A stretch of DNA of 64,000 nt from Leptolyngbya sp. FACHB-321 (GTDB lineage: Bacteria > Cyanobacteriota > Cyanobacteriia > Leptolyngbyales > Leptolyngbyaceae). The stretch is taken from contig NZ_JACJPI010000065.1 of assembly GCF_014695975.1 (NCBI RefSeq), positions 124,001-188,000 on the forward strand, written 5' to 3'. Below, piece after piece: positions 1 through 64,000 of this stretch (positions are counted from its first letter, which is position 1; each line of letters opens with the position of its first letter). The position numbers and the translations under genes are program-made. Below the pieces are notes generated by a model that was not told where the DNA came from, searched no databases, and worked only from the letters and a program-made list of their open reading frames with translations.

Positions 1-6
1 GATCTG

Positions 7-102
7 TTACCTTCATCCCCGACCCTTCTCCTAAAGAAGAGGGGAGCAAAAGGCAACTTTCCTTTCCTAAGGGCGAGGGCTTGAGGGTGAGAGGGGCTTG
101 GT
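7..102. repeat. C/G-rich intergenic repeat-like segment
   Basis: The left edge carries alternating pyrimidine-rich and purine-rich tracts: CTTCTCCTAAAGAAG folds as a short hairpin and is followed by CCTTTCCTAAGGGCGAGGGC and GGGTGAGAGGGGC. This resembles the dispersed intergenic repeats common in cyanobacterial genomes. The family assignment is from general appearance only, and no second copy is in the window. From here to 298 no gene is visible. Confidence 0.35.
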
Positions 103-298
103 TGCTTGATCTGTGGCACCTATGTTGGGATTTGGTATTACAACACAACTAATTACGCAAAGCAGGGGCACAGCAACGCTATACCCCTACCAAAAGTAAG
201 TTTTGAAAAAGCCTTTTGCAAGAAGCCTGTCGTACTCTAGCTAAAGCTTATCGAGACAGTGCTTCAGCGAAAAGTAGAAAGAGCGATGGCCCTCTCGC

Positions 299-799
299 TT
301 ACAGGCCCGTTTCGCTATCGTGTTCTACGTTGTTGGGGTCTACACCCATTGGCGCAACGATGTTACGGAACAGCGTAATTTGTTCGTTGAACTCTAGCCC
401 TTTAATCTGCGTAAACAGAGCATCTGCTTCTTGCGAAAGCTTGTAGTCTTCTGGCATAGGGCTTACAGTGCCATTTTCCATACCCTGAGCCAGCAGGTAC
501 CAGAACAATAGTTTTGTAGTGTCGCCGATCGCGCCATATTCGCGTGAAATCAGCGTATTTTTGTGAGTAATCAAATCGCGCTGTAGCTGTAACTGCTCGT
601 CATGCGGCAGGTCTTTAACCTGATTAAACAGCCCTTCGGCAATGGTTGGAGAAACGGTGCTGGCTCCTGGTGCAGCCGGTGTGATGGATTTGCCCATCTC
701 GGTGTAAATAAACCAAAACAGCGCAAGTTGCTGATCAACATCCAAGCTTTGAAAGGCGTTTAATTGTGCGCTGGCAGTGTTAGACGTGGTGTATGTCAT
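299..799 (-). CDS. hcp: Helical carotenoid protein (OCP N-terminal-domain homologue)
   Basis: A 166-aa protein corresponding to the all-helical N-terminal carotenoid-binding domain of orange carotenoid protein, without the C-terminal NTF2-like domain. Visible hallmarks are the ALFWFIYTEMGKSIT segment (residues 26-40, matching the OCP region with Trp41 and Tyr44), the LLFWYLLAQGM segment (equivalent to Trp110) and LFRNIVAPMG (Arg155 region). Stand-alone HCPs bind keto-carotenoids; different clades quench singlet oxygen or phycobilisome excitation. The clade cannot be told by eye. I start at the ATG at 799 because GAGG lies 7 nt upstream; a GTG extension to 856 adds 19 unrelated residues. No C-terminal-domain homologue or carotenoid ketolase lies nearby. 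It is divergent from the SDR gene at 955. Confidence 0.88.
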   Translation of the reverse strand: MTYTTSNTASAQLNAFQSLDVDQQLALFWFIYTEMGKSITPAAPGASTVSPTIAEGLFNQVKDLPHDEQLQLQRDLITHKNTLISREYGAIGDTTKLLFWYLLAQGMENGTVSPMPEDYKLSQEADALFTQIKGLEFNEQITLFRNIVAPMGVDPNNVEHDSETGL

Positions 800-954
800 A
801 AAAACCTCATAATGCTGCCTGCAATGTAGCGAGACCGCGATCGTCATTACATCCACCGCAGACAGAGCATCAGGACTCTACCAAAGACAGAGGCGAAGCC
901 CGACTGACTGCATGACCTTTAAACGGGTGAAATGATGCATAGCAGGAGCGAGTC

Positions 955-1746
955 ATGGTAGAACGAACGCTGGAAGGCAAAGTTGCCGTAATTACAGGTG
1001 CAGGTTCTGGCATTGGTCGAGCGACTGCACTCACGTTGTCACAAGCAGGCGCAACGATTGCCGCGATCGATCACACGCTTGAAGAAAGTCAGCAAACGAT
1101 CGACGAAGTAGAGAAAAATGGTGGCAAAGGCATCGTGACGATCGCCGACATTTCTCAACCCGATCAAGTAGAGCAGTCCTTTCAGCAGATTATTGAGAAA
1201 TGCGGACACATTGACATCGTGTTTGCAAATGCAGGTATTAACGGTGTTTGGGCACCGATCGAAGATCTCACTCCAGAAGAATGGGATAAAACTCTGGACG
1301 TGAATCTTAAAGGCACTTTTCTAACCACAAAATACGCCGTTCCTCACTTAAAACAGCAGGGTGGTTCTGTCGTGATCACTGCGTCTGTAAACGGCACTCG
1401 GATTTTTAGCAATACAGGTGCCACTGCCTACGCCACGTCTAAAGCGGCTCAAGTCGCGTTTACTAAAATGGTCGCTCTAGAGCTAGCACCGCACCATATT
1501 CGAGTGAATGTGATTTGCCCAGGGGCAATTGAAACTGCCATCAACGAAAGTACCAAACGGCGAGATCTGGAGCAAATTCAAACGCCTGTCGAGTTTCCCA
1601 AGGGCAAAATTCCTCTTTCTGAAGGGAAACCCGGTAAATCTGAACAGGTTGCCCAGCTAGTGCTTTTCTTAGCTTCCGATGCCTCTAGCCACATTAGCGG
1701 CACCGAAATCTGGATCGATGGTACTGAGTCACTGTTGAAAGGCTAA
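955..1746 (+). CDS. SDR family oxidoreductase (FabG-like)
   Basis: A 263-aa classical short-chain dehydrogenase/reductase. The Rossmann glycine motif TGAGSGIGR is at residues 15-23, the NAG motif near 92-94, and the catalytic triad is Ser in ITASVNG and Tyr/Lys in YATSK. The C-terminal segment ending SGTEIWIDGTES is typical of 3-oxoacyl-ACP-reductase-like SDRs. AGGAG at 944-948 precedes the ATG by 6 nt. The substrate cannot be deduced: these enzymes act on alcohols, ketones or sugars with NAD(P)H. It is probably a single-gene unit, with 65 bp before the GH31 gene, which could be co-transcribed. The gene is divergent from the carotenoid protein, so 800-954 should hold promoters for both. Confidence 0.88.
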   Translation: MVERTLEGKVAVITGAGSGIGRATALTLSQAGATIAAIDHTLEESQQTIDEVEKNGGKGIVTIADISQPDQVEQSFQQIIEKCGHIDIVFANAGINGVWAPIEDLTPEEWDKTLDVNLKGTFLTTKYAVPHLKQQGGSVVITASVNGTRIFSNTGATAYATSKAAQVAFTKMVALELAPHHIRVNVICPGAIETAINESTKRRDLEQIQTPVEFPKGKIPLSEGKPGKSEQVAQLVLFLASDASSHISGTEIWIDGTESLLKG

Positions 1747-1811
1747 AAGATAACGGATCAATAACGTTCCTCTTTGTATCCTTCCTCTCTTATTCTTCAT
1801 CCTTTTCCCCT

Positions 1812-4148
1812 ATGCCCCAAGTCTTTGGCAAACTTCCCATCCACGCCCGTTCCTGGTCAACTTTGGGCGCTGTGAGTTCTGTTGAACAGGACGATCGCGG
1901 TGTTTATTGTCAGTGTGGTGATGCGCTTCTATCTGTGACCGTGCTGACCCCATCGTTAGTGCGGGTACGGCTGGCACCAACGGGAAAACTCCTGCCACGG
2001 CGCTCTTGGGCAGTTGCCAAAGATGATTCAGAGTGGTCGCCTGTGTCAATGGATGTGCAGGAAACAGAGGCGGCGATCGAGATCAAAACTGCTAAAGTAC
2101 GCATCCGCATTGAGCGCAATCCCTGTCGGCTTGTTTGCTTTGACCAAGCAGGCAGACCCTTTGCAGAGGATGCCGAAACAGGCATTGGCTGGTCAGAAAA
2201 GACGGTAGCTGGTTGGAAGAAGATGGACGCGGATGAGCACTTCTACGGCTTTGGTGAACGCACTGGGTTGCTAGATAAGCGCTCGGAGCGCAAAACAAAC
2301 TGGACACTCGATGCGCTGGACTATACGACAGTAGCGGATGAGATGTACCAGGCGATTCCGTTCTTCATGGCGCTGCGTCCTAATGTTGGGTATGGCATCT
2401 TCTTCAACACCACCTTCTGGAGCCAGTTTGACATGGGAGCCAGCAAACCCGGCGTGTGGCAGATGGAAACCCACAGCGGCGAACTGGACTACTACATTGT
2501 CTACGGTCCTACGCCTGCTGAAATTTTGGAAACCTATACGCAGCTTACGGGACGAATGCCGCTGCCGCCCAAATGGTCGATCGGCTATCATCAGTGTCGC
2601 TGGAGCTATGAATCTGAAAGCATTGTGCGGAAGCTGGCACGGGAGTTTCGCGATCGCCGGATTCCCTGTGATGTGATTCATCTCGACATTGACTACATGA
2701 ATGGCTATCGCGTGTTTACATGGAGTCCCAAGCGCTTTGCGGAACCAGCGAAACTCATGCGCGATCTGAAGGAAACAGGTTTTCAGGTCGTGACGATCGT
2801 CGATCCGGGGGTGAAATATGAACCGGAAGCGGATTACACCATTTTTGACGACGGATTAGAGGAAGATTACTTTGTACGCAAAGCAAACGGCGAAATCTTC
2901 CATGGCTACGTCTGGCCTGATAAAGCGGTCTTTCCCGATTTCCTGAAGCCAGAGGTGCGTCACTGGTGGGGCGATGCCCAAAAAGCCTTGACGGATGTAG
3001 GCGTGGCAGGCATTTGGAATGACATGAACGAGCCTGCCATTGTTGATCGACCCTTTGGTGATGAAGGTGTTCATATCTGGTTTCCGCTCGACTCGCCGCA
3101 GGGTCCAGCCGACGAACAAGCCACTCATGCCGAAGCTCACAACCTTTATGGATCGGGTATGTCACAAGCCTGTGCCGAAGGTTTGGAGCGGCTGCGTCCA
3201 ACCGAGCGATCGTTTGTGCTGACGCGATCGGGCTATGCCGGTGTACAGCGCTGGTCATCCGTATGGATGGGCGATAATCAGTCCTGGTGGGAGCATTTGG
3301 AGCTTTCCATACCCATGCTCTGCAACATGGGATTGTCTGGGGTGGCATTTGTCGGTGCTGACATCGGTGGTTTTGCTGGCAACGCAACGGCAGAACTGTT
3401 TGCCCGCTGGATGCAGGTTGGGTTGCTCTATCCCTTGATGCGGGCACACTCCTCTATGAAGACGGAACAGCACGAACCCTGGGTTTTTGGAGAACGAACC
3501 GAACGCATCTGCCGCGAATACATTGAGTTGCGCTATCGTCTCTTGCCCTACCTCTACACTGCCTTTTGGGAAGCTGCTACGACAGGCGCACCGATTCTGC
3601 GTCCGCTGGTCTATCACTATCCCAACGATCCTAAAACCTATGCCCTGCACGATCAGGTGTTGCTTGGTCCGTCACTTATGGCGGCTCCTGTTTATCGTCC
3701 TGGTGTCGAGTGTCGTGCCGTCTACTTGCCAGAGGGCGTTTGGTATGACTGGTGGACGGGTACGCGCTACGAGGGTGCCACCCACATCCTGGCTGATGCA
3801 CCGCTAGAACGAATGCCCCTTTACGCCAAAGCCGGAGCTGTCATTCCCATGCAGCCCGTGATGCAGTATGTAGACGAACGCCCGATCGACGAGCTTCGTC
3901 TTCGCGTCTGGTCAGGTGACGGTGAGTTTACCCTGTACGAAGATGATGGGCGTAGCTTTGAGTACCGTGATGGTGCTTGGGCAACGACTGTGTATCGCGT
4001 GACCGCAGAAGGCGAACGCACGACCCTTCACATTCAGGCACGACAAGGCAACTGGACTCCACCAACACGAACCGTTATTGTCGAGCTAGTCGGTGTAGGC
4101 GAACAACGCTTTGAGGATGACGGGAGCGATCGCACCCTCACCTTTTAG
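1812..4148 (+). CDS. Glycoside hydrolase family 31 alpha-glucosidase
   Basis: A 778-aa GH31 enzyme of usual bacterial length. The nucleophile signature GIWNDMNEP places the catalytic Asp at about residue 404. The general acid/base is the Asp at about 488 in WMGDNQSWW, and the family VGADIGGF motif follows. An N-terminal beta-sandwich precedes the barrel, and a C-terminal beta domain contains YLPEGVWYDWWTG. GH31 enzymes release alpha-linked glucose (or xylose) from oligosaccharide ends. No signal peptide is visible, so the enzyme should be cytoplasmic, fitting turnover of glycogen-derived or imported alpha-glucosides. The start lacks a strong Shine-Dalgarno sequence. The gene ends only 8 bp before the remnant of a convergent Uma2 gene. 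Confidence 0.93.
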   Translation: MPQVFGKLPIHARSWSTLGAVSSVEQDDRGVYCQCGDALLSVTVLTPSLVRVRLAPTGKLLPRRSWAVAKDDSEWSPVSMDVQETEAAIEIKTAKVRIRIERNPCRLVCFDQAGRPFAEDAETGIGWSEKTVAGWKKMDADEHFYGFGERTGLLDKRSERKTNWTLDALDYTTVADEMYQAIPFFMALRPNVGYGIFFNTTFWSQFDMGASKPGVWQMETHSGELDYYIVYGPTPAEILETYTQLTGRMPLPPKWSIGYHQCRWSYESESIVRKLAREFRDRRIPCDVIHLDIDYMNGYRVFTWSPKRFAEPAKLMRDLKETGFQVVTIVDPGVKYEPEADYTIFDDGLEEDYFVRKANGEIFHGYVWPDKAVFPDFLKPEVRHWWGDAQKALTDVGVAGIWNDMNEPAIVDRPFGDEGVHIWFPLDSPQGPADEQATHAEAHNLYGSGMSQACAEGLERLRPTERSFVLTRSGYAGVQRWSSVWMGDNQSWWEHLELSIPMLCNMGLSGVAFVGADIGGFAGNATAELFARWMQVGLLYPLMRAHSSMKTEQHEPWVFGERTERICREYIELRYRLLPYLYTAFWEAATTGAPILRPLVYHYPNDPKTYALHDQVLLGPSLMAAPVYRPGVECRAVYLPEGVWYDWWTGTRYEGATHILADAPLERMPLYAKAGAVIPMQPVMQYVDERPIDELRLRVWSGDGEFTLYEDDGRSFEYRDGAWATTVYRVTAEGERTTLHIQARQGNWTPPTRTVIVELVGVGEQRFEDDGSDRTLTF

Positions 4149-4156
4149 GATCAACT

Positions 4157-4555
4157 TCAATCCCGCATCTTTGCCTGCACATCGCTAAAGTCATTACTGG
4201 GCGACATGAGTTCCAGGACAAAATCCGGCGTGATCGGTGGAAATTTTGCTTTTTGGTCTGGTGTTAAGCCATCCCAACGGTCTTGTTTAATCCAGAAAAC
4301 ATCGGGTGATCGAAGAGCCTGGGTCGGCAACCGAAAACACGTTGAAGAATCAAAGACGACCCCAAGTTTTGCTTGCCGATTCCAGATGACAAAATCTGCA
4401 TTTAACTCAGAGTTATAGCTTCCTATTTCACCATCTGTAGGAGCTACAATAACCAATTCTCCTTTCGCAGTGCGTTCAAACTTGGCATCAGAATTGGCTC
4501 GACAAAGCTGTGCAAAATGCTCGTCGGTTATCTGAACGATCGCATCAAAATTGAT
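4157..4555 (-). pseudogene. Truncated Uma2-family (DUF820) endonuclease-fold gene
   Basis: The reverse strand encodes a Uma2-like stretch: NFDAIVQITDEHF, FERTAKGELVIVAP, an SYNSELNADF segment, SPDVFWI and PDFVLELMSPSNDF, then VQAKMRD followed by TGA. Family members usually continue after KMRE with about 60 more residues, which are absent. The open frame has no ATG at its 5' end; the only listed start is a TTG at 4456 that would remove about 33 conserved residues. The fragment is wedged between the GH31 stop and the mnmG stop. I read it as a decayed gene, truncated at the 3' end and lacking a proper start. The family is abundant in cyanobacteria and has a PD-(D/E)XK nuclease fold. Confidence 0.7.
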
Positions 4556-4566
4556 CGTACACGCCG

Positions 4567-6483
4567 TTATAAAACTCCCGCTTCTGCTTGCTGACGTGCC
4601 TGGATTTCGAGGTATACGAGTAACGCATTCACATCAGCAGGATTGACACCGCCAATGCGAGTTGCCTGTCCAATTGTGAGGGGCTGCACTTTAGCAAGCT
4701 TTTCGCGAGATTCCTTAGAGAGGGTGGCGATCGCGCTGTAGTCTAAATCAGGTGGCAGCTTGCGATGTTCTTGCCGGACGATCGCGTCAATTTGGTGCTG
4801 TTGCCGTTGAATATACCCAGCATATTTAATGTCGATTTCAGCCCCTTCTTTTTCGGCGCGATCGCACTCTGCATTGCCTAACCCAAACTGTTCCAAATTG
4901 GCGTAGTGGAACCCTGGCTTCCGCAGCAAATCGGCTAGGGTCAGCGAGCCTTTAATTGCCTGCTGCGTATGCGCTGCAATCTTTTGACCCAGTTCATCAT
5001 GCTCTTTCACGCGAGTTTCATGCAGCCGTTCTTTTTCAGCAACAATCCGTTCTTGTTTATGGTTAAATAAATGCCAGCGGCGATCGTCAATGAGCCCAAT
5101 CTCCCGACCCAGGGGAGTCAGGCGTTGGTCAGCGTTGTCTGATCGCAGCAGTAGGCGGTACTCCGATCGTGAAGTCAGCACTCGATAGGGTTCGCGCAAG
5201 TCTTTTGTACAAAGATCGTCAATCAAGGTGCCAATATAGCTTTGCTCACGCGGGAAGATAATCATCTCCTGATTTTGCACCAACCGAGCCGCGTTAATGC
5301 CTGCTACAAGCCCTTGTGCTGCGGCTTCTTCATAGCCAGTCGTACCATTGATTTGCCCAGCGCAGAATAACCCTTCAACCGCTTTGGTCATCAGGGTGGG
5401 ATAGCACTGCGTTGCAGGCAAATAGTCGTACTCGACAGCATAGGCAGGACGCAACATGGCGCAGTGTTCCAATCCGGGGAGTGATCGCAGCATTTGCAAC
5501 TGAATCCTTTCTGGCAAGCCCGTTGAAAAGCCTTGAATATAAAGCTCTGGCGTATCGCGTCCTTCTGGCTCAATGAAAATCTGATGGCTTTCTTTATCAG
5601 CAAAGCGCACAATTTTGTCTTCAATGCTGGGGCAATAGCGCGGACCTTTGGCATCTACCCAACCACCATAAACGGGTGATAGATGCAGGTTTTCGCGAAT
5701 GATGCGATGAGTTTCAGCCGTCGTGCGTGTCAGGTAACAGGGCATTTGCTCCCGTTCCACCCACGCTTCAGGGTCGAAGCTAAACCAGCGCACGTCTGCA
5801 TCACCGGGTTGAGGTTCCAGGTTGGTGAAATCGACGGAGCGACGATCGACCCTCGCAGGTGTCCCCGTTTTCAGCCGTCCCGTTTCAAAGCCCAGCCGAT
5901 TGAGCGTTTCGGTCATCCCAACAGCAGCAAATTCTCCCGCTCGTCCGGCTGCCATTGACGTATTGCCGACCCAAATTTTGCCGCCCAGAAAGGTGCCTGT
6001 GGTCAGCACTACGGCTTTGCACTGAAACGCTACGCCGAAGTAGGTTTGCACACCGATGATTTCGTTGTTCTCGCCCAAGACTAGATCAGTTGCCATGCCT
6101 TCGCGGATCGTCAGGTTTGACTGGTTTTCCACGATCGTTTTCATGACAGCCGCATATTCGCGCTTATCCGTCTGCGCCCGTAGCGCCCAAACAGCCGGAC
6201 CGCGTGACGCATTTAGCACACGCTTTTGGAGGTAGGTGCGGTCTGCCATTTTGCCGATTTCCCCACCGAGCGCATCTACCTCATGCACCAGTTGAGACTT
6301 CGCCGGACCACCCACCGCAGGATTACACGGCTGCCATGCGATTTTGTCCAGCGTTAAGGTGAGCAAGAGTGTGCGACAGCCCAGCCGCGCCGTTGCCAGT
6401 GCCGCCTCACAGCCAGCGTGTCCGGCTCCTACAACAACAACATCAAAGGCATCCAAAAAGTCAACGGACGATCGCACGGTCAT
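4567..6483 (-). CDS. mnmG: tRNA uridine-5-carboxymethylaminomethyl modification enzyme MnmG
   Basis: A FAD-dependent MnmG/GidA protein, 638 aa from the ATG at 6483. With MnmE it installs the carboxymethylaminomethyl group on wobble U34 of several tRNAs. The FAD-binding motif [10 protein letters not shown] is at residues 19-28, followed by the family blocks [24 protein letters not shown] and [19 protein letters not shown]; the C-terminal helical domain ends in [18 protein letters not shown]. Length and order match the family without gaps. A GTG at 6510 would add nine residues, but cyanobacterial homologues begin close to the FAD domain, so I prefer 6483. No MnmE gene is adjacent. Confidence 0.96.
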
Positions 6484-6675
6484 AAAAACTTTACGGCTTG
6501 GGACTCTCACCTCATTTTAGCGGTTCTGGTCAGCGCAAAGGAGCGATGGCGATCAACAGTGACATTGAAAAGGTATGTGCCAAGGAGCTAGAGCGGAAAG
6601 GATCAGACGCGTGAGGGACGATCGTCGGTTCAGTAGCAGCATGACCCTAGCCCGTGAACGCTTTAGTAAGCAAAG

Positions 6676-6704
6676 AAAAAGGTGAGACACGATCGCGCCT
6701 CACC
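6676..6704 (-). terminator. Rho-independent terminator of apcF
   Basis: Reading the minus strand, GGTGAG and CTCACC form a 6-bp stem around a GC-rich 12-nt loop, followed directly by TTTTTC. It sits about 40 nt beyond the apcF stop, in the right orientation. Confidence 0.75.
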
Positions 6705-6742
6705 CCTCTACAACTGAGTTTAGGATATGAACTCTCGGCAAG

Positions 6743-7252
6743 CTAGATATTCTTCTCGCTCAATTCGCGTGCCATGTAATCGAACGGCTGATCTAGAAAC
6801 GCAGCGTTGGTAATGCCAGCTTCAGCCACGGTTTCTTGAGCGATCGCCTTCAAGATTTGGATACCGCGCACGGTCGGTCCAGGTGGTACACCCAGCGAAT
6901 TGTAGGTTTCGCGTAGCCCTTCTAGCACCCGCTCATCCAACACATCCGTATCGCCAGCCACAAGGGCGTAGGTAGCGTAGCGCAGGTAGTAGTCTAAATC
7001 GCGCAAGCAAGCGGCATAGCGACGAGTTGTATAAGCATTGCCACCAGGACGAATCAACTCTGGCAGTTCGTCAAACAACTGCAAACCTGCCTGTTTGACA
7101 ATTGCCGCTGCATTCGCATTGATGACTGCCGATGCCTGTACCCTTGCAATACCCGTATCAAAATACGCTTTGAGACTATCAATGGCATTGCGATCGAGGT
7201 AACGACCTGTAATATCGTAATTTCTAATCAAACTCGTTACTGCATCACGCAT
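6743..7252 (-). CDS. apcF: Allophycocyanin beta-18 subunit
   Basis: A 169-aa phycobiliprotein of the ApcF type, a minor beta-like subunit of the phycobilisome core that pairs with the ApcE chromophore domain in terminal-emitter trimers and funnels energy to the photosystems. The bilin-attachment cysteine is at residue 82 in RYAACLRDLDYYLRY. The conserved Asn72 (GGNAYTTRR), methylated in beta-type phycobiliproteins, is present. The sequence is closer to ApcF than ApcB by its diverged C terminus (NAAFLDQPFDYMARELSEKNI ends the protein). AGAAGAG lies just upstream of the ATG. It stands alone, as apcF usually does, divergent from glnA across 762 bp and followed by a clear terminator. Confidence 0.93.
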   Translation of the reverse strand: MRDAVTSLIRNYDITGRYLDRNAIDSLKAYFDTGIARVQASAVINANAAAIVKQAGLQLFDELPELIRPGGNAYTTRRYAACLRDLDYYLRYATYALVAGDTDVLDERVLEGLRETYNSLGVPPGPTVRGIQILKAIAQETVAEAGITNAAFLDQPFDYMARELSEKNI

Positions 7253-7653
7253 GAAACTCTTCTCCCAACGATCCTTAATATGTTCTTAGTTATGGTTGAC
7301 TCGTTCGACGACAAAAATCTTGCTCAGTGGCAAGCCTAAAGGCACATCGCGATCAACAGATTCAAAGTAAGCCATGCCCCATGGACAACAACAGTGATTG
7401 ATCAATTCACGCTCATCATTCTAGGCGTATAATCTCTAGTCACATACGGCTCAAATCGTAGAACTGACGGTTCTTTGAGTCCAAGCGTACGGTCAAGTTT
7501 ACCATTGCCTGAAACAGAATCGTGCCATGTTGCAATTGTAAACATCAAGTGTTACAAGTTCTTAAAACTACGTTAGAGCAGTCACTCTACACGCTCGCTT
7601 AAACACCCTGCCCTTAACCTAAACTTAAGTCTCAACCGGTAGAGCAACACTTT

Positions 7654-7695
7654 GTAGCGATTGATACAAAATTGACTCAAGCCAATCTCTAGGAT
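7654..7695 (+). promoter_or_regulatory. NtcA-activated promoter of glnA
   Basis: GTAGCGATTGATAC at 7654-7667 is an exact GTA-N8-TAC NtcA site (with flanking T and A it reads TGTA-N8-TACA). Twenty-two nucleotides later comes TAGGAT at 7690-7695, matching the TAN3T -10 box. This is the canonical spacing of class II NtcA promoters, which activate nitrogen-assimilation genes when 2-oxoglutarate is high. Transcription would start near 7702, giving a leader of about 310 nt. The match and spacing are seen directly; activity is inferred. Confidence 0.9.
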
Positions 7696-7872
7696 GATTC
7701 AGATACAAGTAAGCTCTAAGCCTGGAGAGGGTTTGCTAAGGCAGCCTCTTCCTAACAATTCTTTCATTAGCTTTAGAAAAGCAGGGGAAGTTTGTGGCTT
7801 TGGTTGAAAGCTGACTAAGACTGTAGGCTTCTGTCTCGGTTCAAGCTCATTATTCTGTGTCTGAGCGTTTGA

Positions 7873-7899
7873 AGCTGTGGATCAGTTGATCGCACAGCT
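7873..7899 (+). other. Inverted repeat in glnA leader
   Basis: AGCTGTG (7873-7879) and CACAGCT (7893-7899) form a perfect 7-bp stem. The 13-nt loop GATCAGTTGATCG is itself partly self-complementary. It lies within the predicted long glnA 5' leader, about 115 nt before the start codon. The role is unknown; it could be an RNA structure or a protein site. Confidence 0.4.
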
Positions 7900-8014
7900 C
7901 CAACGTTTCAGCATCAAACCTCAGGATGCAACGCTTTCACTGCCGCGCTCAAATTATTTCTACCGTTCTTCTTTCCTCCAACTTTAGAGACAGTACCGCA
8001 ACAAGGAGTAATAC

Positions 8015-9451
8015 ATGGCATCCCCGCAGGAAATCCTGGAATGGATTAAACGTGACAATATTCAGATGATTGATCTGAAGTTCATTGACACGCCAGGAAC
8101 GTGGCAACATTTGACCCTGTTCCACGACATGATCGATGAAAGCAGCTTTAGCGAGGGTGTTGCCTTTGATGGCTCTAGCATCCGGGGTTGGAAAGCCATT
8201 AATGACTCAGACATGGCAATGGTGCCTGATCCAGATACTGCCTGGATCGACCCCTTCATGGCAGAACCGACTCTGAGCATGATTTGTAGCATTATCGAGC
8301 CACGCACAGGACAGCCCTACAGCCGTGACCCTCGCTCGATCGCTCAAAAGGCGATCGATTACTTACAAGCAAGCGGCATCGGTGACACTGCCTTTTTTGG
8401 TCCTGAAGCCGAGTTTTTCTTGTTTGACGACGTGCGCTACGACCAAACTCAAAACGCTGGCTACTACTACGTTGATAGCGACGAAGGCGTGTGGAACTCA
8501 GGCCGTGAAGAATATAATCCAACCACCGGCAAGGGTGGCAATCTGGGGTACAAGCCTCGGAATAAAGAAGGTTACTTCCCCGTTGCGCCGACTGATACGC
8601 TGCAAGACATCCGTACTGAAATGCTGCTGGCAATGAAGCATTGCGGTGTGCCGATCGAGAAGCACCACCACGAAGTTGCTACAGGCGGACAGTGCGAATT
8701 GGGCTTCCGGTTTGCATCTTTGGTGAAAGCTGCTGACTATTTGTTGACGTATAAGTACTGCATCAAAAACGTTGCGAAGAAGCATGGCAAGACGGCTACC
8801 TTCATGCCCAAGCCGATTTTTGGCGATAACGGCACCGGGATGCACTGCCACCAGTCCATCTGGAAAGATGGTCAGCCGACCTTCTTTGGCAACGAATATG
8901 CTCAACTGAGCAAGACAGCCATGCACTACATCGGCGGTCTGCTGAAGCACGCACCCTCGCTGCTGGCTTTTACAAACCCAACGACCAACTCCTACAAGCG
9001 CCTCGTGCCCGGTTTTGAAGCACCTGTGAACCTGGCATACTCTCAGGGCAATCGCTCTGCCTCCATTCGGATTCCACTGTCGGGTGATAGCCCTAAAGCC
9101 AAACGGTTGGAGTTCCGTTGCCCCGATGCGTCGTGTAACCCATATCTAGCGTTTGCGGCTATGCTCTGCGCGGGCATTGACGGCATCAAGAACGAGATTG
9201 ACCCCGGCGATTCACTGGATGTAGACATTTACGAACTCACCCCCGAAGAGTTGGCGAAAGTGCCTTCAACGCCTGGCTCCTTAATGGATGCGCTGAAGAA
9301 CCTGGAAACGGATCATGATTTCTTGACGGCTGGTGGGGTTTTCACTGAAGACTTCATCGAAAACTGGATTAGCTACAAGCTCGATCGCGAAGTGATTCCA
9401 GTGAGCATTCGTCCGCATCCCTATGAGTTTGCGCTGTACTACGATTGCTAG
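8015..9451 (+). CDS. glnA: Glutamine synthetase type I
   Basis: A 478-aa class I glutamine synthetase (ATP-dependent ligation of ammonia to glutamate, the entry step of the GS-GOGAT cycle). Seen: the beta-grasp N-terminal domain with FDGSSIRGW, the glutamate/metal block [13 protein letters not shown], the ATP-binding [10 protein letters not shown] region, NRSASIRIP and the C-terminal helices. Start at 8015 is fixed by AAGGAG 8 nt upstream. In cyanobacteria this enzyme is held down by the inactivating factors IF7/IF17; neither gene is in the window. Transcription is predicted from an NtcA site at 7654. A nested hairpin follows the stop. The gene appears monocistronic. Confidence 0.97.
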
Positions 9452-9534
9452 ACAGTACAACTGTTAATAACGACACATCTACCATCTGCGCGGCGAGCGC
9501 TCCTCTACCTCTCTTGCCTACGGGTAACGTCTGA

Positions 9535-9572
9535 GGTCTAGGGAGCGATCGCCGCTCTTCTTTATCTAGACC
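9535..9572 (+). terminator. Nested hairpin downstream of glnA
   Basis: GGTCTAG (9535-9541) pairs with CTAGACC (9566-9572), enclosing a second stem GAGCG/CGCTC (9543-9557) that is followed by TTCTTTAT. The inner hairpin plus T-rich tract looks like a terminator and the outer arms would fold it into a longer structure. From 9573 to 9813 I see no gene or clear signal. Confidence 0.6.
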
Positions 9573-9813
9573 CCGTACATGTTATGGCAAAAGAATGAAA
9601 GATGAGGGATGAGTAGAAGCCATTGCTCAAAGGAAGTTTCAAGGTTTAGGTCTGTCCCAACGTTCTCCTCAACTGCTATAGCTAAATGCGTTAGTTGGAT
9701 ATAAACGCCGTGATCGCCTTGCCGCCAAAAGGCAGATTTATGTACCCATCTGCGGCATTTACTGAAGGGATTCGTTACAATCGTTTACAGTCGATCGTAG
9801 TTTCCTACATCAA

Positions 9814-10935
9814 ATGCCCGACACTTTGACAAAGCTGGCATACCAGGCTTTCCAAGAAGGTAAAAGCTATTTTGGTCTGGCACATAAAGCAGTCAGCACC
9901 CAGTTGACTAATCTCTTCGTTGCACCGTCACAGCGCGAAGTAAAACCTTTGCCCCTCGAACTGTTGCTTCAACTTCGGCAGCAGCTTCAGCAGCTTATTG
10001 AAACTGACTGGTATGATGCTGAACGAGGCGTTTATCCAGCGCCCTTACTCTTTGACAATGACTGGAACGACTTTTTTCGTCATTACCCACAGATTTGGTT
10101 TGACTTGCCCTCGATTTGGGGGCGCGTTAACCAAAAGCGCCATCAAGATTTTTCGCCTCAGTTAGAGACGAGCGGCTACCCCAGTTATTACTTGCAGAAC
10201 TTCCACCATCAGACGGATGGCTATCTCAGCGACACCTCAGCAAACCTCTATGATTTGCAGGTTGACATCTTGTTTAACGGTGCAGCAGATGCTATGCGGC
10301 GACGGATACTGGCTCCCCTAAAGCAAGGTTTAGCTACTTTTGATGTTGTAGAACCACGTCAGATACGGGTACTGGATGTTGCCTGTGGCACCGGACGCAC
10401 ACTAAAGCAACTGCGGGGAATGTTGCCCAAGGCATCCCTTTATGGTGTAGATCTGTCAGATGCCTATTTGCGTAAGGCAAACCAGTCGCTGTCGCAGCTA
10501 CCAAATGAGCTGCCGCAGCTTATGCAAGCAAATGCTGAGGCTCTGCCGTTTGTAGACAATTACTTTCATGGTGTTACCAGCGTCTTCCTGTTTCATGAAT
10601 TACCCCCAGCAGCCCGTCAGCAGGTGATCGAACAGTGCTTTCGAGTTTTGAAGCCGGGTGGTACGTTTGTCATTTGTGATTCCATTCAAGTTGCTGACGC
10701 ACCCGACATGGTGCCAGCCATGGAAGACTTTGTGGAGACGTTTCATGAGCCTTACTATCGCCACTATACGCAGGATAATCTGGTGCAGCGTCTAGAGCAA
10801 GCTGGCTTTAGCGATGTTTCGGTGCAGGTTCACTTTATGAGCAAGTATCTCGTTGCTCAAAAGCCGCTCACTTCCATTCCTAACGCTGCATTGTCTACGG
10901 ATGCAGGAAAACAGCTAAGTTACGATCGTCAATAG
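9814..10935 (+). CDS. Class I SAM-dependent methyltransferase
   Basis: A 373-aa protein with a roughly 170-residue N-terminal region that I do not recognise, followed by a Rossmann methyltransferase domain. Motif I is VLDVACGTGRTL (Asp188 and the glycines after it), then LYGVDLSDAYL (acidic end of beta 2), ANAEALPF and a UbiE-like HELPPAARQQ segment with VLKPGGTFVICDS. The substrate is unknown: the domain resembles small-molecule methyltransferases of the quinone/sterol type. No strong ribosome site precedes the ATG. The gene lies 36 bp upstream of a diiron ferritin-like gene and probably forms a two-gene operon with it, which suggests consecutive steps on one substrate. Confidence 0.85.
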   Translation: MPDTLTKLAYQAFQEGKSYFGLAHKAVSTQLTNLFVAPSQREVKPLPLELLLQLRQQLQQLIETDWYDAERGVYPAPLLFDNDWNDFFRHYPQIWFDLPSIWGRVNQKRHQDFSPQLETSGYPSYYLQNFHHQTDGYLSDTSANLYDLQVDILFNGAADAMRRRILAPLKQGLATFDVVEPRQIRVLDVACGTGRTLKQLRGMLPKASLYGVDLSDAYLRKANQSLSQLPNELPQLMQANAEALPFVDNYFHGVTSVFLFHELPPAARQQVIEQCFRVLKPGGTFVICDSIQVADAPDMVPAMEDFVETFHEPYYRHYTQDNLVQRLEQAGFSDVSVQVHFMSKYLVAQKPLTSIPNAALSTDAGKQLSYDRQ

Positions 10936-10971
10936 CGACCCACGAATAAGAACACACAACAAGAGAAAACA

Positions 10972-11886
10972 ATGACTGTTGCTTACCCCCGCAAACTTAG
11001 TAAAGCTCTAGGCGCACGCGAGATTCTTGGTCAGGTGGTGCGCGATCGTGAGATTCACCTCATCACGCTCAACCGCTACCGCTATAGCGAACAGCGAAGC
11101 TGCAAAGACCTCACCAATTTGATTGAGCAGCTTGATGGTAAGTCTCCTGAACTCATTAAGGATCTGTCGCGGCATATTTCTGATGAAGCCCGCCATGCCA
11201 TGTGGCTCACCGATTTGCTGGTTGATTTGGGTTCCAGCGTTGGCACTCCACCCGGTTCTTCCTACATTCAGGAATTTGAACGGCTGCTGGATGCAGAACT
11301 CCATGATGCAGAAACCGACCTAGATGGGTTTCTAATCTCGACTCTGGCAGCCATTAACGTAACCGAAAAGCGCGGCTGTGAATATTTCTCGGCGCATATC
11401 TACGCGCTGAAGCAAGCACCGCAGACAGAAGAAAACATCAAAATTCGTGAGACGATCGAGCGGATCTTTCCTGAGGAAGCAGGGCACGTGCGCTGGGGTA
11501 ACCGCTGGTTAGCAAAACTGGCGGATCAAAGCCCAGAAAATCGCCAGAAGGTAGAAACAGCAAAGCAACGTTACTCGGCGATCGAGCAAGCTGCCTTTGA
11601 ATCCGGTATGGATATCACCCTGGGAGCGGAACTACGTCGCGTGTCTAATCTGCTAGATATTGCCAACACCATGTCGGTTTGGGAGCGCCCCCAATACTTG
11701 ATGGAGCGGTTGCCCCAAACCTTGCTCGCACCCGACTTGCAGATGACCCGCATTGATATCGCCCAACGGGCATGGAAGCGCGATCCTCAAGCGTTTATGG
11801 AGAAATTCGTCCCGATGTTTTTGGGTGGATTGAACCGCAACAGTGTACCGTCAGCGAAAGCTTCAACGAGAGAACCATCTGCTTAG
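10972..11886 (+). CDS. Ferritin-like diiron-type protein
   Basis: A 304-aa mostly helical protein with the spacing of a dinuclear-iron four-helix bundle: Glu40, Glu72-x-x-His75 (in DEARHAMW), Glu132/Glu137 and Glu169-x-x-His172 (in EEAGHVRW). These would supply the usual carboxylate and histidine ligands. Such proteins can be oxygenases, oxidases or oxygen-dependent desaturases; this one is not a ferritin or bacterioferritin by length. The extra C-terminal 100 residues (with WERPQYLMERLP) are not recognised. It follows the methyltransferase by 36 bp, with AAGAGAAAAC before its ATG. The function is unknown; the ligand pattern is seen, the diiron chemistry is inferred. Confidence 0.8.
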   Translation: MTVAYPRKLSKALGAREILGQVVRDREIHLITLNRYRYSEQRSCKDLTNLIEQLDGKSPELIKDLSRHISDEARHAMWLTDLLVDLGSSVGTPPGSSYIQEFERLLDAELHDAETDLDGFLISTLAAINVTEKRGCEYFSAHIYALKQAPQTEENIKIRETIERIFPEEAGHVRWGNRWLAKLADQSPENRQKVETAKQRYSAIEQAAFESGMDITLGAELRRVSNLLDIANTMSVWERPQYLMERLPQTLLAPDLQMTRIDIAQRAWKRDPQAFMEKFVPMFLGGLNRNSVPSAKASTREPSA

Positions 11887-12318
11887 AAACACGAATTCAA
11901 TCAAGTTAGCCCTTTCGTCCAGCTCATCCTTGTAGGGGCATAGCCATACTACAGGTTATTGCCCTGACAGGTAGTGACGTTTGCAGGTGCTTTAATTCAC
12001 GATTCTGAGTTGATGCAATCAAGGCTGTGAGCAGATCTAGCGGTTTCCTCTAGAGCGGTTCAACACAAAGCACTACAGCAACCGAGGGTTCTAAACCAGG
12101 CTTGCAGTCTTAAACAGCAATGCAGTTGGTAAGGACGCTCGGTTGTGTTATCACGGTCTTGTGAACACATGTCTGGAATTATCAAATTGCCCTCCGGGTG
12201 TTAAGCAGAGTAATACGTAGGCTGCTGTCTGTGGTCAATGTGATCGCTCAAACTCTCGATCGACAGCAGTTAAGATATGTATGTAAGCAAAACAAGCTCA
12301 TCTCTTTTTAAGGCACCT
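11887..12318. other. Intergenic region before PHP-domain gene
   Basis: About 430 bp with no supported gene. An inverted repeat CTGCTGTC (12222-12229) / GACAGCAG (12262-12269) lies about 50-100 nt upstream of the PHP start with a 32-nt loop. An ATG at 12277 is in frame with the PHP gene but is probably not its start. Confidence 0.4.
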
Positions 12319-13029
12319 ATGTCTGTCAAACTGGCTTCAGCGTCGCATTCGTCCATCCCTGCTGCACAGGACGCTGTCGCGCTGAGGCACGTGTTTGAGC
12401 AGGTTAACGCTGGCAGTTGCCCCAGAACGTTTAATTTTCACATGCACACGGTAAACTCTGATGGACAGTTGCAGCCAGAGCTACTGGTGCAGCAGGCGCT
12501 CGCCATTGGGCTACAAGGGTTTGCCATCACTGACCATCATTCGGTTAATGGTTATCGCCTTGTGCAGCGTTGGCTCGATGAACAGCCGTTAGAGCAAGTG
12601 GGCGATCGTGCCTTGCCTCAACTTTGGGTTGGTGTAGAAATTACATCCCAACTGCTGGACATAGAGGTACATATCCTCGGCTATGCGTTTAACCCAGAAA
12701 GCCCTTCTATACAGCTTTACCTACAGCGCCATGCACCGATGGGAGACGACGCAAAGGCAGAGCAAGTGATTAGCGCTATCCATCAAGCGGGAGGGTTAGC
12801 GGTACTGGCACACCCAGCACGCTATAAGCGATCGCCCGAAATTCTAATCCCTGAAGTGGCTCGTTTTGGCATTGATGGCGTTGAGACGTACTATGCCTAC
12901 AACAACCCTCAACCCTGGCAGCCTAGCCCTGAGCAAACCAAACAAGTCCACAGGCTAAGTAAGACATTCAATTTGCTTAATACCTGTGGCACAGATACCC
13001 ACGGGTTAAACCTTTTACAAAGGCTTTAG
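12319..13029 (+). CDS. PHP-domain metal-dependent phosphoesterase
   Basis: A 236-aa PHP-family protein. Metal ligands are visible as HMH (residues 41-43 in FHMHTVNSDGQ), ITDHHS (Asp72, His73), VEIT, VLAHPARY and the terminal GTDTHG. Stand-alone PHP proteins of this sort are related to the YciV/RNase AM group, which hydrolyse 3',5'-nucleotide bisphosphates or 5' RNA ends; the exact substrate here is not established. I use the ATG at 12319 because AAGG lies upstream and the conserved part begins soon after. The ATG at 12277 would add 14 residues. The gene is convergent with msrA and no terminator was recognised between them. Confidence 0.85.
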   Translation: MSVKLASASHSSIPAAQDAVALRHVFEQVNAGSCPRTFNFHMHTVNSDGQLQPELLVQQALAIGLQGFAITDHHSVNGYRLVQRWLDEQPLEQVGDRALPQLWVGVEITSQLLDIEVHILGYAFNPESPSIQLYLQRHAPMGDDAKAEQVISAIHQAGGLAVLAHPARYKRSPEILIPEVARFGIDGVETYYAYNNPQPWQPSPEQTKQVHRLSKTFNLLNTCGTDTHGLNLLQRL

Positions 13030-13081
13030 GTTGGCGTTTGGTTGGGACAGAAGCTTCCATAAAACTGCGACTAATGAAGAC

Positions 13082-13807
13082 TTATTTTTTGTAAAGGGCA
13101 ACAAACTGTTCCTTAAGTTGTTTGAGCTTTGGCAGGTCATGAATCACGACATAGGGATAGTTTGGATTGCGATCGATAAAGTTCTGATGGTCTGCTTCAG
13201 CCGCATAAAAACCGTTCAATGGCGCTAGCTGAGTGGCGATCGACTTGCGGAAGGTGCCTGCCTGGTTTAGCTGATCGATGTATGCCTGCGCGACTTGCTT
13301 CTGTTCATCATTCTCATAAAAGATGGCTGAACGGTATTGTTTCCCAGCATCGGGACCCTGCCGATTAACCTGTGTTGGGTCATGCGCTACCGCAAAGTAG
13401 ACTTTGAGAAGCTGTCCGTAGGAAATCTTGGCGGGATCGTACGTAACTCTTACAGACTCGGCATGACCCGTTTGCCCAAAGCTGACCAGCCCATAATTTG
13501 CTGTCTCTGCACTGCCACCCGCATATCCGGAGACAACATCTGAAACACCATTGAGATGTTCAAACACTGCCTCTACGCCCCAGAAGCAGCCGCCTGCCAA
13601 AACCGCAGTCTGCATTCCCTTTGCCTGGGACGCTGGCATATTAACTGCCGGATCAGGAAACGTTCCTTGCACAAGAGATTGTGGCGTTTCAGCACTCGAT
13701 CGAGACAACCTAAGATAGAAGGCACCGCCAATCAAGGCAAGCACGACCAGAGACAGAATAGACAACCTGCGTATGGAACGGGAAAGAAGCGTTGTAGGCA
13801 TTGACAT
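13082..13807 (-). CDS. msrA: Peptide-methionine (S)-S-oxide reductase MsrA, membrane-anchored
   Basis: A 241-aa MsrA, which repairs methionine-S-sulfoxide in proteins. The catalytic GGCFWGVEAVF motif has its Cys at 74, followed by the conserved GYAGGSAETANY region and HAESVRVTYDP. Unlike cytosolic MsrA (about 160-215 aa), there is a hydrophobic N-terminal segment (about residues 15-32) after an arginine-rich start. The enzyme is therefore probably anchored on the periplasmic or lumenal side of a membrane; that location is inferred. No resolving C-terminal Cys pair is visible (the tail is LKQLKEQFVALYKK). It is not next to msrB. Confidence 0.93.
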   Translation of the reverse strand: MSMPTTLLSRSIRRLSILSLVVLALIGGAFYLRLSRSSAETPQSLVQGTFPDPAVNMPASQAKGMQTAVLAGGCFWGVEAVFEHLNGVSDVVSGYAGGSAETANYGLVSFGQTGHAESVRVTYDPAKISYGQLLKVYFAVAHDPTQVNRQGPDAGKQYRSAIFYENDEQKQVAQAYIDQLNQAGTFRKSIATQLAPLNGFYAAEADHQNFIDRNPNYPYVVIHDLPKLKQLKEQFVALYKK

Positions 13808-14255
13808 GGGTGGTGCTGTCCTTTAACGAAGTTGTACTTAAAAGGGTAGAGACGGAAACAGCGACGCAAACCAGAGCTGAACTTGCACATTCCAACCGAG
13901 CAAAATAACACAGTTACTACAATCATCACACTACCGACCCGTTGCAAGGCGGCACTATGGCGATGAAGTGCGGCGATGAAGTGCGGACAAGCCTCTAGCC
14001 AATGCTTGTCCACCATACGCGATCGCAAGCAGAGGCAACGCCGCATCCATTCCGTAGGCAACCAGTAGACTCAACGCATTAATGACATTATGATGCACGC
14101 ACTTTTGGCGTTTTGGAGGAACCGTGATCAGTTCACCACAGCATTACAGCTAGCACTGAAGCCTCTCTGAAGCCCAACAGGAAGTTATCTATGTGTACCG
14201 CCAAGGCTCTCAGCCTACGCTTGGTACGTTCTCAGGTTGCCACATCGGCGTTTGC
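13808..14255. other. Intergenic region upstream of msrA
   Basis: About 450 bp without a confident gene. It contains two tandem copies of GGCGATGAAGTGCGG-like sequence (about 13958-13985) and the possible coding remnant at 13955-14098 described separately. Confidence 0.4.
13955..14098 (-). pseudogene. Possible fragment of a polytopic membrane protein
   Basis: A 47-codon minus-strand frame (GTG at 14098, TAG at 13955) reads NVINALSLLVAYGMDAALPL, then LAIAYGGQALARG. This looks like a membrane helix pair from the C-terminal end of a CcdA-like transporter. There is no upstream continuation and no ribosome site. It is probably a remnant, or chance. Confidence 0.25.
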
Positions 14256-14936
14256 TTACTGATTTGGTGGCGGAAACGAGTCTGGTGATCGTCTGCCTGC
14301 TTCATCGAACGTTGGCAGCAGCAGGCTTCTCAATACCCCTTCGATTCTGTCACGCTTAGTCTGTTCAGCATTTCTAGCTTGTCCGAGAGCAGTATTGATT
14401 TGCCCAAAAACTGAATTGAGTAAATCTGGTACACCGATCGGGTTGACTGGAATGGGAAAGTAAAACGGTTGCGCTTGCCCCGCTGCTCGATCGCCTACAT
14501 TAGAGCGGTCTCGTCTTGTCGTTTCGACATAGTCTCGAAAAGCGACGGCATGGTTGATCGCAGTTTCTAGCCGTTGCTTGAATTCGACGGCTGCCAGTTC
14601 AGTACGGGCTTGATTTGCCAGCATGACTTGCACAACAACAGCATTGATCGAAGACGCTGCCTGGTTGTAAAGCTGCCTGCCCCTTCTGTACTTGTTCCAA
14701 TCGCTTTCACTGAGGCGATCGCTCCCACTACTGGGTTGAAATTCTTGCTTGAACGTGGCAACCGCACCTTCAACGCCATAACGTGCCTGCACAAAGGGTG
14801 CTAGCGGATCGGGGTTAAGTATGGCACCATCTTTACCGCAGCTTGCTACTAAGACTGCACAAACAAGACCAGCCAAGCCACTTTTCACACGCGAGGCAAG
14901 CTGGATTTTGCGGTTTTTACTAGCACGATCGCTCAT
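14256..14936 (-). CDS. Putative lipoprotein of unknown function
   Basis: A 226-aa protein with a basic N terminus, a hydrophobic stretch (residues 19-31) and a lipobox-like LVASC with the lipidation Cys at 33. It should therefore be a lipoprotein of the plasma or thylakoid membrane. The mature part is mainly helical, with alanine- and arginine-rich segments (about residues 84-135), a proline-rich linker around YFPIPVNPIGVPD and a charged tail ending SFPPPNQ. I do not recognise a domain. The nearest neighbour upstream is the DUF1361 gene 98 bp away on the same strand, and the two could be co-transcribed. Confidence 0.7.
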   Translation of the reverse strand: MSDRASKNRKIQLASRVKSGLAGLVCAVLVASCGKDGAILNPDPLAPFVQARYGVEGAVATFKQEFQPSSGSDRLSESDWNKYRRGRQLYNQAASSINAVVVQVMLANQARTELAAVEFKQRLETAINHAVAFRDYVETTRRDRSNVGDRAAGQAQPFYFPIPVNPIGVPDLLNSVFGQINTALGQARNAEQTKRDRIEGVLRSLLLPTFDEAGRRSPDSFPPPNQ

Positions 14937-15033
14937 GTCTTTTGCCTGAAAAATTTTGATGCCTGAGAAAGGCTGCGATCGCAGACCATTGCCATGAGAC
15001 CAACTCCGGCTCTTTCACGCCGACAAGGTCAAG

Positions 15034-15678
15034 TTACTCAGACTTAAACGCCCTCTTTGCTTGCGTATACCGAAAGCGCATAACCAAACCAAGCGTGATC
15101 TGCTTCATAACCCAGTAGAAGACGGTGAGGATAATGAACGTGATCACAATAACCAGCAAGGGACGCTTTGCCGTCAATTCATTGAGTGCAACCAACAGAA
15201 CATTGCCAGGGTCAGTCACAAGATCCCAACTGTTAAAGCGCGGAAACCTGCCCAGGTAAATGCCGATCGCACAAAGTCCATGCATCACCAATTCTGACCA
15301 CATAACAAAGCGTTGTGCGCCCTGTCGCTTTAAGTAACGTCCCTGATTAATTAGTGCGATGACGTATGCTTCAAACCCACTCACGATCGCCATGATGTGT
15401 AGTGGAATAAAGACCAGAGCAATAATCCAAGTGGCGTAGCCTGCACGAGTGCCACGAATTAAATGAATGATATCAGTGAGCAAGTAAGGCGCGTTGGGCA
15501 AAAAGGCAATAAAGACGACCCAGACCAACCACCACAAAAAGGATCGCTCATTTGTTTTCCGCCGAAAGAGCCAGAAGCTTAAGACCAACGGAATGAAGGC
15601 TAAAAAGAGATTCCATAGAATCCAGCCGCTGTAAATACCAGAGAAAGCTTCGATCGCCTCTAAAATTTTTGCTTTCAT
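15034..15678 (-). CDS. DUF1361 integral membrane protein
   Basis: A 214-aa polytopic membrane protein with about six hydrophobic helices. The family signature region VFIAFLPNAPYLLTDIIHL is followed by a conserved ELVMHGLCAIGIYLGRFPRFNSWD block and a terminal helix LVIVITFIILTVFYW. The DUF1361 assignment is from these motifs; the function is unknown. The open frame extends to a GTG at 15813, but the ATG at 15678 (MKAKILEAIEAF) leaves a normal family length and the upstream residues are not membrane-like. AAGG lies 13 nt before this ATG. Confidence 0.8.
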   Translation of the reverse strand: MKAKILEAIEAFSGIYSGWILWNLFLAFIPLVLSFWLFRRKTNERSFLWWLVWVVFIAFLPNAPYLLTDIIHLIRGTRAGYATWIIALVFIPLHIMAIVSGFEAYVIALINQGRYLKRQGAQRFVMWSELVMHGLCAIGIYLGRFPRFNSWDLVTDPGNVLLVALNELTAKRPLLVIVITFIILTVFYWVMKQITLGLVMRFRYTQAKRAFKSE

Positions 15679-15862
15679 GTCGATGCTTGACCTTAGTCGT
15701 CTTATCCCTTCACAGCTTAATTTTAGTTTAAAGGCATCCTTTACCCAAGTTAAGCGGCTGGACTGCAACCACCAGACCCACGGTAAACAGGTAAATGGAT
15801 GCCGTAATGACACGCATTTACCTGTTTACGTCATGACCAAATCATGACAATGCCATCCTGCA

Positions 15863-16450
15863 CTAGGGGCAAAGCGTCAGGTTGCTGCTACCACCTGGAA
15901 AACCGTTAGAAACCCAGCCAGCAGCAGGACTTGCAATCTGTATCCAGTTGCGACCATCGGCACCGAGTCGGGCGGTTGCTGGATTGGTCGTCAGGGTAAC
16001 ACGCGCCAGATTAGCCACACCACCGACGTAAGCAGCAGTTGGAGACGGTTCTTTACGGATGCTTAGACCAAGTGGTTGCAGAACACGACGGCAGGTGTTT
16101 CCGGTTGGTGGTGTCGTGCCAGTGCAGGGCTTCAGATTCGCTGTTTGGACATAGCCACTTACAGGGCTGCTGATGCCGATAAAGCCGCCGCTGCCAGTAT
16201 CGGCAAGCGTGACTCTAGTGTCAGGATTGAGGGTACTCACTATTGAGCCGGTAGTGGATGCCTGTTTGTAAACCGAAACCTTTTTATTGACGGCGCGGCA
16301 CTGACCGATGATCGAACCTTGAGCGAGTTGAGCGGGTTGAGCTGCTTCTGTTTCGGCAACGGCAGGGAGGCTGAGACCCGCTGTGGCGATCACCACAGCT
16401 AGAACGCCAGCCGAAACTTGGAGACGGTTGTTTTTTTGCATGATTTCCAT
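15863..16450 (-). CDS. Secreted protein with two SH3b-type repeats
   Basis: A 195-aa exported protein. A signal peptide (basic MQKNNRLQ, hydrophobic VSAGVLAVVIATAGLSL, AVAET cleavage region) is followed by two bacterial-SH3-like repeats. Repeat one starts around GQCRAVNKKVSVY and ends with SGYVQTANLKPC; repeat two starts at TCRRVLQPLGLSIRK and ends AAGWVSNGF. Each carries a cysteine near both ends, suggesting one disulfide per repeat. Such domains bind cell-wall peptides or polysaccharide. I chose the ATG at 16450 because GGAG lies 8 nt upstream; the open frame runs on to a TTG at 16483. No enzymatic domain is attached. Confidence 0.82.
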   Translation of the reverse strand: MEIMQKNNRLQVSAGVLAVVIATAGLSLPAVAETEAAQPAQLAQGSIIGQCRAVNKKVSVYKQASTTGSIVSTLNPDTRVTLADTGSGGFIGISSPVSGYVQTANLKPCTGTTPPTGNTCRRVLQPLGLSIRKEPSPTAAYVGGVANLARVTLTTNPATARLGADGRNWIQIASPAAGWVSNGFPGGSSNLTLCP

Positions 16451-16721
16451 TGATGGCACTCCTCTTTGAAGTTCAAAGCACAATTAGAGACAAAGTACAG
16501 GGTTTAAATGTTCATAACGAAATTCCTGCACTGAATCTTACACGCAAAGGCTAGCTCCATTGCTAAAAAACGTGAGAGTGTAACGATTAGAAGCAAACGG
16601 GGCAGCGTAAAGCGGTCAGCAGCAACGTGAGCTTTAGGGCTAGGCTAAAAGCTAGAAGCTAGCAGTCGATCTAGAGCAGCGTTCACAAACTAAAGAGGAT
16701 TGTTAAATCCAGCGCTCAACT

Positions 16722-17606
16722 ATGTTGAAAGGTCGCTTTTTTCGCTTTTTTCGCCATCTCACTCCAGCCACAGTGCGCGAAATCATCGATCGAGTGGGGC
16801 AGCGACGGTTGCCTGGTCTCGCTTCTGAAATGGCATACAATGCCATGTTGGCTCTGTTTCCAGGCATTCTGGCAATACTAACCGCGATTAGCTTGTTTGG
16901 CGGTTCTGAAGAGAGCCTTAACGACTTAACTGAGCAGGTGAGCCAGGTTGCACCTGAGGAAGCACTCATGCTCATTCAAAACTTTATTGGTGAGATTGGC
17001 TATCAACGCAATCAAGGTCTGTTTTCAGTAAGCTTTTTAATCTCGCTCTGGGCAGCTTCTAGCGTCCTCGGTTCCGCAATGGTTGCACTTGACCAGATTT
17101 ACCAGGTGCCCCCGCAGCAAATCCGACCCTTTTGGAAGACAAAGCTGGTTTCCCTAGCACTCACGATCGGCACCATTCAGCTAGTGATTATTGCCTCGGT
17201 GCTAGTCTTTATTAGCGATTTTATTGTGCAGGTAGTGGCATATCGCAGTGGTGCTATGGAGCCAGGAGTCTTTGCCCTCTGGCGGCTCTTTACCTGGCCT
17301 CTAGCGTTGATCATTATTGCTCTAGCAAGTGCTTTTATCTATCGCTTTGGACCGAGCCGCTGGACAGTCGGCACCCCCATTCTGCCAGGTGCCATACTCG
17401 CAGCAATCTTTTGGGCAGTCCTTTCAGGCTTGTTTCGCTTTTATGTCGCTCACTTTGGCAGCTACAATCGAGCATACGGGGTAATCGGGGCAGTCATTGT
17501 GCTCCTACTATGGCTTTACCTCAGCTCACTGGTGATGCTCATTGGTGCCCAGTTGAATGTCACTGTCGGCGCAGCAATGCAACGGCGCTCCAGACACAAG
17601 TTCTAA
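16722..17606 (+). CDS. YihY/BrkB-family membrane protein
   Basis: A 294-aa polytopic protein of the YihY family (once misnamed RNase BN). Recognised by the GLASEMAYNAMLALFPGILAI segment near residues 27-47, the WAASSVLGSAMVALDQIY block, FIYRFGP and the C-terminal YGVIGAVIVLLLWLYLSSLV helix with IGAQLN. Six membrane helices are expected; the biochemical role is not settled. The upstream gene is divergent and a sugar-binding lipoprotein gene starts 33 bp downstream on the same strand, so the two may share a transcript, although no functional tie is known. Confidence 0.9.
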   Translation: MLKGRFFRFFRHLTPATVREIIDRVGQRRLPGLASEMAYNAMLALFPGILAILTAISLFGGSEESLNDLTEQVSQVAPEEALMLIQNFIGEIGYQRNQGLFSVSFLISLWAASSVLGSAMVALDQIYQVPPQQIRPFWKTKLVSLALTIGTIQLVIIASVLVFISDFIVQVVAYRSGAMEPGVFALWRLFTWPLALIIIALASAFIYRFGPSRWTVGTPILPGAILAAIFWAVLSGLFRFYVAHFGSYNRAYGVIGAVIVLLLWLYLSSLVMLIGAQLNVTVGAAMQRRSRHKF

Positions 17607-17639
17607 AACAATGACCCTACAACGATCCCCAAGCTGCTC

Positions 17640-18977
17640 ATGCTAATGAGGGTGCGCCAATACCTGGGCTGCTGCCTGCTCTGTCTTTGCCTGCTGGTGC
17701 TACCTGGATGTCAGCTTGCAGTAGCGACACCGCCTGCTGTCACGCAGTTAACGCTGTGGCAGGGGGTCAACCCACCGCCAAATCGCGCTGTGCTGCAACG
17801 TCTGGTAGACCAGTTCAATCAGGAACATCCCACAATTCATGTAGAGTCGCAGTATGTCGGACAGAGCGATCAGCAGTTGCCCAAGATTCTGGCAGCGATC
17901 GTTGGTAAGTCAGTACCCGATTTGCTGTGGTACTCTCCCCTTCTGACAGGGCGCTTAGTCGAACTCGACGCGCTGTACCCGTTAGAGGACTGGCTCAACG
18001 CTTCACCGTTACGATCGCAGCTTGATCCCGCGCTGTTCGACAGTATGGTGCTAGAAAACCATCTCTGGTCGATTCCCTTTGGTACAAACAATGTGGGCAT
18101 CTTTTACCGTCCCAGCCTTTTTCAGGCAGCAGGCATCACCGCACTGCCAAAAACCTGGACAGAGCTGCGTCAGGTTGCCCACCAACTCACCCGCGATACT
18201 GATGGTGATGGACGCACTGACCAACATGGACTGCTGCTGCCATTGGGTAAAGGCGAGTGGACAGTATTCATGTGGCTACCGTTTTTGTGGAGCGGGGGTG
18301 GAGAGTTGACGGCTGGGGATCAGGGGGCGAACGAGGGGACGCTTCACGCGATCGATTCATCTCATACAACAGTTCAGCTAACGAGTCCTGGGGCGATCGC
18401 AGCGTTACAATACTGGCGCGACTTGCTTGATGATGGGTCTGCCATACTGTCAGCACCAGAGCGAGGCTATGAGCTAGACGGCTTTTTGGCAGGTAAGGTC
18501 GCCATGCAACTATCGGGTCCATGGACGCTAGGTCAGTTGCTTGCAACAGGTGTAGATTTTGGAGTGCTGCCGATTCCAATGCAGGTAACGCAGGCAACAG
18601 CGATCGGAGGCGAAAATCTCTTTTTGCTTAAAACGACACCAGAGCATGAGCAAGCAGCACGAGTTTTTGCAGAATATGTCTTGAGTGAATCGTTTCAGAC
18701 ACAGTGGGCGATCGGTACGGGCTACTTGCCGACAAATCTACGATCGCGACACAGCAATATTTATGAGGCATATAAGGCACAACAGCCTGCCGTTGATGTG
18801 TTTTTGTCGCAAACAGCGTATGGGCGCTCACGCCCGATTGTCCCTGGCTACAACCGTCTTTCTGAAGCACTGGGACGGGCGATCGAAGCCACCCTCTTAG
18901 GGCGCAGCACTCCGTTGCAAGCACTTACTGCGGCTCAAAAACGGCTAGATCTATTCCAATCCAATCGTTATCAGTAA
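17640..18977 (+). CDS. ABC transporter sugar-binding lipoprotein
   Basis: A 445-aa family-1 extracellular solute-binding protein. The N terminus has a signal sequence rich in Leu/Cys and a lipobox LPGC (lipidated Cys24). The mature part begins with the usual TLWQGVNPPP and has DLLWYSPLLTGRLVELDALYP, IPFGTNNVGIFYR and GDGRTDQHGLLLPL (a DxDxD calcium-like loop). The ligand is probably an oligosaccharide or polyol, by family. No permease or ATPase genes lie next to it, so it must work with components encoded elsewhere. It is 33 bp downstream of the YihY-family gene. Confidence 0.87.
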   Translation: MLMRVRQYLGCCLLCLCLLVLPGCQLAVATPPAVTQLTLWQGVNPPPNRAVLQRLVDQFNQEHPTIHVESQYVGQSDQQLPKILAAIVGKSVPDLLWYSPLLTGRLVELDALYPLEDWLNASPLRSQLDPALFDSMVLENHLWSIPFGTNNVGIFYRPSLFQAAGITALPKTWTELRQVAHQLTRDTDGDGRTDQHGLLLPLGKGEWTVFMWLPFLWSGGGELTAGDQGANEGTLHAIDSSHTTVQLTSPGAIAALQYWRDLLDDGSAILSAPERGYELDGFLAGKVAMQLSGPWTLGQLLATGVDFGVLPIPMQVTQATAIGGENLFLLKTTPEHEQAARVFAEYVLSESFQTQWAIGTGYLPTNLRSRHSNIYEAYKAQQPAVDVFLSQTAYGRSRPIVPGYNRLSEALGRAIEATLLGRSTPLQALTAAQKRLDLFQSNRYQ

Positions 18978-19066
18978 CGGTCAGGTGCCTGTAACTTCGC
19001 TATTCCCGTATGTAGCAGGCAAATGACAACGATATGAATGATTGCTATTGCCCTGGTACTGACGCT

Positions 19067-19360
19067 CTAGCCTAGATCTTTCGCGATTGCTTTTTCTCTC
19101 AACGGGCTTTGTAATAACCGTCGAGACAGCCAGTGCAATTGCAGCAAGAGCAAGCTTCCCGCTGCTAGTAGCAAAATACCCACGATTGGTAGGTACGACT
19201 TTGTGTGCCACCAAACCCGCTTTAACACTGAAACAGTTGTCAGCAGGAGACTCGAAAGACCACGAGCGTTAAGCTGTTTCGCACGCTGGAGCCTTAACTC
19301 AAGCGGTACGACGCTCTCTCTACCTGCGATCGCCATACTATCTACTCCTACAAACGCCAT
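19067..19360 (-). CDS. Small membrane protein, hypothetical
   Basis: A 97-aa reading frame (from the second ATG; 104 aa from 19381). It holds one strong hydrophobic helix (LPIVGILLLAAGSLLLLQL) flanked by basic residues (RLQRAKQLNARG before, SRRLLQSPLREKAIAKDLG after). The composition and positive-inside pattern suggest a real single-pass protein. No homology is recognised and the start is uncertain. Confidence 0.45.
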   Translation of the reverse strand: MAFVGVDSMAIAGRESVVPLELRLQRAKQLNARGLSSLLLTTVSVLKRVWWHTKSYLPIVGILLLAAGSLLLLQLHWLSRRLLQSPLREKAIAKDLG

Positions 19361-19520
19361 AACAGGTTTACTCGCTCTCAAAGTACGTTTTTTAGAATAC
19401 TACGGCAAGCCAATAGACTTACAGTATATTTGGCGCCAGTATGGCATAGCTGAGGAAGGAAGACAAGGAGCAAGAAAAAATTATGTTCAGGTCTTGTGTC
19501 ACCCTAAGTGGTTTCTAAAA

Positions 19521-19557
19521 GCAAAGCCTCCTACATTTGGGCTGTAAGAGGCTTTGC
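19521..19557 (-). terminator. Strong hairpin terminator
   Basis: GCAAAGCCTC (19521-19530) and GAGGCTTTGC (19548-19557) form a perfect 10-bp stem with a 17-nt loop. On the minus strand it is followed by TTTTAG, so it would end transcription of the small ORF at 19624-19776. On the plus strand it is followed by A residues. Confidence 0.7.
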
Positions 19558-19623
19558 AAAAACCACAGGCACAGGCTTGATCGCAGTAGTGTTACTGCTA
19601 CAGAGCATGGATGACAAAAAGAT

Positions 19624-19776
19624 CTAATGAGATGGCGATGGTGTGATCGGTTCTAATGTTTTTTGGGGAAAGCTTGGCTCATCAAATTGTTTAACAGTCA
19701 CTTCTCCGTTAGGGGAAACAAAGCAAATCGCCTTTGTCCCCAGTGTTTGGGCTTCACGTTGCGGCGATAGCAGCAT
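19624..19776 (-). CDS. Small conserved-looking ORF, 50 aa
   Basis: A 50-aa frame beginning MLLSPQREAQ and containing GTKAICFVSPNGEVTVKQF, ending in a Pro/Ser-rich tail. The open frame runs upstream for about 19 more codons (reading REVDNYYAERQKP) without an ATG. A perfect 10-bp hairpin with a T-run lies about 65 nt downstream in the same orientation, which favours a real transcription unit. I do not recognise the family. Confidence 0.4.
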   Translation of the reverse strand: MLLSPQREAQTLGTKAICFVSPNGEVTVKQFDEPSFPQKTLEPITPSPSH

Positions 19777-20036
19777 TGGCTTTTGCCTCTCAGCGTAGTA
19801 GTTATCGACTTCTCTAGTTTCCTGTATCCCGCACAGCGCCTACAACCGTGGGGGTACGGTTATAGCAGTGAAGCTCACATCAAGCGTTACGAGTTTGTAG
19901 AACGCGAGTTGCGTTTATCCTGATTGTTTTTGGGTCTTTTAACTGACATTGCTGTCTTTTTTAAGATTAACTGCGCTACTTTGATGACTCTGCTTTAGGA
20001 TTAGCTGAGTATCTGTTGCTTAAGAGCGTCTTTAAA

Positions 20037-20972
20037 ATGACACCTTCTCCTGATCCAGGTTCTGATCGCAAGCGCCTTGGTGCCGATGAGTTGATTGCCG
20101 TCTTCGTTGCGCTTACTAGCATCGGAGGCATTTTCTTTTGGTCAATCAGCCAAAAAGATGGCGGTATGAACGTGCCTTTCTTCCAGGAGCCGACGGCATC
20201 CAGTCCACCAGTCGCTACGCCATCTGCACCAGCTACTACAGACGCGACACCACCGATTAATGGATCAGTTGACCAACCTGTTACAGTTGCGCCTTCGCCG
20301 ATCGATCCAGCAGCAAGCCGCACTACACCAGCACCGCAATCAACACCCTTCGTTGCGGTTGTGCCTCAAGCACCTGCAACACCGTCACCAGCGCCATCTG
20401 CTGCTTCGACCACGCCTGTTGCCCAACTGAAGCAATTTACAGATGTACCAGCAAACTTTTGGGCAAGTGCGCCGATCGCCGCTTTGAGTGCCAGAGGCAT
20501 TTTAGATGGGTTTCCAGATGGCACCTTTCGACCCAACAAACCGATCACTCGAGCAGAATTTGCTGAGATCGTTCGACGGGCTTTTAACAAACCAGCCAGT
20601 CGTGAAGCCTTGAAGTTCAATGATTTAAAGCCAGACTATTGGGCGATCCCGGCAATCAATCAGGCAACGCAGACCCAGTTTATGAGTGGCTTTCCCAACG
20701 GTAGCTTTCAGCCCAATCGCCAGATTCCCAGGTTGCAAGTGCTACTGGCGCTAGCAACAGGCTTGAATTTACAACCCAAGCAACCAGCGGCACAGGTGCT
20801 GAATCAGTATCAAGATGCAGCAGAAATCCCAGCCTATGCGGCTGACAAAACTGCGGCGGCGATCGAGGCAGGACTAGTGCTAGATGAGGACAACACCAAG
20901 CGCTTAAGCCCTGATAAGCTGGCTACCAGAGCCGAGGTGGCAACATTAGTTCATAAGGCGTTGGGACAGTAG
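20037..20972 (+). CDS. SLH-domain protein with N-terminal membrane anchor
   Basis: A 311-aa protein. A single hydrophobic helix (IAVFVALTSIGGIFFWSI, about residues 19-36) is followed by a Pro/Ala/Thr-rich linker of about 80 residues, then three S-layer-homology repeats: FTDVPANFWA to ITRAEFAEIVRRAF, FNDLKPDYWA to IPRLQVLLALATGL, and YQDAAEIPAYA to ATRAEVATLVHKAL. In cyanobacteria SLH domains bind peptidoglycan-linked polysaccharide, so it would tether the inner membrane to the wall; that is inferred. The frame starts at a TTG at 20016, but the ATG at 20037 is a more natural start. No porin barrel is present. Confidence 0.85.
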   Translation: MTPSPDPGSDRKRLGADELIAVFVALTSIGGIFFWSISQKDGGMNVPFFQEPTASSPPVATPSAPATTDATPPINGSVDQPVTVAPSPIDPAASRTTPAPQSTPFVAVVPQAPATPSPAPSAASTTPVAQLKQFTDVPANFWASAPIAALSARGILDGFPDGTFRPNKPITRAEFAEIVRRAFNKPASREALKFNDLKPDYWAIPAINQATQTQFMSGFPNGSFQPNRQIPRLQVLLALATGLNLQPKQPAAQVLNQYQDAAEIPAYAADKTAAAIEAGLVLDEDNTKRLSPDKLATRAEVATLVHKALGQ

Positions 20973-21280
20973 AACGCGACAAGCCCGGCTTGTAAGGTGA
21001 GGCATTGGGATATTAAGTAGTGGGTCTTTCCCACCTGGGTAAAGACTGTTATATGCGTTTGACGAACGACTGCTAACGACTGGCTTCTAGTAATCCATTG
21101 CTAGTGGCAGAACGCGGCTGCAAACTTGTTTGGCATCGGTAATGCTTATGCCGCTTTACGGTAACTTTACTTCAGCAAGTCCTTGCATGAAAATACCGCT
21201 ACTTTGTCATAGCTAATACAGTTTTGAATCCTAAGCCTCCCGAAGATGGGCGTAGCATTAGCACTCAGACGCAATACTTC
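20973..21280. other. Intergenic region before PEP-CTERM gene
   Basis: 308 bp. A small hairpin GTGGG-TCTTT-CCCAC at 21020-21034 lies about 50 nt after the SLH gene stop and may terminate it, though no T-run follows. Nothing else is recognised. Confidence 0.35.
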
Positions 21281-22429
21281 ATGAAAAATCGCCTGCAAGC
21301 TCCTGTTCTGCTCAGTATTATTACGCTTTTAGGTTTAATTACCTCTAAAGCCGACGCTGCCCTGTTGATTGGCAATACCGAGGACAACAATATTGTTGTT
21401 TTTGATGAAAGCACAGGCACGTTTCAAGGTAACTTTACAACACCTGGACTAGGTGGCTTACAAGCACCGGATGCGCTGACGATCGGACCCGATAGCAACC
21501 TTTATGTCAGCAGCGGCGGCAACAGTGGACTCAATTTGTTTGACCCTGCTTACCCTCAAGACTCAGCCGTTCTGCGTTACAGCCTTACAGGCGAATTTCT
21601 GGGTGTAGCCGCTTCTGGCGGTGGTTTGACTCGCCCGTATGGTAACGCCTTTGCACCTGACGGTAGCCTTTTTGTTAGCAGTTTCCGCACTAATCAAATC
21701 TTGCGGTACGACGTAACAACAGGTGCTTTTCTAGGCGTTTTTGCCTCTGACAATAATAGCGGGCTGGGTTCAGTCAACGGCTTGAACGGTCCAAACGGGC
21801 TTTTATTTGGACCCGATGGTAGCCTTTATGTCACGACACAGGGTTCAGCGAATAATATCAGTGGCGGTTTAACGTTTCCCTTTGCCAGTCAAGTTTTGCG
21901 CTACACCCCAGAGCAAGTGGCAGGTTTAGCCCCTAGTGAAGCTCCCAATGTTCTCATTGATCAGCCAACAACCCTACCAGAAAGTGAATTCATTAGCCTT
22001 CTGGGTCTGGCACTTGCACCGACGGATGACAGTCTCTATGTCAGTGATTTTGCGGGTGGTATTCGTCAGTATGATTTGGCAGGCAATTTGCTGAGTGTGC
22101 TCTCGACCAACTACACGGGCACGGCTCCCAGCAGCAATTTTATTGGTAGCCTGACGTTTGGCTCAGGTGCTAACAGCGATGATCTTTATGCAGTCGGCTT
22201 TGATCGGACGAATGCTAACCTCGGCTCTGTACTGGCTTATGCTGGGGCACAAGGTAGTGCAGGAACGTTTTCAGGCGATGTATTTACAAGCAGTCGATTA
22301 ATTCGTCCGATCGGTGTCGTCGCTGTAGAGGGCGTACCGGAACCCTCAACGGTAGCTGGATTACTATTGAGTTTAGGTGGATTAGGGCTAGCTCGCTTGC
22401 GTCAGCGACGATCGCAGATCAAGCTGTAG
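21281..22429 (+). CDS. PEP-CTERM sorted beta-propeller-like secreted protein
   Basis: A 382-aa exported protein. A signal peptide (MKNRLQAPVLLSIITLLGL, cleavage near SKADA) is followed by repeated NHL/Kelch-like blades such as LTIGPDSNLYVSSGG, FAPDGSLFVSSF and LFGPDGSLYVTTQG. The C terminus has the sorting signal VPEPSTVAGLLLSLGGLGL and then ARLRQRR: a PEP motif, a hydrophobic helix and a basic tail. PEP-CTERM proteins are processed by an exosortase and often go to the surface with exopolysaccharide. No exosortase gene is in the window. I use the ATG at 21281 because the TTG at 21224 would put a long polar stretch before the signal peptide. Confidence 0.85.
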   Translation: MKNRLQAPVLLSIITLLGLITSKADAALLIGNTEDNNIVVFDESTGTFQGNFTTPGLGGLQAPDALTIGPDSNLYVSSGGNSGLNLFDPAYPQDSAVLRYSLTGEFLGVAASGGGLTRPYGNAFAPDGSLFVSSFRTNQILRYDVTTGAFLGVFASDNNSGLGSVNGLNGPNGLLFGPDGSLYVTTQGSANNISGGLTFPFASQVLRYTPEQVAGLAPSEAPNVLIDQPTTLPESEFISLLGLALAPTDDSLYVSDFAGGIRQYDLAGNLLSVLSTNYTGTAPSSNFIGSLTFGSGANSDDLYAVGFDRTNANLGSVLAYAGAQGSAGTFSGDVFTSSRLIRPIGVVAVEGVPEPSTVAGLLLSLGGLGLARLRQRRSQIKL

Positions 22430-22442
22430 TCTATATCAAGCC

Positions 22443-22479
22443 AGAAGCCAGGAGATTTGCATTTTGACCTCTGGCTTCT
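22443..22479. terminator. Bidirectional hairpin between convergent genes
   Basis: AGAAGCCAG (22443-22451) pairs perfectly with CTGGCTTCT (22471-22479). It lies exactly between the PEP-CTERM gene stop and the rca stop, which converge. T-runs are weak, but position and symmetry favour a shared terminator. Confidence 0.6.
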
Positions 22480-22498
22480 TGACAAACCCTTCAAACAT

Positions 22499-23845
22499 CT
22501 ATGCAGTAGCGACTTTACCTTTTGGTCGTTGAATGATGGTTTCGGCTACTCTGCGTCGATCTTCTGGGTTGATGCCTACAAGACGCACGTAATCTGTTGG
22601 ACGTTCGCCCAGACAAGCCTCTAAAGCCGCGATCGCCTCAGACGCTTGACCCTGGAAAGAACCATAAGAATTCCAGGAGTTTGTACGGAAGCGACGTTCA
22701 TTCACATACTCAATGCCCAGACGAAGCCCCTGTTTCAAAATTTGGTTTACCTGCGTGACCACGTCTGGAGTGAGCTTGGTGCTAGAGGGCTGACCACCAT
22801 AACTGGAGGATGAGGGCTGATGATTGTTCTGTCCGTTGCCACTGCCAGCAGCATTGCTAGCGGCATTACCAGAGTCGTACTTGTGATAATACTGAGCATT
22901 AGCGGCAGGTGCTTCTTCCTTCGCAGGTGCTTGTTCAGCGGTGTTGCCCAGCTTGCGGTTGAAATACAACGCTTTATTATATTGCTCTGCCAAGCCCATT
23001 TCCTGCACACGTCGCTGCTCTCCAACGATTTGATTGCCCACTTCTAAAAGGTGCGGCAGGCTAAAATCTGGTTTACGAAAGATGGGTGCTGACTGTTCAC
23101 TATTGACTACTCGTAGAGAGATGCGCTCGATTCCAACTTCGTCAATCAAGGCTTTGACCTGCTCGTCGTAGAGGCGCGATCGTATCGCTCCATAAAAGTC
23201 GATCGATTGGTTGGGAAAGGTATCCACCAGTGTCTCAACGGCTCCACGCTGCACGCCGTCTGCCTCAAAGATGCCACTAATGATGCCAATGCGATCGGCG
23301 CGATCGGGTTCCCAGAAAAACTTGTCCATCCGCCCATCGCGGATCAACGGCGCGTAAAGGGTGGAAAAATCATTCCCCGTCACAATAATTGGCACACGGC
23401 GATTGGGTTCTAGTTCATAGCTACCTGGAAGCTGCACATTTGTAGGATTATCGGCAATGTTCATCAGTGTACCGTTTACATTCTGAGTGTTAACGGTGTA
23501 TTGAGTATATTGGTCTACTCGGCCTGCACCGGCATCGATGTCATTAATTAGCAACACTGCCATCTTGCCACGCACCTTTACCAGTTCAGCCGCTTCTCGG
23601 TAGCGCAGGCGCACCAACCGTCCGGGATCACCTGCATCTGGACTTTCTAGCTCTCCAGCAGACATATAAACAACATTGATACCCATCCGCTCGAACGCTA
23701 GTTCGCACTGAAAAGACTTGCCCTCGCCCTTACGTCCGTGAATGCCCAGAATCAGCGGCACTTTGACGCTAGGAATGTCGAGATAATTCTTGGTAATGTG
23801 AATCGAAAGCTTGTCGAGAAAGCGAGGCGAAATGTAATAACTCAT
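22499..23845 (-). CDS. rca: Rubisco activase with C-terminal small-subunit-like domain
   Basis: A 448-aa AAA+ ATPase of the cyanobacterial Rca type. Walker A is GRKGEGKS (residues 37-44), Walker B AVLLINDIDAG (about 96-106), with the sensor/arginine-finger region around RDGRMDKFFWEPDR. After the AAA+ core (to about 290) comes a linker rich in Asn, Ser and Gly, then an RbcS-like (SSUL) domain (about 356-445: LTPDVVTQVNQIL to YVRLVGINPEDRRR). Family knowledge: the ring removes inhibitory sugar phosphates from Rubisco and the SSUL domain recruits it into carboxysomal condensates. It is on the same strand as rbcLXS, separated from it by an SGNH hydrolase gene. Confidence 0.96.
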   Translation of the reverse strand: MSYYISPRFLDKLSIHITKNYLDIPSVKVPLILGIHGRKGEGKSFQCELAFERMGINVVYMSAGELESPDAGDPGRLVRLRYREAAELVKVRGKMAVLLINDIDAGAGRVDQYTQYTVNTQNVNGTLMNIADNPTNVQLPGSYELEPNRRVPIIVTGNDFSTLYAPLIRDGRMDKFFWEPDRADRIGIISGIFEADGVQRGAVETLVDTFPNQSIDFYGAIRSRLYDEQVKALIDEVGIERISLRVVNSEQSAPIFRKPDFSLPHLLEVGNQIVGEQRRVQEMGLAEQYNKALYFNRKLGNTAEQAPAKEEAPAANAQYYHKYDSGNAASNAAGSGNGQNNHQPSSSSYGGQPSSTKLTPDVVTQVNQILKQGLRLGIEYVNERRFRTNSWNSYGSFQGQASEAIAALEACLGERPTDYVRLVGINPEDRRRVAETIIQRPKGKVATA

Positions 23846-23878
23846 AGGTCTTGGCTGTTAGCGGAGAGTAGGGAGGAG

Positions 23879-24496
23879 TTAGAGAGAATTGAAAGCGTTC
23901 CAAGCAGACCACTTTTGCACAAAACGGGCAAGTTCGGCATAGCCAGCAGCATCAGGATGAGCACCATCGCCCGCCTCTATTTCTTGCATCCATGTAGCTG
24001 ATTGGCTCAGAGACGTGAAGATATGCAGATAAGGTACGTTAAGCGTTTCACACAAATGAGCAAAGTGTACTGACAACTCGTTAATGCGAAAATTTTGCGC
24101 CTTGTCAGCGATCGCCGCAGGACCCACCATCAAAATTGGATAGGTTTGTTGAGCCACACTCAAAATCTGTCGAGCATTTGCCAACGATTGCACCAAAGTG
24201 ACACGCGTACTGCCATTTTCCAACGTAGTATCGTTAACTCCAAAGGAAAAGACTACACGGTGATGGCAACCTGGAGGGAGCCGACGATCACAGTCTTGCT
24301 GCCAGCGAGCCAAAAGCTCAGTGGTGGTTTCGCGCCGAATACCCAGGTTGTAATAGGTGATGCGATCGCCGCGTTGGGAAAGAGCTTGGCACAGCCTACC
24401 CGTCCAACCGAGATGCGTGCGATCGCCTGTGCCATTGACAAATGACTCACCGACAAAGCAGATTCGGACATCTGGGTTAGGTTCTTCAATGATCAT
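23879..24496 (-). CDS. SGNH/GDSL-family hydrolase
   Basis: A 205-aa SGNH hydrolase. Block I is FVGESFVNGTG (catalytic Ser18 in GES rather than GDS), block II includes YYNLGIRRE, block III is FSFGVNDTTL (Asn88) and block V is DGAHPDAAGY (Asp177, His180). All four catalytic-type residues are present. There is no signal peptide, so it is probably a cytoplasmic esterase, lipase or acyl hydrolase; the substrate is unknown. It lies 34 bp upstream of rca on the same strand and about 80 bp downstream of rbcS, beyond a hairpin. It therefore probably shares a transcript with rca more than with rbcLXS. Confidence 0.87.
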   Translation of the reverse strand: MIIEEPNPDVRICFVGESFVNGTGDRTHLGWTGRLCQALSQRGDRITYYNLGIRRETTTELLARWQQDCDRRLPPGCHHRVVFSFGVNDTTLENGSTRVTLVQSLANARQILSVAQQTYPILMVGPAAIADKAQNFRINELSVHFAHLCETLNVPYLHIFTSLSQSATWMQEIEAGDGAHPDAAGYAELARFVQKWSAWNAFNSL

Positions 24497-24504
24497 TACA
24501 ACAT

Positions 24505-24546
24505 TAAAAGCGGGATAAAGCAGGCATTGCCCACCCTACCCCGCTT
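24505..24546 (-). terminator. Hairpin terminator after rbcS
   Basis: On the minus strand AAGCGGG and CCCGCTT form a 7-bp perfect stem with a 25-nt loop, followed by TTAATG. It lies between the rbcS stop and the SGNH hydrolase start and could end or attenuate the rbcLXS transcript. Confidence 0.55.
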
Positions 24547-24576
24547 CGAGTCACATGAGTGATCAACAAGCCGCCG

Positions 24577-24900
24577 TTAGCGTGGCTTCTGAACGATAAA
24601 GCTCATCACCTGGCATTGCTTGATGTTGTCAAATGCCACCACACGAATGTAGCTATTGGGGTACTCGGACTTGCATTGCTGTACTTCATTCAGCACTTCT
24701 TGGGGAGAGCGTGCGCCAAACATGGGCAGCTTCCACAATGTCCAGTAGTGGGCTTCAGCGCTAGGGTCATTCGTAAACTCAACGCCAGGGAAAAAGCCCT
24801 GATCCAGCGTGTACTGGATTTGGCGAGAGATTTGAGCGTTGTCCATCAACGGCAGGTAGGAAAACGTCTCATAGCGACGCTCAAACGGTAGGGTCTTCAT
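24577..24900 (-). CDS. rbcS: Ribulose bisphosphate carboxylase small subunit
   Basis: A 107-aa form 1B Rubisco small subunit. Conserved features: the start [47 protein letters not shown] and the C-terminal [20 protein letters not shown]. Eight copies cap the L8 core and stabilise the enzyme. The length matches cyanobacterial RbcS. The frame is open further upstream (to 24936), but the conserved protein begins at the ATG at 24900. Third gene of rbcL-rbcX-rbcS, 88 bp after rbcX. Confidence 0.97.
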
Positions 24901-24988
24901 AGGTTTCTTGATTGGGTAATAGTTGCTAGTTGTCAATGGCTAGTGATTAGCTTGAGACGATGCGTCTACTGCTAACAGCTAACCAGGT

Positions 24989-25384
24989 TCATCCCGTTTC
25001 TTCAGAATTTGGCTCTTGCTCTGGATGGGCGCTAGGAACCGATAGATCCAGTTGCGTCATCCGCTCTAGTTGCTGCCGACGCTGAGCCATGTTTGCTTGC
25101 TGTGTGCTTGTGCGAAGCATTTCAGGCAAGACATCGGCAATCTCTTCTGCCAGATGCTCCCTGACAGTAAGGATGCGAAACGCAAGATCTTGACGCTCTT
25201 GAAACAGAGCCTTTAGATATGCCTCACCATCCTGAATCTTTTCTCTTGAGGAGAAGTTTTGCAACCAGAAAGCACAAGGCGGATCAGTTTCACTAAGTTG
25301 AGCAATCACTGTTCGCACAGCCTGATACGTCAAGTAGCTAATGAGCGTCTTGGCAGTATCTTTAGCAATTTGCTTTAGATCCAT
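24989..25384 (-). CDS. rbcX: Rubisco assembly chaperone RbcX
   Basis: A 131-aa RbcX, a homodimeric chaperone that clamps the C-terminal tail of RbcL (the EIKFEFD motif, present in this RbcL) during L8 assembly. The helical core is recognised from AKDTAKTLISYLTYQAVRTV, ETDPPCAFWLQNFSS and DGEAYLKALFQERQDLAFRI. The last 25 residues are polar and variable, as usual. The start is the ATG at 25384; a TTG at 25393 would add three residues. Located between rbcL (78 bp) and rbcS on the same strand, the standard beta-cyanobacterial order. Confidence 0.96.
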   Translation of the reverse strand: MDLKQIAKDTAKTLISYLTYQAVRTVIAQLSETDPPCAFWLQNFSSREKIQDGEAYLKALFQERQDLAFRILTVREHLAEEIADVLPEMLRTSTQQANMAQRRQQLERMTQLDLSVPSAHPEQEPNSEETG

Positions 25385-25462
25385 AGCAAACAAGATGAGT
25401 TGGGAAGGATGAAGTTAAGACTATCAATTCGTCTTTTATCCTTCATCCTTCATCCGTGACGA

Positions 25463-26893
25463 TTAAATGGTATCCATTGCGTCAAACTCAAACTTGATTT
25501 CCTTCCACAGTTCGCAAGCAGCAGCCAGTTCAGGCGACCACTTCGCAGCGGCGCGGATGATGTCGCCACCTTCACGCATCAAGTCGCGACCTTCATTCCG
25601 AGCCTGAACGCAGGCTTCTAGAGCCACACGGTTAGCGGTTGCACCTGGAGCATTACCCCAAGGATGACCCAGTGTACCGCCACCAAATTGCAGTACGGAG
25701 TCATCACCAAAGATTTCTACCAACGCAGGCATGTGCCATACGTGGATACCACCAGAAGCGACTGCCATCACGCCAGGCAAAGATGCCCAGTCTTGAGTGA
25801 AGTAGATACCGCGAGAGCGGTCTTTCTCGATGTAGTTTTCACGCAGTAGATCGATGAAACCGAGGGTAATCGCTTTATCACCTTCGAGCTTACCAACGAC
25901 TGTACCAGTGTGAATATGGTCGCCACCAGACATCCGTAGCGCTTTAGCTAGCACGCGGAAGTGGATACCGTGGTTCTTTTGACGATCCATCACAGCGTGC
26001 ATAGCACGGTGAATGTGGAGCAAGATGCCATTGTCGCGGCACCAGTGAGCCAGGGTGGTGTTAGCTGTGAAGCCTGCGGTCAGGTAGTCATGCATGATGA
26101 TGGGCATGTTGAGTTCTTTAGCGTACTCAGCCCGCTTCAGCATTTCTTCGCAGGTAGGAGCGGTCACATTCAGATAGTGACCTTTGACTTCACCTGTTTC
26201 AGCCTGAGCTTTGTAGATGGCTTCTGCTACGAAGGAGAAGCGATCGCGCCACCGTTGGAATGGAGCAGAGTTGATGTTTTCATCATCTTTGGTGAAGTCC
26301 AAACCACCGCGCAAGCACTCATACACTGCACGACCGTAGTTTTTAGCAGACAAACCAAGCTTTGGCTTGATGGTACAGCCCAGTAGAGGACGACCATACT
26401 TGTTCAACTTGTCGCGCTCCACCTGAATACCGTGGGGAGGACCCTGGAAGGTTTTCAGATAGGCAACGGGAATCCGCAAGTCTTCTAAACGAAGAGCTTT
26501 CAGCGCTTTGAAACCAAAGACGTTACCAACGATCGAGGTAAACAGGTTGGTAACAGACCCTTCTTCAAACAAGTCCAAGGGGTAGGCAATAAAAGCGATG
26601 AACTGGTTGTCTTCACCAGCAACGGGTTCGATGTCGTAGCAGCGACCTTTGTAGCGATCGAGGTCTGTGAGTAGGTCAGTCCAAACAGTCGTCCAGGTAC
26701 CAGTAGATGATTCTGCTGCTACTGCGGCGGCAGCTTCCTCAAAGGGAACACCGGGCTGAGGCGTCACACGAAATGCTGCCAGAATATCTGTATCTTTCGG
26801 TGTGTAGTCTGGGGTGTAGTAGGTTAACTTGTACTCTTTTACCCCAGCATCATACCCAGACTTCGCCTGGGTTCTTGTTTGCGCGTAAGACAT
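25463..26893 (-). CDS. rbcL: Ribulose bisphosphate carboxylase large subunit
   Basis: A 476-aa form 1B Rubisco large subunit. The activating Lys202 is in [11 protein letters not shown], and catalytic/loop residues include TIKPKLG (Lys176), [13 protein letters not shown], the loop-6 region GKLEGDK, and [10 protein letters not shown]. The C-terminal tail ends [13 protein letters not shown], the RbcX-binding motif. No gaps relative to the family. GGGAG lies just upstream of the ATG on the minus strand. First gene of the rbcL-rbcX-rbcS operon; a 790-bp upstream region separates it from a divergent GST gene. Confidence 0.99.
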
Positions 26894-27683
26894 TAAAATC
26901 TCCCTTCCTGTGTAACTCTACAAAATTTCTTCGATCGCCGTAACGAGAAGCAAGACAAGGGCTTGCCTGCATCCGCCCGAAACTCAGCAAACACCTTATA
27001 GCAATAGGGAATTCGTTGAAATCGTAATCTTTGTGCTCCGGCGACCTGGGTGCAATGAACGAATTGCTCACCCGTTCCGTCAGATTGCTCTCATAGTATC
27101 AGCTAATGGGGAGCCAACAATAAGCCGAGCTTCAAACATTCTGTATCGTTTGATAACAACAGATTATGAATTGAATCTGAGGGTAACGTTGTGTTGAAAA
27201 GTAGCCAAAGGTGGCAATTTTGGTATTCGTCTTTGCTGCCTATACAATCGCGAAACCGAGGCGAAAGCGGCTCCACAGACTTTTCAAGCAAGCAATCTAA
27301 TCCTTACTACAAGCGCCTTGGCAAGTGCCGAGCAGTGACTTAAAGGGTTGGAACACTGCCTCAAGCTGTCAGCCCGTCTGTTACATTTCGCAACAGTTGC
27401 TTCACATTTCTAAGTAACTGTTGATTCATGCAAAGGTGCAAAAGTCAGGTTATCAAGAGCAACGTTCTATGTGCCAGCTTGAAGCGCGATCGGAGGCTTT
27501 CTACTTCTCCTTATAATGGAGCTAATTTCTCGTTTCAGATGTAACCGCTTGAAGTGAAGGCGAACAAAGGGCATAGATGGCAGTGACAAAAGCCCTTAAA
27601 CGCTTTGCTGAAGCTAGCTTAAGGTTGCCTTTGAGCCGTACAGAAAACCAAGCTTTTTTGCAGAAAGGTAACACAAACTCAAA
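26894..27683. other. rbcL / GST divergent promoter region
   Basis: 790 bp with no credible protein gene. On the minus strand TTGTTG and TACTAT, 16 bp apart (within 27084-27112), could be an rbcL promoter with a leader of about 190 nt; this is weak. The short frames here (60-78 aa) lack ribosome sites and protein-like composition. Confidence 0.45.
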
Positions 27684-28904
27684 ATGACATCCGTTTCCCC
27701 ATCGATCGCCCCCCTCAGTTGGTCTGAGCTAGAAGCCCTGACGACTTTTCAAATCGATCCTGTCAATGGCGCTACTAACGCTCAAGCGCGTTTACGTCTC
27801 TTTGGTCAAACTGAAGCCGACGTGCGGGTCACGCTCTACCGTGACAACCATGCCTGGTGCCCCTACTGCCAAAAAGTTTGGCTATGGTTGGAAGAAAAGC
27901 AAATTCCTTACCGCATCGAAAAAGTAACGATGTTTTGTTATGGGGAAAAAGAAAGCTGGTACAAACGCAAAGTGCCATCAGGTATGCTGCCTGCTCTGGC
28001 GCTAGACGATCGCCTCATTACTGAAAGCGATGACATCCTGCTTGCATTGGAGCAAGCCTTTGGTCCATTGGGGCTGGGCATGAAGCATCCCACAGTGTTG
28101 CCTTTACGCTACCTAGAACGGCTGTTGTTTCGCTCCTGGTGCGCTTGGCTCTGCTATCCATCGAATTCGATACGGCAAGAACAGGGAAACCGCGAGCAAT
28201 TCACAAGCGTTGTTGCCAAAGTTGAAGCGGCGCTGGCTGCTACGCCGGGTCCTTATTTCCTGGACGAGTTTGGCACAGTTGACGTTATCTTTACGCCTTA
28301 CGTTGAACGGATGAATGCCAGTCTTTACTATTACAAAGGCTATTCTCTACGTGAGTCCAACCCAAAACTGTCAGACTGGTTTGCAGCGATGGAAAGCCGA
28401 TCGACCTACCGGGGCACTCAGAGCGATTTCCATACTCATGTGCATGATTTGCCGCCCCAAATGGGAGGCTGCTGGGAAAACAGTGAACCACAAACGCAAA
28501 TTAACAAGGCGAGAGTTGATAATGGTCCCTGGGATGGGCTGCCGGATGTGATGTATCCAGAGCCAGAAACCGCCCGTGCTGAAGCACTTCACCGGGTAAT
28601 CAAGCACCGCGCCAATTTGATTCGCGTCAACCCTGCTGACGACAGGCTGATAGATGAAGCCTTGCGCTGTGCTCTGACCAACCTGATGACAAACCAGCTT
28701 TGTCCACCGCCAGCCGGGTCTGATAGCGCTTTACGCTACTTGCGCGATCGCATTAATGTGCCGCGCGATATGTCGATTTATGCCGCCAAACGGTTGAGGG
28801 CATCGTTGGAAGCAACGGCTGCATTGGCTGGCGATCGACAAGGTCCACCCATTCCGGTTAAGCATCGGCGAGACCAGAATCCTGCTGACTTTGCGACACG
28901 GTAA
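27684..28904 (+). CDS. Glutathione S-transferase-family protein, long form
   Basis: A 406-aa protein, about twice the usual GST length. After a roughly 45-residue N-terminal region comes a thioredoxin-fold domain with a CPYC redox/GSH site (Cys59, Cys62 in [11 protein letters not shown]), the cis-Pro region GMLPALAL and [14 protein letters not shown]-terminal helical domain follows (about 130-270). The last 130 residues (from [14 protein letters not shown]) are charged and helical and I do not recognise them. It could be a thiol transferase or glutathionyl-hydroquinone-type enzyme. The function is unknown. Divergent from rbcL; AAAGG lies upstream of the ATG. Confidence 0.83.
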
Positions 28905-28989
28905 CGTGCTGCAAAACAAGCCGCTTCTGCCTCCGGCTATGATCGCTTGCTCAGTTTTAAGCAGATAAAGCAGTGAGATATGTTCTTTG

Positions 28990-29014
28990 TCAGAAGCGGT
29001 CTTTTGGCTTCTGA
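28990..29014. terminator. Hairpin between convergent GST and DUF6629 genes
   Basis: TCAGAAGC (28990-28997) pairs with GCTTCTGA (29007-29014) around a 9-nt loop. It lies between two converging genes; no long T-run follows on either side. Confidence 0.45.
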
Positions 29015-29128
29015 ACGGTAAGAAAACCAGAGTCGTGAAGCGCCACAGCGTTAGCGAAGCCGCTCCTGTAGAGCATCATGACCTTGCTTAAACTGAGACG
29101 GGATTGACGGCGCTGTTCCAAATTACGT

Positions 29129-29809
29129 TCACTTACCTGTCTCCGCTGCGCCTTGTGGCGCTGCTTGGCAAATGAAGATAAGGAGCAGCGACAGAAGCGC
29201 TGCAAAGAAACACCAAACCGAAACAAAGACCTGGTGCAGTAGCCAATGGGAGGCGATCGCCGACAGCAAGATAGTTGCCCCAAACCCCTTAAGAGCATGA
29301 CTAGAAGCAAGCGCAAACGGGATAAGGATAATGAGCGCATAGACCATGCGCTCGGCTTCCTGAGAGAACCAGGGGTCAAACAGCAAGCGGGTGTCGTACT
29401 CAATGGCATGATGGACAACCTGCACCGTTAGCCAACTCGGTTGTAAGACCAGTGGCAGGTAAAGCAGCGCCCCATAGGCAAAACCGAGCACACCCAAACT
29501 CCAGCCCACTCGCCGCACCAGGGGATTTGCTTCGGCGATCGCCACCGCCCAAGGTGCCCAGAACAACCAGAACCAATAGGCAAAGGCTAAAAAGCCGCAA
29601 GCGCCCAAACGCACTTCAGCGGGAGAACGCGCTGCCAGACCCAGCCAAACCAGTCCTTCACAGGCTTGTTGCACCCCAAACGCGAGTGGAATTGCTGCGA
29701 GTGCTAGATACCCAGGGTTGTGCTGCAATGCTAACCGTAACGAGTAGGCACCAGCTGGGAGTAGTAGAGCGCTGGCAGCAAAGCTAACTGAGGCAGAGAA
29801 ACACATCAC
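29129..29809 (-). CDS. DUF6629-like polytopic membrane protein
   Basis: A 226-aa membrane protein with about seven hydrophobic helices. It begins MMCFSASVSFAASALLL, a start typical of the DUF6629 family, followed by LAAIPLAFGVQQACEGLVWL. Midway is VQVVHHAIEYDTRLL and the end is WLLHQVFVSVWCFFAALLSLLLIFI. Family membership is from this N-terminal pattern; the function is unknown. It is probably transcribed alone, convergent with the GST gene and divergent from the amidase operon. Confidence 0.72.
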   Translation of the reverse strand: MMCFSASVSFAASALLLPAGAYSLRLALQHNPGYLALAAIPLAFGVQQACEGLVWLGLAARSPAEVRLGACGFLAFAYWFWLFWAPWAVAIAEANPLVRRVGWSLGVLGFAYGALLYLPLVLQPSWLTVQVVHHAIEYDTRLLFDPWFSQEAERMVYALIILIPFALASSHALKGFGATILLSAIASHWLLHQVFVSVWCFFAALLSLLLIFICQAAPQGAAETGK

Positions 29810-30164
29810 TTGTACTCAGGTTCAAAACGCAACGCGGCTTGGCTTTCACCGCTTAAATAGTTAGGACTAAACCCTGACGGCTGGTGGCTGAGAAATTTTC
29901 TTGATCTGAGCGATCGGTAGCAAGAGGTTAGTCCCAATTCTCCTACAAATTTCTCGGCTGACTGAACAGCCGCTTAAGCCAGGATGACAGCCCGCAACGG
30001 CATCGGTCCTGTTTCTGTAGCTTTCACGACAAATCGAGAGCAGTCTCTCCCGTACAAAATAAAGCCTGACTGTTCTTTAAACAGTGTCTCTGGCGGTTGT
30101 GATTACCTTACGTCTGACCCTGCGTTCTCACCTTTCGCTGTTCATATCATCGAGGCTTGTGTTC
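29810..30164. promoter_or_regulatory. Structured leader upstream of the amidase operon
   Basis: 355 bp without a gene. It contains three inverted repeats: GCTGAGAAATTT (29887-29898) against AAATTTCTCGGC (29947-29958, 11 of 12 pairing, 48-nt spacer); CGGCTG-ACTGAA-CAGCCG (29955-29972); and ACTGTT/AACAGT (30069-30085, 5-nt loop). No NtcA or Zur consensus was recognised. The first two overlap, so alternative folds are possible; regulation is an inference. Confidence 0.4.
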
Positions 30165-31520
30165 ATGAGGAGTGCTCTCAAGAAATTATTTAGGATGAAG
30201 TTACCGAAGTGGCTGGGACTTGGGTTCATAGTGGGCGCGATCGCCTTTGCAACCTCTGCGTTTGCTCAACAGGCACTCGAAATTAACCCGAAGCTGACCG
30301 CTCAAATGCGAGTCACAAATGCCAGCTTTCCGGGCACCGTCCATCTGCTGCCTGCAACGCTGGAAACAACGCAGTGGGGCTGGTTTAACAACGCTCAGCC
30401 GCCTGTACTGTCCATCAAATCTGGGGATACAGTGGTGGTGGAAACCATGATGCACTCCCACAATCAGGTGGTGCCAGGGAAGACGATCGAGGAACTCAAA
30501 AAGCTGCGTACCGACTTTCCTGGACGCGGACCGCACACGCTCACTGGTCCCATCTTTGTGGAAAGCGCAGAACCGGGTGACGTGCTGAAGATCCGCATTC
30601 TTCGGGTTACCCCCCGATCCTATGCTGCGAACTTCAATATTCCCGGCATGTTTGGTCTCTTCCCCGACCAGTTTCCCGATGGGCAGGTGAAATATCTTTA
30701 CCTGGATCTGGAGCGCAAAGTGGCGCAGTTCAGCAAAGGCATTGAAATTCCTTTGGCTCCGTTTCCAGGGACGTTGGGGGTTGCCCGTGCAGAGCCTGGG
30801 CAGTATAGCTCGGTACCACCTGGTCCCTACGGCGGCAACCTGGATATTCGTGATCTCACCGCTGGCTCAACCCTGTATCTACCAGTATTTGTGAAGGGTG
30901 GACTCGTCTGGACGGGCGATTCTCACGCTGCTCAAGGGAATGGCGAAATCAATTTGACGGCGTTGGAAACGGCCTTTAAAGAACTGGTGCTGAATATTTC
31001 GGTAGTTAAAGGACAGAAGCTCGATTTTCCTAGAGGGGAGACGGCTAAAGATTGGATCACGATCGGCATCGACGAAGACCTAAACAAAGCTCTCGAAAAT
31101 GCCAAAACCGAAACGGCGAAATTCTTGGCAGACCAGCGCAAAATCTCGATTGAGGACGCGACCAAACTCATGCCCCAGGTGTCTGACTGTCGCATTTCGC
31201 AGGTTGTGAATCGTGTGCGTGGCATTCACTGTTTGAACCCCAAAACGGTACAGGCGAAGAAGACGGTGCAGTATCCCACCACCAGCAACGCAGAGTACTA
31301 TGTCGCAGCGGCAAGCGGCAAAGACCTGAACGCTGTGATGAAGAGTGCTTCGATGTCACTGATCGAGTTGCTGCAAGAGAAGGAAAAACTGACGCGTCTG
31401 GATGCCTACGGGCTAACCAGTATGCGAATGGACTGCCGCCTGAGCAAGCTGACTGCTGACGAAAAAGGGCTTTCCTGCCTGCTGCCGAAGAGCCTCTGGG
31501 TTGGGAAGCGAACCGCATGA
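30165..31520 (+). CDS. Secreted acetamidase/formamidase-family protein
   Basis: A 451-aa exported amidase-like protein. A basic start and hydrophobic segment (WLGLGFIVGAIAFATSAFA) form a signal peptide. The body matches acetamidase/formamidase: SIKSGDTVVVETMMH, GPHTLTGPIFVESAEPGDVLKI, PGTLGVARAEPGQYSSVPPGPYGGNLDIRD (read in parts) and LVWTGDSHAAQGNGE. These enzymes hydrolyse small amides to ammonia. The C-terminal part holds two similar units (ISIEDATKL..SDCRIS and LTRLDAYGL..MDCRLS), so the tail looks duplicated. I choose the ATG at 30165 for its GAGG 9 nt upstream; ATG 30195 is an alternative. It overlaps the next gene by 4 nt (ATGA). Confidence 0.85.
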   Translation: MRSALKKLFRMKLPKWLGLGFIVGAIAFATSAFAQQALEINPKLTAQMRVTNASFPGTVHLLPATLETTQWGWFNNAQPPVLSIKSGDTVVVETMMHSHNQVVPGKTIEELKKLRTDFPGRGPHTLTGPIFVESAEPGDVLKIRILRVTPRSYAANFNIPGMFGLFPDQFPDGQVKYLYLDLERKVAQFSKGIEIPLAPFPGTLGVARAEPGQYSSVPPGPYGGNLDIRDLTAGSTLYLPVFVKGGLVWTGDSHAAQGNGEINLTALETAFKELVLNISVVKGQKLDFPRGETAKDWITIGIDEDLNKALENAKTETAKFLADQRKISIEDATKLMPQVSDCRISQVVNRVRGIHCLNPKTVQAKKTVQYPTTSNAEYYVAAASGKDLNAVMKSASMSLIELLQEKEKLTRLDAYGLTSMRMDCRLSKLTADEKGLSCLLPKSLWVGKRTA

Positions 31521-32443
31521 TGGGTCTCTGGCGTTTGGTGCTGGCAGTGCTGCTGTGGTGGGGCTGCTGGCAAAGCCCTGTCGCGGCTGTATCGCTTAAA
31601 GTTGTCACGACGACCTCAGATCTTGCCAGTCTGGTAACGGTTGTTGGGGGCGATCGCGTCAGCGTCAGCAGCATTGCCTTACCAGCCCAAGATCCGCACA
31701 CGTTTGAACCCCGACTAACTGATGTGCAACAACTGCGATCGGCGCAACTGGTCGTCAAAGTTGGACTGGATCACGATTTGTGGCTCGATCGCCTGACCCA
31801 GGAAAGCGGCAATCCTGCCTTACAGCGAGGTGGGGCTGGGTATGTGGATGTCTCGACAGTTATTCCTCTCCTCGAAGTTCGTTCTGTCAGCCTTGCGCCT
31901 TCCGATGGACACAATCACGGTGCGGGAAATCCCCACTATTGGCTTGACCCCTTGAATGCTGATGCGATGACTGGGATTATTGCGGCGGCACTGGCACAAA
32001 TTGATCCAGAGAGCAGCAAGACCTACGAAGCGAATCGCCTGATCTTTTTAGCCACCCTGGAACAAAAGGTCGCCGAGTGGCAGCGCCAGCTAGCACCCTA
32101 TCAGGGAGTTCCGTTAATCGCCTATCACAACAGTTACCCCTACCTGGCACGTCGCTTTCGGCTCAAAATCATTGATTTCATCGAACCACGACCGGGAATT
32201 CCGCCCAGCCCGTCCCATCTCACAAAATTGCTGCGAGAGATGAAGGATGAACACGTCCCAGTGGTAATTCAGGAACTGTATGAGTCCGATCGCGTGCCTC
32301 GCCTTTTAAGCAACCGCACGGGCGCAGCGGTAGTGACGCTTGTTTCTTCCGTGGGTGCTATTCCTGAAGTGCCCAATTATCTCTCCCTGTTTGATTACAA
32401 CGTTCATGTGCTGGCAACGGCGCTAGGGAGACCGAAAGTCTGA
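31517..32443 (+). CDS. Metal ABC transporter substrate-binding protein (ZnuA-like)
   Basis: A 308-aa cluster-A-I solute-binding protein for Zn or Mn. A signal peptide precedes VSLKVVTTTSDLASLV. Likely metal ligands are His61 (DPHTFEP), His140 (NPHYWLDP), His204 (AYHNSYPYL) and an acidic residue near 253-258. A short His-containing loop (DGHNHGAGNPH) precedes the second ligand, as in zinc-binding ZnuA. Metal identity cannot be fixed from sequence. Its ATG overlaps the amidase stop and its own stop overlaps the permease ATG (TGATG), so the three genes are translationally coupled. Confidence 0.9.
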   Translation: MMGLWRLVLAVLLWWGCWQSPVAAVSLKVVTTTSDLASLVTVVGGDRVSVSSIALPAQDPHTFEPRLTDVQQLRSAQLVVKVGLDHDLWLDRLTQESGNPALQRGGAGYVDVSTVIPLLEVRSVSLAPSDGHNHGAGNPHYWLDPLNADAMTGIIAAALAQIDPESSKTYEANRLIFLATLEQKVAEWQRQLAPYQGVPLIAYHNSYPYLARRFRLKIIDFIEPRPGIPPSPSHLTKLLREMKDEHVPVVIQELYESDRVPRLLSNRTGAAVVTLVSSVGAIPEVPNYLSLFDYNVHVLATALGRPKV

Positions 32444-33750
32444 TGTCTGATGCGCTACAACTGCTCACCATTCCCTTTCTCATTGCCCTGGTACTCACGG
32501 GCATTCACACCTATTTGGGCATTCACGTTCTCACGCGCAACATTATCTTTGTGGATCTGGCGCTGGCGCAGATTTCGGCTCTGGGCGCAACAGTCGCGTT
32601 CATGCTGGGCTATCTGCCCCAGTCGATCGCCGCCTATAGTTACTCCCTTGTTTTCACCATCATTGGAGCCGTCATTCTCTCCTTTAGCCGCCAGTGGACG
32701 GGGCGAGTCTCGCAGGAAACATTTATCGGCGTGGTGTACGTCGTGTCAGCAGCGGCAGCGTTTCTATTAGTAGACAAAGCCCCACAGGGCGCAGAACACA
32801 TCAAGCAAATTCTGGTGGGTAGCCTTCTTACAACTACAGAAGCAGATTTGTTCAAAGTTGTGTTGCTTTACAGTGCGGTTGGCGTATTTCACTGGTTCGC
32901 TCGCAAGCAGTTCATCCAGCTTTCCTTTCAGCCAGAACAAGCGGCGCAAACGAATAGACGAATCTGGTTCTGGGATTTTTTGTTCTACGTCTCCTTTGGC
33001 GTGGTCGTCACGAGTTCCGTTGCCATTGCTGGTGTGCTGCTCGTGTTCTGCTTTTTAATTATTCCAGCCGCAATCGGCACACTCTACAGCACTTCAATTT
33101 TGGTTACGCTGCTCATTGGCTGGACGATGGGAACGCTGGCAAGCACGATCGGTCTGGGTGCCTCCTACGTTTGGGACTTGCCGACAGGGGCAACGATCGT
33201 CTGTGTGTTTGGTGCAGCGCTGGCTTTAGCCGCAGTATTGAAACCAGTCCTTCTCACCTCACCGGAGCAACGCCGCACGGTGCTTGCCAAAGCCCTTTCA
33301 GGCGTGCGAACGGGTGGTTTTATGGTTCTCCTAATATCCGGCTGTTGGCTAGCCATCAATCCTCACGCCGATCAGCCTTTGCTCAATTTGATGGAAACCT
33401 ATCAGCCCGCTGTCCGCTCTGCATTTTTATCCGATGAGGAACAGCGCCTGTTAGACCAGGCAATTAACGGAGCAGACCGTTTGCGATCGGAAATCAACCA
33501 TCTGGGCTCGATGGAACAAACGAGCCGCTGGCAAGGGGAAGAAATGACCGGAGATGACCTGCGCCGCGTCACAGGCTATACCCTCACGTTTCAAGAAATG
33601 GAAAAAGGAGAACAGTTCGTTCAGCAAACCATGCGCTACAAAGCCCGCGATCGTCAGCGTTGGGTGATTGGTATTCCCCTGGCTCTATTTTCCCTTGGCT
33701 GCTTACTGCTGCAAGCATCTGCAAGCGAAGCCTTTCTCCCGGACAATTGA
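32443..33750 (+). CDS. Metal ABC transporter permease (ZnuB family) with C-terminal extension
   Basis: A 435-aa protein. Residues 1-275 are an ABC-3 family permease: many helices, FVDLALAQISALGATVAF near the N terminus and VAIAGVLLVFCFLIIPAAIGTLY in the middle, the segment contacting the ATPase. About 150 further residues are unusual for ZnuB/MntB. They comprise a membrane helix (GGFMVLLISGCWLAI, about 294-308), a polar roughly 95-residue section with DEEQRLLDQAINGADRL, and a final helix (WVIGIPLALFSLGCLLLQA). It is the last gene of the coupled trio. No ATPase gene is adjacent, so an ATP-binding partner must come from elsewhere. Confidence 0.88.
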   Translation: MSDALQLLTIPFLIALVLTGIHTYLGIHVLTRNIIFVDLALAQISALGATVAFMLGYLPQSIAAYSYSLVFTIIGAVILSFSRQWTGRVSQETFIGVVYVVSAAAAFLLVDKAPQGAEHIKQILVGSLLTTTEADLFKVVLLYSAVGVFHWFARKQFIQLSFQPEQAAQTNRRIWFWDFLFYVSFGVVVTSSVAIAGVLLVFCFLIIPAAIGTLYSTSILVTLLIGWTMGTLASTIGLGASYVWDLPTGATIVCVFGAALALAAVLKPVLLTSPEQRRTVLAKALSGVRTGGFMVLLISGCWLAINPHADQPLLNLMETYQPAVRSAFLSDEEQRLLDQAINGADRLRSEINHLGSMEQTSRWQGEEMTGDDLRRVTGYTLTFQEMEKGEQFVQQTMRYKARDRQRWVIGIPLALFSLGCLLLQASASEAFLPDN

Positions 33751-33977
33751 GTTTTACGGCGTTGCTGGGTAGAAGTATGATTTTCGTGCCTGTGCTGGCA
33801 AGCCTAGCGTGATCGCTGGCATCTTCAAACCGCTCGTCTGTTTGGTAGCCAAGTCGCGGCAGCAACGCACGCGCTGTCCAAGCTGCAAAACCAGATTGCT
33901 CAAGGCGACGCATACGAGCGTGCAAAACGATCAGTCCAATGGGATGATGGTAGAGGAGACAAAGCGAGGGATTTAGT

Positions 33978-34274
33978 ATGGCTTGGATGGTACAGGTGCT
34001 CGAAATCACGGATGAGCATGGTCATGGTACGGACAAATATCGGAAAGTGGCTAACTCCGATGGAGAAGGTGGGATGCATCCGCTTTGCGAGCATCAGCAT
34101 GACTCTATCGACGAGGCTGATAAGTGCCCTGAGGCGTTAGCGAAAACGGAAGAAATTACGGGTATCCCAGACGGTGGTAACGCTGATCGTGCGGCACAGC
34201 TGGAGGCAGAAGCAGAACGAATGCTAGCTGAGGCAGCTCAACTGAAAGCGCAAGATGAAGCGTCAGAGACCTGA
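33978..34274 (+). CDS. Small acidic protein with His/Cys motif, hypothetical
   Basis: A 98-aa protein. The N-terminal half has a polar region and a compact HPLCEHQHDSIDEADKCPEA motif (one Cys, two or three His, one Cys) that could bind a metal such as zinc. The C-terminal half (AAQLEAEAERMLAEAAQLKAQ) is a strongly predicted helix or coiled coil. AGGAG and GAGGG lie upstream of the ATG. I do not know the family. It is 227 bp downstream of the metal permease and probably separate from that operon. Confidence 0.6.
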   Translation: MAWMVQVLEITDEHGHGTDKYRKVANSDGEGGMHPLCEHQHDSIDEADKCPEALAKTEEITGIPDGGNADRAAQLEAEAERMLAEAAQLKAQDEASET

Positions 34275-34379
34275 AACCGAGAGTAGTGCGATCGCTCCGT
34301 GACCTTTAAGAGCGGTCAAATGGACAGTTGACCTGTGCTAGGTTGATCAGCAAAGCAGCTTTGAACTTGAGGTAGGGTG

Positions 34380-34664
34380 ATGCAGCTAAGCGAAGTGGGT
34401 GGACAGCTTACAGCGCATAAGACAGCCAGTGATGTAATTCACGAGTTGGATGATTTTAACGAGTTTCAGGTTTCGGCACGGGTCGCGTATGAGTTGCGGC
34501 AGTCTGCCAGTTTTTTGGCGGAAAACTACTGGTCCTTGGCGATCGGTAGACCGGATCAAACCGCTTCTCTGTTGGAGTGGGAAATTACCGTTATCGGTGA
34601 TGCTACACCAGCGCCTATCAAAGGTGTGGTAGATATTGAGAGCGGGCTGCCAGTGCTGTTGTAG
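34380..34664 (+). CDS. Hypothetical protein, 94 aa
   Basis: A 94-aa protein of unknown function with an amphipathic, alpha/beta-looking sequence (HELDDFNEFQVSARVAYEL; WEITVIGDATPAP; GVVDIESGLPVLL). GAGG at 34369-34372 supports the ATG at 34380; a GTG directly before it would add one residue. No domain is recognised. It is 105 bp downstream of the 98-aa protein on the same strand. Confidence 0.5.
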   Translation: MQLSEVGGQLTAHKTASDVIHELDDFNEFQVSARVAYELRQSASFLAENYWSLAIGRPDQTASLLEWEITVIGDATPAPIKGVVDIESGLPVLL

Positions 34665-35066
34665 AGCTCATACTTGCAGTCTCTGCCGACCAACACCATC
34701 GAGTTGTTGCCACCGAAGGTGCTGTACTAGTGATCTTGGTCTAACCTTGGACTAATTTGAAGCAAAAGTGGGTAGTACAAAGGCGACTTTTTCCATTTTC
34801 AACGCCTGAAATTCTTATTCTGCGCTGCACTGCTCTCTGGGGGCAACGAACCAAACGTTTTCGGGGTGTTTCAGCAACTAACGTCGACGATAGCATCAGG
34901 GGTCTAGACCATAACTCTTGAGCGATCGATGCCAAATTAAGTCACTCAAAAGTAGTGGCATTGCTTTACGCGTAGCGCGACTCGACCCCTATGTTTTTTT
35001 CATTGCGCTAGTGCTCCCCATAACTATTGCGGCACACTAAGCGCTGACGGCTCCGTCAACTCCCGC
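34665..35066. other. Intergenic region, no gene recognised
   Basis: About 400 bp. A 64-codon minus-strand frame (34741-34935) has a basic, cysteine-containing C terminus (KSRLCTTHFCFKLVQG) that could be a gene remnant but cannot be assigned. Confidence 0.3.
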
Positions 35067-35771
35067 TCATACTGCTGCAAAAGCATCGCGAACGACCTCA
35101 TAACACTCACAGGCAAAGTCTTCCAAGCCAGCCCGATCCACAATGGTGATGCGCCCACGGTAGTAACGCACCCAGCCCGCTTGGCTGAGGACACCCGCCG
35201 CCACGGTTATACCCGCACGACGCACACCTAGCATGATACTGATCACCTCATGTGTGAGTGGAAACGTGTCTGCTCCCAAACCATCAGCGGTTAACAAGAG
35301 CCAACGTGCCAGACGCACTTCAGTTGTATGAAACCGATTACACACGCTGTTTTGCGCCGTTTGCGCGAGCATCGCTTGCGTATAGCGGAGCAGCAAGTCG
35401 TGCAGGGCTGCCCCACGGTTGAATTCGGTCAGCAGCAGTTCCGCAGGCAGCCGCCACGCTTTGCCAGCGATCTGCACCATCGCCTGATGGCTATAACTCG
35501 TACCACCGAGCAGCACCGGCAAACCAGCCATCCCTTCTTGCCCAATCAAGCCCACGTCCATCGTGGCACCATCCTTAAATTGGAACACCAAGGAAATGAG
35601 CGCTTCTTCAGGGAAGTAAACATAGTCGATGGGACAACTCACTTGGTAGAGGGGTTGCAAGGGTGCCAGCGTCACCAGTGTTAAAGCTGGTTGTAAGCGC
35701 TGATAAACGGTATTCGGCAAAGCTGCGAGCAGACGATTGCTTGATTGAGCAGTGGCTTGAAGTGCTGGCAT
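35067..35771 (-). CDS. Crp/Fnr-family transcriptional regulator
   Basis: A 234-aa regulator: an N-terminal cyclic-nucleotide-binding-like beta-roll (about 20-130, with YVYFPEEALISLVFQF and MDVGLIGQEGMAG), a dimerisation helix (TQAMLAQTAQNSVCNRF) and a C-terminal helix-turn-helix (LTHEVISIMLGVRRAGITVAAGVL). The cAMP-contacting RxS motif of true CRP is not evident, so the ligand is probably something else. Many alphaproteobacterial and cyanobacterial members of this subgroup have the same ARWLLLTADGLG segment. AAGGATG lies just before the ATG. The upstream 2 kb is degenerate DNA, so its targets cannot be guessed from context. Confidence 0.88.
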   Translation of the reverse strand: MPALQATAQSSNRLLAALPNTVYQRLQPALTLVTLAPLQPLYQVSCPIDYVYFPEEALISLVFQFKDGATMDVGLIGQEGMAGLPVLLGGTSYSHQAMVQIAGKAWRLPAELLLTEFNRGAALHDLLLRYTQAMLAQTAQNSVCNRFHTTEVRLARWLLLTADGLGADTFPLTHEVISIMLGVRRAGITVAAGVLSQAGWVRYYRGRITIVDRAGLEDFACECYEVVRDAFAAV

Positions 35772-36272
35772 CTATCATCCTTAAAGTGAGTCAAGTTGAG
35801 AAAAAACAACTGACGACAACAAGGGAGAGTGCTAACGCTCGACCTCAGTATCCAACGGTAATTTTTTAGTGCAGCGGTCGTCTGAACAACCAACCACCTT
35901 GCTTGACAGGCAGTGTATAGTAACATTCATAACCTTTATCGCTGCCAGTGTCGGTACGTCACTGCACAAAGGGGTTTAGTAACGAGGCGTGTAAAAATGA
36001 GCGCTTTGCTTGAAACCTTTGCAGTAGAGAGCTTCTCAGCTAAGCTATCGAGGAGTTTCTTGGCTCACATTCAAACCACTGCTGACACTTGCCAGCTCAC
36101 GGGAACGTGCTGGGACAACAAGCTTTAACTGGCAAAGTTGACAAGCTATGAGTGTCCAGACTGACCACTCAGATGCCGATTCTGTCGTTGGGGCGATCGC
36201 ATCTCAGGTTGCCTTTAGCAAGCTTTAATTGACCAAAAGTTCTATCTACAATCATTAACGCAGCACTGAGTT

Positions 36273-36479
36273 TCAATCCAATGCGATTAGAGCCTGAAAT
36301 GCTTGCTGCTCTGAGCTGAGAAACTTTTCTGGAGTTAGGATAGTTGCACTCCAGTGAGTTGCTAACTGATACGCTAATAGGCGATCGAATGCTTGTAGGT
36401 CTAGTAAGCTACGTTAGTCAGTAGCGATCGCTTCACACCATCGCTTAAATTCAGGTGACAAATCTTCAACTAGTCCCAT
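36273..36479 (-). pseudogene. Small ORF interrupted by one stop codon
   Basis: A 68-codon minus frame beginning MGLVEDLSPEFKRWCEAIATD, broken by TAA at 36414-36416, then continuing LDLQAFDRLLAYQLATHWS and TPEKFLSSEQQAFQALI to TGA. The protein-like sequence on both sides of the stop suggests a recently inactivated gene or a real 21-aa peptide. It starts 2 nt after the stop of the 58-aa ORF. Family unknown. Confidence 0.45.
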
Positions 36480-36481
36480 AT

Positions 36482-36658
36482 TCACTGCTTCTCTTCAGCG
36501 TTACTTTGTTTTCTTAAGTCGCGGTAAGTAGCTTTAACAAAGGCTGCAAGTGCATTTGCTGTTGCGGGGTCAAGATTTTTGTCTACTAAATAGCGAGAGC
36601 TTCGAGGGTATCTAGGACAATCCCATATGTTCTTAGATGATTCATCTGACACTTCCAT
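36482..36658 (-). CDS. Small ORF, 58 aa, in an overlapping chain
   Basis: A 58-aa frame beginning MEVSDESSKNIWDCPRYPRS, containing YLVDKNLDPATANALAAFVK and a basic tail. The ATG lies inside the preceding 48-aa frame (17-nt overlap) and the stop is 2 nt before the next ATG, an arrangement typical of translational coupling. The composition is protein-like. Not recognised. Confidence 0.45.
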   Translation of the reverse strand: MEVSDESSKNIWDCPRYPRSSRYLVDKNLDPATANALAAFVKATYRDLRKQSNAEEKQ

Positions 36659-36788
36659 CTAGCAAGTATAAAGCACTAAATAACGAGCTAGGCTTTCCAA
36701 AGTGCTGACACGTTGGAAAGTAGTGCTGAATCAGGTCATAAATAAGTTTGGAATTAAACCAAGATCTAGGTAAAGGTTCTTTCGCCAT
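36642..36788 (-). CDS. Small ORF, 48 aa, in an overlapping chain
   Basis: A 48-aa frame beginning MAKEPLPRSWFNSKLIYDLI and ending LFSALYLLDGSVR. It overlaps the 58-aa frame by 17 nt. Aromatic-rich, possibly a fragment of a longer protein. Unassigned. Confidence 0.35.
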   Translation of the reverse strand: MAKEPLPRSWFNSKLIYDLIQHYFPTCQHFGKPSSLFSALYLLDGSVR

Positions 36789-36903
36789 AGCCTAATGCTC
36801 TTGAAAATCTACTGTTACCAGTAAGTAGAAATAATCAACCCAAACCGAATAATACATTTACACTAATTTTTGCTAACTAAATGAGCTTTCATTATTTTAG
36901 TGA

Positions 36904-37221
36904 TCGGCAATTGCTAAGAGCAGATGCAACCCCAGTATCTTGAACGCAAACGGTAAAGCTGCTTTTGGCGCAGTTTACTTCCTGACTCGTCCCTCTCCAC
37001 ATCCGCATAATACTCAAGCGATCGCTCAAGAACTCAACCGTCGCGCTTTAGATGGAGCAGATAACCCAGACTTTATTGCTTAGAAGGAAGATGGAATTCA
37101 GCAATATCTGAGGCATTACGGCGCCGTGCTTCACAGTATTGGCGATCGACTGAAAATTGTTCCTATTACAGCACGCTTCGTAACGACAAGGAGCTATATT
37201 CCTTTTCACATCGTGATTTAG
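36904..37221 (+). pseudogene. Unassigned coding remnant with in-frame stop
   Basis: A plus-strand frame reads AAFGAVYFLTRPSPHPHNTQ, then AIAQELNRRALDGADNPDFIA, a TAG at 37081 (where TGG, Trp, would fit), then KEDGIQQYLRHYGAVLHSIGD and on to TAG at 37219. It has no start codon. The continuity across the stop suggests a degraded gene. I do not recognise the family. Confidence 0.45.
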
Positions 37222-37454
37222 CTGCAACAATTCATCCACCACATAAGCAACCGCGAGGGAGTGAGTTGAGTGCCAAGCAGAAGAAGCAGAATTGGGCTTT
37301 GAGCCAATCGCGAGTGGTGTGTGAATATGCGTTTGCTAGAGTCAAGTGTTACAACGCCATCACTGAGGTTTAGCGTAACCGTGTTTAAGAGTTTGATGAC
37401 CACTTGATGCTGACAGTCGCAGGGTTAGGGAACTTTTACTCGGTCGCTGCTTAG
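37197..37454 (+). pseudogene. DDE-type (DDE_Tnp_4-like) transposase remnant
   Basis: The frame reads HRDLAATIHPPHKQPRGSEL, AKQKKQNWALSQSRVVCEYA, FARVKCYNAI, then two in-frame stops (positions 37371 and 37386) before DDHLMLTVAGLGNFY. The pattern KxPRGxELxxxQKxxNxxxSxxRVxxExxxxxxK is typical of the C-terminal third of IS5-like/DDE_Tnp_4 transposases. The catalytic N-terminal part and terminal inverted repeats are missing, so the element is dead. Confidence 0.65.
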
Positions 37455-37733
37455 AAAAGGCTACTCGAAAGCTAGCAGTGCCTTATCAATGATGATTTCC
37501 CGACAACTCTATTGCTTCTCTTTTAATATTTGTACTGCTTCTCTTTTCTTAATAATCTTTTGTTGTTTGAAACTGCTTGTAGGAAAGGGCTTGGAGTGAT
37601 CGCTAGCTTGAGCGATTACTGAGCGACACTGAGCTGATTTTAAACACAGTGATGAAAGTCAGTAGAACCTTGGTGGTGAAACCGATACTGTTGCGTTCAG
37701 ATTAGATAGCTCCCTATAACTTAAGGCAGGGCA

Positions 37734-39863
37734 ATGAATGTAGATGTATTGGAATCAGATTTATTCTCGCAGAGGATACCACGCACTAACACGACTTTAA
37801 AGTCGCAGCAAGACAGTTCGCTAAGCTCAGCAGAGATGGCAGAGCCACACGATGCTATTCAAACCTTGCAAGCAGATGCTGAATCTGCTCGGCTCAACGC
37901 GCTCTACGAGTACCATGTGCTGGATACGCTACCTACACCATCCCTGGATGAGTTGACTGCTCTAGCTGCCGAAATTTGCCAGACACCGATCGCGCTTATT
38001 AGCCTGATAGATGCTGAGCGGCAGTGGTTCAAGTCGAGAGTAGGAATAGCGGCTACTGAAACCCCTCGTAGTGTTGCATTCTGTGCCCATGCCATCCAGC
38101 AGACAGAGGTTTTCGTTGTTAAGGATGCCTTAGCCGATCAGCGGTTTGCCCATAACCCCTTAGTCACCCAGGACCCCAAAATTCGGTTTTATGCTGGTAT
38201 GCCTCTGATGACAGCCGAAGGCTTTGGGTTAGGCACACTATGCGTGATTGACTATGAACCCCGCAACTTAAGTCCGAAGCAGCTTAGAGGCTTAGAAACC
38301 TTAAGCCGTCAGGTGATGGCTCAACTGGAGTTGGAGCGGCATACAACCAACCTCCAGAATACAAAGGTCGAGATTCAACAGCTCAAGCAGCAGTTTATTG
38401 AACAAGATTTTTTCAACCAGCAAGAGTTGATTCTACTGAATTTAGGAAATCAGCTCCGTAACTCTCTGGAACTCAATACTATTCTACAAACCGCCGTTAA
38501 CGAAATTCGCAATTTACTAAAGGTCGATCGCTGTCATTTTTTGTGGTGTATGTCTGATGGTGATCAGCTTACTTCCACAATAACTCATGAAGCGAAAACA
38601 CCGACGCTGCCAAGTCTGTTAGATGATTTTTCTAATCAATACGGATCATTTTTAACTACAACCATTTCTAATCAGGCGCTGCTGAAAATTGACAATGTTT
38701 ACGCTAATACACAGCTAACAGCAGAGGCTCAAGCAGAACTGATTCGATTGGGCATTATCTCAGAGCTAGTGCTTCCCCTTAAAACAAATTCAGGACAGTT
38801 GGGAGCCATTGTTTGCAGCGACGGACATGGTTCTCGGACATGGACAGACCGTGAAGTGCAATTACTCCAAACGGTCACTGAGCAGCTAGCAGTCGCCCTT
38901 GACCAGGCAGAGCTTTTGTCTCGCTCACGAGCGACAGCTCTGGCGGCTCAAACTCAAGCCGAATATTTAGTCAAGGCACTGCAAAAGCTGCAACAGACTC
39001 AGGCGCAGTTAATCCAGCACGAGAAGATGTCTAGCTTGGGGCAGCTCGTTGCAGGAGTCGCTCACGAGATTAATAATCCTGTTAATTTTATTAGCGGCAA
39101 CATTACATATGTTGCCAGCTACGTTCGCGATTTAATGGAACTTTTAAAACTTTATCAAGAATGCTATCCAACACCAGAGAGTAGAATTCAAGCGAAAGCA
39201 GATGCGATCGATTTGCAGTTTCTCACTGAAGACTTGCCGAAGTTGCTTGCTTCTATGGAAATGGGATCAGACCGCATTCGTCAAATTGTGCTGTCGTTAC
39301 GAAACTTTTCTCGACTAGATGAAGCAGATGTAAAACCCGTTAACATCCACGAGGGTATTGGCAACACTCTACTGATTCTGCAAAGCCGAATCAAAGCAAC
39401 GAGCAAAGGCCGCCCAATTCGGATAGACCGAGAATATGGTGAATTGCCCGTAGTGGAATGCTATGCAGGTCAGATCAATCAAGTCTTTATGAATATTTTG
39501 AGTAATGCGATCGACGCTGTAGACGATTGCTCGGACCCTATCATTACGATTCAAACCGATGTAATTCATTGTCCTGATTTCGACGCTTCAAATGAGGAGC
39601 AGGTTGCCTGTACACCTCAAGTTGCTATTCGTATCCGAGATAATGGTAGTGGCATCAGCGATGACGTTAAACAAAAACTGTTTGATCCCTTTTTTACAAC
39701 CAAGCCTGTTGGCAAAGGAACAGGGCTGGGCTTATCCATTAGCTATCAGATTGTAGTTGAAAAACATGGTGGTAGTTTGAGTTGTTCATCCGTCTTGGAG
39801 CAAGGAACGGAGTTCTTACTACAGATTCCCATCCAATTACCGACAATGCCTTCCAGGATATGA
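37734..39863 (+). CDS. GAF-domain sensor histidine kinase
   Basis: A 709-aa kinase. The first GAF domain (about 50-200) contains RLNALYEYHVLDTLPTPSLD and a second (about 245-395) contains LLKVDRCHFLWC. A coiled coil (KALQKLQQTQAQLIQHEKM) leads to the dimerisation H-box VAGVAHEINNPVNF with phospho-His444, then N box, G1 (IRDNGSGISDD), F box (DPFFTTKP) and G2 (GKGTGLGLSI). No membrane segment is present, so it is a cytoplasmic sensor; the second GAF lacks an obvious bilin Cys-His pair. AAGG at 37723 precedes the ATG. It heads the chemosensory cluster and is followed by a lone receiver. Confidence 0.93.
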   Translation: MNVDVLESDLFSQRIPRTNTTLKSQQDSSLSSAEMAEPHDAIQTLQADAESARLNALYEYHVLDTLPTPSLDELTALAAEICQTPIALISLIDAERQWFKSRVGIAATETPRSVAFCAHAIQQTEVFVVKDALADQRFAHNPLVTQDPKIRFYAGMPLMTAEGFGLGTLCVIDYEPRNLSPKQLRGLETLSRQVMAQLELERHTTNLQNTKVEIQQLKQQFIEQDFFNQQELILLNLGNQLRNSLELNTILQTAVNEIRNLLKVDRCHFLWCMSDGDQLTSTITHEAKTPTLPSLLDDFSNQYGSFLTTTISNQALLKIDNVYANTQLTAEAQAELIRLGIISELVLPLKTNSGQLGAIVCSDGHGSRTWTDREVQLLQTVTEQLAVALDQAELLSRSRATALAAQTQAEYLVKALQKLQQTQAQLIQHEKMSSLGQLVAGVAHEINNPVNFISGNITYVASYVRDLMELLKLYQECYPTPESRIQAKADAIDLQFLTEDLPKLLASMEMGSDRIRQIVLSLRNFSRLDEADVKPVNIHEGIGNTLLILQSRIKATSKGRPIRIDREYGELPVVECYAGQINQVFMNILSNAIDAVDDCSDPIITIQTDVIHCPDFDASNEEQVACTPQVAIRIRDNGSGISDDVKQKLFDPFFTTKPVGKGTGLGLSISYQIVVEKHGGSLSCSSVLEQGTEFLLQIPIQLPTMPSRI

Positions 39864-39895
39864 ACCAAGGATTTTAGAGCAAGGAAGTTAGATAG

Positions 39896-40294
39896 ATGTG
39901 TATCAATGGGCAAATGCGCTCCAAGATTCTCTCAGTCGATGACAGCATCACGGTTCAACAGCTAATTAAACGAGCTTTAGCTGATGATTATCAAGTGCTG
40001 TTATGTTGCAGTGCGATCGATGCGTTGTCAATAATTTATCAGGAGAATATTTCCGTTCTACTACTCGATATTTCTATGCCAGAAATTGATGGGTTGGACT
40101 TTTGCCGCACCATTCGGAGTATTCCTAAATTTCAAGATCTACCGATTGTGATGGTAACGGGTCGTGATGGTGCCTTTGATAAAGTGCAAGGTCGATTAGC
40201 AGGCGCAACAGACTATCTGACCAAACCATTTGATGCTGATCAACTACGCCAAATCATCAGAAGGCTGATCACAGCTCATGCTTTGCTGCACTGA
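39896..40294 (+). CDS. Single-domain response regulator (CheY/PatA-REC type)
   Basis: A 132-aa receiver: acidic pocket Asp15-Asp16 (SVDDS), phospho-acceptor Asp58 in LLLDISMPEIDG, Thr88 (MVTG) and Lys110 in YLTKPFD. No output domain. AAGGAAG precedes the ATG at 39896; ATG 39914 is an alternative. It lies 32 bp after the GAF kinase and 44 bp before cheR, so it could take phosphate from the GAF kinase, from CheA, or both. Confidence 0.92.
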   Translation: MCINGQMRSKILSVDDSITVQQLIKRALADDYQVLLCCSAIDALSIIYQENISVLLLDISMPEIDGLDFCRTIRSIPKFQDLPIVMVTGRDGAFDKVQGRLAGATDYLTKPFDADQLRQIIRRLITAHALLH

Positions 40295-40338
40295 CTTTAA
40301 AGAAGTGGTTGGAACGTACATTTTTCTGGTTGTAGCGT

Positions 40339-41778
40339 GTGATTATTCAGCAGTTTACAGAAATAATTGAAGGCTACACAGGGCTGCACGTTCGGAAGCA
40401 AGACCTTAGCCTTCTTTGGCAGAAAATTCAAGTACGAATGCGAGTGTTGAAATTGGCATCGCCTGAACAGTATTATCAGTATCTAGCTAGTCATTTAGAT
40501 ATAGGCAAGACGGACTTCCTAAAAGTCCACCATGAGTGGCAACAACTCATTCAATTGTTAACAACAGGAGAAAGCTATTTCTTTCGCGATCGCGGGCAGT
40601 TCCGATTGTTGCGGCAACAACTATTGCCTGAACTCATCCGTGAGCGATCACACTATGCAGCGGCACATGGCATCAAGCCTTCTCTCCGGCTTTGGAGTGC
40701 AGGTTGTTCTACCGGTGAAGAAGCTTATTCGCTAGCAATATTGGTACATCAATTAATTCCCGATCTGGCAAACTGGAACCTCTTAATTCTAGGAACAGAC
40801 ATTAATGCCGCCGCGATCGCAAAAGCTAAAGAAGGCTTTTACAGTTCCTGGTCTTTTCGCACTTTGGATGAAGAGACACAAGCAAAATATTTTCGTGCTC
40901 ATCGAGATGGCTGGAAACTGGATGAGCAAATCTGCAAAATGGTGACCTTTGCCCCAGGTAATCTAGTAACCGATCATTTTTCAGATTTTCAGATCAACCT
41001 CAGCCATATTGATTTGATTATTTGCCGTAATGTTTTCATTTACTTCACCTCCGAAGTGATTGCAAATGTGTTAAAAAAGCTGGGTGGAGCGCTCAGTTCA
41101 GATGGCTATTTGATGACGGGTCATGCTGAACTACATGGTCAAACGGTGGAGTGCTTACAAACCAAAATTTTCCCTGAGTCATTCGTTTACCAGCGCTGTG
41201 ACGATACTTTGGAAAGAAAGCAGCCTGTAGCTGTCGATCGCAGCAAGACAATAAAGACTCAATTAAACACGCAAGCTACAAATTTAGATTGGACGCCTTT
41301 TCAACTCGATTACGCGATCGCGTCCACTACAACAACGTCGCAGTCCAAGCAAGATACCCTATCTGAAGCAGAAAAATGCTTTTGCAAAGGGGATTATAGG
41401 GACACTATTCAAATTGCTCAACGAGCGATCGCTCAGAATCAACACTCATTTGAATTACATCATTTGACTGCTCAAGCTTATGCTAGTTTGGGAGAGAACG
41501 ATCAGGTAAAGTATTACTGCGAAAAAGCGATCGTCATCAATCCCTTAGCCATTTCACCCTACTACTTGCTTGCTCATATTGCTCGTGAGCAGGGTCAGCT
41601 AGAGCAAGCAAAGAATATGTTGAAGCGAGTCATCTACTTAGACCCTACGGCTATTACTGCTTACTTAGAATTAAGCTCTCTCTACACGCAAGAAGGAGAT
41701 GTAAGTAGAGCGAAAAAAATGCAGGCATCTGCTCTAGAGCTAATGCAGCAATCTGCTTTGGAAGTGCCAGCACGTTAA
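40339..41778 (+). CDS. cheR: CheR-type chemoreceptor methyltransferase with TPR tail
   Basis: A 479-aa protein starting at GTG. The N-terminal CheR helical domain (to about 85) and SAM-binding domain (about 90-280) are clear: GESYFFRDRGQF, LWSAGCSTGEEAYSLAI, DINAAAIAKAKEGFY and DLIICRNVFIYF. After a linker, tetratricopeptide repeats occupy about residues 340-465 (DTIQIAQRAIAQNQ; KYYCEKAIVINPLAISPYYL). CheR methylates receptor glutamates; a TPR tail suggests docking to a partner, as in WspC-like proteins. Two MCPs and CheB follow, giving a full adaptation system. Confidence 0.93.
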   Translation: MIIQQFTEIIEGYTGLHVRKQDLSLLWQKIQVRMRVLKLASPEQYYQYLASHLDIGKTDFLKVHHEWQQLIQLLTTGESYFFRDRGQFRLLRQQLLPELIRERSHYAAAHGIKPSLRLWSAGCSTGEEAYSLAILVHQLIPDLANWNLLILGTDINAAAIAKAKEGFYSSWSFRTLDEETQAKYFRAHRDGWKLDEQICKMVTFAPGNLVTDHFSDFQINLSHIDLIICRNVFIYFTSEVIANVLKKLGGALSSDGYLMTGHAELHGQTVECLQTKIFPESFVYQRCDDTLERKQPVAVDRSKTIKTQLNTQATNLDWTPFQLDYAIASTTTTSQSKQDTLSEAEKCFCKGDYRDTIQIAQRAIAQNQHSFELHHLTAQAYASLGENDQVKYYCEKAIVINPLAISPYYLLAHIAREQGQLEQAKNMLKRVIYLDPTAITAYLELSSLYTQEGDVSRAKKMQASALELMQQSALEVPAR

Positions 41779-42289
41779 GCTCAAGCAGCCTTCTGATAAA
41801 TAAGTAGCTGAGCATAATTATTGATAAGCTGCCTTTCGACTGCGCGTTCAACGTTTCGGCTAGCTCAACGTCAAAGTCTGAGTGCCCTCCGGCATGAGCG
41901 CTCAGGTCGAACGCGCAGTAGAAGTCTCAATGCTCTCAGTCCTATGTTTAGGTGGGTTAAGCGCGGTCGAAACTCGGTCTCTAAGCGATGATTAATTTAG
42001 CCATCCTACTTAGTAGATTAATTCAAACTCAATTAGTTTGAGACAGCTTTTTGCTGCTGATCTTCCCCCAAGTAACGATTTGTAAGCACTTATTTTAGCA
42101 ATAGGTAAACGCCCTAGGTATGGGAATACTAGCGCTAGGAATAAACGCCAAAAGTGGTTTTTTGAAATTAGAGAAACATGGCTAACAGTTACTTAAGCAG
42201 GTTTTGAGCTTTAAGACTGAGCCTCTAACATTTCATTTAACTCAACTGCTGAACGCAACGTTCTGATATTGCATTTAATCGAAATTGGA
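41779..42289. other. Spacer between cheR and cheW containing a dispersed repeat
   Basis: About 510 bp dividing the cluster. 41800-42016 is a dispersed repeat (see entry). A further hairpin TCAAACT-CAATT-AGTTTGA is at 42023-42041. The rest, 42042-42289, holds presumably the promoter of cheW; no motif was recognised. Confidence 0.5.
41800..42016 (+). repeat. Structured dispersed repeat, copy 1
   Basis: About 217 bp, from ATAAGTAGCTGAGC to CTTAGTAG. A related copy lies at 57035-57198 in the same orientation. Copy 1 contains a perfect 11-bp inverted repeat, ACTGCGCGTTC against GAACGCGCAGT, that closes a roughly 55-nt internal arm. The flanks agree closely between copies while the arm differs in length. 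It looks like a non-coding mobile or structured repeat unit. Confidence 0.7.
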
Positions 42290-43300
42290 ATGGAAAACCA
42301 GTTCTATCTCTTATTTAGTTTGCACGGCTTACTGTATGGCGTAGAGACCTTGCGCGTGCGTGAGATTGTTCTCTTACCCGAATTTATGCCTATGGTCTCA
42401 GCGCCAACTGACATTGTAGGCATGATTGATCTGCGTGCAAGCATTGTTCCGATTATGGATCTGGATTTGCATTTTGGGCATCAACCTAGCGCATACCAGT
42501 TAAGCGATCGCATTATTTTTCTAGAACACCAAGACAAGTTGATGGGAATCATCGTCAATCAAGTGCATGACGTGAAGCTCATTGATTTTGCGTGTATTGA
42601 TACAGAACTAGCCCATAAAGCAATCACCAATCAGCAGGCTTCTCCCACCGCTGGAATTGCCAGAATTGATGGCGATTTAGTGACGTTGCTTAACGTTGAG
42701 AGTCTGTTTCAATCAGTTGTGCTGCCAACGGTAGCTCAGGAAGCGACACCTTGCACTGGATCGCAAACGACATTTTTTTCACATACCTCGTTAGAAGAAC
42801 AGGCGATCTTGCGCGATCGTGCCCACAATTTAAGGCAGCAGACCGAAACTGAAGCACTGACGGGACTCCTATCATTTGCAGTTCTAAAGATTGGAGATGA
42901 ATATTTTGGCGTTGAAACAGCGGTTATGCGTGAGTTTGCAGACATCAGCAATGTCACCCCCATTCCCTGCTGTCCAGATTACATCCTTGGCAACATGAAC
43001 TTACGTGGCGAAATCGTTACCCTACTATCGCTTCATCACAAGCTGAATGTGTCTCCATCAGGTAAGCGTAAGGCAGTTGTGATCAAGGTTGACGACATTA
43101 CTGCTGGCATTACTGTTGATGATGTGTTGGATGTTACCTACGTTAACCCATCAAGCATCAAGTCAGTTCCCACTGCTGCTTATGCAAAGAGCCGAGATTA
43201 TGCCAGAGGCACAGCGACTTTCGGTAACCAAACGATGACTCTCTTAGATTTACCCAGGCTCTTCACTCAAGGGGAGCTAGTTGTCAATGAACACGTATAG
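42290..43300 (+). CDS. cheW: Tandem CheW-domain scaffold protein
   Basis: A 336-aa protein with two CheW-like domains: the first about residues 3-140 (YLLFSLHGLLYGVETLRVREIV; GMIDLRASIVPIMDL; IIVNQVHDVKL), the second about 190-330 (VLKIGDEYFGVETAVMREF; GNMNLRGEIVTLLSL; VVIKVDDITAGITVDDVLDV). CheW bridges receptors and CheA; a double CheW could link two receptors or two kinase cores. The open frame begins at a TTG at 42269, but the ATG at 42290 starts right at the domain. It precedes the two MCP genes. Confidence 0.9.
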   Translation: MENQFYLLFSLHGLLYGVETLRVREIVLLPEFMPMVSAPTDIVGMIDLRASIVPIMDLDLHFGHQPSAYQLSDRIIFLEHQDKLMGIIVNQVHDVKLIDFACIDTELAHKAITNQQASPTAGIARIDGDLVTLLNVESLFQSVVLPTVAQEATPCTGSQTTFFSHTSLEEQAILRDRAHNLRQQTETEALTGLLSFAVLKIGDEYFGVETAVMREFADISNVTPIPCCPDYILGNMNLRGEIVTLLSLHHKLNVSPSGKRKAVVIKVDDITAGITVDDVLDVTYVNPSSIKSVPTAAYAKSRDYARGTATFGNQTMTLLDLPRLFTQGELVVNEHV

Positions 43301-43583
43301 ACCCAAGGACGCTACTGCTGTTTTCTCGCCTTAAACGTAAGGGCAAGCCGCTTCTAGGATATGCCATCCCTACGGTGATTTTTTAGGTATCTCTAAATTG
43401 GTTATGTCACTGCCAGTTTATTCAGCACGGCTTGTAACCCATTGATTCACAGCTTACGTCAATCACCGTCCAGATTGATCATTGCAAACGGTTCATTTCC
43501 TCGATCGATACTCACAAACTCAATCAAGCAAACATACCAATCGACGCACTCGTGTCTTTGCTTACCTCTGAAGGATCATAATT

Positions 43584-45002
43584 ATGAACACGCAACAAAT
43601 GAAACGCACTCTTAAACTTGGAAGAGCTGTCCAGACAGGCTTTGGGACGATTATAGTGATGATGATTGGCGTAGGCGTTATCTCTAAAATCAGCATGAAT
43701 GGACTGACGCAATCCATCAATTGGATTACACATACTTATGAAGTCGAAGCAAATTTAAAGGCATTAGAAAAAGACCTTGTTGATGCAGAAACGGGGCAAA
43801 GAGGGTTTATTTTTACCAATAAAGACAGCTTCTTAGAACCCTACAATAAATCGTTACAAGCTTTAGAGGCTCGCTTTGCCGAGTTGAGGAAGCTGATGCG
43901 GGACAATCCCAAACAAATTGAACGATTGAATCAAGTTGAAGAGCTATCTCAACTCAAGCAGGATGAATTAGCACAGACTATTAGCTTGAAGCGGAAAGGG
44001 CAGGAACGGGAGCTTCGAGCGTTGGTGCTCTCAGAAAAGGGCAAAAAATACATGGATGAACTCCGTAGTAAGATTACCGAGATGACTGATGCAGAGGATA
44101 AGCTTTTAACTGAGCGTCGGGAAGAGGCAAGCCGGACTGAACAATTTGCGACTTGGGTTTCCATCAGCACCACTCTAATTGCTATTACGTTAGGTGCCAT
44201 ACTGCTGCTGTTTATTACACGCAAAGTTGTGCGACCGCTTAATCAAGTAGCAAGCACAATTGTTAGCTCGTCTACAGAAATTGCTGCCACCGTTGAGCAA
44301 CAAGAGCGCACTGCCCAAGATCAGGCAGCAGCGGTGAATCAAACTACTACCACCATGGATGAGCTGGGAGCCTCATCTCGCCAGTCTACTGAGCAGGCGG
44401 AAACCGCAGCAGCAAGTGCTCAGCAGGTAATGATATTAGTGGATGGTAGAGGTCAAGATAATCTGAGCAGCGGTTCCAGTCTACGCGAGAAAGTTGGCGA
44501 TATTGCCGAACAAATTCTGCGTTTAAGTGAGCAGGTTAATCAGATTGGCACCATTTCAACCCTCGCCAGTGATTTGGCAAACCAAACCAATATGTTGGCA
44601 CTGAATGCAGCCGTAGAAGCTGTTAGAGTCGGTGAACATGGCAAAGGCTTTGGCGTGGTTGCTGCCGAAATTCGCAAACTAGCCGATCAAAGCAAGAAGT
44701 CGGCTGAACGCATTAATGGTCTGGTTGCCGACGTGCAGAATGCAACTAACTCTACAGTCATGGTGACGGATGAAGGAACAAAGACAGTTGAAAAGATAGT
44801 GAGTGCCATTATCAATATTGTGATGAGCAGTCAGCAAATCTCGTTGACTGCAAAACAACAAGCGATCGCCATTCAGCAGGTTGGCGATGCCATGAATGCC
44901 CTTAATCAGGGAGCCCTTCAAACGGCATCAGGTATTAACCAAACGAGAGTTGGCACGCAAAAACTGAACGAAGCTGCTTTGAATCTAAAAGCGATCGTTT
45001 AA
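43584..45002 (+). CDS. Methyl-accepting chemotaxis protein with CHASE3-like sensor
   Basis: A 472-aa receptor. Helix 1 ([19 protein letters not shown]) and helix 2 ([18 protein letters not shown], about 192-210) bracket a periplasmic domain with the CHASE3 signature [22 protein letters not shown] short linker leads to the signalling helices with the hairpin tip [38 protein letters not shown] (read in parts). The receptor lacks a long HAMP. No pentapeptide tether for CheR is visible at the C terminus (LNLKAIV). A well-conserved paralogue follows downstream; the last 57 nt are identical in both. Confidence 0.93.
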
Positions 45003-45311
45003 GGCATTTTCATTTTCAGGTAATGATTATGGGTCGCCTCAGTGTTTCTTCAACGTGCCTCATAAGCTACCGCTTTAAAGCTTAAAACTTATTGCGGTCT
45101 ACGTTTGTTGATTATTGCTAACGTTTCGCGCTGTCATCCAAACTTATGAATTCGATCGAGCAAACTACTACTAAGAGGCTTGTGTCTTTCTTCAAAGCTT
45201 GCATCTGAGATATTAATAAGTTTTTTACTTCCTTGCTTTAGCTTTGGGAACCATATAAGAGTTTGGGAACGATAGAGATAATTGCTTAATTAGTAATAGG
45301 GGATAGAACTT
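45003..45311. other. Intergenic region between the two MCP genes
   Basis: 309 bp, no gene or clear hairpin. The AT-rich stretch around 45220-45300 presumably holds a promoter and leader for the second receptor. Confidence 0.35.
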
Positions 45312-46772
45312 ATGCTTAAGAACATGACCCTTCAAAATCGGTTAATCGGTTCATTTATGTTTATGGGTTCCATCGTATTAGGTGTAGCCCTCGTAGGATG
45401 GAGCGGTAGTGCTCAATTGAGCCAGCACATCCACGTGTTGGGCAAAAATAGCGTACCGAGCATTCGTGGTTTGTGGAAAATTAACGAAGGGCAAACTCAA
45501 ATTCAATCTTCCGAACGAGCAGTGACAAATCCCATTGTGAGTCAGAATAATAAAAGCCTTGAGCTGACTCGAGTTAGCCGAGCTTGGCAACAGATTGATG
45601 AAGGCTTTAGAGAATACGAAACGACTCCTCAAACACAAGAAGAGTCTGAGCTTTATAAAAGCTTTCAATCGGATTGGGAAAAGTGGAAGCAAGACCATAC
45701 AGAGTTTCTGCGGCTGTACCAAACGGCTCAAGTTGGTGGTCTTTCGGCCAAGGAACTGAGCACGCTCAATAATTTCTTAGACAGCCAGGTGCGTGTTTCT
45801 TTTGATGTGGCAGAAGCCAAGTTGCTTCAGCTTTTGGAAATCAACAGTGATGTAGCTGCAAACGCTCAGACTTTAGCGGTTCAGGATGTCTCTCGCATTG
45901 CTTTTTGGGTTATCTTCGGCATGATTGTTGGTCCTACAACAGCAATTATCTTCGGTATTTACTTTAGCAGAACCATTGCTAAACCACTGGGAGCCAAAAT
46001 TGCGTCGATCGTCAATGCCATTGTGAGTTCGTCTACAGAGATTGCAGCAACGATTGAGCAACAAGAGCGGATTGCATCAGAACAGGCTGTCTCTGTCAAT
46101 CAAACCACTACTACGATGGATGAACTAAGTGCGTCCTCGCGTCAATCAGCAGACCAAGCAGAAGCCGCAGCCAATGGTGCCAAGCAGGTGTTGACTCTCG
46201 TCGATAGACAGAACCTACAAGCAGGTTCTATGAGCAGCAATGGGTCTAGTTTGCGTGAGAAAGTGGGACAAATCACCGATCAGATTCTGCATTTAAGTGA
46301 ACAAACGGGTCAGATTGGCATTATCTCGATGTTAGTGAGCGATCTAGCAAATCAGACTAATATGCTGGCACTCAATGCTGCTGTCGAAGCAGTGAGAGCA
46401 GGCGAACATGGAAAAGGCTTTGGTGTGGTAGCAGCTGAAATTCGTAAACTAGCTGACCAAAGCAAGAAATCAGCAGAGCGGATTAATGCACTCGTTGTTG
46501 ACATTAAAAATGCTACGAATTCGACCGTAATGGTGACGGATGAAGGTAGTAAAACGGTGGAGACGATTATTTCAGCGGTGAATGACATTGCCCTGACCAG
46601 TCAGCAAATTTCGTTGACAGCCAAGCAACAGGCGATCGCCATTCAACAGGTGGGTGACGCGATGAGCACTCTCAATCAGAACGCTATCCAAACAGCGTCT
46701 GGTATTACTCAAACCAAAGTTGGCACGCAAAAACTGAACGAAGCTGCTTTGAATCTAAAAGCGATCGTTTAA
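45312..46772 (+). CDS. Methyl-accepting chemotaxis protein, 4-helix-bundle sensor
   Basis: A 486-aa receptor. Helix 1 ([20 protein letters not shown]) and helix 2 ([19 protein letters not shown]) bracket a periplasmic four-helix-bundle domain ([20 protein letters not shown] is its start). The cytoplasmic half parallels the upstream MCP closely ([39 protein letters not shown]) with the same terminal [12 protein letters not shown]. The sensors are unrelated, so the pair arose by duplication or domain swapping of the signalling half. The stop is 15 bp before the likely CheA ATG, suggesting co-transcription. Confidence 0.93.
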
Positions 46773-46787
46773 GGAATGGTAAATATT

Positions 46788-49142
46788 ATGTTTATTGACG
46801 ATGATGAGCTTCGTGACATCTTTAAAGCTACTAGTGAAGAACACTTGCAGCAAATGGAAGCAAATGTTCTCCATTTAGAAAAATATCCAGATGATAGCGC
46901 TACACTGGAAAACCTGCTGCGCGAAATTCACTCTCTCAAGGGTGATGCTAATATGCTGGGCATCAAGGATATTGGTACCCTAGCTCACCAGTTTGAAGAT
47001 ATTTTAGGATCAGTCAAACGGGGAGAAACTGTCTATTCAACTGAGTTGAGCGATCGCCTCTATCAAGGTTTGGATGCAATGGGTCAACTCGTGCATGCAG
47101 CCGTTACGGGAGAAACTGCTGAAACCAACGTGATCCATGTGATGGCTTACCTGATGGGTGCACCCAAGGAGCCAGAGCAAGCGATTGAGCATGAAAACAA
47201 TGGAAAAGCCATTCTGCTAGAGCCTGTGCAGTTAGCAACCCTTAGCACTAGGGAAGACGAGAGGGACATAGAAGAGAGGGACGCAGAGCAGCGAGACATA
47301 GAAACATGGCAGCACAGAGATCTAGAACCCTTTCAGTATGCTACTCCCTCACTTCTCCATGCCCCCAAAGCTTCACTCTCCACTTCAGTCCACCGCATCA
47401 ATACTATTCGGGTAGAAACGGCAAAGCTTGACACGCTGATGACTCAGGCAGGTGAGTTGACCGTTACTAAAACTCGGATCAATCACCGTCTGGTAGACAT
47501 TGAAGAACTGCTGACGCTATGGGAAGACTGGAACCGTGATGCCTTCAGCCATCGTACTGCGTGGTATGAAGGGCAGCGGGGTGTTAAAGGGCAGTTTTCA
47601 TCAGGGCAAGGTTCCCAGCAGCGCCATCAAGAGCGGCTAGAGCAGGTGGGACAGAGGCTCAATCAATTACGGCAGGCTGCCTATGAAGATAGTTCACGGC
47701 TAGAAAGCGTTGTCACGGAGCTGGAAGCGGGTATTCAGGCTCTCTGTCTCTTGCCGTTGTCTACTCTGTTTCAGCCGTTCGCTCGCATGGTTCGAGATCT
47801 GGCACGGCAGGAAGGTAAAGCGATCGAGTTGGTGATTGAAGGTGGCGACACTCGCGCTGACAAACGCATTCTCGAAGAGATGAAAGATCCGTTGATGCAT
47901 CTGCTGCGAAATGCGATCGATCATGGCATTGAGCTGCCGGATGAACGCGAACACTTGGGTAAACCGCGCACTGCCACTCTCTACCTGCGCGGCTACCAAA
48001 CCGCAACAAATATTGTGATTGAAGTGAGCGATGATGGTTGCGGCTTAATGATTGAAACCATCAAGCAAACAGCGGTGCAGCGAGGTGTTTGTCGTCCAGA
48101 TGACTTTGCAAAAATGAGCGATCGTCAGATTCAAGCGCTCATCTTTGCACCTGGTTTTTCCACCCGCTCGTTAATTACCGAAGTCTCTGGACGTGGGGTG
48201 GGATTGGATGTTGTAAAAACGAATGTTGATCGCCTTAAAGGGACGATCCAGGTGGAATCACGCCCCAATGTTGGCTCCACCTTTCAGATTCAGCTTCGTC
48301 CAACCCTGGCAACTGCCCACGTTCTATTGGTCGTCGTCGAGGGCGTTTCTTACGCCATTCCCGTCGAGTTTATTGAAACCTCGTTGTTAATGCAGCCAAG
48401 CGATCTATTTACAATCGAGGGTCAAACAGCTTTCCTGTTTGCTCAACAGCCGATTTCGATCGTTAAGCTCGCCAATTTACTAGAGCTAAAAGCCCCCTCA
48501 CTCGTTCCCAAAGCGGCACCCCAAGCTTCTTTCCCCTGCATCATTCTCAAGGTTGGTGAAGAACGACTAGGGCTTTTGGTTGATGCATTAGTAGATGAAC
48601 AAGATGTCGTCTTAAAAGCACAAAGCCAGTTGCTGCAACGAGTCCGAAACGTCTCTGGAGCGACCATTTTAGGGACGGGAGAAGTATGTATGGTGCTGAA
48701 TCCGACTGATCTTATTGCCTCGGTGCAAAAGAGAACGATTGTTGATCATGCTCAAACTTCCATGCAAGCAGCTAACCAGAAGCAAGTGGTACTGCTGGTT
48801 GAAGACTCGATCGCGATTCGGACTCAGGAAAAACGCATTCTCGAAAGTGCAGGCTATGAAATTATTACAGCGGTTGATGGTTTAGATGCACTAAATAAGC
48901 TGCCAACTCGTACTTTTGACGCGATCGTCTCTGACGTACAAATGCCGAATTTAGATGGGTTAACACTGACTGCGAAAGTGAGGCAGCATAAAGAATATAA
49001 TGAACTACCCATTATTCTCGTCACCTCTTTAGCCAGTGATGAGGACAAGCGGAGGGGTGCTGAAGCGGGTGCCAATGCTTACATTCCCAAAGGCAGCTTT
49101 GATCAGACGGTGCTGATTGAAACGTTGAAGCGGTTGGTTTAA
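46788..49142 (+). CDS. cheA: CheA hybrid histidine kinase with C-terminal receiver
   Basis: A 784-aa CheA-REC. The HPt domain has phospho-His48 in LLREIHSLKGDANMLG; a variable linker with charged repeats (about 145-190) follows; then the dimerisation region, ATPase (LLRNAIDHGIELPDERE; EVSDDGCGL; GRGVGLDVVKTNV), a CheW-like domain (about 515-645) and a receiver with Asp716 in AIVSDVQMPNLDG and Lys in IPKGSFD. This is the usual cyanobacterial layout for pili or chemosensory kinases. I choose the second ATG (46788): AAGGA at 46771 touches the first ATG at 46776, so the first cannot use it. Confidence 0.94.
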   Translation: MFIDDDELRDIFKATSEEHLQQMEANVLHLEKYPDDSATLENLLREIHSLKGDANMLGIKDIGTLAHQFEDILGSVKRGETVYSTELSDRLYQGLDAMGQLVHAAVTGETAETNVIHVMAYLMGAPKEPEQAIEHENNGKAILLEPVQLATLSTREDERDIEERDAEQRDIETWQHRDLEPFQYATPSLLHAPKASLSTSVHRINTIRVETAKLDTLMTQAGELTVTKTRINHRLVDIEELLTLWEDWNRDAFSHRTAWYEGQRGVKGQFSSGQGSQQRHQERLEQVGQRLNQLRQAAYEDSSRLESVVTELEAGIQALCLLPLSTLFQPFARMVRDLARQEGKAIELVIEGGDTRADKRILEEMKDPLMHLLRNAIDHGIELPDEREHLGKPRTATLYLRGYQTATNIVIEVSDDGCGLMIETIKQTAVQRGVCRPDDFAKMSDRQIQALIFAPGFSTRSLITEVSGRGVGLDVVKTNVDRLKGTIQVESRPNVGSTFQIQLRPTLATAHVLLVVVEGVSYAIPVEFIETSLLMQPSDLFTIEGQTAFLFAQQPISIVKLANLLELKAPSLVPKAAPQASFPCIILKVGEERLGLLVDALVDEQDVVLKAQSQLLQRVRNVSGATILGTGEVCMVLNPTDLIASVQKRTIVDHAQTSMQAANQKQVVLLVEDSIAIRTQEKRILESAGYEIITAVDGLDALNKLPTRTFDAIVSDVQMPNLDGLTLTAKVRQHKEYNELPIILVTSLASDEDKRRGAEAGANAYIPKGSFDQTVLIETLKRLV

Positions 49143-49186
49143 CACATGATCTACCACCAGCGGCGCATGATCAGTAGTAACGATTC

Positions 49187-50293
49187 ATGATTCATCCTAT
49201 TCGCGTTTTATTAGTTGAAGATTCTCCCGTCGTTTTAGTGGTCTTAAAACGTCTATTAGCGACTGCTGCGGATATTGAAGTGGTTGGCACAGCGTGCAAC
49301 GGGCAGGAAGCCCTGGAGCGGCTACCAGCGTTGCAACCAGATGTCATTTGTGTGGATTATCATATGCCTGTGATGGATGGGCTGACGTTTACGCAACGGG
49401 TTATGAGCCAGTTTCCTCGTCCTATTCTGGTCATCAGTACATCAGTTCATCCGCAACAGAATGAGCATAATATTTTTCGCCTCTTAGAAGCAGGCGCAGT
49501 GGATATTTTTCCTAAACTAAAAGTTGGTACTGATCAAGATTATGAGTCGTTTCGCCAGGTGCTAATCAGTAAAATTAGAGTGCTTGCTGGTGTCAAAGTC
49601 TTTACACGCCATAGCCTGAAAACGTCTACCAATAATCAAAGGACAACTATTCTCACGCCAGCGGTAAAGCAAATAAACCAGCCCCTAGAAGGAATTGCCC
49701 CTCCTGTCAAAGCGATCGCCATTGGAGCTTCTACAGGTGGACCACAGGCACTCCACACCCTTTTAACTCAGTTACCTGATAATTTGGCACTCCCGATCTT
49801 TTGTGTGCAACATATTAGCGAGGGCTTTTTGCAAGGATTGGTTAACTGGCTGGCAGCAGAATGCCGTCTACCCGTCAAAATTGCACAAGCTGGAGCTTTA
49901 CCGTTGCCGGGAGTCATTTACTTTGCGCCAGAACGAGCACATTTAGAATTCGGTCGTCAGGGGCAGTTTCTTTGCACAGCTTCGGCTCCAGTGGATGGTC
50001 ACTGTCCCTCTGTTACTGTCATGCTGCGATCGGCGGCTCAGCACTATGGCAACGGGCTAATCGGCATTTTGTTGACTGGTATGGGTCGAGATGGTGCCAG
50101 TGGTATGCAAGATGTGGCGCTAGCAGGTGGCAGAACCATTGCTCAAGATGAGCAGAGTAGCGTGGTGTTTGGTATGCCCAAGGAGGCGATCGCGCTAGGA
50201 GCCGTTAAACATGTGTTGCCGATTGACGCAATGCCTACGGTACTGGCAAAAATGCTTTCTAAATCGAGCAAGACTCGTTCGGGGTTTGAGTAG
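49187..50293 (+). CDS. cheB: Chemotaxis protein-glutamate methylesterase CheB
   Basis: A 368-aa CheB: receiver (about 1-120; LLVEDSPVVLVVL, VICVDYHMPVMDG) linked to the C-terminal methylesterase with catalytic Ser182 in IGASTGGPQAL, His in FCVQHISEGF and Asp in GILLTGMGRDGASGM. It removes methyl groups from (and deamidates) the receptors, opposing CheR. It is last in the cluster and convergent with the MocA-like gene. A distant inverted repeat AAACTGC/GCAGTTT (50294-50352) lies after it but is not a convincing terminator. Confidence 0.95.
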   Translation: MIHPIRVLLVEDSPVVLVVLKRLLATAADIEVVGTACNGQEALERLPALQPDVICVDYHMPVMDGLTFTQRVMSQFPRPILVISTSVHPQQNEHNIFRLLEAGAVDIFPKLKVGTDQDYESFRQVLISKIRVLAGVKVFTRHSLKTSTNNQRTTILTPAVKQINQPLEGIAPPVKAIAIGASTGGPQALHTLLTQLPDNLALPIFCVQHISEGFLQGLVNWLAAECRLPVKIAQAGALPLPGVIYFAPERAHLEFGRQGQFLCTASAPVDGHCPSVTVMLRSAAQHYGNGLIGILLTGMGRDGASGMQDVALAGGRTIAQDEQSSVVFGMPKEAIALGAVKHVLPIDAMPTVLAKMLSKSSKTRSGFE

Positions 50294-50361
50294 AAACTGC
50301 TGCTGTTGGTATGCTATCTAGCCGCGCAAGAGCCACGTATAAGAGGCAGTTTGATGACATT

Positions 50362-51009
50362 CTAAGTCCCACCCAACCTGCTATCGGTTATGGCGTTCAA
50401 ACCGCTGCTCAACGTAACAGTCGTGTTTAGCAACTGCTGATACTGTGCAGGCGTATCTAAATCAATCGCTCCCTTTGGGAAGGATACCTGAAAAACTTTT
50501 TCAGCGTGCTGTTTGATTAAGTACTTAGCACCAACGTTTGCATTCATTCTCCTTAATTCTGTAAATAGAGACCGATCAAACAAAGCAGGCACGCCGATCG
50601 TGTCTGCATAGGCAGAGGCAATAATGGGGTGTTGCGTTGCTCGATAGGACGTGACTAATTGATCGAGTAAAGGAGCGGAAACAAACGGTTGATCACAGAG
50701 AACAATGACGACTGCGTTTAGATGCTGATCAAGGGTTGTGAGTGCTGTTATGCCAGCGGCGATGGAAGTGCCCATACCGTCTGCCCACTGCGAATTTTCC
50801 ACGACATGCAGGGCGAGTCCATCAACCTCTAACGTCATGCGTTCTGCATGTGAACCCAGTACAACCACAACCGGATTACAACAAGAAGCGATCGCCACTT
50901 CAGCCATGTAGCGCAATAAGCTCCGCCCCTGAAACGGTAACAATTGCTTGGGTGTTCCCATGCGGGTAGATGCGCCTGCTGCCAAAATCATTAAGCCAAT
51001 GGTAGACAT
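50362..51009 (-). CDS. MocA-like molybdenum cofactor cytidylyltransferase
   Basis: A 215-aa nucleotidyltransferase. The GT-A signature LAAGASTRMGTPKQLLPF is at the N terminus, followed by VVLGSHAERM, WADGMGTSIAAGI and VLCDQPFVSAPLL. MocA attaches CMP to molybdopterin to make the cytosine dinucleotide cofactor used by xanthine-oxidase-family aldehyde oxidoreductases such as PaoABC. This agrees with the structural genes upstream. It overlaps the xdhC gene by 19 nt and is the last gene of the operon. Confidence 0.88.
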   Translation of the reverse strand: MSTIGLMILAAGASTRMGTPKQLLPFQGRSLLRYMAEVAIASCCNPVVVVLGSHAERMTLEVDGLALHVVENSQWADGMGTSIAAGITALTTLDQHLNAVVIVLCDQPFVSAPLLDQLVTSYRATQHPIIASAYADTIGVPALFDRSLFTELRRMNANVGAKYLIKQHAEKVFQVSFPKGAIDLDTPAQYQQLLNTTVTLSSGLNAITDSRLGGT

Positions 51010-52148
51010 AGGCGCTCTGGATTGGGGTCATGAATGGGTGCATTGCGGTCTCTCAGCATCCCGCCAGTATGGTTAGTCAAAACAGCTTGAATTTCTGCCA
51101 CGATCGCCAACGCAATTTCTTCAGGGGTTTCAGCACCCAAATCAAGCCCAACTGGATGATAAAGGCGTTGCTGTTGAGCGTTAGTAGGAGCAAACCCTTT
51201 GAGGCGTAAGTCTTCCAGCAATTGTTGTGTGCGCTGTTTTGGTCCCAGTACTCCTAGATATTGAAGAGGCGAGGGTAAGAGCGATCGCAATAAGGCTTGA
51301 TCATACAAATAATGATGCGTCATTACAACCGCGATCGTGCGTGCGGTCAGCGTGAGGTTCGCTGCAAGCTCGTTTGAACTACAAAGTATGACTTCATCTG
51401 CTTGTGGGAAACGATCGCGAGTTGCATACGTCGCTCGATGATCAATGACGGTGACATGCCAGCCAAGCTGCTTTGTCAATTGCACCAATGGAATGGCATC
51501 ATACCCTGCCCCAAAAATTAGCAGCGGTGTCGGTGGCTGAATAACTTCAATCAGCACTTCCACAAAACCATTATCCAACTGATAGGAAATAACTCGCGTT
51601 TTCCTTTCTGCAAGTACCCGAGCGGTATCCTGCAATAAAGCCATTGTCAGTTGATGATCCGCAATACGATTGACAACTGTACCATCAGATTTCAGGCATA
51701 ACCGATCGCCAATTTGAGCAGCTACGTTTCCTTCGATGTGGAAGATGGTGGCGATCGCGACTGGTTCTTTTTGCTGAAAACAGTCTGCAATCCATGCAAG
51801 TTGGCTCTTAGCAGAGTCTGTATGCAGCGACTCAAGCAGCACTTGAACAAAGCCGTTACAGCCCATGCCCAAACCCCAAATTAAATCATTACTGGCAGTA
51901 GTATCGTATTGTACAGTGATTGGCTTGGATGCTTGAAGCAATAGTGGTTTTGCCCGTTCAAACACATCACTTTCTAGACAGCCGCCGCTAATGGCTCCTA
52001 CTATTTGACCCGCTTCGGTTAACAACATCCGTGCGCCTGGTCTGCGGTAGACAGAACCCATTGTTTTGACAACGGTGGCGATCGCTGATCGTTGACCAGA
52101 ACGCTCACTCTGTTCAAATGCCTGAAGGATCGCTTGTAATTCTTTCAT
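50991..52148 (-). CDS. XdhC/PaoD-family molybdenum cofactor insertion protein
   Basis: A 385-aa XdhC/CoxI-family protein. The N-terminal domain has VVKTMGSVYRRPGARML and ISGGCLESDVF, the motif region holding the conserved Cys; the C-terminal NAD-like Rossmann domain has LLIFGAGYDAIPLVQL and VMTHHYLYDQALL. XdhC/PaoD proteins bind mature Mo cofactor, mediate sulfuration and load it into the apoenzyme. It lies 25 bp downstream of the ABM-domain membrane gene and overlaps the MocA-like gene, so it belongs to the same transcript. Confidence 0.9.
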   Translation of the reverse strand: MKELQAILQAFEQSERSGQRSAIATVVKTMGSVYRRPGARMLLTEAGQIVGAISGGCLESDVFERAKPLLLQASKPITVQYDTTASNDLIWGLGMGCNGFVQVLLESLHTDSAKSQLAWIADCFQQKEPVAIATIFHIEGNVAAQIGDRLCLKSDGTVVNRIADHQLTMALLQDTARVLAERKTRVISYQLDNGFVEVLIEVIQPPTPLLIFGAGYDAIPLVQLTKQLGWHVTVIDHRATYATRDRFPQADEVILCSSNELAANLTLTARTIAVVMTHHYLYDQALLRSLLPSPLQYLGVLGPKQRTQQLLEDLRLKGFAPTNAQQQRLYHPVGLDLGAETPEEIALAIVAEIQAVLTNHTGGMLRDRNAPIHDPNPERLCLPLA

Positions 52149-52173
52149 TCCATTGATGAGAAATAAACGTTCT

Positions 52174-52761
52174 CTAATGCTTGCTGGCGCTGCGAGATGA
52201 AGCTGGGTAGAGCCAAAAATTCAGCAGCCAGATCAACCAGGGCATCACCGGGTAAGTTAATAATGCAGACACAAAGGTGACTGATACAAATAAACCCAAC
52301 CAGTGAGGCAATGGTTTCAACAATTGTCCCAGCAGTACATCTGCAAGCAAAATGAGTGGATAAACCGCCAGGATACCGAGAACAACATTCTTGTAATAAG
52401 CAGGCCGAGGCAGTGGGTCGGCAGCCTTTGGCGATAACGAAAACCACACTTCAACACCACCAAACTGCTGCTGTGAGCGATCGATCAACAAATCACGACC
52501 CTTCTCAACCCACTGCTGGAAGGTTGGAGAGGTTCGCCAAGCTCTGAAATGGGCGTAACTGTCAAACTTTACAATCACCACGTATTCAGGATGGGTATGA
52601 TCACGAGGACGAATCACATTCACCCCCAGGAAACCTTCAAATTGTTGAGCCGCCTGATTAAACCCTCTAGACCAGGCTTCATACGCTTGAATACAATCTG
52701 GTGCAACAACCTCTGAGATGACTAATGTAATTGGATCGGATGGTCGATCGAAGTTTTCCAT
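52174..52761 (-). CDS. ABM-domain protein with C-terminal membrane helices
   Basis: A 195-aa protein. The N-terminal half is an antibiotic-biosynthesis-monooxygenase-like ferredoxin fold (ITLVISEVVAPDCIQAYEAW; VIVKFDSYAHFRAWRTS), followed by two or three hydrophobic segments (NVVLGILAVYPLILLADVLL; LGLFVSVTFVSALLTYPVM; WLIWLLNFWLY). ABM-plus-membrane proteins are widespread but uncharacterised. Its placement between the aldehyde oxidoreductase catalytic gene and the maturation gene is suggestive. A role in substrate handling or electron transfer at the membrane would be inference. Confidence 0.82.
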   Translation of the reverse strand: MENFDRPSDPITLVISEVVAPDCIQAYEAWSRGFNQAAQQFEGFLGVNVIRPRDHTHPEYVVIVKFDSYAHFRAWRTSPTFQQWVEKGRDLLIDRSQQQFGGVEVWFSLSPKAADPLPRPAYYKNVVLGILAVYPLILLADVLLGQLLKPLPHWLGLFVSVTFVSALLTYPVMPWLIWLLNFWLYPASSRSASKH

Positions 52762-52889
52762 AACAAGCGGTTGATCGACTGAGAAATGTCGATTGGGCTG
52801 GATCTACGAAACCCAACCGACATCAGCAGCTCTGTATGTCTTCAAGTTGGCAAGAGCCAGGATTTGAAGGTGTGTAAAGCAACTTAAGT

Positions 52890-55004
52890 TTACGCAATCA
52901 ACTTATCAGGAGTGAGTGGCAAGCTGCGGAGACGTTTGCCCGTTGCATGATAAACCGCATTGGCAATGGCTGCCGAAACACCCGTAATGCCAATCTCACC
53001 GACACCACGCACACCCGCCGGATTGAAGTTCAGGTCTGGTTCGCCAACAAAAGCAACATCAATGCGGGGCGTATCGGCATGGGCTGGGAAGTGGTAGGTC
53101 GCCAGATCGTAGACGACGGGATACCCTGTATTCGGGTCAAAATGGCATTCCTCCATCAGCGCTTGCCCGATGCCCATTATCACGCCACCACGTACCTGAC
53201 TAGCAGCGGCTTTAGTGTTGATGATACGCCCAACATCCATCACCGATACCCATCGAGTTACACGTAGGCGTCCGATCGCTTCATCAACACTAACTTCACA
53301 GAAGTGGGCACCCCAAGATTGAAACGCCCATTTTTTCGTTTCGTCACCGGGAGCGGAAGAAGCAGAGGCTTCGATCGCCGCCCGTCCCGACTTTTGAAGC
53401 GCTGCACAAGCTTCAGTCCCCGTTGTACAGTTAGCAGTTTTCAGGATATCTTGACAGGCTTTCATCACCGTTGGGACGAGGGATGCGGTCATTTGGGAAC
53501 CACCTGCCAGTCCACCATCGGGCAACTGCGAGTCACCCATCTCCACCCGCACCTTTTCAACCGGAACACCTAATGTTTCGGCGGCGGTAATGGCAACTAC
53601 AGTGTATGATCCCGTGCCCATGTCATTGCCAGAGGTAAGGACATGGACGGAGCCATCTGGGAGCAGGCGTACTTTTGCCGAGGTTTTGCCACGGAAACCA
53701 GGGAACGTGGCAGCCGCCATGCCCCAGCCGATGAGCTTACCATCGCGGGTAAGCGATCGTGGCTGGGGTCTGTCTTTCCAACCAAAGCGCTCCGCCCCAA
53801 CTTTGAGGCAGTCAGCAAAATGCTTGGCGGAGAATGGCAAGCCCTTACGCTGATGCTCTTTGGCTTCGTTCTTGAGCCGTAGTTCGATCGGGTCGAGCTT
53901 TAGCGCCCAGGCAAGTTCATCCATCGCTGACTCTAGTGCCCACATACCCGGAGCCTCACCTGGTGCCCGCATGAAGGTCGGTGTGCCAATGTTCATCACT
54001 GCTAGCTCTTGGTTGAGCAGCAGATTGGGAGCGGTGTACATAGCTGGAGTGACCGAGGTACAAGGCTCTGTAAAGACCTCTACAGGCGATGTGCTGGACT
54101 TCACTTCATGGGCGATCGCGCTCAACATCCCATCTGCTGCTGCTGCTAGCCGAACGGTTTGCTCTGTTTCAGACCGATGTCCAGCATTGGCAGTTACCTG
54201 TCTCCGGCTAAGAACAACTTTCAAGGGACGCTTGATCTGACGAGCAGCAGCGGCAGCTAGAATGCCGTGAGGCCAAGGGAAGGCTTTAGAACCGAAGGCT
54301 CCCCCCAAGTAAGGGATGATAATGCGGACTTTTTCGGAGGGCAGCCCAAACAGTTCAGCATAGGTGCGCTGGCTCAAGGCAACAAACTGGGACGGTTCGT
54401 AGACCGTGAGGGCATCTGTCCCCTGCCAGTGGGCAATGATGGCGTGGGGTTCCATTGGTGCATGTAGTTCAGTCGAAGTCGTGTAGGTTGCCTCCATCTT
54501 AGTCGCGGCACCTGCCATACCTGCGGCAACATCTCCCTTCACAAACTTAAACTCCTCACCCATCTGAGGCGGCGCTTCTTTGAAGACGGCATTCTTCGCC
54601 TCGATCGTGGGCTTCTGGGCATCGTACTCGACCTTCACCAGGTGCGCGGCGTGTCTTGCTCGTTCAAAGGTGTCTGCAACCACTAAGCCAATAATTTGCC
54701 CAGCGTAATGAATCTGGTCATCGGAAAGGGGCAACCGGGCCTCATAGATTTTTGAGGTCATGAAGTTGTTGCTGGGCTTAAATACCTTGGGGGCGTTCTT
54801 GTGTGTAAAAACCGCAGTCACGCCGGGAGCCTTTTCTGCCTCGCGGGTGTCGATCGCCTTGATGCGACCCTTTGAGATCGTCGATGTAACCACAACCCCA
54901 TGCACTAGCCCTGGAACGTCATGTTCTGCCGAGTAGGTCGCCGTACCTGTGACTTTTGCGTAGCCGTCTTTGCGGTTGACCGCTGTTCCAATCACCTTGC
55001 TCAT
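52890..55004 (-). CDS. paoC: Aldehyde oxidoreductase molybdenum-binding subunit (PaoC-like)
   Basis: A 704-aa xanthine-dehydrogenase-family catalytic subunit. Family blocks: GTATYSAEHDVPGLVHGV near the N terminus, MEPHAIIAHWQG, PYLGGAFGSKAFPWP, FMRAPGEAPGMWALESAMDE and GNDMGTGSYTVVAI. Near the end is GVRGVGEIGITGVSAA, carrying the catalytic Glu. By family it holds the cytosine-dinucleotide Mo cofactor and oxidises aldehydes, often aromatic ones. There is no signal; as in E. coli PaoABC it would be exported with the Tat-signal-bearing PaoA-like subunit. It overlaps the upstream paoB-like gene by 4 nt. Confidence 0.92.
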   Translation of the reverse strand: MSKVIGTAVNRKDGYAKVTGTATYSAEHDVPGLVHGVVVTSTISKGRIKAIDTREAEKAPGVTAVFTHKNAPKVFKPSNNFMTSKIYEARLPLSDDQIHYAGQIIGLVVADTFERARHAAHLVKVEYDAQKPTIEAKNAVFKEAPPQMGEEFKFVKGDVAAGMAGAATKMEATYTTSTELHAPMEPHAIIAHWQGTDALTVYEPSQFVALSQRTYAELFGLPSEKVRIIIPYLGGAFGSKAFPWPHGILAAAAARQIKRPLKVVLSRRQVTANAGHRSETEQTVRLAAAADGMLSAIAHEVKSSTSPVEVFTEPCTSVTPAMYTAPNLLLNQELAVMNIGTPTFMRAPGEAPGMWALESAMDELAWALKLDPIELRLKNEAKEHQRKGLPFSAKHFADCLKVGAERFGWKDRPQPRSLTRDGKLIGWGMAAATFPGFRGKTSAKVRLLPDGSVHVLTSGNDMGTGSYTVVAITAAETLGVPVEKVRVEMGDSQLPDGGLAGGSQMTASLVPTVMKACQDILKTANCTTGTEACAALQKSGRAAIEASASSAPGDETKKWAFQSWGAHFCEVSVDEAIGRLRVTRWVSVMDVGRIINTKAAASQVRGGVIMGIGQALMEECHFDPNTGYPVVYDLATYHFPAHADTPRIDVAFVGEPDLNFNPAGVRGVGEIGITGVSAAIANAVYHATGKRLRSLPLTPDKLIA

Positions 55005-55990
55005 GCGATCCCTCCTCCTTTGGCTGAAACGGTGAGGGCGCGTCTAATCGCCCGCTTTGCTAATTCAACTTTGAAGCCGTTGTATTCAAGGGGCTTGGCT
55101 CCTTTCAGGGCGATCTCTGCTGCCTGCTGAAACGTTTCGGTGTTTGCAGCTTTGCCTATGAGAAATGTCTCCGCTTCCGTAAAGCGCCAGGGTTTATGTG
55201 CCATGCCACCCATTGCCAACCGTGCTGTTTTGATGCGGCTATCCGCAAGCTCGACTGCCGCTGCGACCGAAACCAGTGCAAAAGCATAGGAGGCACGATC
55301 ACGCAACTTGAGATACACACTGGACTTGGCAAACGGGGCAGGGGGCAAGATCAGCGCTGTAATGAGTTCTCCCGGTTCTAGATTCGTGTCCCGTTGCGGA
55401 GTATTGCCGGGTAGTCGATGGAAATCCGTAAAGGGAATTTGGCGCTTGCCTTTGGAACCTTCCACTTCCACGATCGCATCCAGCGCTGCCAGTGGCACAC
55501 ACATATCAGAGGGATGCACTGCCACGCACTGATCGCTGGCTCCGAACAGGGCGTGGATGCGGTTAATGCCAGTTAAAGCGGCACAGCCGGATCCGGGTTC
55601 CCGCTTATTGCAGTCAAAAGCAGTGTCGTAGTAGTAGGGGCAGCGTGTGCGTTGAAGCAAGTTGCCGCCCGTCGTTGCCACATTGCGAATTTGCTGAGAC
55701 GCTCCCAGCAGAATGGCGCGTGCCAGCATGGGGTAGCTGCGCCGAACTTCGGGATGGTCGGCAACGGCGGTGTTGCTCACCAGAGCACCCAGGCGCAGAC
55801 CGTCTTTTGTCTGCTCAATGCGGGTCATGTCTAGGCGAGTGATGTCGATCAGTTGGGACGGCTCATCTAGAAAAACCTTCATGCGATCGACTAGATTGGT
55901 GCCACCTGCAATAAACATTGATTGAGGGATCGATGCTTGCTGGACTGCCTCTTTCACCGACGTCGCGCGAACATAGGAAAAGTTTTTCAT
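55001..55990 (-). CDS. paoB: Aldehyde oxidoreductase FAD-binding subunit (PaoB-like)
   Basis: A 329-aa FAD subunit of the xanthine oxidase family. The FAD motif MFIAGGTNLVDRMK is near residue 25; the AATGGNLLQRTRCPYYYD-type region (here ATTGGNLLQRTRCPYY) is followed by FDCNKREPGSGCAAL. Those cysteines match the extra loop that in E. coli PaoB binds a [4Fe-4S] cluster. The C-terminal CO-dehydrogenase-like domain ends KRAIRRAL. It passes electrons from the [2Fe-2S] subunit to FAD. It overlaps its neighbours by 4 nt on each side. Confidence 0.92.
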   Translation of the reverse strand: MKNFSYVRATSVKEAVQQASIPQSMFIAGGTNLVDRMKVFLDEPSQLIDITRLDMTRIEQTKDGLRLGALVSNTAVADHPEVRRSYPMLARAILLGASQQIRNVATTGGNLLQRTRCPYYYDTAFDCNKREPGSGCAALTGINRIHALFGASDQCVAVHPSDMCVPLAALDAIVEVEGSKGKRQIPFTDFHRLPGNTPQRDTNLEPGELITALILPPAPFAKSSVYLKLRDRASYAFALVSVAAAVELADSRIKTARLAMGGMAHKPWRFTEAETFLIGKAANTETFQQAAEIALKGAKPLEYNGFKVELAKRAIRRALTVSAKGGGIA

Positions 55991-56709
55991 GCCGAGACTC
56001 CTGCTTCGCGCACCAACATCGCTGCCGCAGGAGACGGTGGCGTTTGTCCGGTTACCTGCTGCACCGCTGCGACAATCCCGTTGTAAGCACTACAACGACA
56101 GAGATTACCGCTCAGACGCTCTTTGATTTCAGCTTCCGAAAGATTTGTCAGTTGGGGAGGACTGGTCAAATCTGCCGTCATAGCGCTGGCGCAACCTCGC
56201 TTCACCTCATCCAGAAGCGCAACAGAGGCGCAAATTTGCCCAGGAGTGCAGTAGCCACATTGAAACCCATCGTTCTCAATAAAGGCAGCCTGAACGGGAT
56301 GCAGCGTATCTCCCTTTGCTAAGCCTTCAATCGTAACAATTTGCTTACCCTCTTGCATGACTGCTAGCGCGAGACAGGAATAGACCCGCTGCCCATCCAC
56401 CAATACTGTGCAAGCTCCACATTGTCCGTGGTCGCAGCCTTTTTTGCTGCCAGTTAGCTCCAGTCGTTCGCGGAGGGCATCCAGCAGCGTCACCCTTGGT
56501 TCGATCGCCAATGTTTGTGACTGACCATTAATGTTAAGGGTTACAGACATTTCACCTTTCCCTGAAACTGGGGATGGCTTTCCAGGTTGAGCAGCAGTGG
56601 CTTGATTGAGCAATGAGGGAGCCGCGATCACGGTTCCTGCTGCCGTCAATGCCTGCCCTAGAAAGTTCCGTCGCGTTTTATGTTTCTGACTATCTTGAGG
56701 GGGATGCAT
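55987..56709 (-). CDS. paoA: Aldehyde oxidoreductase [2Fe-2S] subunit with Tat signal (PaoA-like)
   Basis: A 240-aa iron-sulfur subunit. A twin-arginine signal (KTRRNFLGQALTAAGTVIAA) leads to a plant-type [2Fe-2S] domain (GCDHGQCGACTVLVDGQRVYSC) and a C-terminal second-cluster domain (CGYCTPGQICASVALL; GNLCRCSAYNGIV). Both cluster motifs are complete. The Tat signal implies that the folded heterotrimer is exported to the periplasm or thylakoid lumen. It is the first gene of the operon with paoB, paoC, the ABM-membrane gene, xdhC and mocA-like downstream. Confidence 0.93.
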   Translation of the reverse strand: MHPPQDSQKHKTRRNFLGQALTAAGTVIAAPSLLNQATAAQPGKPSPVSGKGEMSVTLNINGQSQTLAIEPRVTLLDALRERLELTGSKKGCDHGQCGACTVLVDGQRVYSCLALAVMQEGKQIVTIEGLAKGDTLHPVQAAFIENDGFQCGYCTPGQICASVALLDEVKRGCASAMTADLTSPPQLTNLSEAEIKERLSGNLCRCSAYNGIVAAVQQVTGQTPPSPAAAMLVREAGVSA

Positions 56710-57034
56710 CAGCCTTACCTCTGGTTTGCGTCCAATCTATGTCAAGACTATAAGGTATTTCACTTGAGTAGCGTTCTTCTCTATACAGGTTTAGGGCACA
56801 AAAAAGCTGAAGACATCCAGGTATAGCGTCTTTAAGTAAGAGATGCCCTTCTATGTCACTAAGCTAAGACGCGCAAAATTACGCATTGCAGCCTACAGCT
56901 AACACAAGCAGTTGTAGACACTAGCGCAGGCAATCATGCAGTTAAGCAAGCACCAAGTTGAGCAACTTGCTCTGAAACTTCCTCAGAGACTTTAATTGTC
57001 TGACCATTTGCTGTCAGAAGCTATTTGCTGCCAG

Positions 57035-57198
57035 ATAAGTAGCTGAGCGTAATGTATTGATAAGATGCCTTTCGACTTCGCGTTCGACTGAGCGCTCACG
57101 TCGAAGTTTTAAGGCTTCTAGTCCTAGGTGTGGTTGGGTTGAGCGCCGTCGAAACCCGGTCTCCAAGTCGTGCTTAATTTAGCCCTCCTTCTTAGTAG
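57035..57198 (+). repeat. Structured dispersed repeat, copy 2
   Basis: About 164 bp, matching copy 1 at 41800-42016 in the flanks (ATAAGTAGCTGAGC, TTGATAAG, TGCCTTTCGACT, GTCGAAAC, CGGTCTC, TTAATTTAGCC, CTTAGTAG). Its internal arm is shorter and folds by ACTTCG/CGAAGT around GAGCGCTC. Same orientation as copy 1. Confidence 0.7.
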
Positions 57199-57360
57199 TC
57201 GGTGGCATAACGTTACTAGGGCAGGCAAACGCATCTAAACCGATCGCAAGATGGAGTTCATGGATCGTGGCTAGTAACGTCTCGAAGATCTATAAACTTT
57301 AGCTCGTACTGCCTTGCAACTAAGCTCAAAGCAGCAAATCTATTTATAAAAATTTCCTTC

Positions 57361-57392
57361 AGAAAAGCTTTACGTGTTTACCACGTAAAGCT
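57361..57392 (-). terminator. Strong terminator after GH100 invertase
   Basis: AGCTTTACGTG (57366-57376) and CACGTAAAGCT (57382-57392) give an 11-bp perfect stem with a 5-nt loop; on the minus strand it is followed by TTTTC. It lies about 100 nt beyond the invertase stop. Confidence 0.75.
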
Positions 57393-57488
57393 AAAGCCAC
57401 GAAGCAAAGTCAGGCGTAAAACTAATACACCTGACTCAAAGCAGGTTGAGGGCAACCCAACGACAGGTTAAATCTCTCTCTCTCCGTG

Positions 57489-58898
57489 TCATCGTCGCTC
57501 GCACACTTTACCCAACAGTGCCAGCATTTCCAGGTCTTCGTCAAAGCTAATCAGGTCAAGGTGTTTGGGGTTTTCAAGGAACTCTCGTGCTAGCAGGTAG
57601 CCGGAGATTGTCCAGGTTTGATACTTACGTGAAGCTTTGCCAACAAGTCTGCCATTTCTACCGTCGTAGTATTCGGGCCATTCATCTTCGCTCAACCGTC
57701 GTTCAGCCATTTCGATCGCCCGCCAGCCAAGTTCGGGTCTACCTGTTTTTTGAGCAACAGCGGCGAGAGTCCACAGTAAGACAGGCCAGTTGCCGCCGTT
57801 GTGGTACGACCAGGGCACGTTCTTGGGGTCGCAGCCTGTAAGAATCTTCCACTCCAGATCTTCAACGGCAGGGAAGCAGATTTTCATAGGCATATAGCCG
57901 ACGAGATCCTGCCAGCGCTGCTCGATCAAGTCCATAATCGATTGTGATTCGCGTTCGCTTGCCAAGGAGGAGACGATCGCCATCAAGTTGCCCAACGTAA
58001 AGAACCGGAAGTCCATTTGAGCAGGACCCAGATTACCAGCCAGATAGCCGCCTTTTTCAGGCATCCACTCGGTGAGCCAATAGGGAATGGAATCGGGATA
58101 GATGTTGAACTTGTTGACCGCTGCTTCGCCAAACTCCTCACCTCGATAGCGATAGATGGCATTCAGCCGACTCAAATCCAACCAATAATATTCTCGAATG
58201 TGGAAATTTAAGATGCTTAACCGCTGATTGACGACCTGCCGATAAATATCACCTTTGCGCCCCGGAGCAAGCAATTCTTGGGCAGCTCTAAGTGCGGCAT
58301 AAAAAAGCGCCTGGATTTCGAGGGGATGCCCAAACACTCCCATACGGCGATCGATCATAAACGCACCATCGGGGACAAGCATGGTGGGATACATATCGAA
58401 GCGATCAGCTAAGCACAGCTTGAGGATCAAAATAATACCGTTTTGAAACTCTGGATCATGTGCCAGCGTCATATCGCCCGTTGCTTTTACGTACGCTCGT
58501 AGCAGAATGATCCACCAGAGGCAAGAATCAACCGGCGTGACTCGACCGATCGCGTGTTCGCCAAAATCTGCCGTCAGGTATTGATGACCGTCCCACGCTT
58601 CGACCTTAAAGCTGGCTGGCATCAACCCCTGCCCTGCATTGAAGCAGTCCATCTGCTTATCACTACTTTGCAATCCCAGCGTTTCGACCAAAAAGTTGCG
58701 AACAATTTCGTACCGTCCTTTGATCAAAAACAGTAGTGCTGCCGACACATAATCGCGCACAAAGCACTGGTCGTAATTGAGCGATTCAACATATGGGTCG
58801 CGTGCTGCTACAGTGCCAACGGGACGACCCCGATAGTGAACAATCGCATCTTCCAACAATTCCCAGGCTTCTTTAACGAAATTGTTTTGTCCTTGCAT
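57489..58898 (-). CDS. GH100 alkaline/neutral invertase
   Basis: A 469-aa glycoside hydrolase family 100 enzyme (sucrose to glucose and fructose, cytosolic). Recognised by [21 protein letters not shown] (catalytic Asp in VRD), RGLMP-like [56 protein letters not shown] (read in parts), [19 protein letters not shown] and the C-terminal [14 protein letters not shown]. Length and blocks match the cyanobacterial enzyme ancestral to plant neutral invertases. I choose the ATG at 58898, with AAGG 6 nt upstream and GAGGAG beyond; the ATG at 58928 adds 10 residues without a ribosome site. Confidence 0.94.
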
Positions 58899-58928
58899 TG
58901 CTTGCCTTGCGCTCCTCGCGCTGTCCAT

Positions 58929-59596
58929 AATTCGGTTTGTACGCGGTCAAAACAACATGAAACCCAGCCAAGTTGAGATCATGACCTCAAACGACTGAGC
59001 TTCTTAAGCACTAAGGCTGATCAAGCATTCAAGGTCTTTGTGCGCTCATCAGGCTAGTTTTGTACTCTGCGGCACCCCAGAAAAACGAAACGGTCGCGTA
59101 CTGCCAACGCTCGTGATGCGCGGCGCTACGGTGATCGCGTCTGCCCAAACAACGTTAGTCAAGCGATCGTTTATAGTCTCTTCAAGCAAAACCTGAATTG
59201 AGCGTTAACTGTCTTAAAAAACTTATACGCCTAGCTTAGTTCCTACCAGGAGGGATCTTCAGTAAATTCTTGGTGAGGGAGAGCGTTAAAGTGATCGAGA
59301 ATGATAAAGATTCAGTAGCCCCGTAATTCTACGTACGTTCTCCGCTGCTTAAATTAGCTTTCAGCCTTTAACGTCCATACTGACTGCTAACTACTGACCA
59401 CTGACCGCTGAAAACCTTTTGTACTGGCGACCGATGCAGTGTAGGATGAGGCACAGGAATGGTTAGACTTGCCACCACTCCAAGCTCTCGGTTAATGATT
59501 GTCCTCAATTATCCGCACTTATAGAGCGCTGCTCTATGCGTTAATTACAGCACCATGCTATAAGCTTTATAGTACAAATGTTTTATTTTTACCCCT
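58929..59596. other. Intergenic region, no gene recognised
   Basis: About 670 bp between divergent genes. A TATAGT/TTTATT-rich stretch at 59560-59590 just before the next start may be a promoter. Several HIP1-like CGATCG sites are present; nothing else was found. Confidence 0.35.
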
Positions 59597-60106
59597 ATGG
59601 TCCAATACACGCTCGTTCAAAGCCCCGAAGTCATTCTGACCGTTCCTGGTAAAGACTCAGTGAAAGCACGCGAAAAAGCAATGGATCAGTTGATCGAACT
59701 GATGGATGCTGGCGAACTCCAAACCGAACTTTCTGACGGCTTTGCTCCTCAACAGTTTATTGAAGTGAAAGAACCTACCGCAAACCCCAGCCCCGAAGAA
59801 GATGCCGTGACCCATGCGGTGCAGGTACTTAGCAACCTGGCAACGCTGAAGCTCAAACTGCAAGACTCCCGCACAGAAGCACTTCAGGTACGTGCCAAAA
59901 TTGATATCTTGTTTAGCGATGAACCCGTCAGCGAAGAAGAAATTGCCAGCCTGAAAGATGGCTTCAAAGCTTTGAAAACTTACGCGCAGGCAAACCTTCG
60001 CTATAAAGAAGCAAGAAGCCAGGCAGAAGATGCCCGTAGTGTGCTCGATCGCGCCCTCAATGCCACAGAAACAGAACCGAAAGCTAGCAAAAAGGGTGAA
60101 AACTAG
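59597..60106 (+). CDS. Conserved-looking coiled-coil protein, hypothetical
   Basis: A 169-aa acidic protein. The N terminus (MVQYTLVQSPEVILTVPGKDSVKAREKAMDQLIELMDAG read in parts) looks like a compact alpha/beta unit; the remainder from about residue 75 is continuously helical (HAVQVLSNLATLKLKLQ; AKIDILFSDEPVSEEEIASL; YKEARSQAEDARSVLDRAL), ending in a Lys-rich tail. No known domain recognised. Probably a cyanobacterial family of unknown function. A DUF1499 gene follows 61 bp downstream on the same strand. Confidence 0.75.
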   Translation: MVQYTLVQSPEVILTVPGKDSVKAREKAMDQLIELMDAGELQTELSDGFAPQQFIEVKEPTANPSPEEDAVTHAVQVLSNLATLKLKLQDSRTEALQVRAKIDILFSDEPVSEEEIASLKDGFKALKTYAQANLRYKEARSQAEDARSVLDRALNATETEPKASKKGEN

Positions 60107-60167
60107 CGATCGGGCTTTACGTCTTGCGTTATGAGTTGAGTCAACCGAAAATCTACCGTGCTGCTCT

Positions 60168-60587
60168 ATGTTCAAATTTTCAGGCAACCGTCCTACTCAG
60201 CTTGGTGTCAGCAATGGTCGGCTGTTGCCCTGTCCTGGCACTCCCAACTGTGTTTGCAGCTATGATCAGGCAGCAGAACACGCGATCGCGCCGCTCTCCT
60301 TCACGACAACGCCAGCGGAAGCTTGGGCAAACCTTAAAACAGTGATCCAATCCCTGGAGCGGACACAGATCGTCAGCGAAACGAGCGATTATCTCTACGT
60401 TGAGTTTGCCAGCAAGCTGATGGGCTTTGTTGATGACGTTGAGTTTTATCTCGACGCACCCCAGAACGTCATTCACGTACGGTCAGCATCGCGCTTAGGC
60501 AAATCAGATCTGGGTGTAAACCGCAGCCGCATTGAGTCGATTCGTACAAAGCTGCAAGAAGCACAAGCGGCTGTACAACGGGTTTAA
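60168..60587 (+). CDS. DUF1499-family protein
   Basis: A 139-aa DUF1499 protein. The family begins with CPGTPNCVCSY (here residues 22-32, with Cys pairs), followed by AWANLKTVIQSLERTQIV, DYLYVEFASKLMGFVDDVEF and VIHVRSASRLGKSDLGVNRSR (read in parts), all strongly conserved. The function is unknown; members are often small membrane-associated or plastid proteins. The gene is on the plus strand, convergent with the GST gene 45 bp away. Confidence 0.9.
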   Translation: MFKFSGNRPTQLGVSNGRLLPCPGTPNCVCSYDQAAEHAIAPLSFTTTPAEAWANLKTVIQSLERTQIVSETSDYLYVEFASKLMGFVDDVEFYLDAPQNVIHVRSASRLGKSDLGVNRSRIESIRTKLQEAQAAVQRV

Positions 60588-60631
60588 TTGCAGCGTAGCA
60601 ACACTTTTATCAACACCAGTGGAGCTATGCG

Positions 60632-61186
60632 TTAGCCTCGGCTGCCGATCGTCGTCTGAAATGCAGGTCGTTCGGACAGCCGCTTGAGGTACGCCATGAG
60701 TGTTGGATAGGCGCTGAAGTCCATTTGAAAGCGCATTTGGAAAAAGCCCAGCGTAGAGGCAATGGCAACATCAGCCGCACTGAAGGCTTCGCCCAGCAGA
60801 AAGGGTTGCTGCACCAGCATCAGGTCGATCGGCTTGAGTAAACGAGACATTTCACGATCGCGCGTTGTTTCATTTAACAGCTCTGGTCCTAGCGTGGCAT
60901 TGGCAAACAAAACCCACTGTGCAATCTCAGCGCGCTGCTCGGCGGTGTCACTCTTGCCGTACTTATCTGCCAGGTAAAGCATGATGGCACCCGACTCCCA
61001 CAGCTTGAAGTCACCATCCATGATCGCAGGCACCTTTCCAATCGGATTGATGGCTGTATAATCCGACTCCAAATGTTCACCCGCCTGCATATCCAGTAGC
61101 ACAAACTCATAGGGCACCTCCAGTTCCGCTAAGAGCCACTGCACGATCGAGGCGCGACTAAACTTCCCACCATAAAGCTTGAGCAT
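60632..61186 (-). CDS. Glutathione S-transferase-family protein
   Basis: A 184-aa GST. Thioredoxin-fold N-terminal domain (MLKLYGGKFSRASIVQWLL; NPIGKVPAIMDGDFKLWES with the cis-Pro and ESGAI GSH-binding motif), then an all-helical C-terminal domain (WVLFANATLGPELLNE; FLLGEAFSAADVAIASTLGF with the N-capping SxxD). The putative catalytic Ser is at 10 or 13. Shorter than usual (about 200-210) but complete in motifs. The physiological substrate is unknown. It precedes the 157-aa hypothetical by 71 bp on the same strand. Confidence 0.9.
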   Translation of the reverse strand: MLKLYGGKFSRASIVQWLLAELEVPYEFVLLDMQAGEHLESDYTAINPIGKVPAIMDGDFKLWESGAIMLYLADKYGKSDTAEQRAEIAQWVLFANATLGPELLNETTRDREMSRLLKPIDLMLVQQPFLLGEAFSAADVAIASTLGFFQMRFQMDFSAYPTLMAYLKRLSERPAFQTTIGSRG

Positions 61187-61257
61187 AGAAACCTTTTACA
61201 AAAAACTTAGTCGTTGATGATGAGCCATCCAACAACCAAAACACCAACAACCAAACA

Positions 61258-61722
61258 CTAGAGCACCTTATGTGTGTACTCATGCTGCTTTACATTATCC
61301 TCAGTCTTGACGAGGCGCTGCGAATTGAGTACCCGCTTGCGCTCAACCGAATAAGCAAAATCGCTACGGCTCGAGCCGACTGGGATATGTGCTTGAGCAA
61401 CGGGACGCACCTTATAAGTACGAGCAGCCGCGATCGTCCGTTCTACAAACTCATCGCAAAACTGGGCAGTGGTGGGGAAGGTAGTTGGTAGCTGCGGGGT
61501 CTCACCGACAAAGACAGCTCCGAGGGTTGTCGCGAATGCCGTTTGATAGGAGGTTGGAATCCCTTTAACGATCGCTTCTAACGCTGCTGAAGGAATTGGC
61601 TCGACGATCGCAACCTCATGCACTTCACCCTCATCTTTGATGAAACAGCTTGCCAAGCCCAAAACAATATAATCATCGGCTGTTAAATCAGGCGCATTCA
61701 AGTCAAACGTTGCAGTTGTCAT
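61258..61722 (-). CDS. Conserved cyanobacterial hypothetical protein
   Basis: A 154-aa protein of unknown function beginning MTTATFDLNAPDLTADDYIV with LGLASCFIKDEGEVHEVAIVEPIPSAALEAI (read in parts). Its C terminus is highly regular (SVERKRVLNSQRLVKTEDNVK, QHEYTHKVL). I recall close cyanobacterial homologues with the same ends but no function or domain. The start is the ATG at 61722; the open frame runs 4 codons further. Soluble, no signal peptide. Confidence 0.8.
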   Translation of the reverse strand: MTTATFDLNAPDLTADDYIVLGLASCFIKDEGEVHEVAIVEPIPSAALEAIVKGIPTSYQTAFATTLGAVFVGETPQLPTTFPTTAQFCDEFVERTIAAARTYKVRPVAQAHIPVGSSRSDFAYSVERKRVLNSQRLVKTEDNVKQHEYTHKVL

Positions 61723-62111
61723 AGAAAAATCCAAAGTGCAGATCTGGCGTTAACAAATCGATCGCTGTGTTGCATTCTACCAACTCATAGGGACGCTTCC
61801 CATTCCCTCTCCATCTTCTTATCCCTTCTCTCTCTATTTTGATCGTTCATCTTTCCTTACGTTTTACTACTCAGCCCTCACTTTTTATTCCTCTCGTCCG
61901 AAAGCCACACAGACATCTGGCACCCTAATGAAGCGACCGGACACACGATCGACCCAAGCCACGAAAGACCTACTTAGCAAGCGTATTGAGGCATAGTTAG
62001 CCCTAGGCGGCGAAAACTCTGTCTTAAGACACATGAGCAAGTGACACATAAATAGAGCACCTCCAAAAGGAAAATCCCCTAGTGTAATCGCATACCTAAG
62101 GTAGGAAGGCT
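61723..62111. other. Intergenic region before TPR gene
   Basis: About 390 bp. It includes an unusually pyrimidine-rich tract (about 61796-61895, TTCCCATTCCCTCTCC and similar) and, near 62100, AGGTAGGAAGG before the TPR ATG. No gene recognised. Confidence 0.4.
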
Positions 62112-62927
62112 ATGAACTCTCGCATACATCAGGGTCGGCAGCACAGTGTTAACCTGTCCGCCCGACATAATGCCTCAGTTATCACGAAACCTCGCTGCAA
62201 GCGCAGTCTAGAGAGCAAGCAAAGTGCGTCCGATCGCTCTGGGGCTAGTGCTGCGTCCCCTAGTTTGGCTGAACAGAGTGTTTTGCTTCGTGAGGAAGCT
62301 TTCTGTGAAATCCAGCAAGGCAACTATGCAGCCGCGATCGTCCTCCTCAGCTTACTTATTGATCGCAATCCTAATAGTCCCAGTAGCGTTAATGACTATA
62401 ACAATCGGGGACTGCTGTACTTTCAAACAGGGCAGTTTGCTGCGGCTCTGGCTGACTACAACCAGGCACTGCAACTAAACCCCGAACTGGCGAAAATCTA
62501 CAACAATCGTGCGAACTGTTACGCCTCAATGGGGCGACCAATGGAAGCACTCTTTGACTATGAAACGGCACTTGATCTAAACCCAACGAATATTCATGCC
62601 CGCATGAACCAGGGCATCACGTTCTGTGAGCTAGAGATGTACGATCAAGCGATCGAAAACTTTGACCTCGCCCTCCAGTTTGATCAGATGCGAAGTGGTG
62701 GTGCTACGGCACCGGGCGTTTCGATCGCAGGGCACATTTATGCTCAGCGTGGTCGTACGTCTCATTTAGCTGGTGATTGGAACTATGCCATTACCGACTA
62801 CCGCCGTGCCCTTGCTGCCCTCTCACCCACCGATAGCCTACTGCTAGATGTATCGCATCGCCTGCGACTGCAAGTTGAACTTTGGTTGGATGACCTTCTC
62901 GATCCCCTCTCTGGTATAGAGGAATAA
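62112..62927 (+). CDS. Tetratricopeptide-repeat protein
   Basis: A 271-aa protein. A basic, low-complexity N terminus (about 1-55, Ser/Arg rich) is followed by at least four TPRs (ALADYNQALQLNPELAKIYNN; ALFDYETALDLNPTNIHARMN; AIENFDLALQFD; AITDYRRALAAL). TPR arrays bind partner proteins; the partner is unknown. AGGAAGG precedes the ATG. No signal peptide. The first 50 residues may be disordered. It is convergent with the membrane protein downstream. Confidence 0.85.
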   Translation: MNSRIHQGRQHSVNLSARHNASVITKPRCKRSLESKQSASDRSGASAASPSLAEQSVLLREEAFCEIQQGNYAAAIVLLSLLIDRNPNSPSSVNDYNNRGLLYFQTGQFAAALADYNQALQLNPELAKIYNNRANCYASMGRPMEALFDYETALDLNPTNIHARMNQGITFCELEMYDQAIENFDLALQFDQMRSGGATAPGVSIAGHIYAQRGRTSHLAGDWNYAITDYRRALAALSPTDSLLLDVSHRLRLQVELWLDDLLDPLSGIEE

Positions 62928-63015
62928 GGGACGCTGCTGCGACTTAAAGGGTTTTACCACTGCAACTCTGGCGTGCATCTACCGTGCCAGGTATGGAGCT
63001 TGCAGATTATCTGGA

Positions 63016-63399
63016 CTATTGTCCACCCGCGCGTCGGAACACAATGCGTCGCTGCTGAGTACCGATACGATTACTCTGAGCTTGCATATTAGCGCCTGTC
63101 TGATACGGGTCAAAGTATTGTTTGAATTTGTTTTGGGTGCGTTCTACCCGTTCTTCTGTCGCTGCTACTGTAACTTGCAGTTCTTGCAATTTAGCAGCCT
63201 GGGATGAGCGATAGGGTAACAGCTGCGACAACGCACCGATCGCTGCTGCCGACAAAACGACGTTAACCGATAGCTTTACAGTAGTCTCGATGAGAGCAGC
63301 ACGATAGGGGCGCTGTTTTACCTTCGTTTTCTGGCGAGGAACCGTCCGGAGGGGGCGCTGCGGCTGTGGCGGAAAGGAGGACGGTTTCAGTGCGTGCAT
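63016..63399 (-). CDS. Single-pass membrane protein with coiled coil, hypothetical
   Basis: A 127-aa protein: a basic proline-rich N terminus (KPSSFPPQPQRPLRTVPRQK), a hydrophobic segment (LSVNVVLSAAAIGALSQLL, about 43-61), then a heptad-like helix (KLQELQVTVAATEERVERTQ) and a basic, Gln-rich tail ending FRRAGGQ. The layout resembles cyanobacterial Slp-like proteins that are conserved but uncharacterised. Topology is expected to be N-in, C-out. Confidence 0.7.
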   Translation of the reverse strand: MHALKPSSFPPQPQRPLRTVPRQKTKVKQRPYRAALIETTVKLSVNVVLSAAAIGALSQLLPYRSSQAAKLQELQVTVAATEERVERTQNKFKQYFDPYQTGANMQAQSNRIGTQQRRIVFRRAGGQ

Positions 63400-63754
63400 G
63401 ATAGTTCAGTCCGGTCTAGGCGGCAAACAGTAGAGCAATCCTTGATATAGGTCTATAGCTTAGTCGCAATCACAGTAAAACGATCGCGCTATCTTTCAAA
63501 GCATAAGTCCCGCAGCAAAGCCTGCTCTATTAAAGTCAACAATACTTAAGTTGGCAACTTTAAAGTTTAAGCAAATTCTTTAGAAAAACAGAAACTTAGC
63601 GCCAAGACTTGCAAGGCAAAAAGGCAAGTAGCCTGCTTCAGCGATCGTGCATTTAGATGATTGACTCACCCCACCAACCCAATGACAGCATCGGGCGATC
63701 GTCATGCCAAACCGCAAAACAGGCTACCTGAAACGCTATTTGTACTAGCGTCGT
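63400..63754. other. Intergenic region between hypothetical gene and psaM
   Basis: 355 bp, no gene. A weak hairpin ACGCTA/TAGCGT (63733-63751) just past the psaM stop could be its terminator; stem 6 bp, loop 7 nt. Confidence 0.4.
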
Positions 63755-63847
63755 TTATTTATAAAGCTCGGTGGACAACCGTAAGGCAAGAATGCCAGGA
63801 ACGAGTGCGACCACTAAAGCGATGAAAATTTGAGTATCCGATAGCAT
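63755..63847 (-). CDS. psaM: Photosystem I reaction centre subunit XII
   Basis: A 30-aa single-helix protein reading MLSDTQIFIALVVALVPGIL then ALRLSTELYK. This matches PsaM, whose invariant features are the SDTQI start, one membrane helix and the terminal ATELYK-like tail (here STELYK). PsaM sits near PsaB and PsaI in cyanobacterial photosystem I trimers. One residue shorter than the usual 31. AAGGAG lies 10 nt upstream of the ATG. Too short for routine gene calling. The upstream DNA has GGGGAACTATAAACCCC (minus strand), an inverted repeat containing a TATAAA-like -10 box. Confidence 0.93.
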   Translation of the reverse strand: MLSDTQIFIALVVALVPGILALRLSTELYK

Positions 63848-64000
63848 TGTCTGAAAACTCCTTACTGTGGGGTTTATAGTTCCCCAATGTCCTCTAAAGT
63901 GGGCACTTCGGGAACAACTTGTTACAAGATGCAATAGATCTGATGACTTTGCAATCCCCCTGTAGGTACTGTCTCGAAGCCTGAATCAAGCACCTTTACT
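63848..64000 (-). promoter_or_regulatory. psaM upstream region
   Basis: On the minus strand the inverted repeat GGGG-AACTATAAA-CCCC (63869-63885) holds a possible -10 box, with TTGCAAAG further upstream. No convincing HLR1 repeat was found, only a single TTACA. Confidence in promoter details is low. Confidence 0.35.

Follow-up and report, generated by a model that had tools for sequence, protein, structure and literature searches.

A putatively secreted amidase, a ZnuA-like binding protein and an ABC-3 permease form a recurrent gene trio in which no partner ATPase is seen

V. campbellii has a cluster, omr-znuAII-znuBII, for which the excerpted text of PMC9817125 lists a receptor, ZnuA2 and ZnuB2 and no ATPase. 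According to the same excerpts, zinc limitation induces the corresponding V. parahaemolyticus cluster 283-1034-fold, this species also has conventional ATPases, and a single mutant of the substrate-binding protein in strain RIMD2210633 grew like the wild type, its authors assigning the protein a minor role. In V. parahaemolyticus VP3218, the ZnuA of the cluster contributes to growth in zinc depletion, as stated in the available part of PMC3794297; from the authors and the strain, we infer that this paper (vpa1307) is reference 21 of PMC9817125. The Vibrio clusters (VP_RS21430-21420 in V. parahaemolyticus) resemble the locus described here in that the V. campbellii barrel-binding protein-permease locus (L060) belongs to the same ATPase-free clade, but they have an outer-membrane barrel in place of an amidase, Zur-type boxes (two upstream of the V. 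campbellii relative), and a permease loop cut to 15 residues that is full length in our permease. The Vibrio Zrg system was rejected as a relative because ZrgC is an annotated ATPase. In a search of open-licence PMC papers, no title or abstract opening stated that such permeases occur without an ATPase, and this branch of ABC-3 permeases apparently has so far gone unrecognised.

With ZnuABC, MntABC and PsaBC, the locus shares a ZnuA/MntC-type binding protein, an ABC-3 domain, a PsaC-like fold and zinc-type ligands. It differs from them in lacking an ATPase gene, in a docking loop that is eroded or shortened in its clade and in an altered polar signature, and its own branch adds an amidase partner and an extra C-terminal part. 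In TRAP/TTT-type secondary transporters and solitary BioY, a permease (with a binding protein) works without an ATPase. If our reading is right, ATPase-less working is a feature common to these systems and ours; the permeases are unrelated, and the likeness is one of resemblance only.

The window is a stretch of 64,000 nucleotides from Leptolyngbya sp. FACHB-321, and three of its genes make up the locus:

30165..31520, + strand: AMD, acetamidase/formamidase family, putatively secreted, 451 aa (Pfam PF03069, 1.6e-32)
31517..32443, + strand: SBP, ZnuA/MntC-type periplasmic binding protein, 308 aa (Pfam PF01297, 1.8e-55)
32443..33750, + strand: PERM, ABC-3 permease, 435 aa (Pfam PF00950, 7.5e-29; tree; AlphaFold2 model)

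AMD and SBP overlap by 4 nt (ATGA, 31517-31520), and SBP and PERM have 1 nt in common within TGATG (32441-32445). The sequence-only reading had described three genes overlapping head to tail in this manner, and our gene calls agree with it; the Pfam matches to FmdA_AmdA, ZnuA and ABC-3, in that order, likewise bear out its family assignments. AMD is taken from the ATG at 30165 chosen in that reading; the mechanical ORF list gives a GTG at 30084. No ABC ATPase was recognised by eye among the window ORFs of at least 150 aa. Promoter- and terminator-like sites in 29700-34100 were no more numerous than in shuffled sequence, Rfam at gathering thresholds gave no match in 29000-34500, and PADLOC gave none.

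We scanned a genome collection for the same arrangement. Besides the window, AMD-SBP-PERM was found in the same order and on the same strand in 13 of the 21 loci returned, from cyanobacteria, Betaproteobacteria and Rokubacteria. No partner ATPase was present in the DNA seen at these 13 loci, of which L015 and L030 stop at or just past the permease, with the downstream side unseen. Contig ends truncate L030, L015 and L013. Because the ATPase-less pattern recurs across phyla, local loss of the gene or an assembly gap was ruled out. The earlier statement that the ATP-binding component is missing from both sides thus holds in the window and in the homologous loci, where no ATPase adjoins, and the gene order is conserved; either an adjacent ATPase or a lack of conserved linkage had been named as grounds for dropping the idea. 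The gene set is, as the sequence-only reading had supposed, not a standard importer.

A tree was built from 77 permeases; each locus and label contributed a single row, so that L031 lacks its second permease, and identical rows and rows shorter than 200 aa (L029, L030) were removed. A branch with 100/99 support splits it into 62 ATPase-free rows, including the window permease (row L003), and 15 others, which are 12 ATPase-adjacent rows and three more and hold every ATPase-adjacent permease of the tree; the tool warned of long branches, among them the one between the two sides. None of the 62 clade rows has an ATPase within 3 kb of the DNA seen, an ATPase being defined by a self-chosen threshold of at least 85 bits to a model made from two ATPases of the window's genome. 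Flanks of 3 kb were present on both sides in 46 of these rows, counting the window itself (45 without it), and the other 16 reach a contig or stretch edge within 3 kb on one side. Below the threshold, L179 has a 49-bit ATPase with its own FetB-like partner 231 bases downstream of the permease, and L023 has two on the opposite strand, scoring 74 and 78 bits, at a distance of about 2-3 kb. Just past 3 kb, L205 has an OppDF-like protein and L192 the ZnuC that belongs to a complete znu locus.

The rest of the clade usually has an outer-membrane barrel gene where the trio has its amidase; five barrel genes from these sister systems had no Pfam family above cut-off. In the class of Lacisediminimonas, a clade system occurs in 40 of 274 sampled genomes (41 matches minus one with an adjacent ATPase). 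The proposal of a module dedicated to a periplasmic amidase is therefore only partly apt: the trio does recur, but its SBP-permease core has a much broader distribution and mostly stands behind a barrel gene.

The SBP matches PF01297 with 188.7 bits (cut-off 29) over the whole profile and is thus a cluster A-I metal binding protein. Its ligand columns hold H61, H140, H204 and E223, a three-His, zinc-type pattern, in an alignment whose amidase-linked rows include L076, from the same genome as L023. Solved structures of 51 distinct sequences match SBP. On this pattern, the metal of the amidase branch would most likely be zinc.

PERM residues 9-263 form the ABC-3 domain (PF00950, 101.5 bits against a cut-off of 20.1). 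The AlphaFold2 model has a mean pLDDT of 83, and its best PDB match is PsaC (7kyp; E 4.8e-12, TM (target) 0.81). Four parts of the protein were mapped:

32506..32571, + strand: polar signature of the first helices, H22, D38 and Q43 (clade alignment)
32716..32796, + strand: E92 and E118 of the signature, E118 within a GAEH motif (clade alignment)
32902..32961, + strand: position of the docking (coupling) loop, residues 154-173 (alignments)
33253..33747, + strand: C-terminal extension, residues 271-435 (alignments; model secondary structure)

The window permease carries all five signature residues. H22 is found in 58, D38 in 61, Q43 in 62, E92 in 62 and E118 in 60 of the 62 clade rows, versus 0, 0, 2, 2 and 0 of the 15 rows on the conventional side, where no His stands at 22, an Asp lies one position later in 11 rows and a His is at position 43 in 13.

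As in type II importers, residues 154-173 are presumably the ATPase-docking element. On the conventional side the docking-loop stretch is 34 residues long and contains a Gly in 15 of 15 rows, whereas in the ATPase-free clade it is shortened to 15-31 residues in 43 of 62 rows. Shortening happened separately at least three times judging by the starred branches (L028, L031 and the rest), and five times on the tree as drawn. The loop is of full length throughout the amidase branch (14 rows) and in five other rows (L024-L027, L088), with the Gly retained in 8 of the 14 and in all five; the window loop has kept its length and lost the Gly (AAQTNRR). In these rows contact with an ATPase therefore remains conceivable. 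The ratio of loop identity to rest-of-domain identity, however, is 0.73 in the 14 amidase-branch rows and 1.19 in 14 conventional permeases, so by this sequence measure the constraint on the docking loop is relaxed in the amidase branch.

These features bear on a suggestion of the sequence-only reading, namely that the gene set may borrow an ATPase. PERM would then be an ordinary ABC-3 permease, powered in trans by an ATPase that belongs to a different importer of the cell. The window's genome could supply one: it has two conventional ABC-3 systems, each with its own ATPase, and a FecE-type ATPase. Borrowing may also occur in orphan conventional permeases with an intact loop and Gly and no ATPase of at least 85 bits in the stretch (L117, and L119, which equals L084). 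A lone ZnuC/MntA-type gene, whose co-evolution with the trio that reading had proposed to test, was not found in the window's genome by profile searches; the third-best match (C62:223487), considered as an orphan MntA/ZnuC-like ATPase, proved to be of FecE type, with two FecCD-type permeases next to it.

In 13 of the 20 host genomes, which include relatives of the trio, no conventional ABC-3 permease was found, nor was a Znu/Mnt-type ATPase among matches listed at E <= 1e-30 in one search and E <= 1e-34 in another, the latter scoring 150 of 265 first-look candidates in G396 and 150 of 154 in G393. Named strains account for two of the 13 (Keguizhuia sedimenti R-40 and Lacisediminimonas profundi CHu64-6-4) and MAGs for the other 11. 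The ATPases closest to the Znu/Mnt profile in them are FecE/heme/corrinoid types beside FecCD permeases, LivG, LptB, CysA, YejF, DrrA- and GldA-like, and some genomes have none at the cut-off. Most of these genomes have FecE/heme/corrinoid types, which serve related type II importers and could be borrowed. Keguizhuia (G392) has only LptB and CysA at E <= 1e-30. A frame of G397 (L112), for which YejF is the closest NCBIfam name, scores 188 bits because it contains two ATPase domains. Weak PF00950 matches of 20-27 bits outside the clade occur in G393, G396, G398 and G402; three of them (L133, L134, L166) lie in FecCD-type loci, and G393:C334 scores 20.2 bits. Since relatives of the trio live in genomes in which no conventional system was found, and since constraint on the docking loop is weakened, or the loop shortened in the sister branches, we consider borrowing unlikely, though conceivable in the window's genome with its two conventional systems.

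We favour a different account as the probable one: the trio would be a module for transfer of zinc, or a similar metal, that operates without an ABC ATPase and has the amidase as periplasmic partner. The periplasmic SBP would capture a divalent metal, zinc being the likeliest, and pass it to PERM. As a carrier or gated pore, PERM would then let the metal cross the inner membrane, with the gradient of the metal, the membrane potential or protons as the driving force. The metal path may consist of the rebuilt polar residues H22, D38, Q43, E92 and E118.

A slightly less likely alternative than borrowing, and also an improbable one, is that PERM does not transport at all and instead serves as a membrane scaffold or metal sensor, anchoring a metallation complex for the amidase or barrel with SBP as metal chaperone. 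It would suit a system whose other parts are all periplasmic or outer-membrane and whose amidase has no other obvious need of a permease. It would also suit the extension of about 165 residues that follows the ABC-3 domain, which the earlier description had not mentioned and which alignments place in the amidase-linked branch. The model predicts helices at 274-305 and 370-430 around a helical part that, from its charges, probably lies on the periplasmic side. Against a mere anchor, the five polar residues are strongly conserved and the PsaC-like fold is retained, which suggests a path through the membrane, and the Vibrio ZnuA-II supports growth in zinc depletion according to the available part of PMC3794297.

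Export in place of import, with the ATPase-less permease releasing cytosolic metal to SBP for metallation of the secreted amidase, has a small probability indeed. The operon does hold a secreted, possibly metal-dependent enzyme, and its upstream regions offer no good Zur box. With two consensus patterns and up to 3-4 mismatches, no Zur box was found in the 500 bases that precede the window amidase; upstream of 13 trio loci, window included, five loci gave poor matches with 3-4 mismatches and nothing better, so zinc control of the amidase branch lacks support. But zinc limitation induces the related Vibrio systems (excerpts of PMC9817125), one relative adjoins a zur-znuCB/znuA locus and related systems follow an outer-membrane barrel, all of which fits uptake.

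For the branch as a whole, we give even chances to a broader proposal, that it is no longer an ABC system: the ATPase would have been lost, the docking element dropped repeatedly later, and zinc transport would be SBP-dependent and ATP-independent, with one sub-branch having taken on a secreted amidase, either to free the metal from an amide ligand or to receive it. Clade proteins are currently annotated as 'metal ABC transporter permease'. Should the clade be ATP-free, those 40 of 274 genomes would possess a zinc-type system with an energy source that has been assumed, and the clade would be an example of an ABC permease turning into something else. With the naturally loop-shortened members, the coupling step of type II importers could be tested, and the trio raises the question of why a secreted amidase is locked to metal delivery in three phyla.

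The amidase stands where most of the clade has the outer-membrane barrel, and in the window appears translationally coupled to SBP. It probably acts beside SBP-PERM on the periplasmic side, where the C-terminal domain of PERM might hold it, and could be either a metal-receiving client or an enzyme that cleaves an amide-type ligand to release the metal. The premise that acetamidases are metal enzymes found no support in our analyses or the literature consulted; the papers searched, including the available part of PMC5353710, offered nothing usable on whether FmdA/AmdA family members depend on a metal. AMD matches PF03069 (FmdA_AmdA) with 113.3 bits against a curated cut-off of 27, and its PDB relatives are 2ii1, 3tkk, 3b9t, 2f4l, 5ubu and 2wkn. 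It has the domain and the GDSHxxQGNGE-type region of the acetamidase/formamidase family (PF03069; 2ii1, 3tkk, 2wkn) but, unlike that family, is putatively secreted and stands in a fixed operon with SBP and the permease; with 80.9 bits it falls far below the cut-off of 500 for the FmdA equivalog. Its N-terminus, read by eye, is signal-peptide-like (about 30165-30266, ...FATSAFA|QQ). In an alignment of trio amidases, the cyanobacterial proteins contain a C-terminal unit with paired Cys (DCRxSQVV...GIHC) twice.

The sequence-only reading placed an amidase, a ZnuA-like and a ZnuB-like gene head to tail through ATGA and TGATG overlaps. The ORFs show this arrangement, and the Pfam families agree:

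30165-31520, forward strand: AMD, amidase of 451 aa (start ATG at 30165; 3' end overlapping SBP in ATGA; Pfam FmdA_AmdA)
31517-32443, forward strand: SBP, ZnuA-type binding protein of 308 aa (stop sharing TGATG with the PERM start; Pfam ZnuA)
32443-33750, forward strand: PERM, ZnuB-type permease of 435 aa (Pfam ABC-3, residues 9-263)

In an NCBIfam scan, none of the three met a cut-off. PERM is longer than usual, about 165 residues following the ABC-3 domain with two long predicted helices (274-305 and 370-430); judging by the flanking charges, the segment between these helices is probably periplasmic. By structure comparison, its fold is still PsaC-like (best match 7kyp, E 4.8e-12). Two genomes have a GST-domain protein close to the trio, upstream in the window (27684-28904) and downstream in L012:10255-11454. 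Judged by ORF reading only, window positions 50362-56709 (reverse strand) carry a molybdenum hydroxylase-like set in which a large, an FAD and a Tat-signal 2Fe-2S subunit are accompanied by XdhC- and MobA-like genes.

A genome-collection scan with PERM as query returned 21 loci. The search for the same gene order, proposed from the sequence alone, was fruitful: 13 of them carry AMD, SBP and PERM in this order on a single strand, in cyanobacteria (L011, L012 and L014), Betaproteobacteria (L015, L017-L023 and L030) and Rokubacteria (L016). The remaining seven were without amidase, and L013 begins within PERM, its upstream genes lying outside the stretch. No partner ATPase was seen in the DNA of the 13 trio loci, of which the L015 and L030 stretches stop at or just past PERM. 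ATPases of 74 and 78 bits lie 2-3 kb off on the opposite strand in L023, and one lies about 7 kb off in L017; these distant ATPases do not look like partners. The trio is rare in cyanobacteria: a survey of 386 genomes sampled from the phylum gave a full-length PERM match in the window's genome alone and short-form matches in five (E ≤ 1e-20). In L015:501-3149, two tandem amidase genes lie 5' of SBP-PERM.

Across 77 permeases, the tree parts 62 ATPase-free rows (13 amidase-linked and 49 others) at a branch with 100/99 support from 15 conventional rows, the latter comprising all 12 ATPase-adjacent permeases plus L010 (on a short contig), L084 and L117. The stretch holding the ATPase docking loop (PERM residues 154-173) has 34 residues in 15/15 conventional rows. 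Among ATPase-free rows this length is kept in 19/62 (the 13 amidase-linked, L013, L024-L027 and L088) and shortened to 15-31 residues in 43/62. The starred branches imply at least three separate shortenings (L028, L031 and the rest), and the tree as drawn implies five, its deep forks being weakly supported. Within the amidase branch (14 rows), loop conservation is lower than that of the rest of the domain (0.43 versus 0.59, ratio 0.73); for conventional permeases (14 rows) it is higher (0.38 versus 0.32, ratio 1.19). The loop Gly occurs in 8/14 rows of the amidase branch versus 15/15 conventional rows, and is absent from PERM of the window. L084 and L117, orphan conventional permeases, have both loop and Gly intact, as expected of permeases still needing an ATPase, a contrast drawn from two cases. 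Around L117 (G386) and L119/L084 (G389), no ATPase of at least 85 bits was found within about 4-6 kb on either side, though L119 has one of 67 bits at a distance of 4 kb.

Polar residues also separate the clade from conventional rows: H22 (58/62 versus 0/15), D38 (61/62 versus 0/15, with Asp one position later in 11/15 conventional rows), Q43 (62/62 versus 2/15, the other 13 having His), E92 (62/62 versus 2/15) and E118 (60/62 versus 0/15). The conventional Asp and His of the D38/Q43 helix are metal ligands in PsaC. On the conventional side, Q43 and E92 occur together in the ATPase-bearing L143 and in L010; these two pair on the tree, and their lineage may resemble an intermediate toward the ATPase-free clade.

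The window's genome (6.7 Mb, 91 contigs), taken as cyanobacterial from the sequence-only reading, its RuBisCO and its closest relatives in the tree, has three ABC-3 permeases: PERM and two conventional ones, each adjoining its own ATPase. The lone ZnuC/MntA gene that the sequence-only reading envisaged elsewhere did not turn up by ATPase similarity and gene context; the next most similar ATPase is of FecE type, adjoining two FecCD-type permeases. PERM of the window could in principle borrow its ATPase from either complete system, since its docking loop is at full length and the host has two suitable ATPases. Across the 20 host genomes of L011-L031, a PF00950 search found a conventional ABC-3 permease in seven and none in 13 (G390-G399 and G402-G404; two named strains, Keguizhuia sedimenti R-40 and Lacisediminimonas profundi CHu64-6-4, and 11 MAGs). 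The 13 have clade members only, apart from weak extra matches (20-27 bits) in four of them, three of these matches in FecCD-type loci. In the 13, the best-matching ATPases for the Znu/Mnt profile were of FecE/heme/corrinoid type beside FecCD permeases (G391, G393, G396, G397, G399 and G402), LivG (G395), LptB and CysA (G392 and G394) or GldA-like (G403); G390, G398 and G404 had no match at E ≤ 1e-34. The nine G397 matches at E ≤ 1e-30 were heme/corrinoid type, LptB, CysA, YejF, DrrA-like and four LivG/UrtD-like. Two FecCD partners (L167 and L168) also match an MntA model, below the heme and corrinoid models. Matched ATPases in these hosts reach at most 139.5 bits versus 136-491 for the partners of conventional permeases; these ranges overlap, so family and gene context are needed to tell them apart.

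The best reading is that PERM is an SBP-fed permease without ABC ATPase use: SBP would hand metal to a permease no longer driven by such an ATPase. The sequence comparisons show the anatomy, its recurrence, the single clade, the lack of an ATPase, the decay of the loop and the zinc-type ligands; transport, its direction, its energy and the amidase's contribution are steps that we infer. The ABC-3 family and a Vibrio relative are already known, the latter described in print as a zinc transporter. The open-licence literature searched yielded no mention of the absent ATPase, loop shortening or amidase link, and we therefore count the system as a fresh variation within a known family. ATP-independence, if shown, would make it categorically different.

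A profile of 15 clade permeases (A2) matched 41 of 274 sampled genomes of G397's class at E ≤ 1e-30; G457 (L143) has an adjoining ATPase, leaving 40, G397 included. Wider stretches (L171-L210) covered the 40 matches outside G397, from 39 genomes, and 38/40 carry an outer-membrane barrel, SBP and PERM in this order, L187 and L189 being cut at contig starts. Loci of Myxococcota, Bdellovibrionota and Kiritimatiellota (L025) also have the set, as do a Sulfurovum plasmid, Vibrio campbellii and four further members of the window's phylum. The amidase therefore takes the slot of the barrel in the operon. Five scanned barrels had no Pfam family above cut-off; the name reflects sub-threshold porin matches in two of them, likeness among members and the labelling of the Vibrio gene as 'outer membrane receptor'. 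L031:7965-9668 has two tandem ATPase-free permeases after a single SBP, possibly a heterodimer. Permeases of L024 and L027 have C-terminal extensions unlike the one in the amidase branch, and that of L027 is rich in His.

SBP has a three-His pattern (H61, H140 and H204), which we compared in 15 amidase-linked rows (one genome twice), 44 other ATPase-free and five ATPase-linked rows. Among the 59 ATPase-free rows, H61 is altered only in L015, H140 only in L088 and H204 never, and Glu 223 is present in 59/59 versus 1/5 ATPase-linked rows. Zinc limitation induces V. parahaemolyticus omr-znuAII-znuBII 1034-, 543- and 283-fold (PMC9817125), and vpa1307, a ZnuA homolog, aids growth of strain VP3218 under zinc depletion (PMC3794297); the VP_RS21425 single mutant of RIMD2210633 grew as wild type, a minor role per its authors (PMC9817125). 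Upstream of the V. campbellii relative lie two Zur-type boxes. Scanning 13 amidase-linked loci, the window's included and some with approximate gene starts, gave poor Zur-like matches in 5/13 (3-4 mismatches) and none upstream in the window. Zinc is thus only the likely metal of the amidase-linked branch. In L192:335-6778 (ORFs named by eye), a complete zur-znuCB/znuA locus adjoins a barrel-SBP-ATPase-free permease operon, placing both kinds in one genome.
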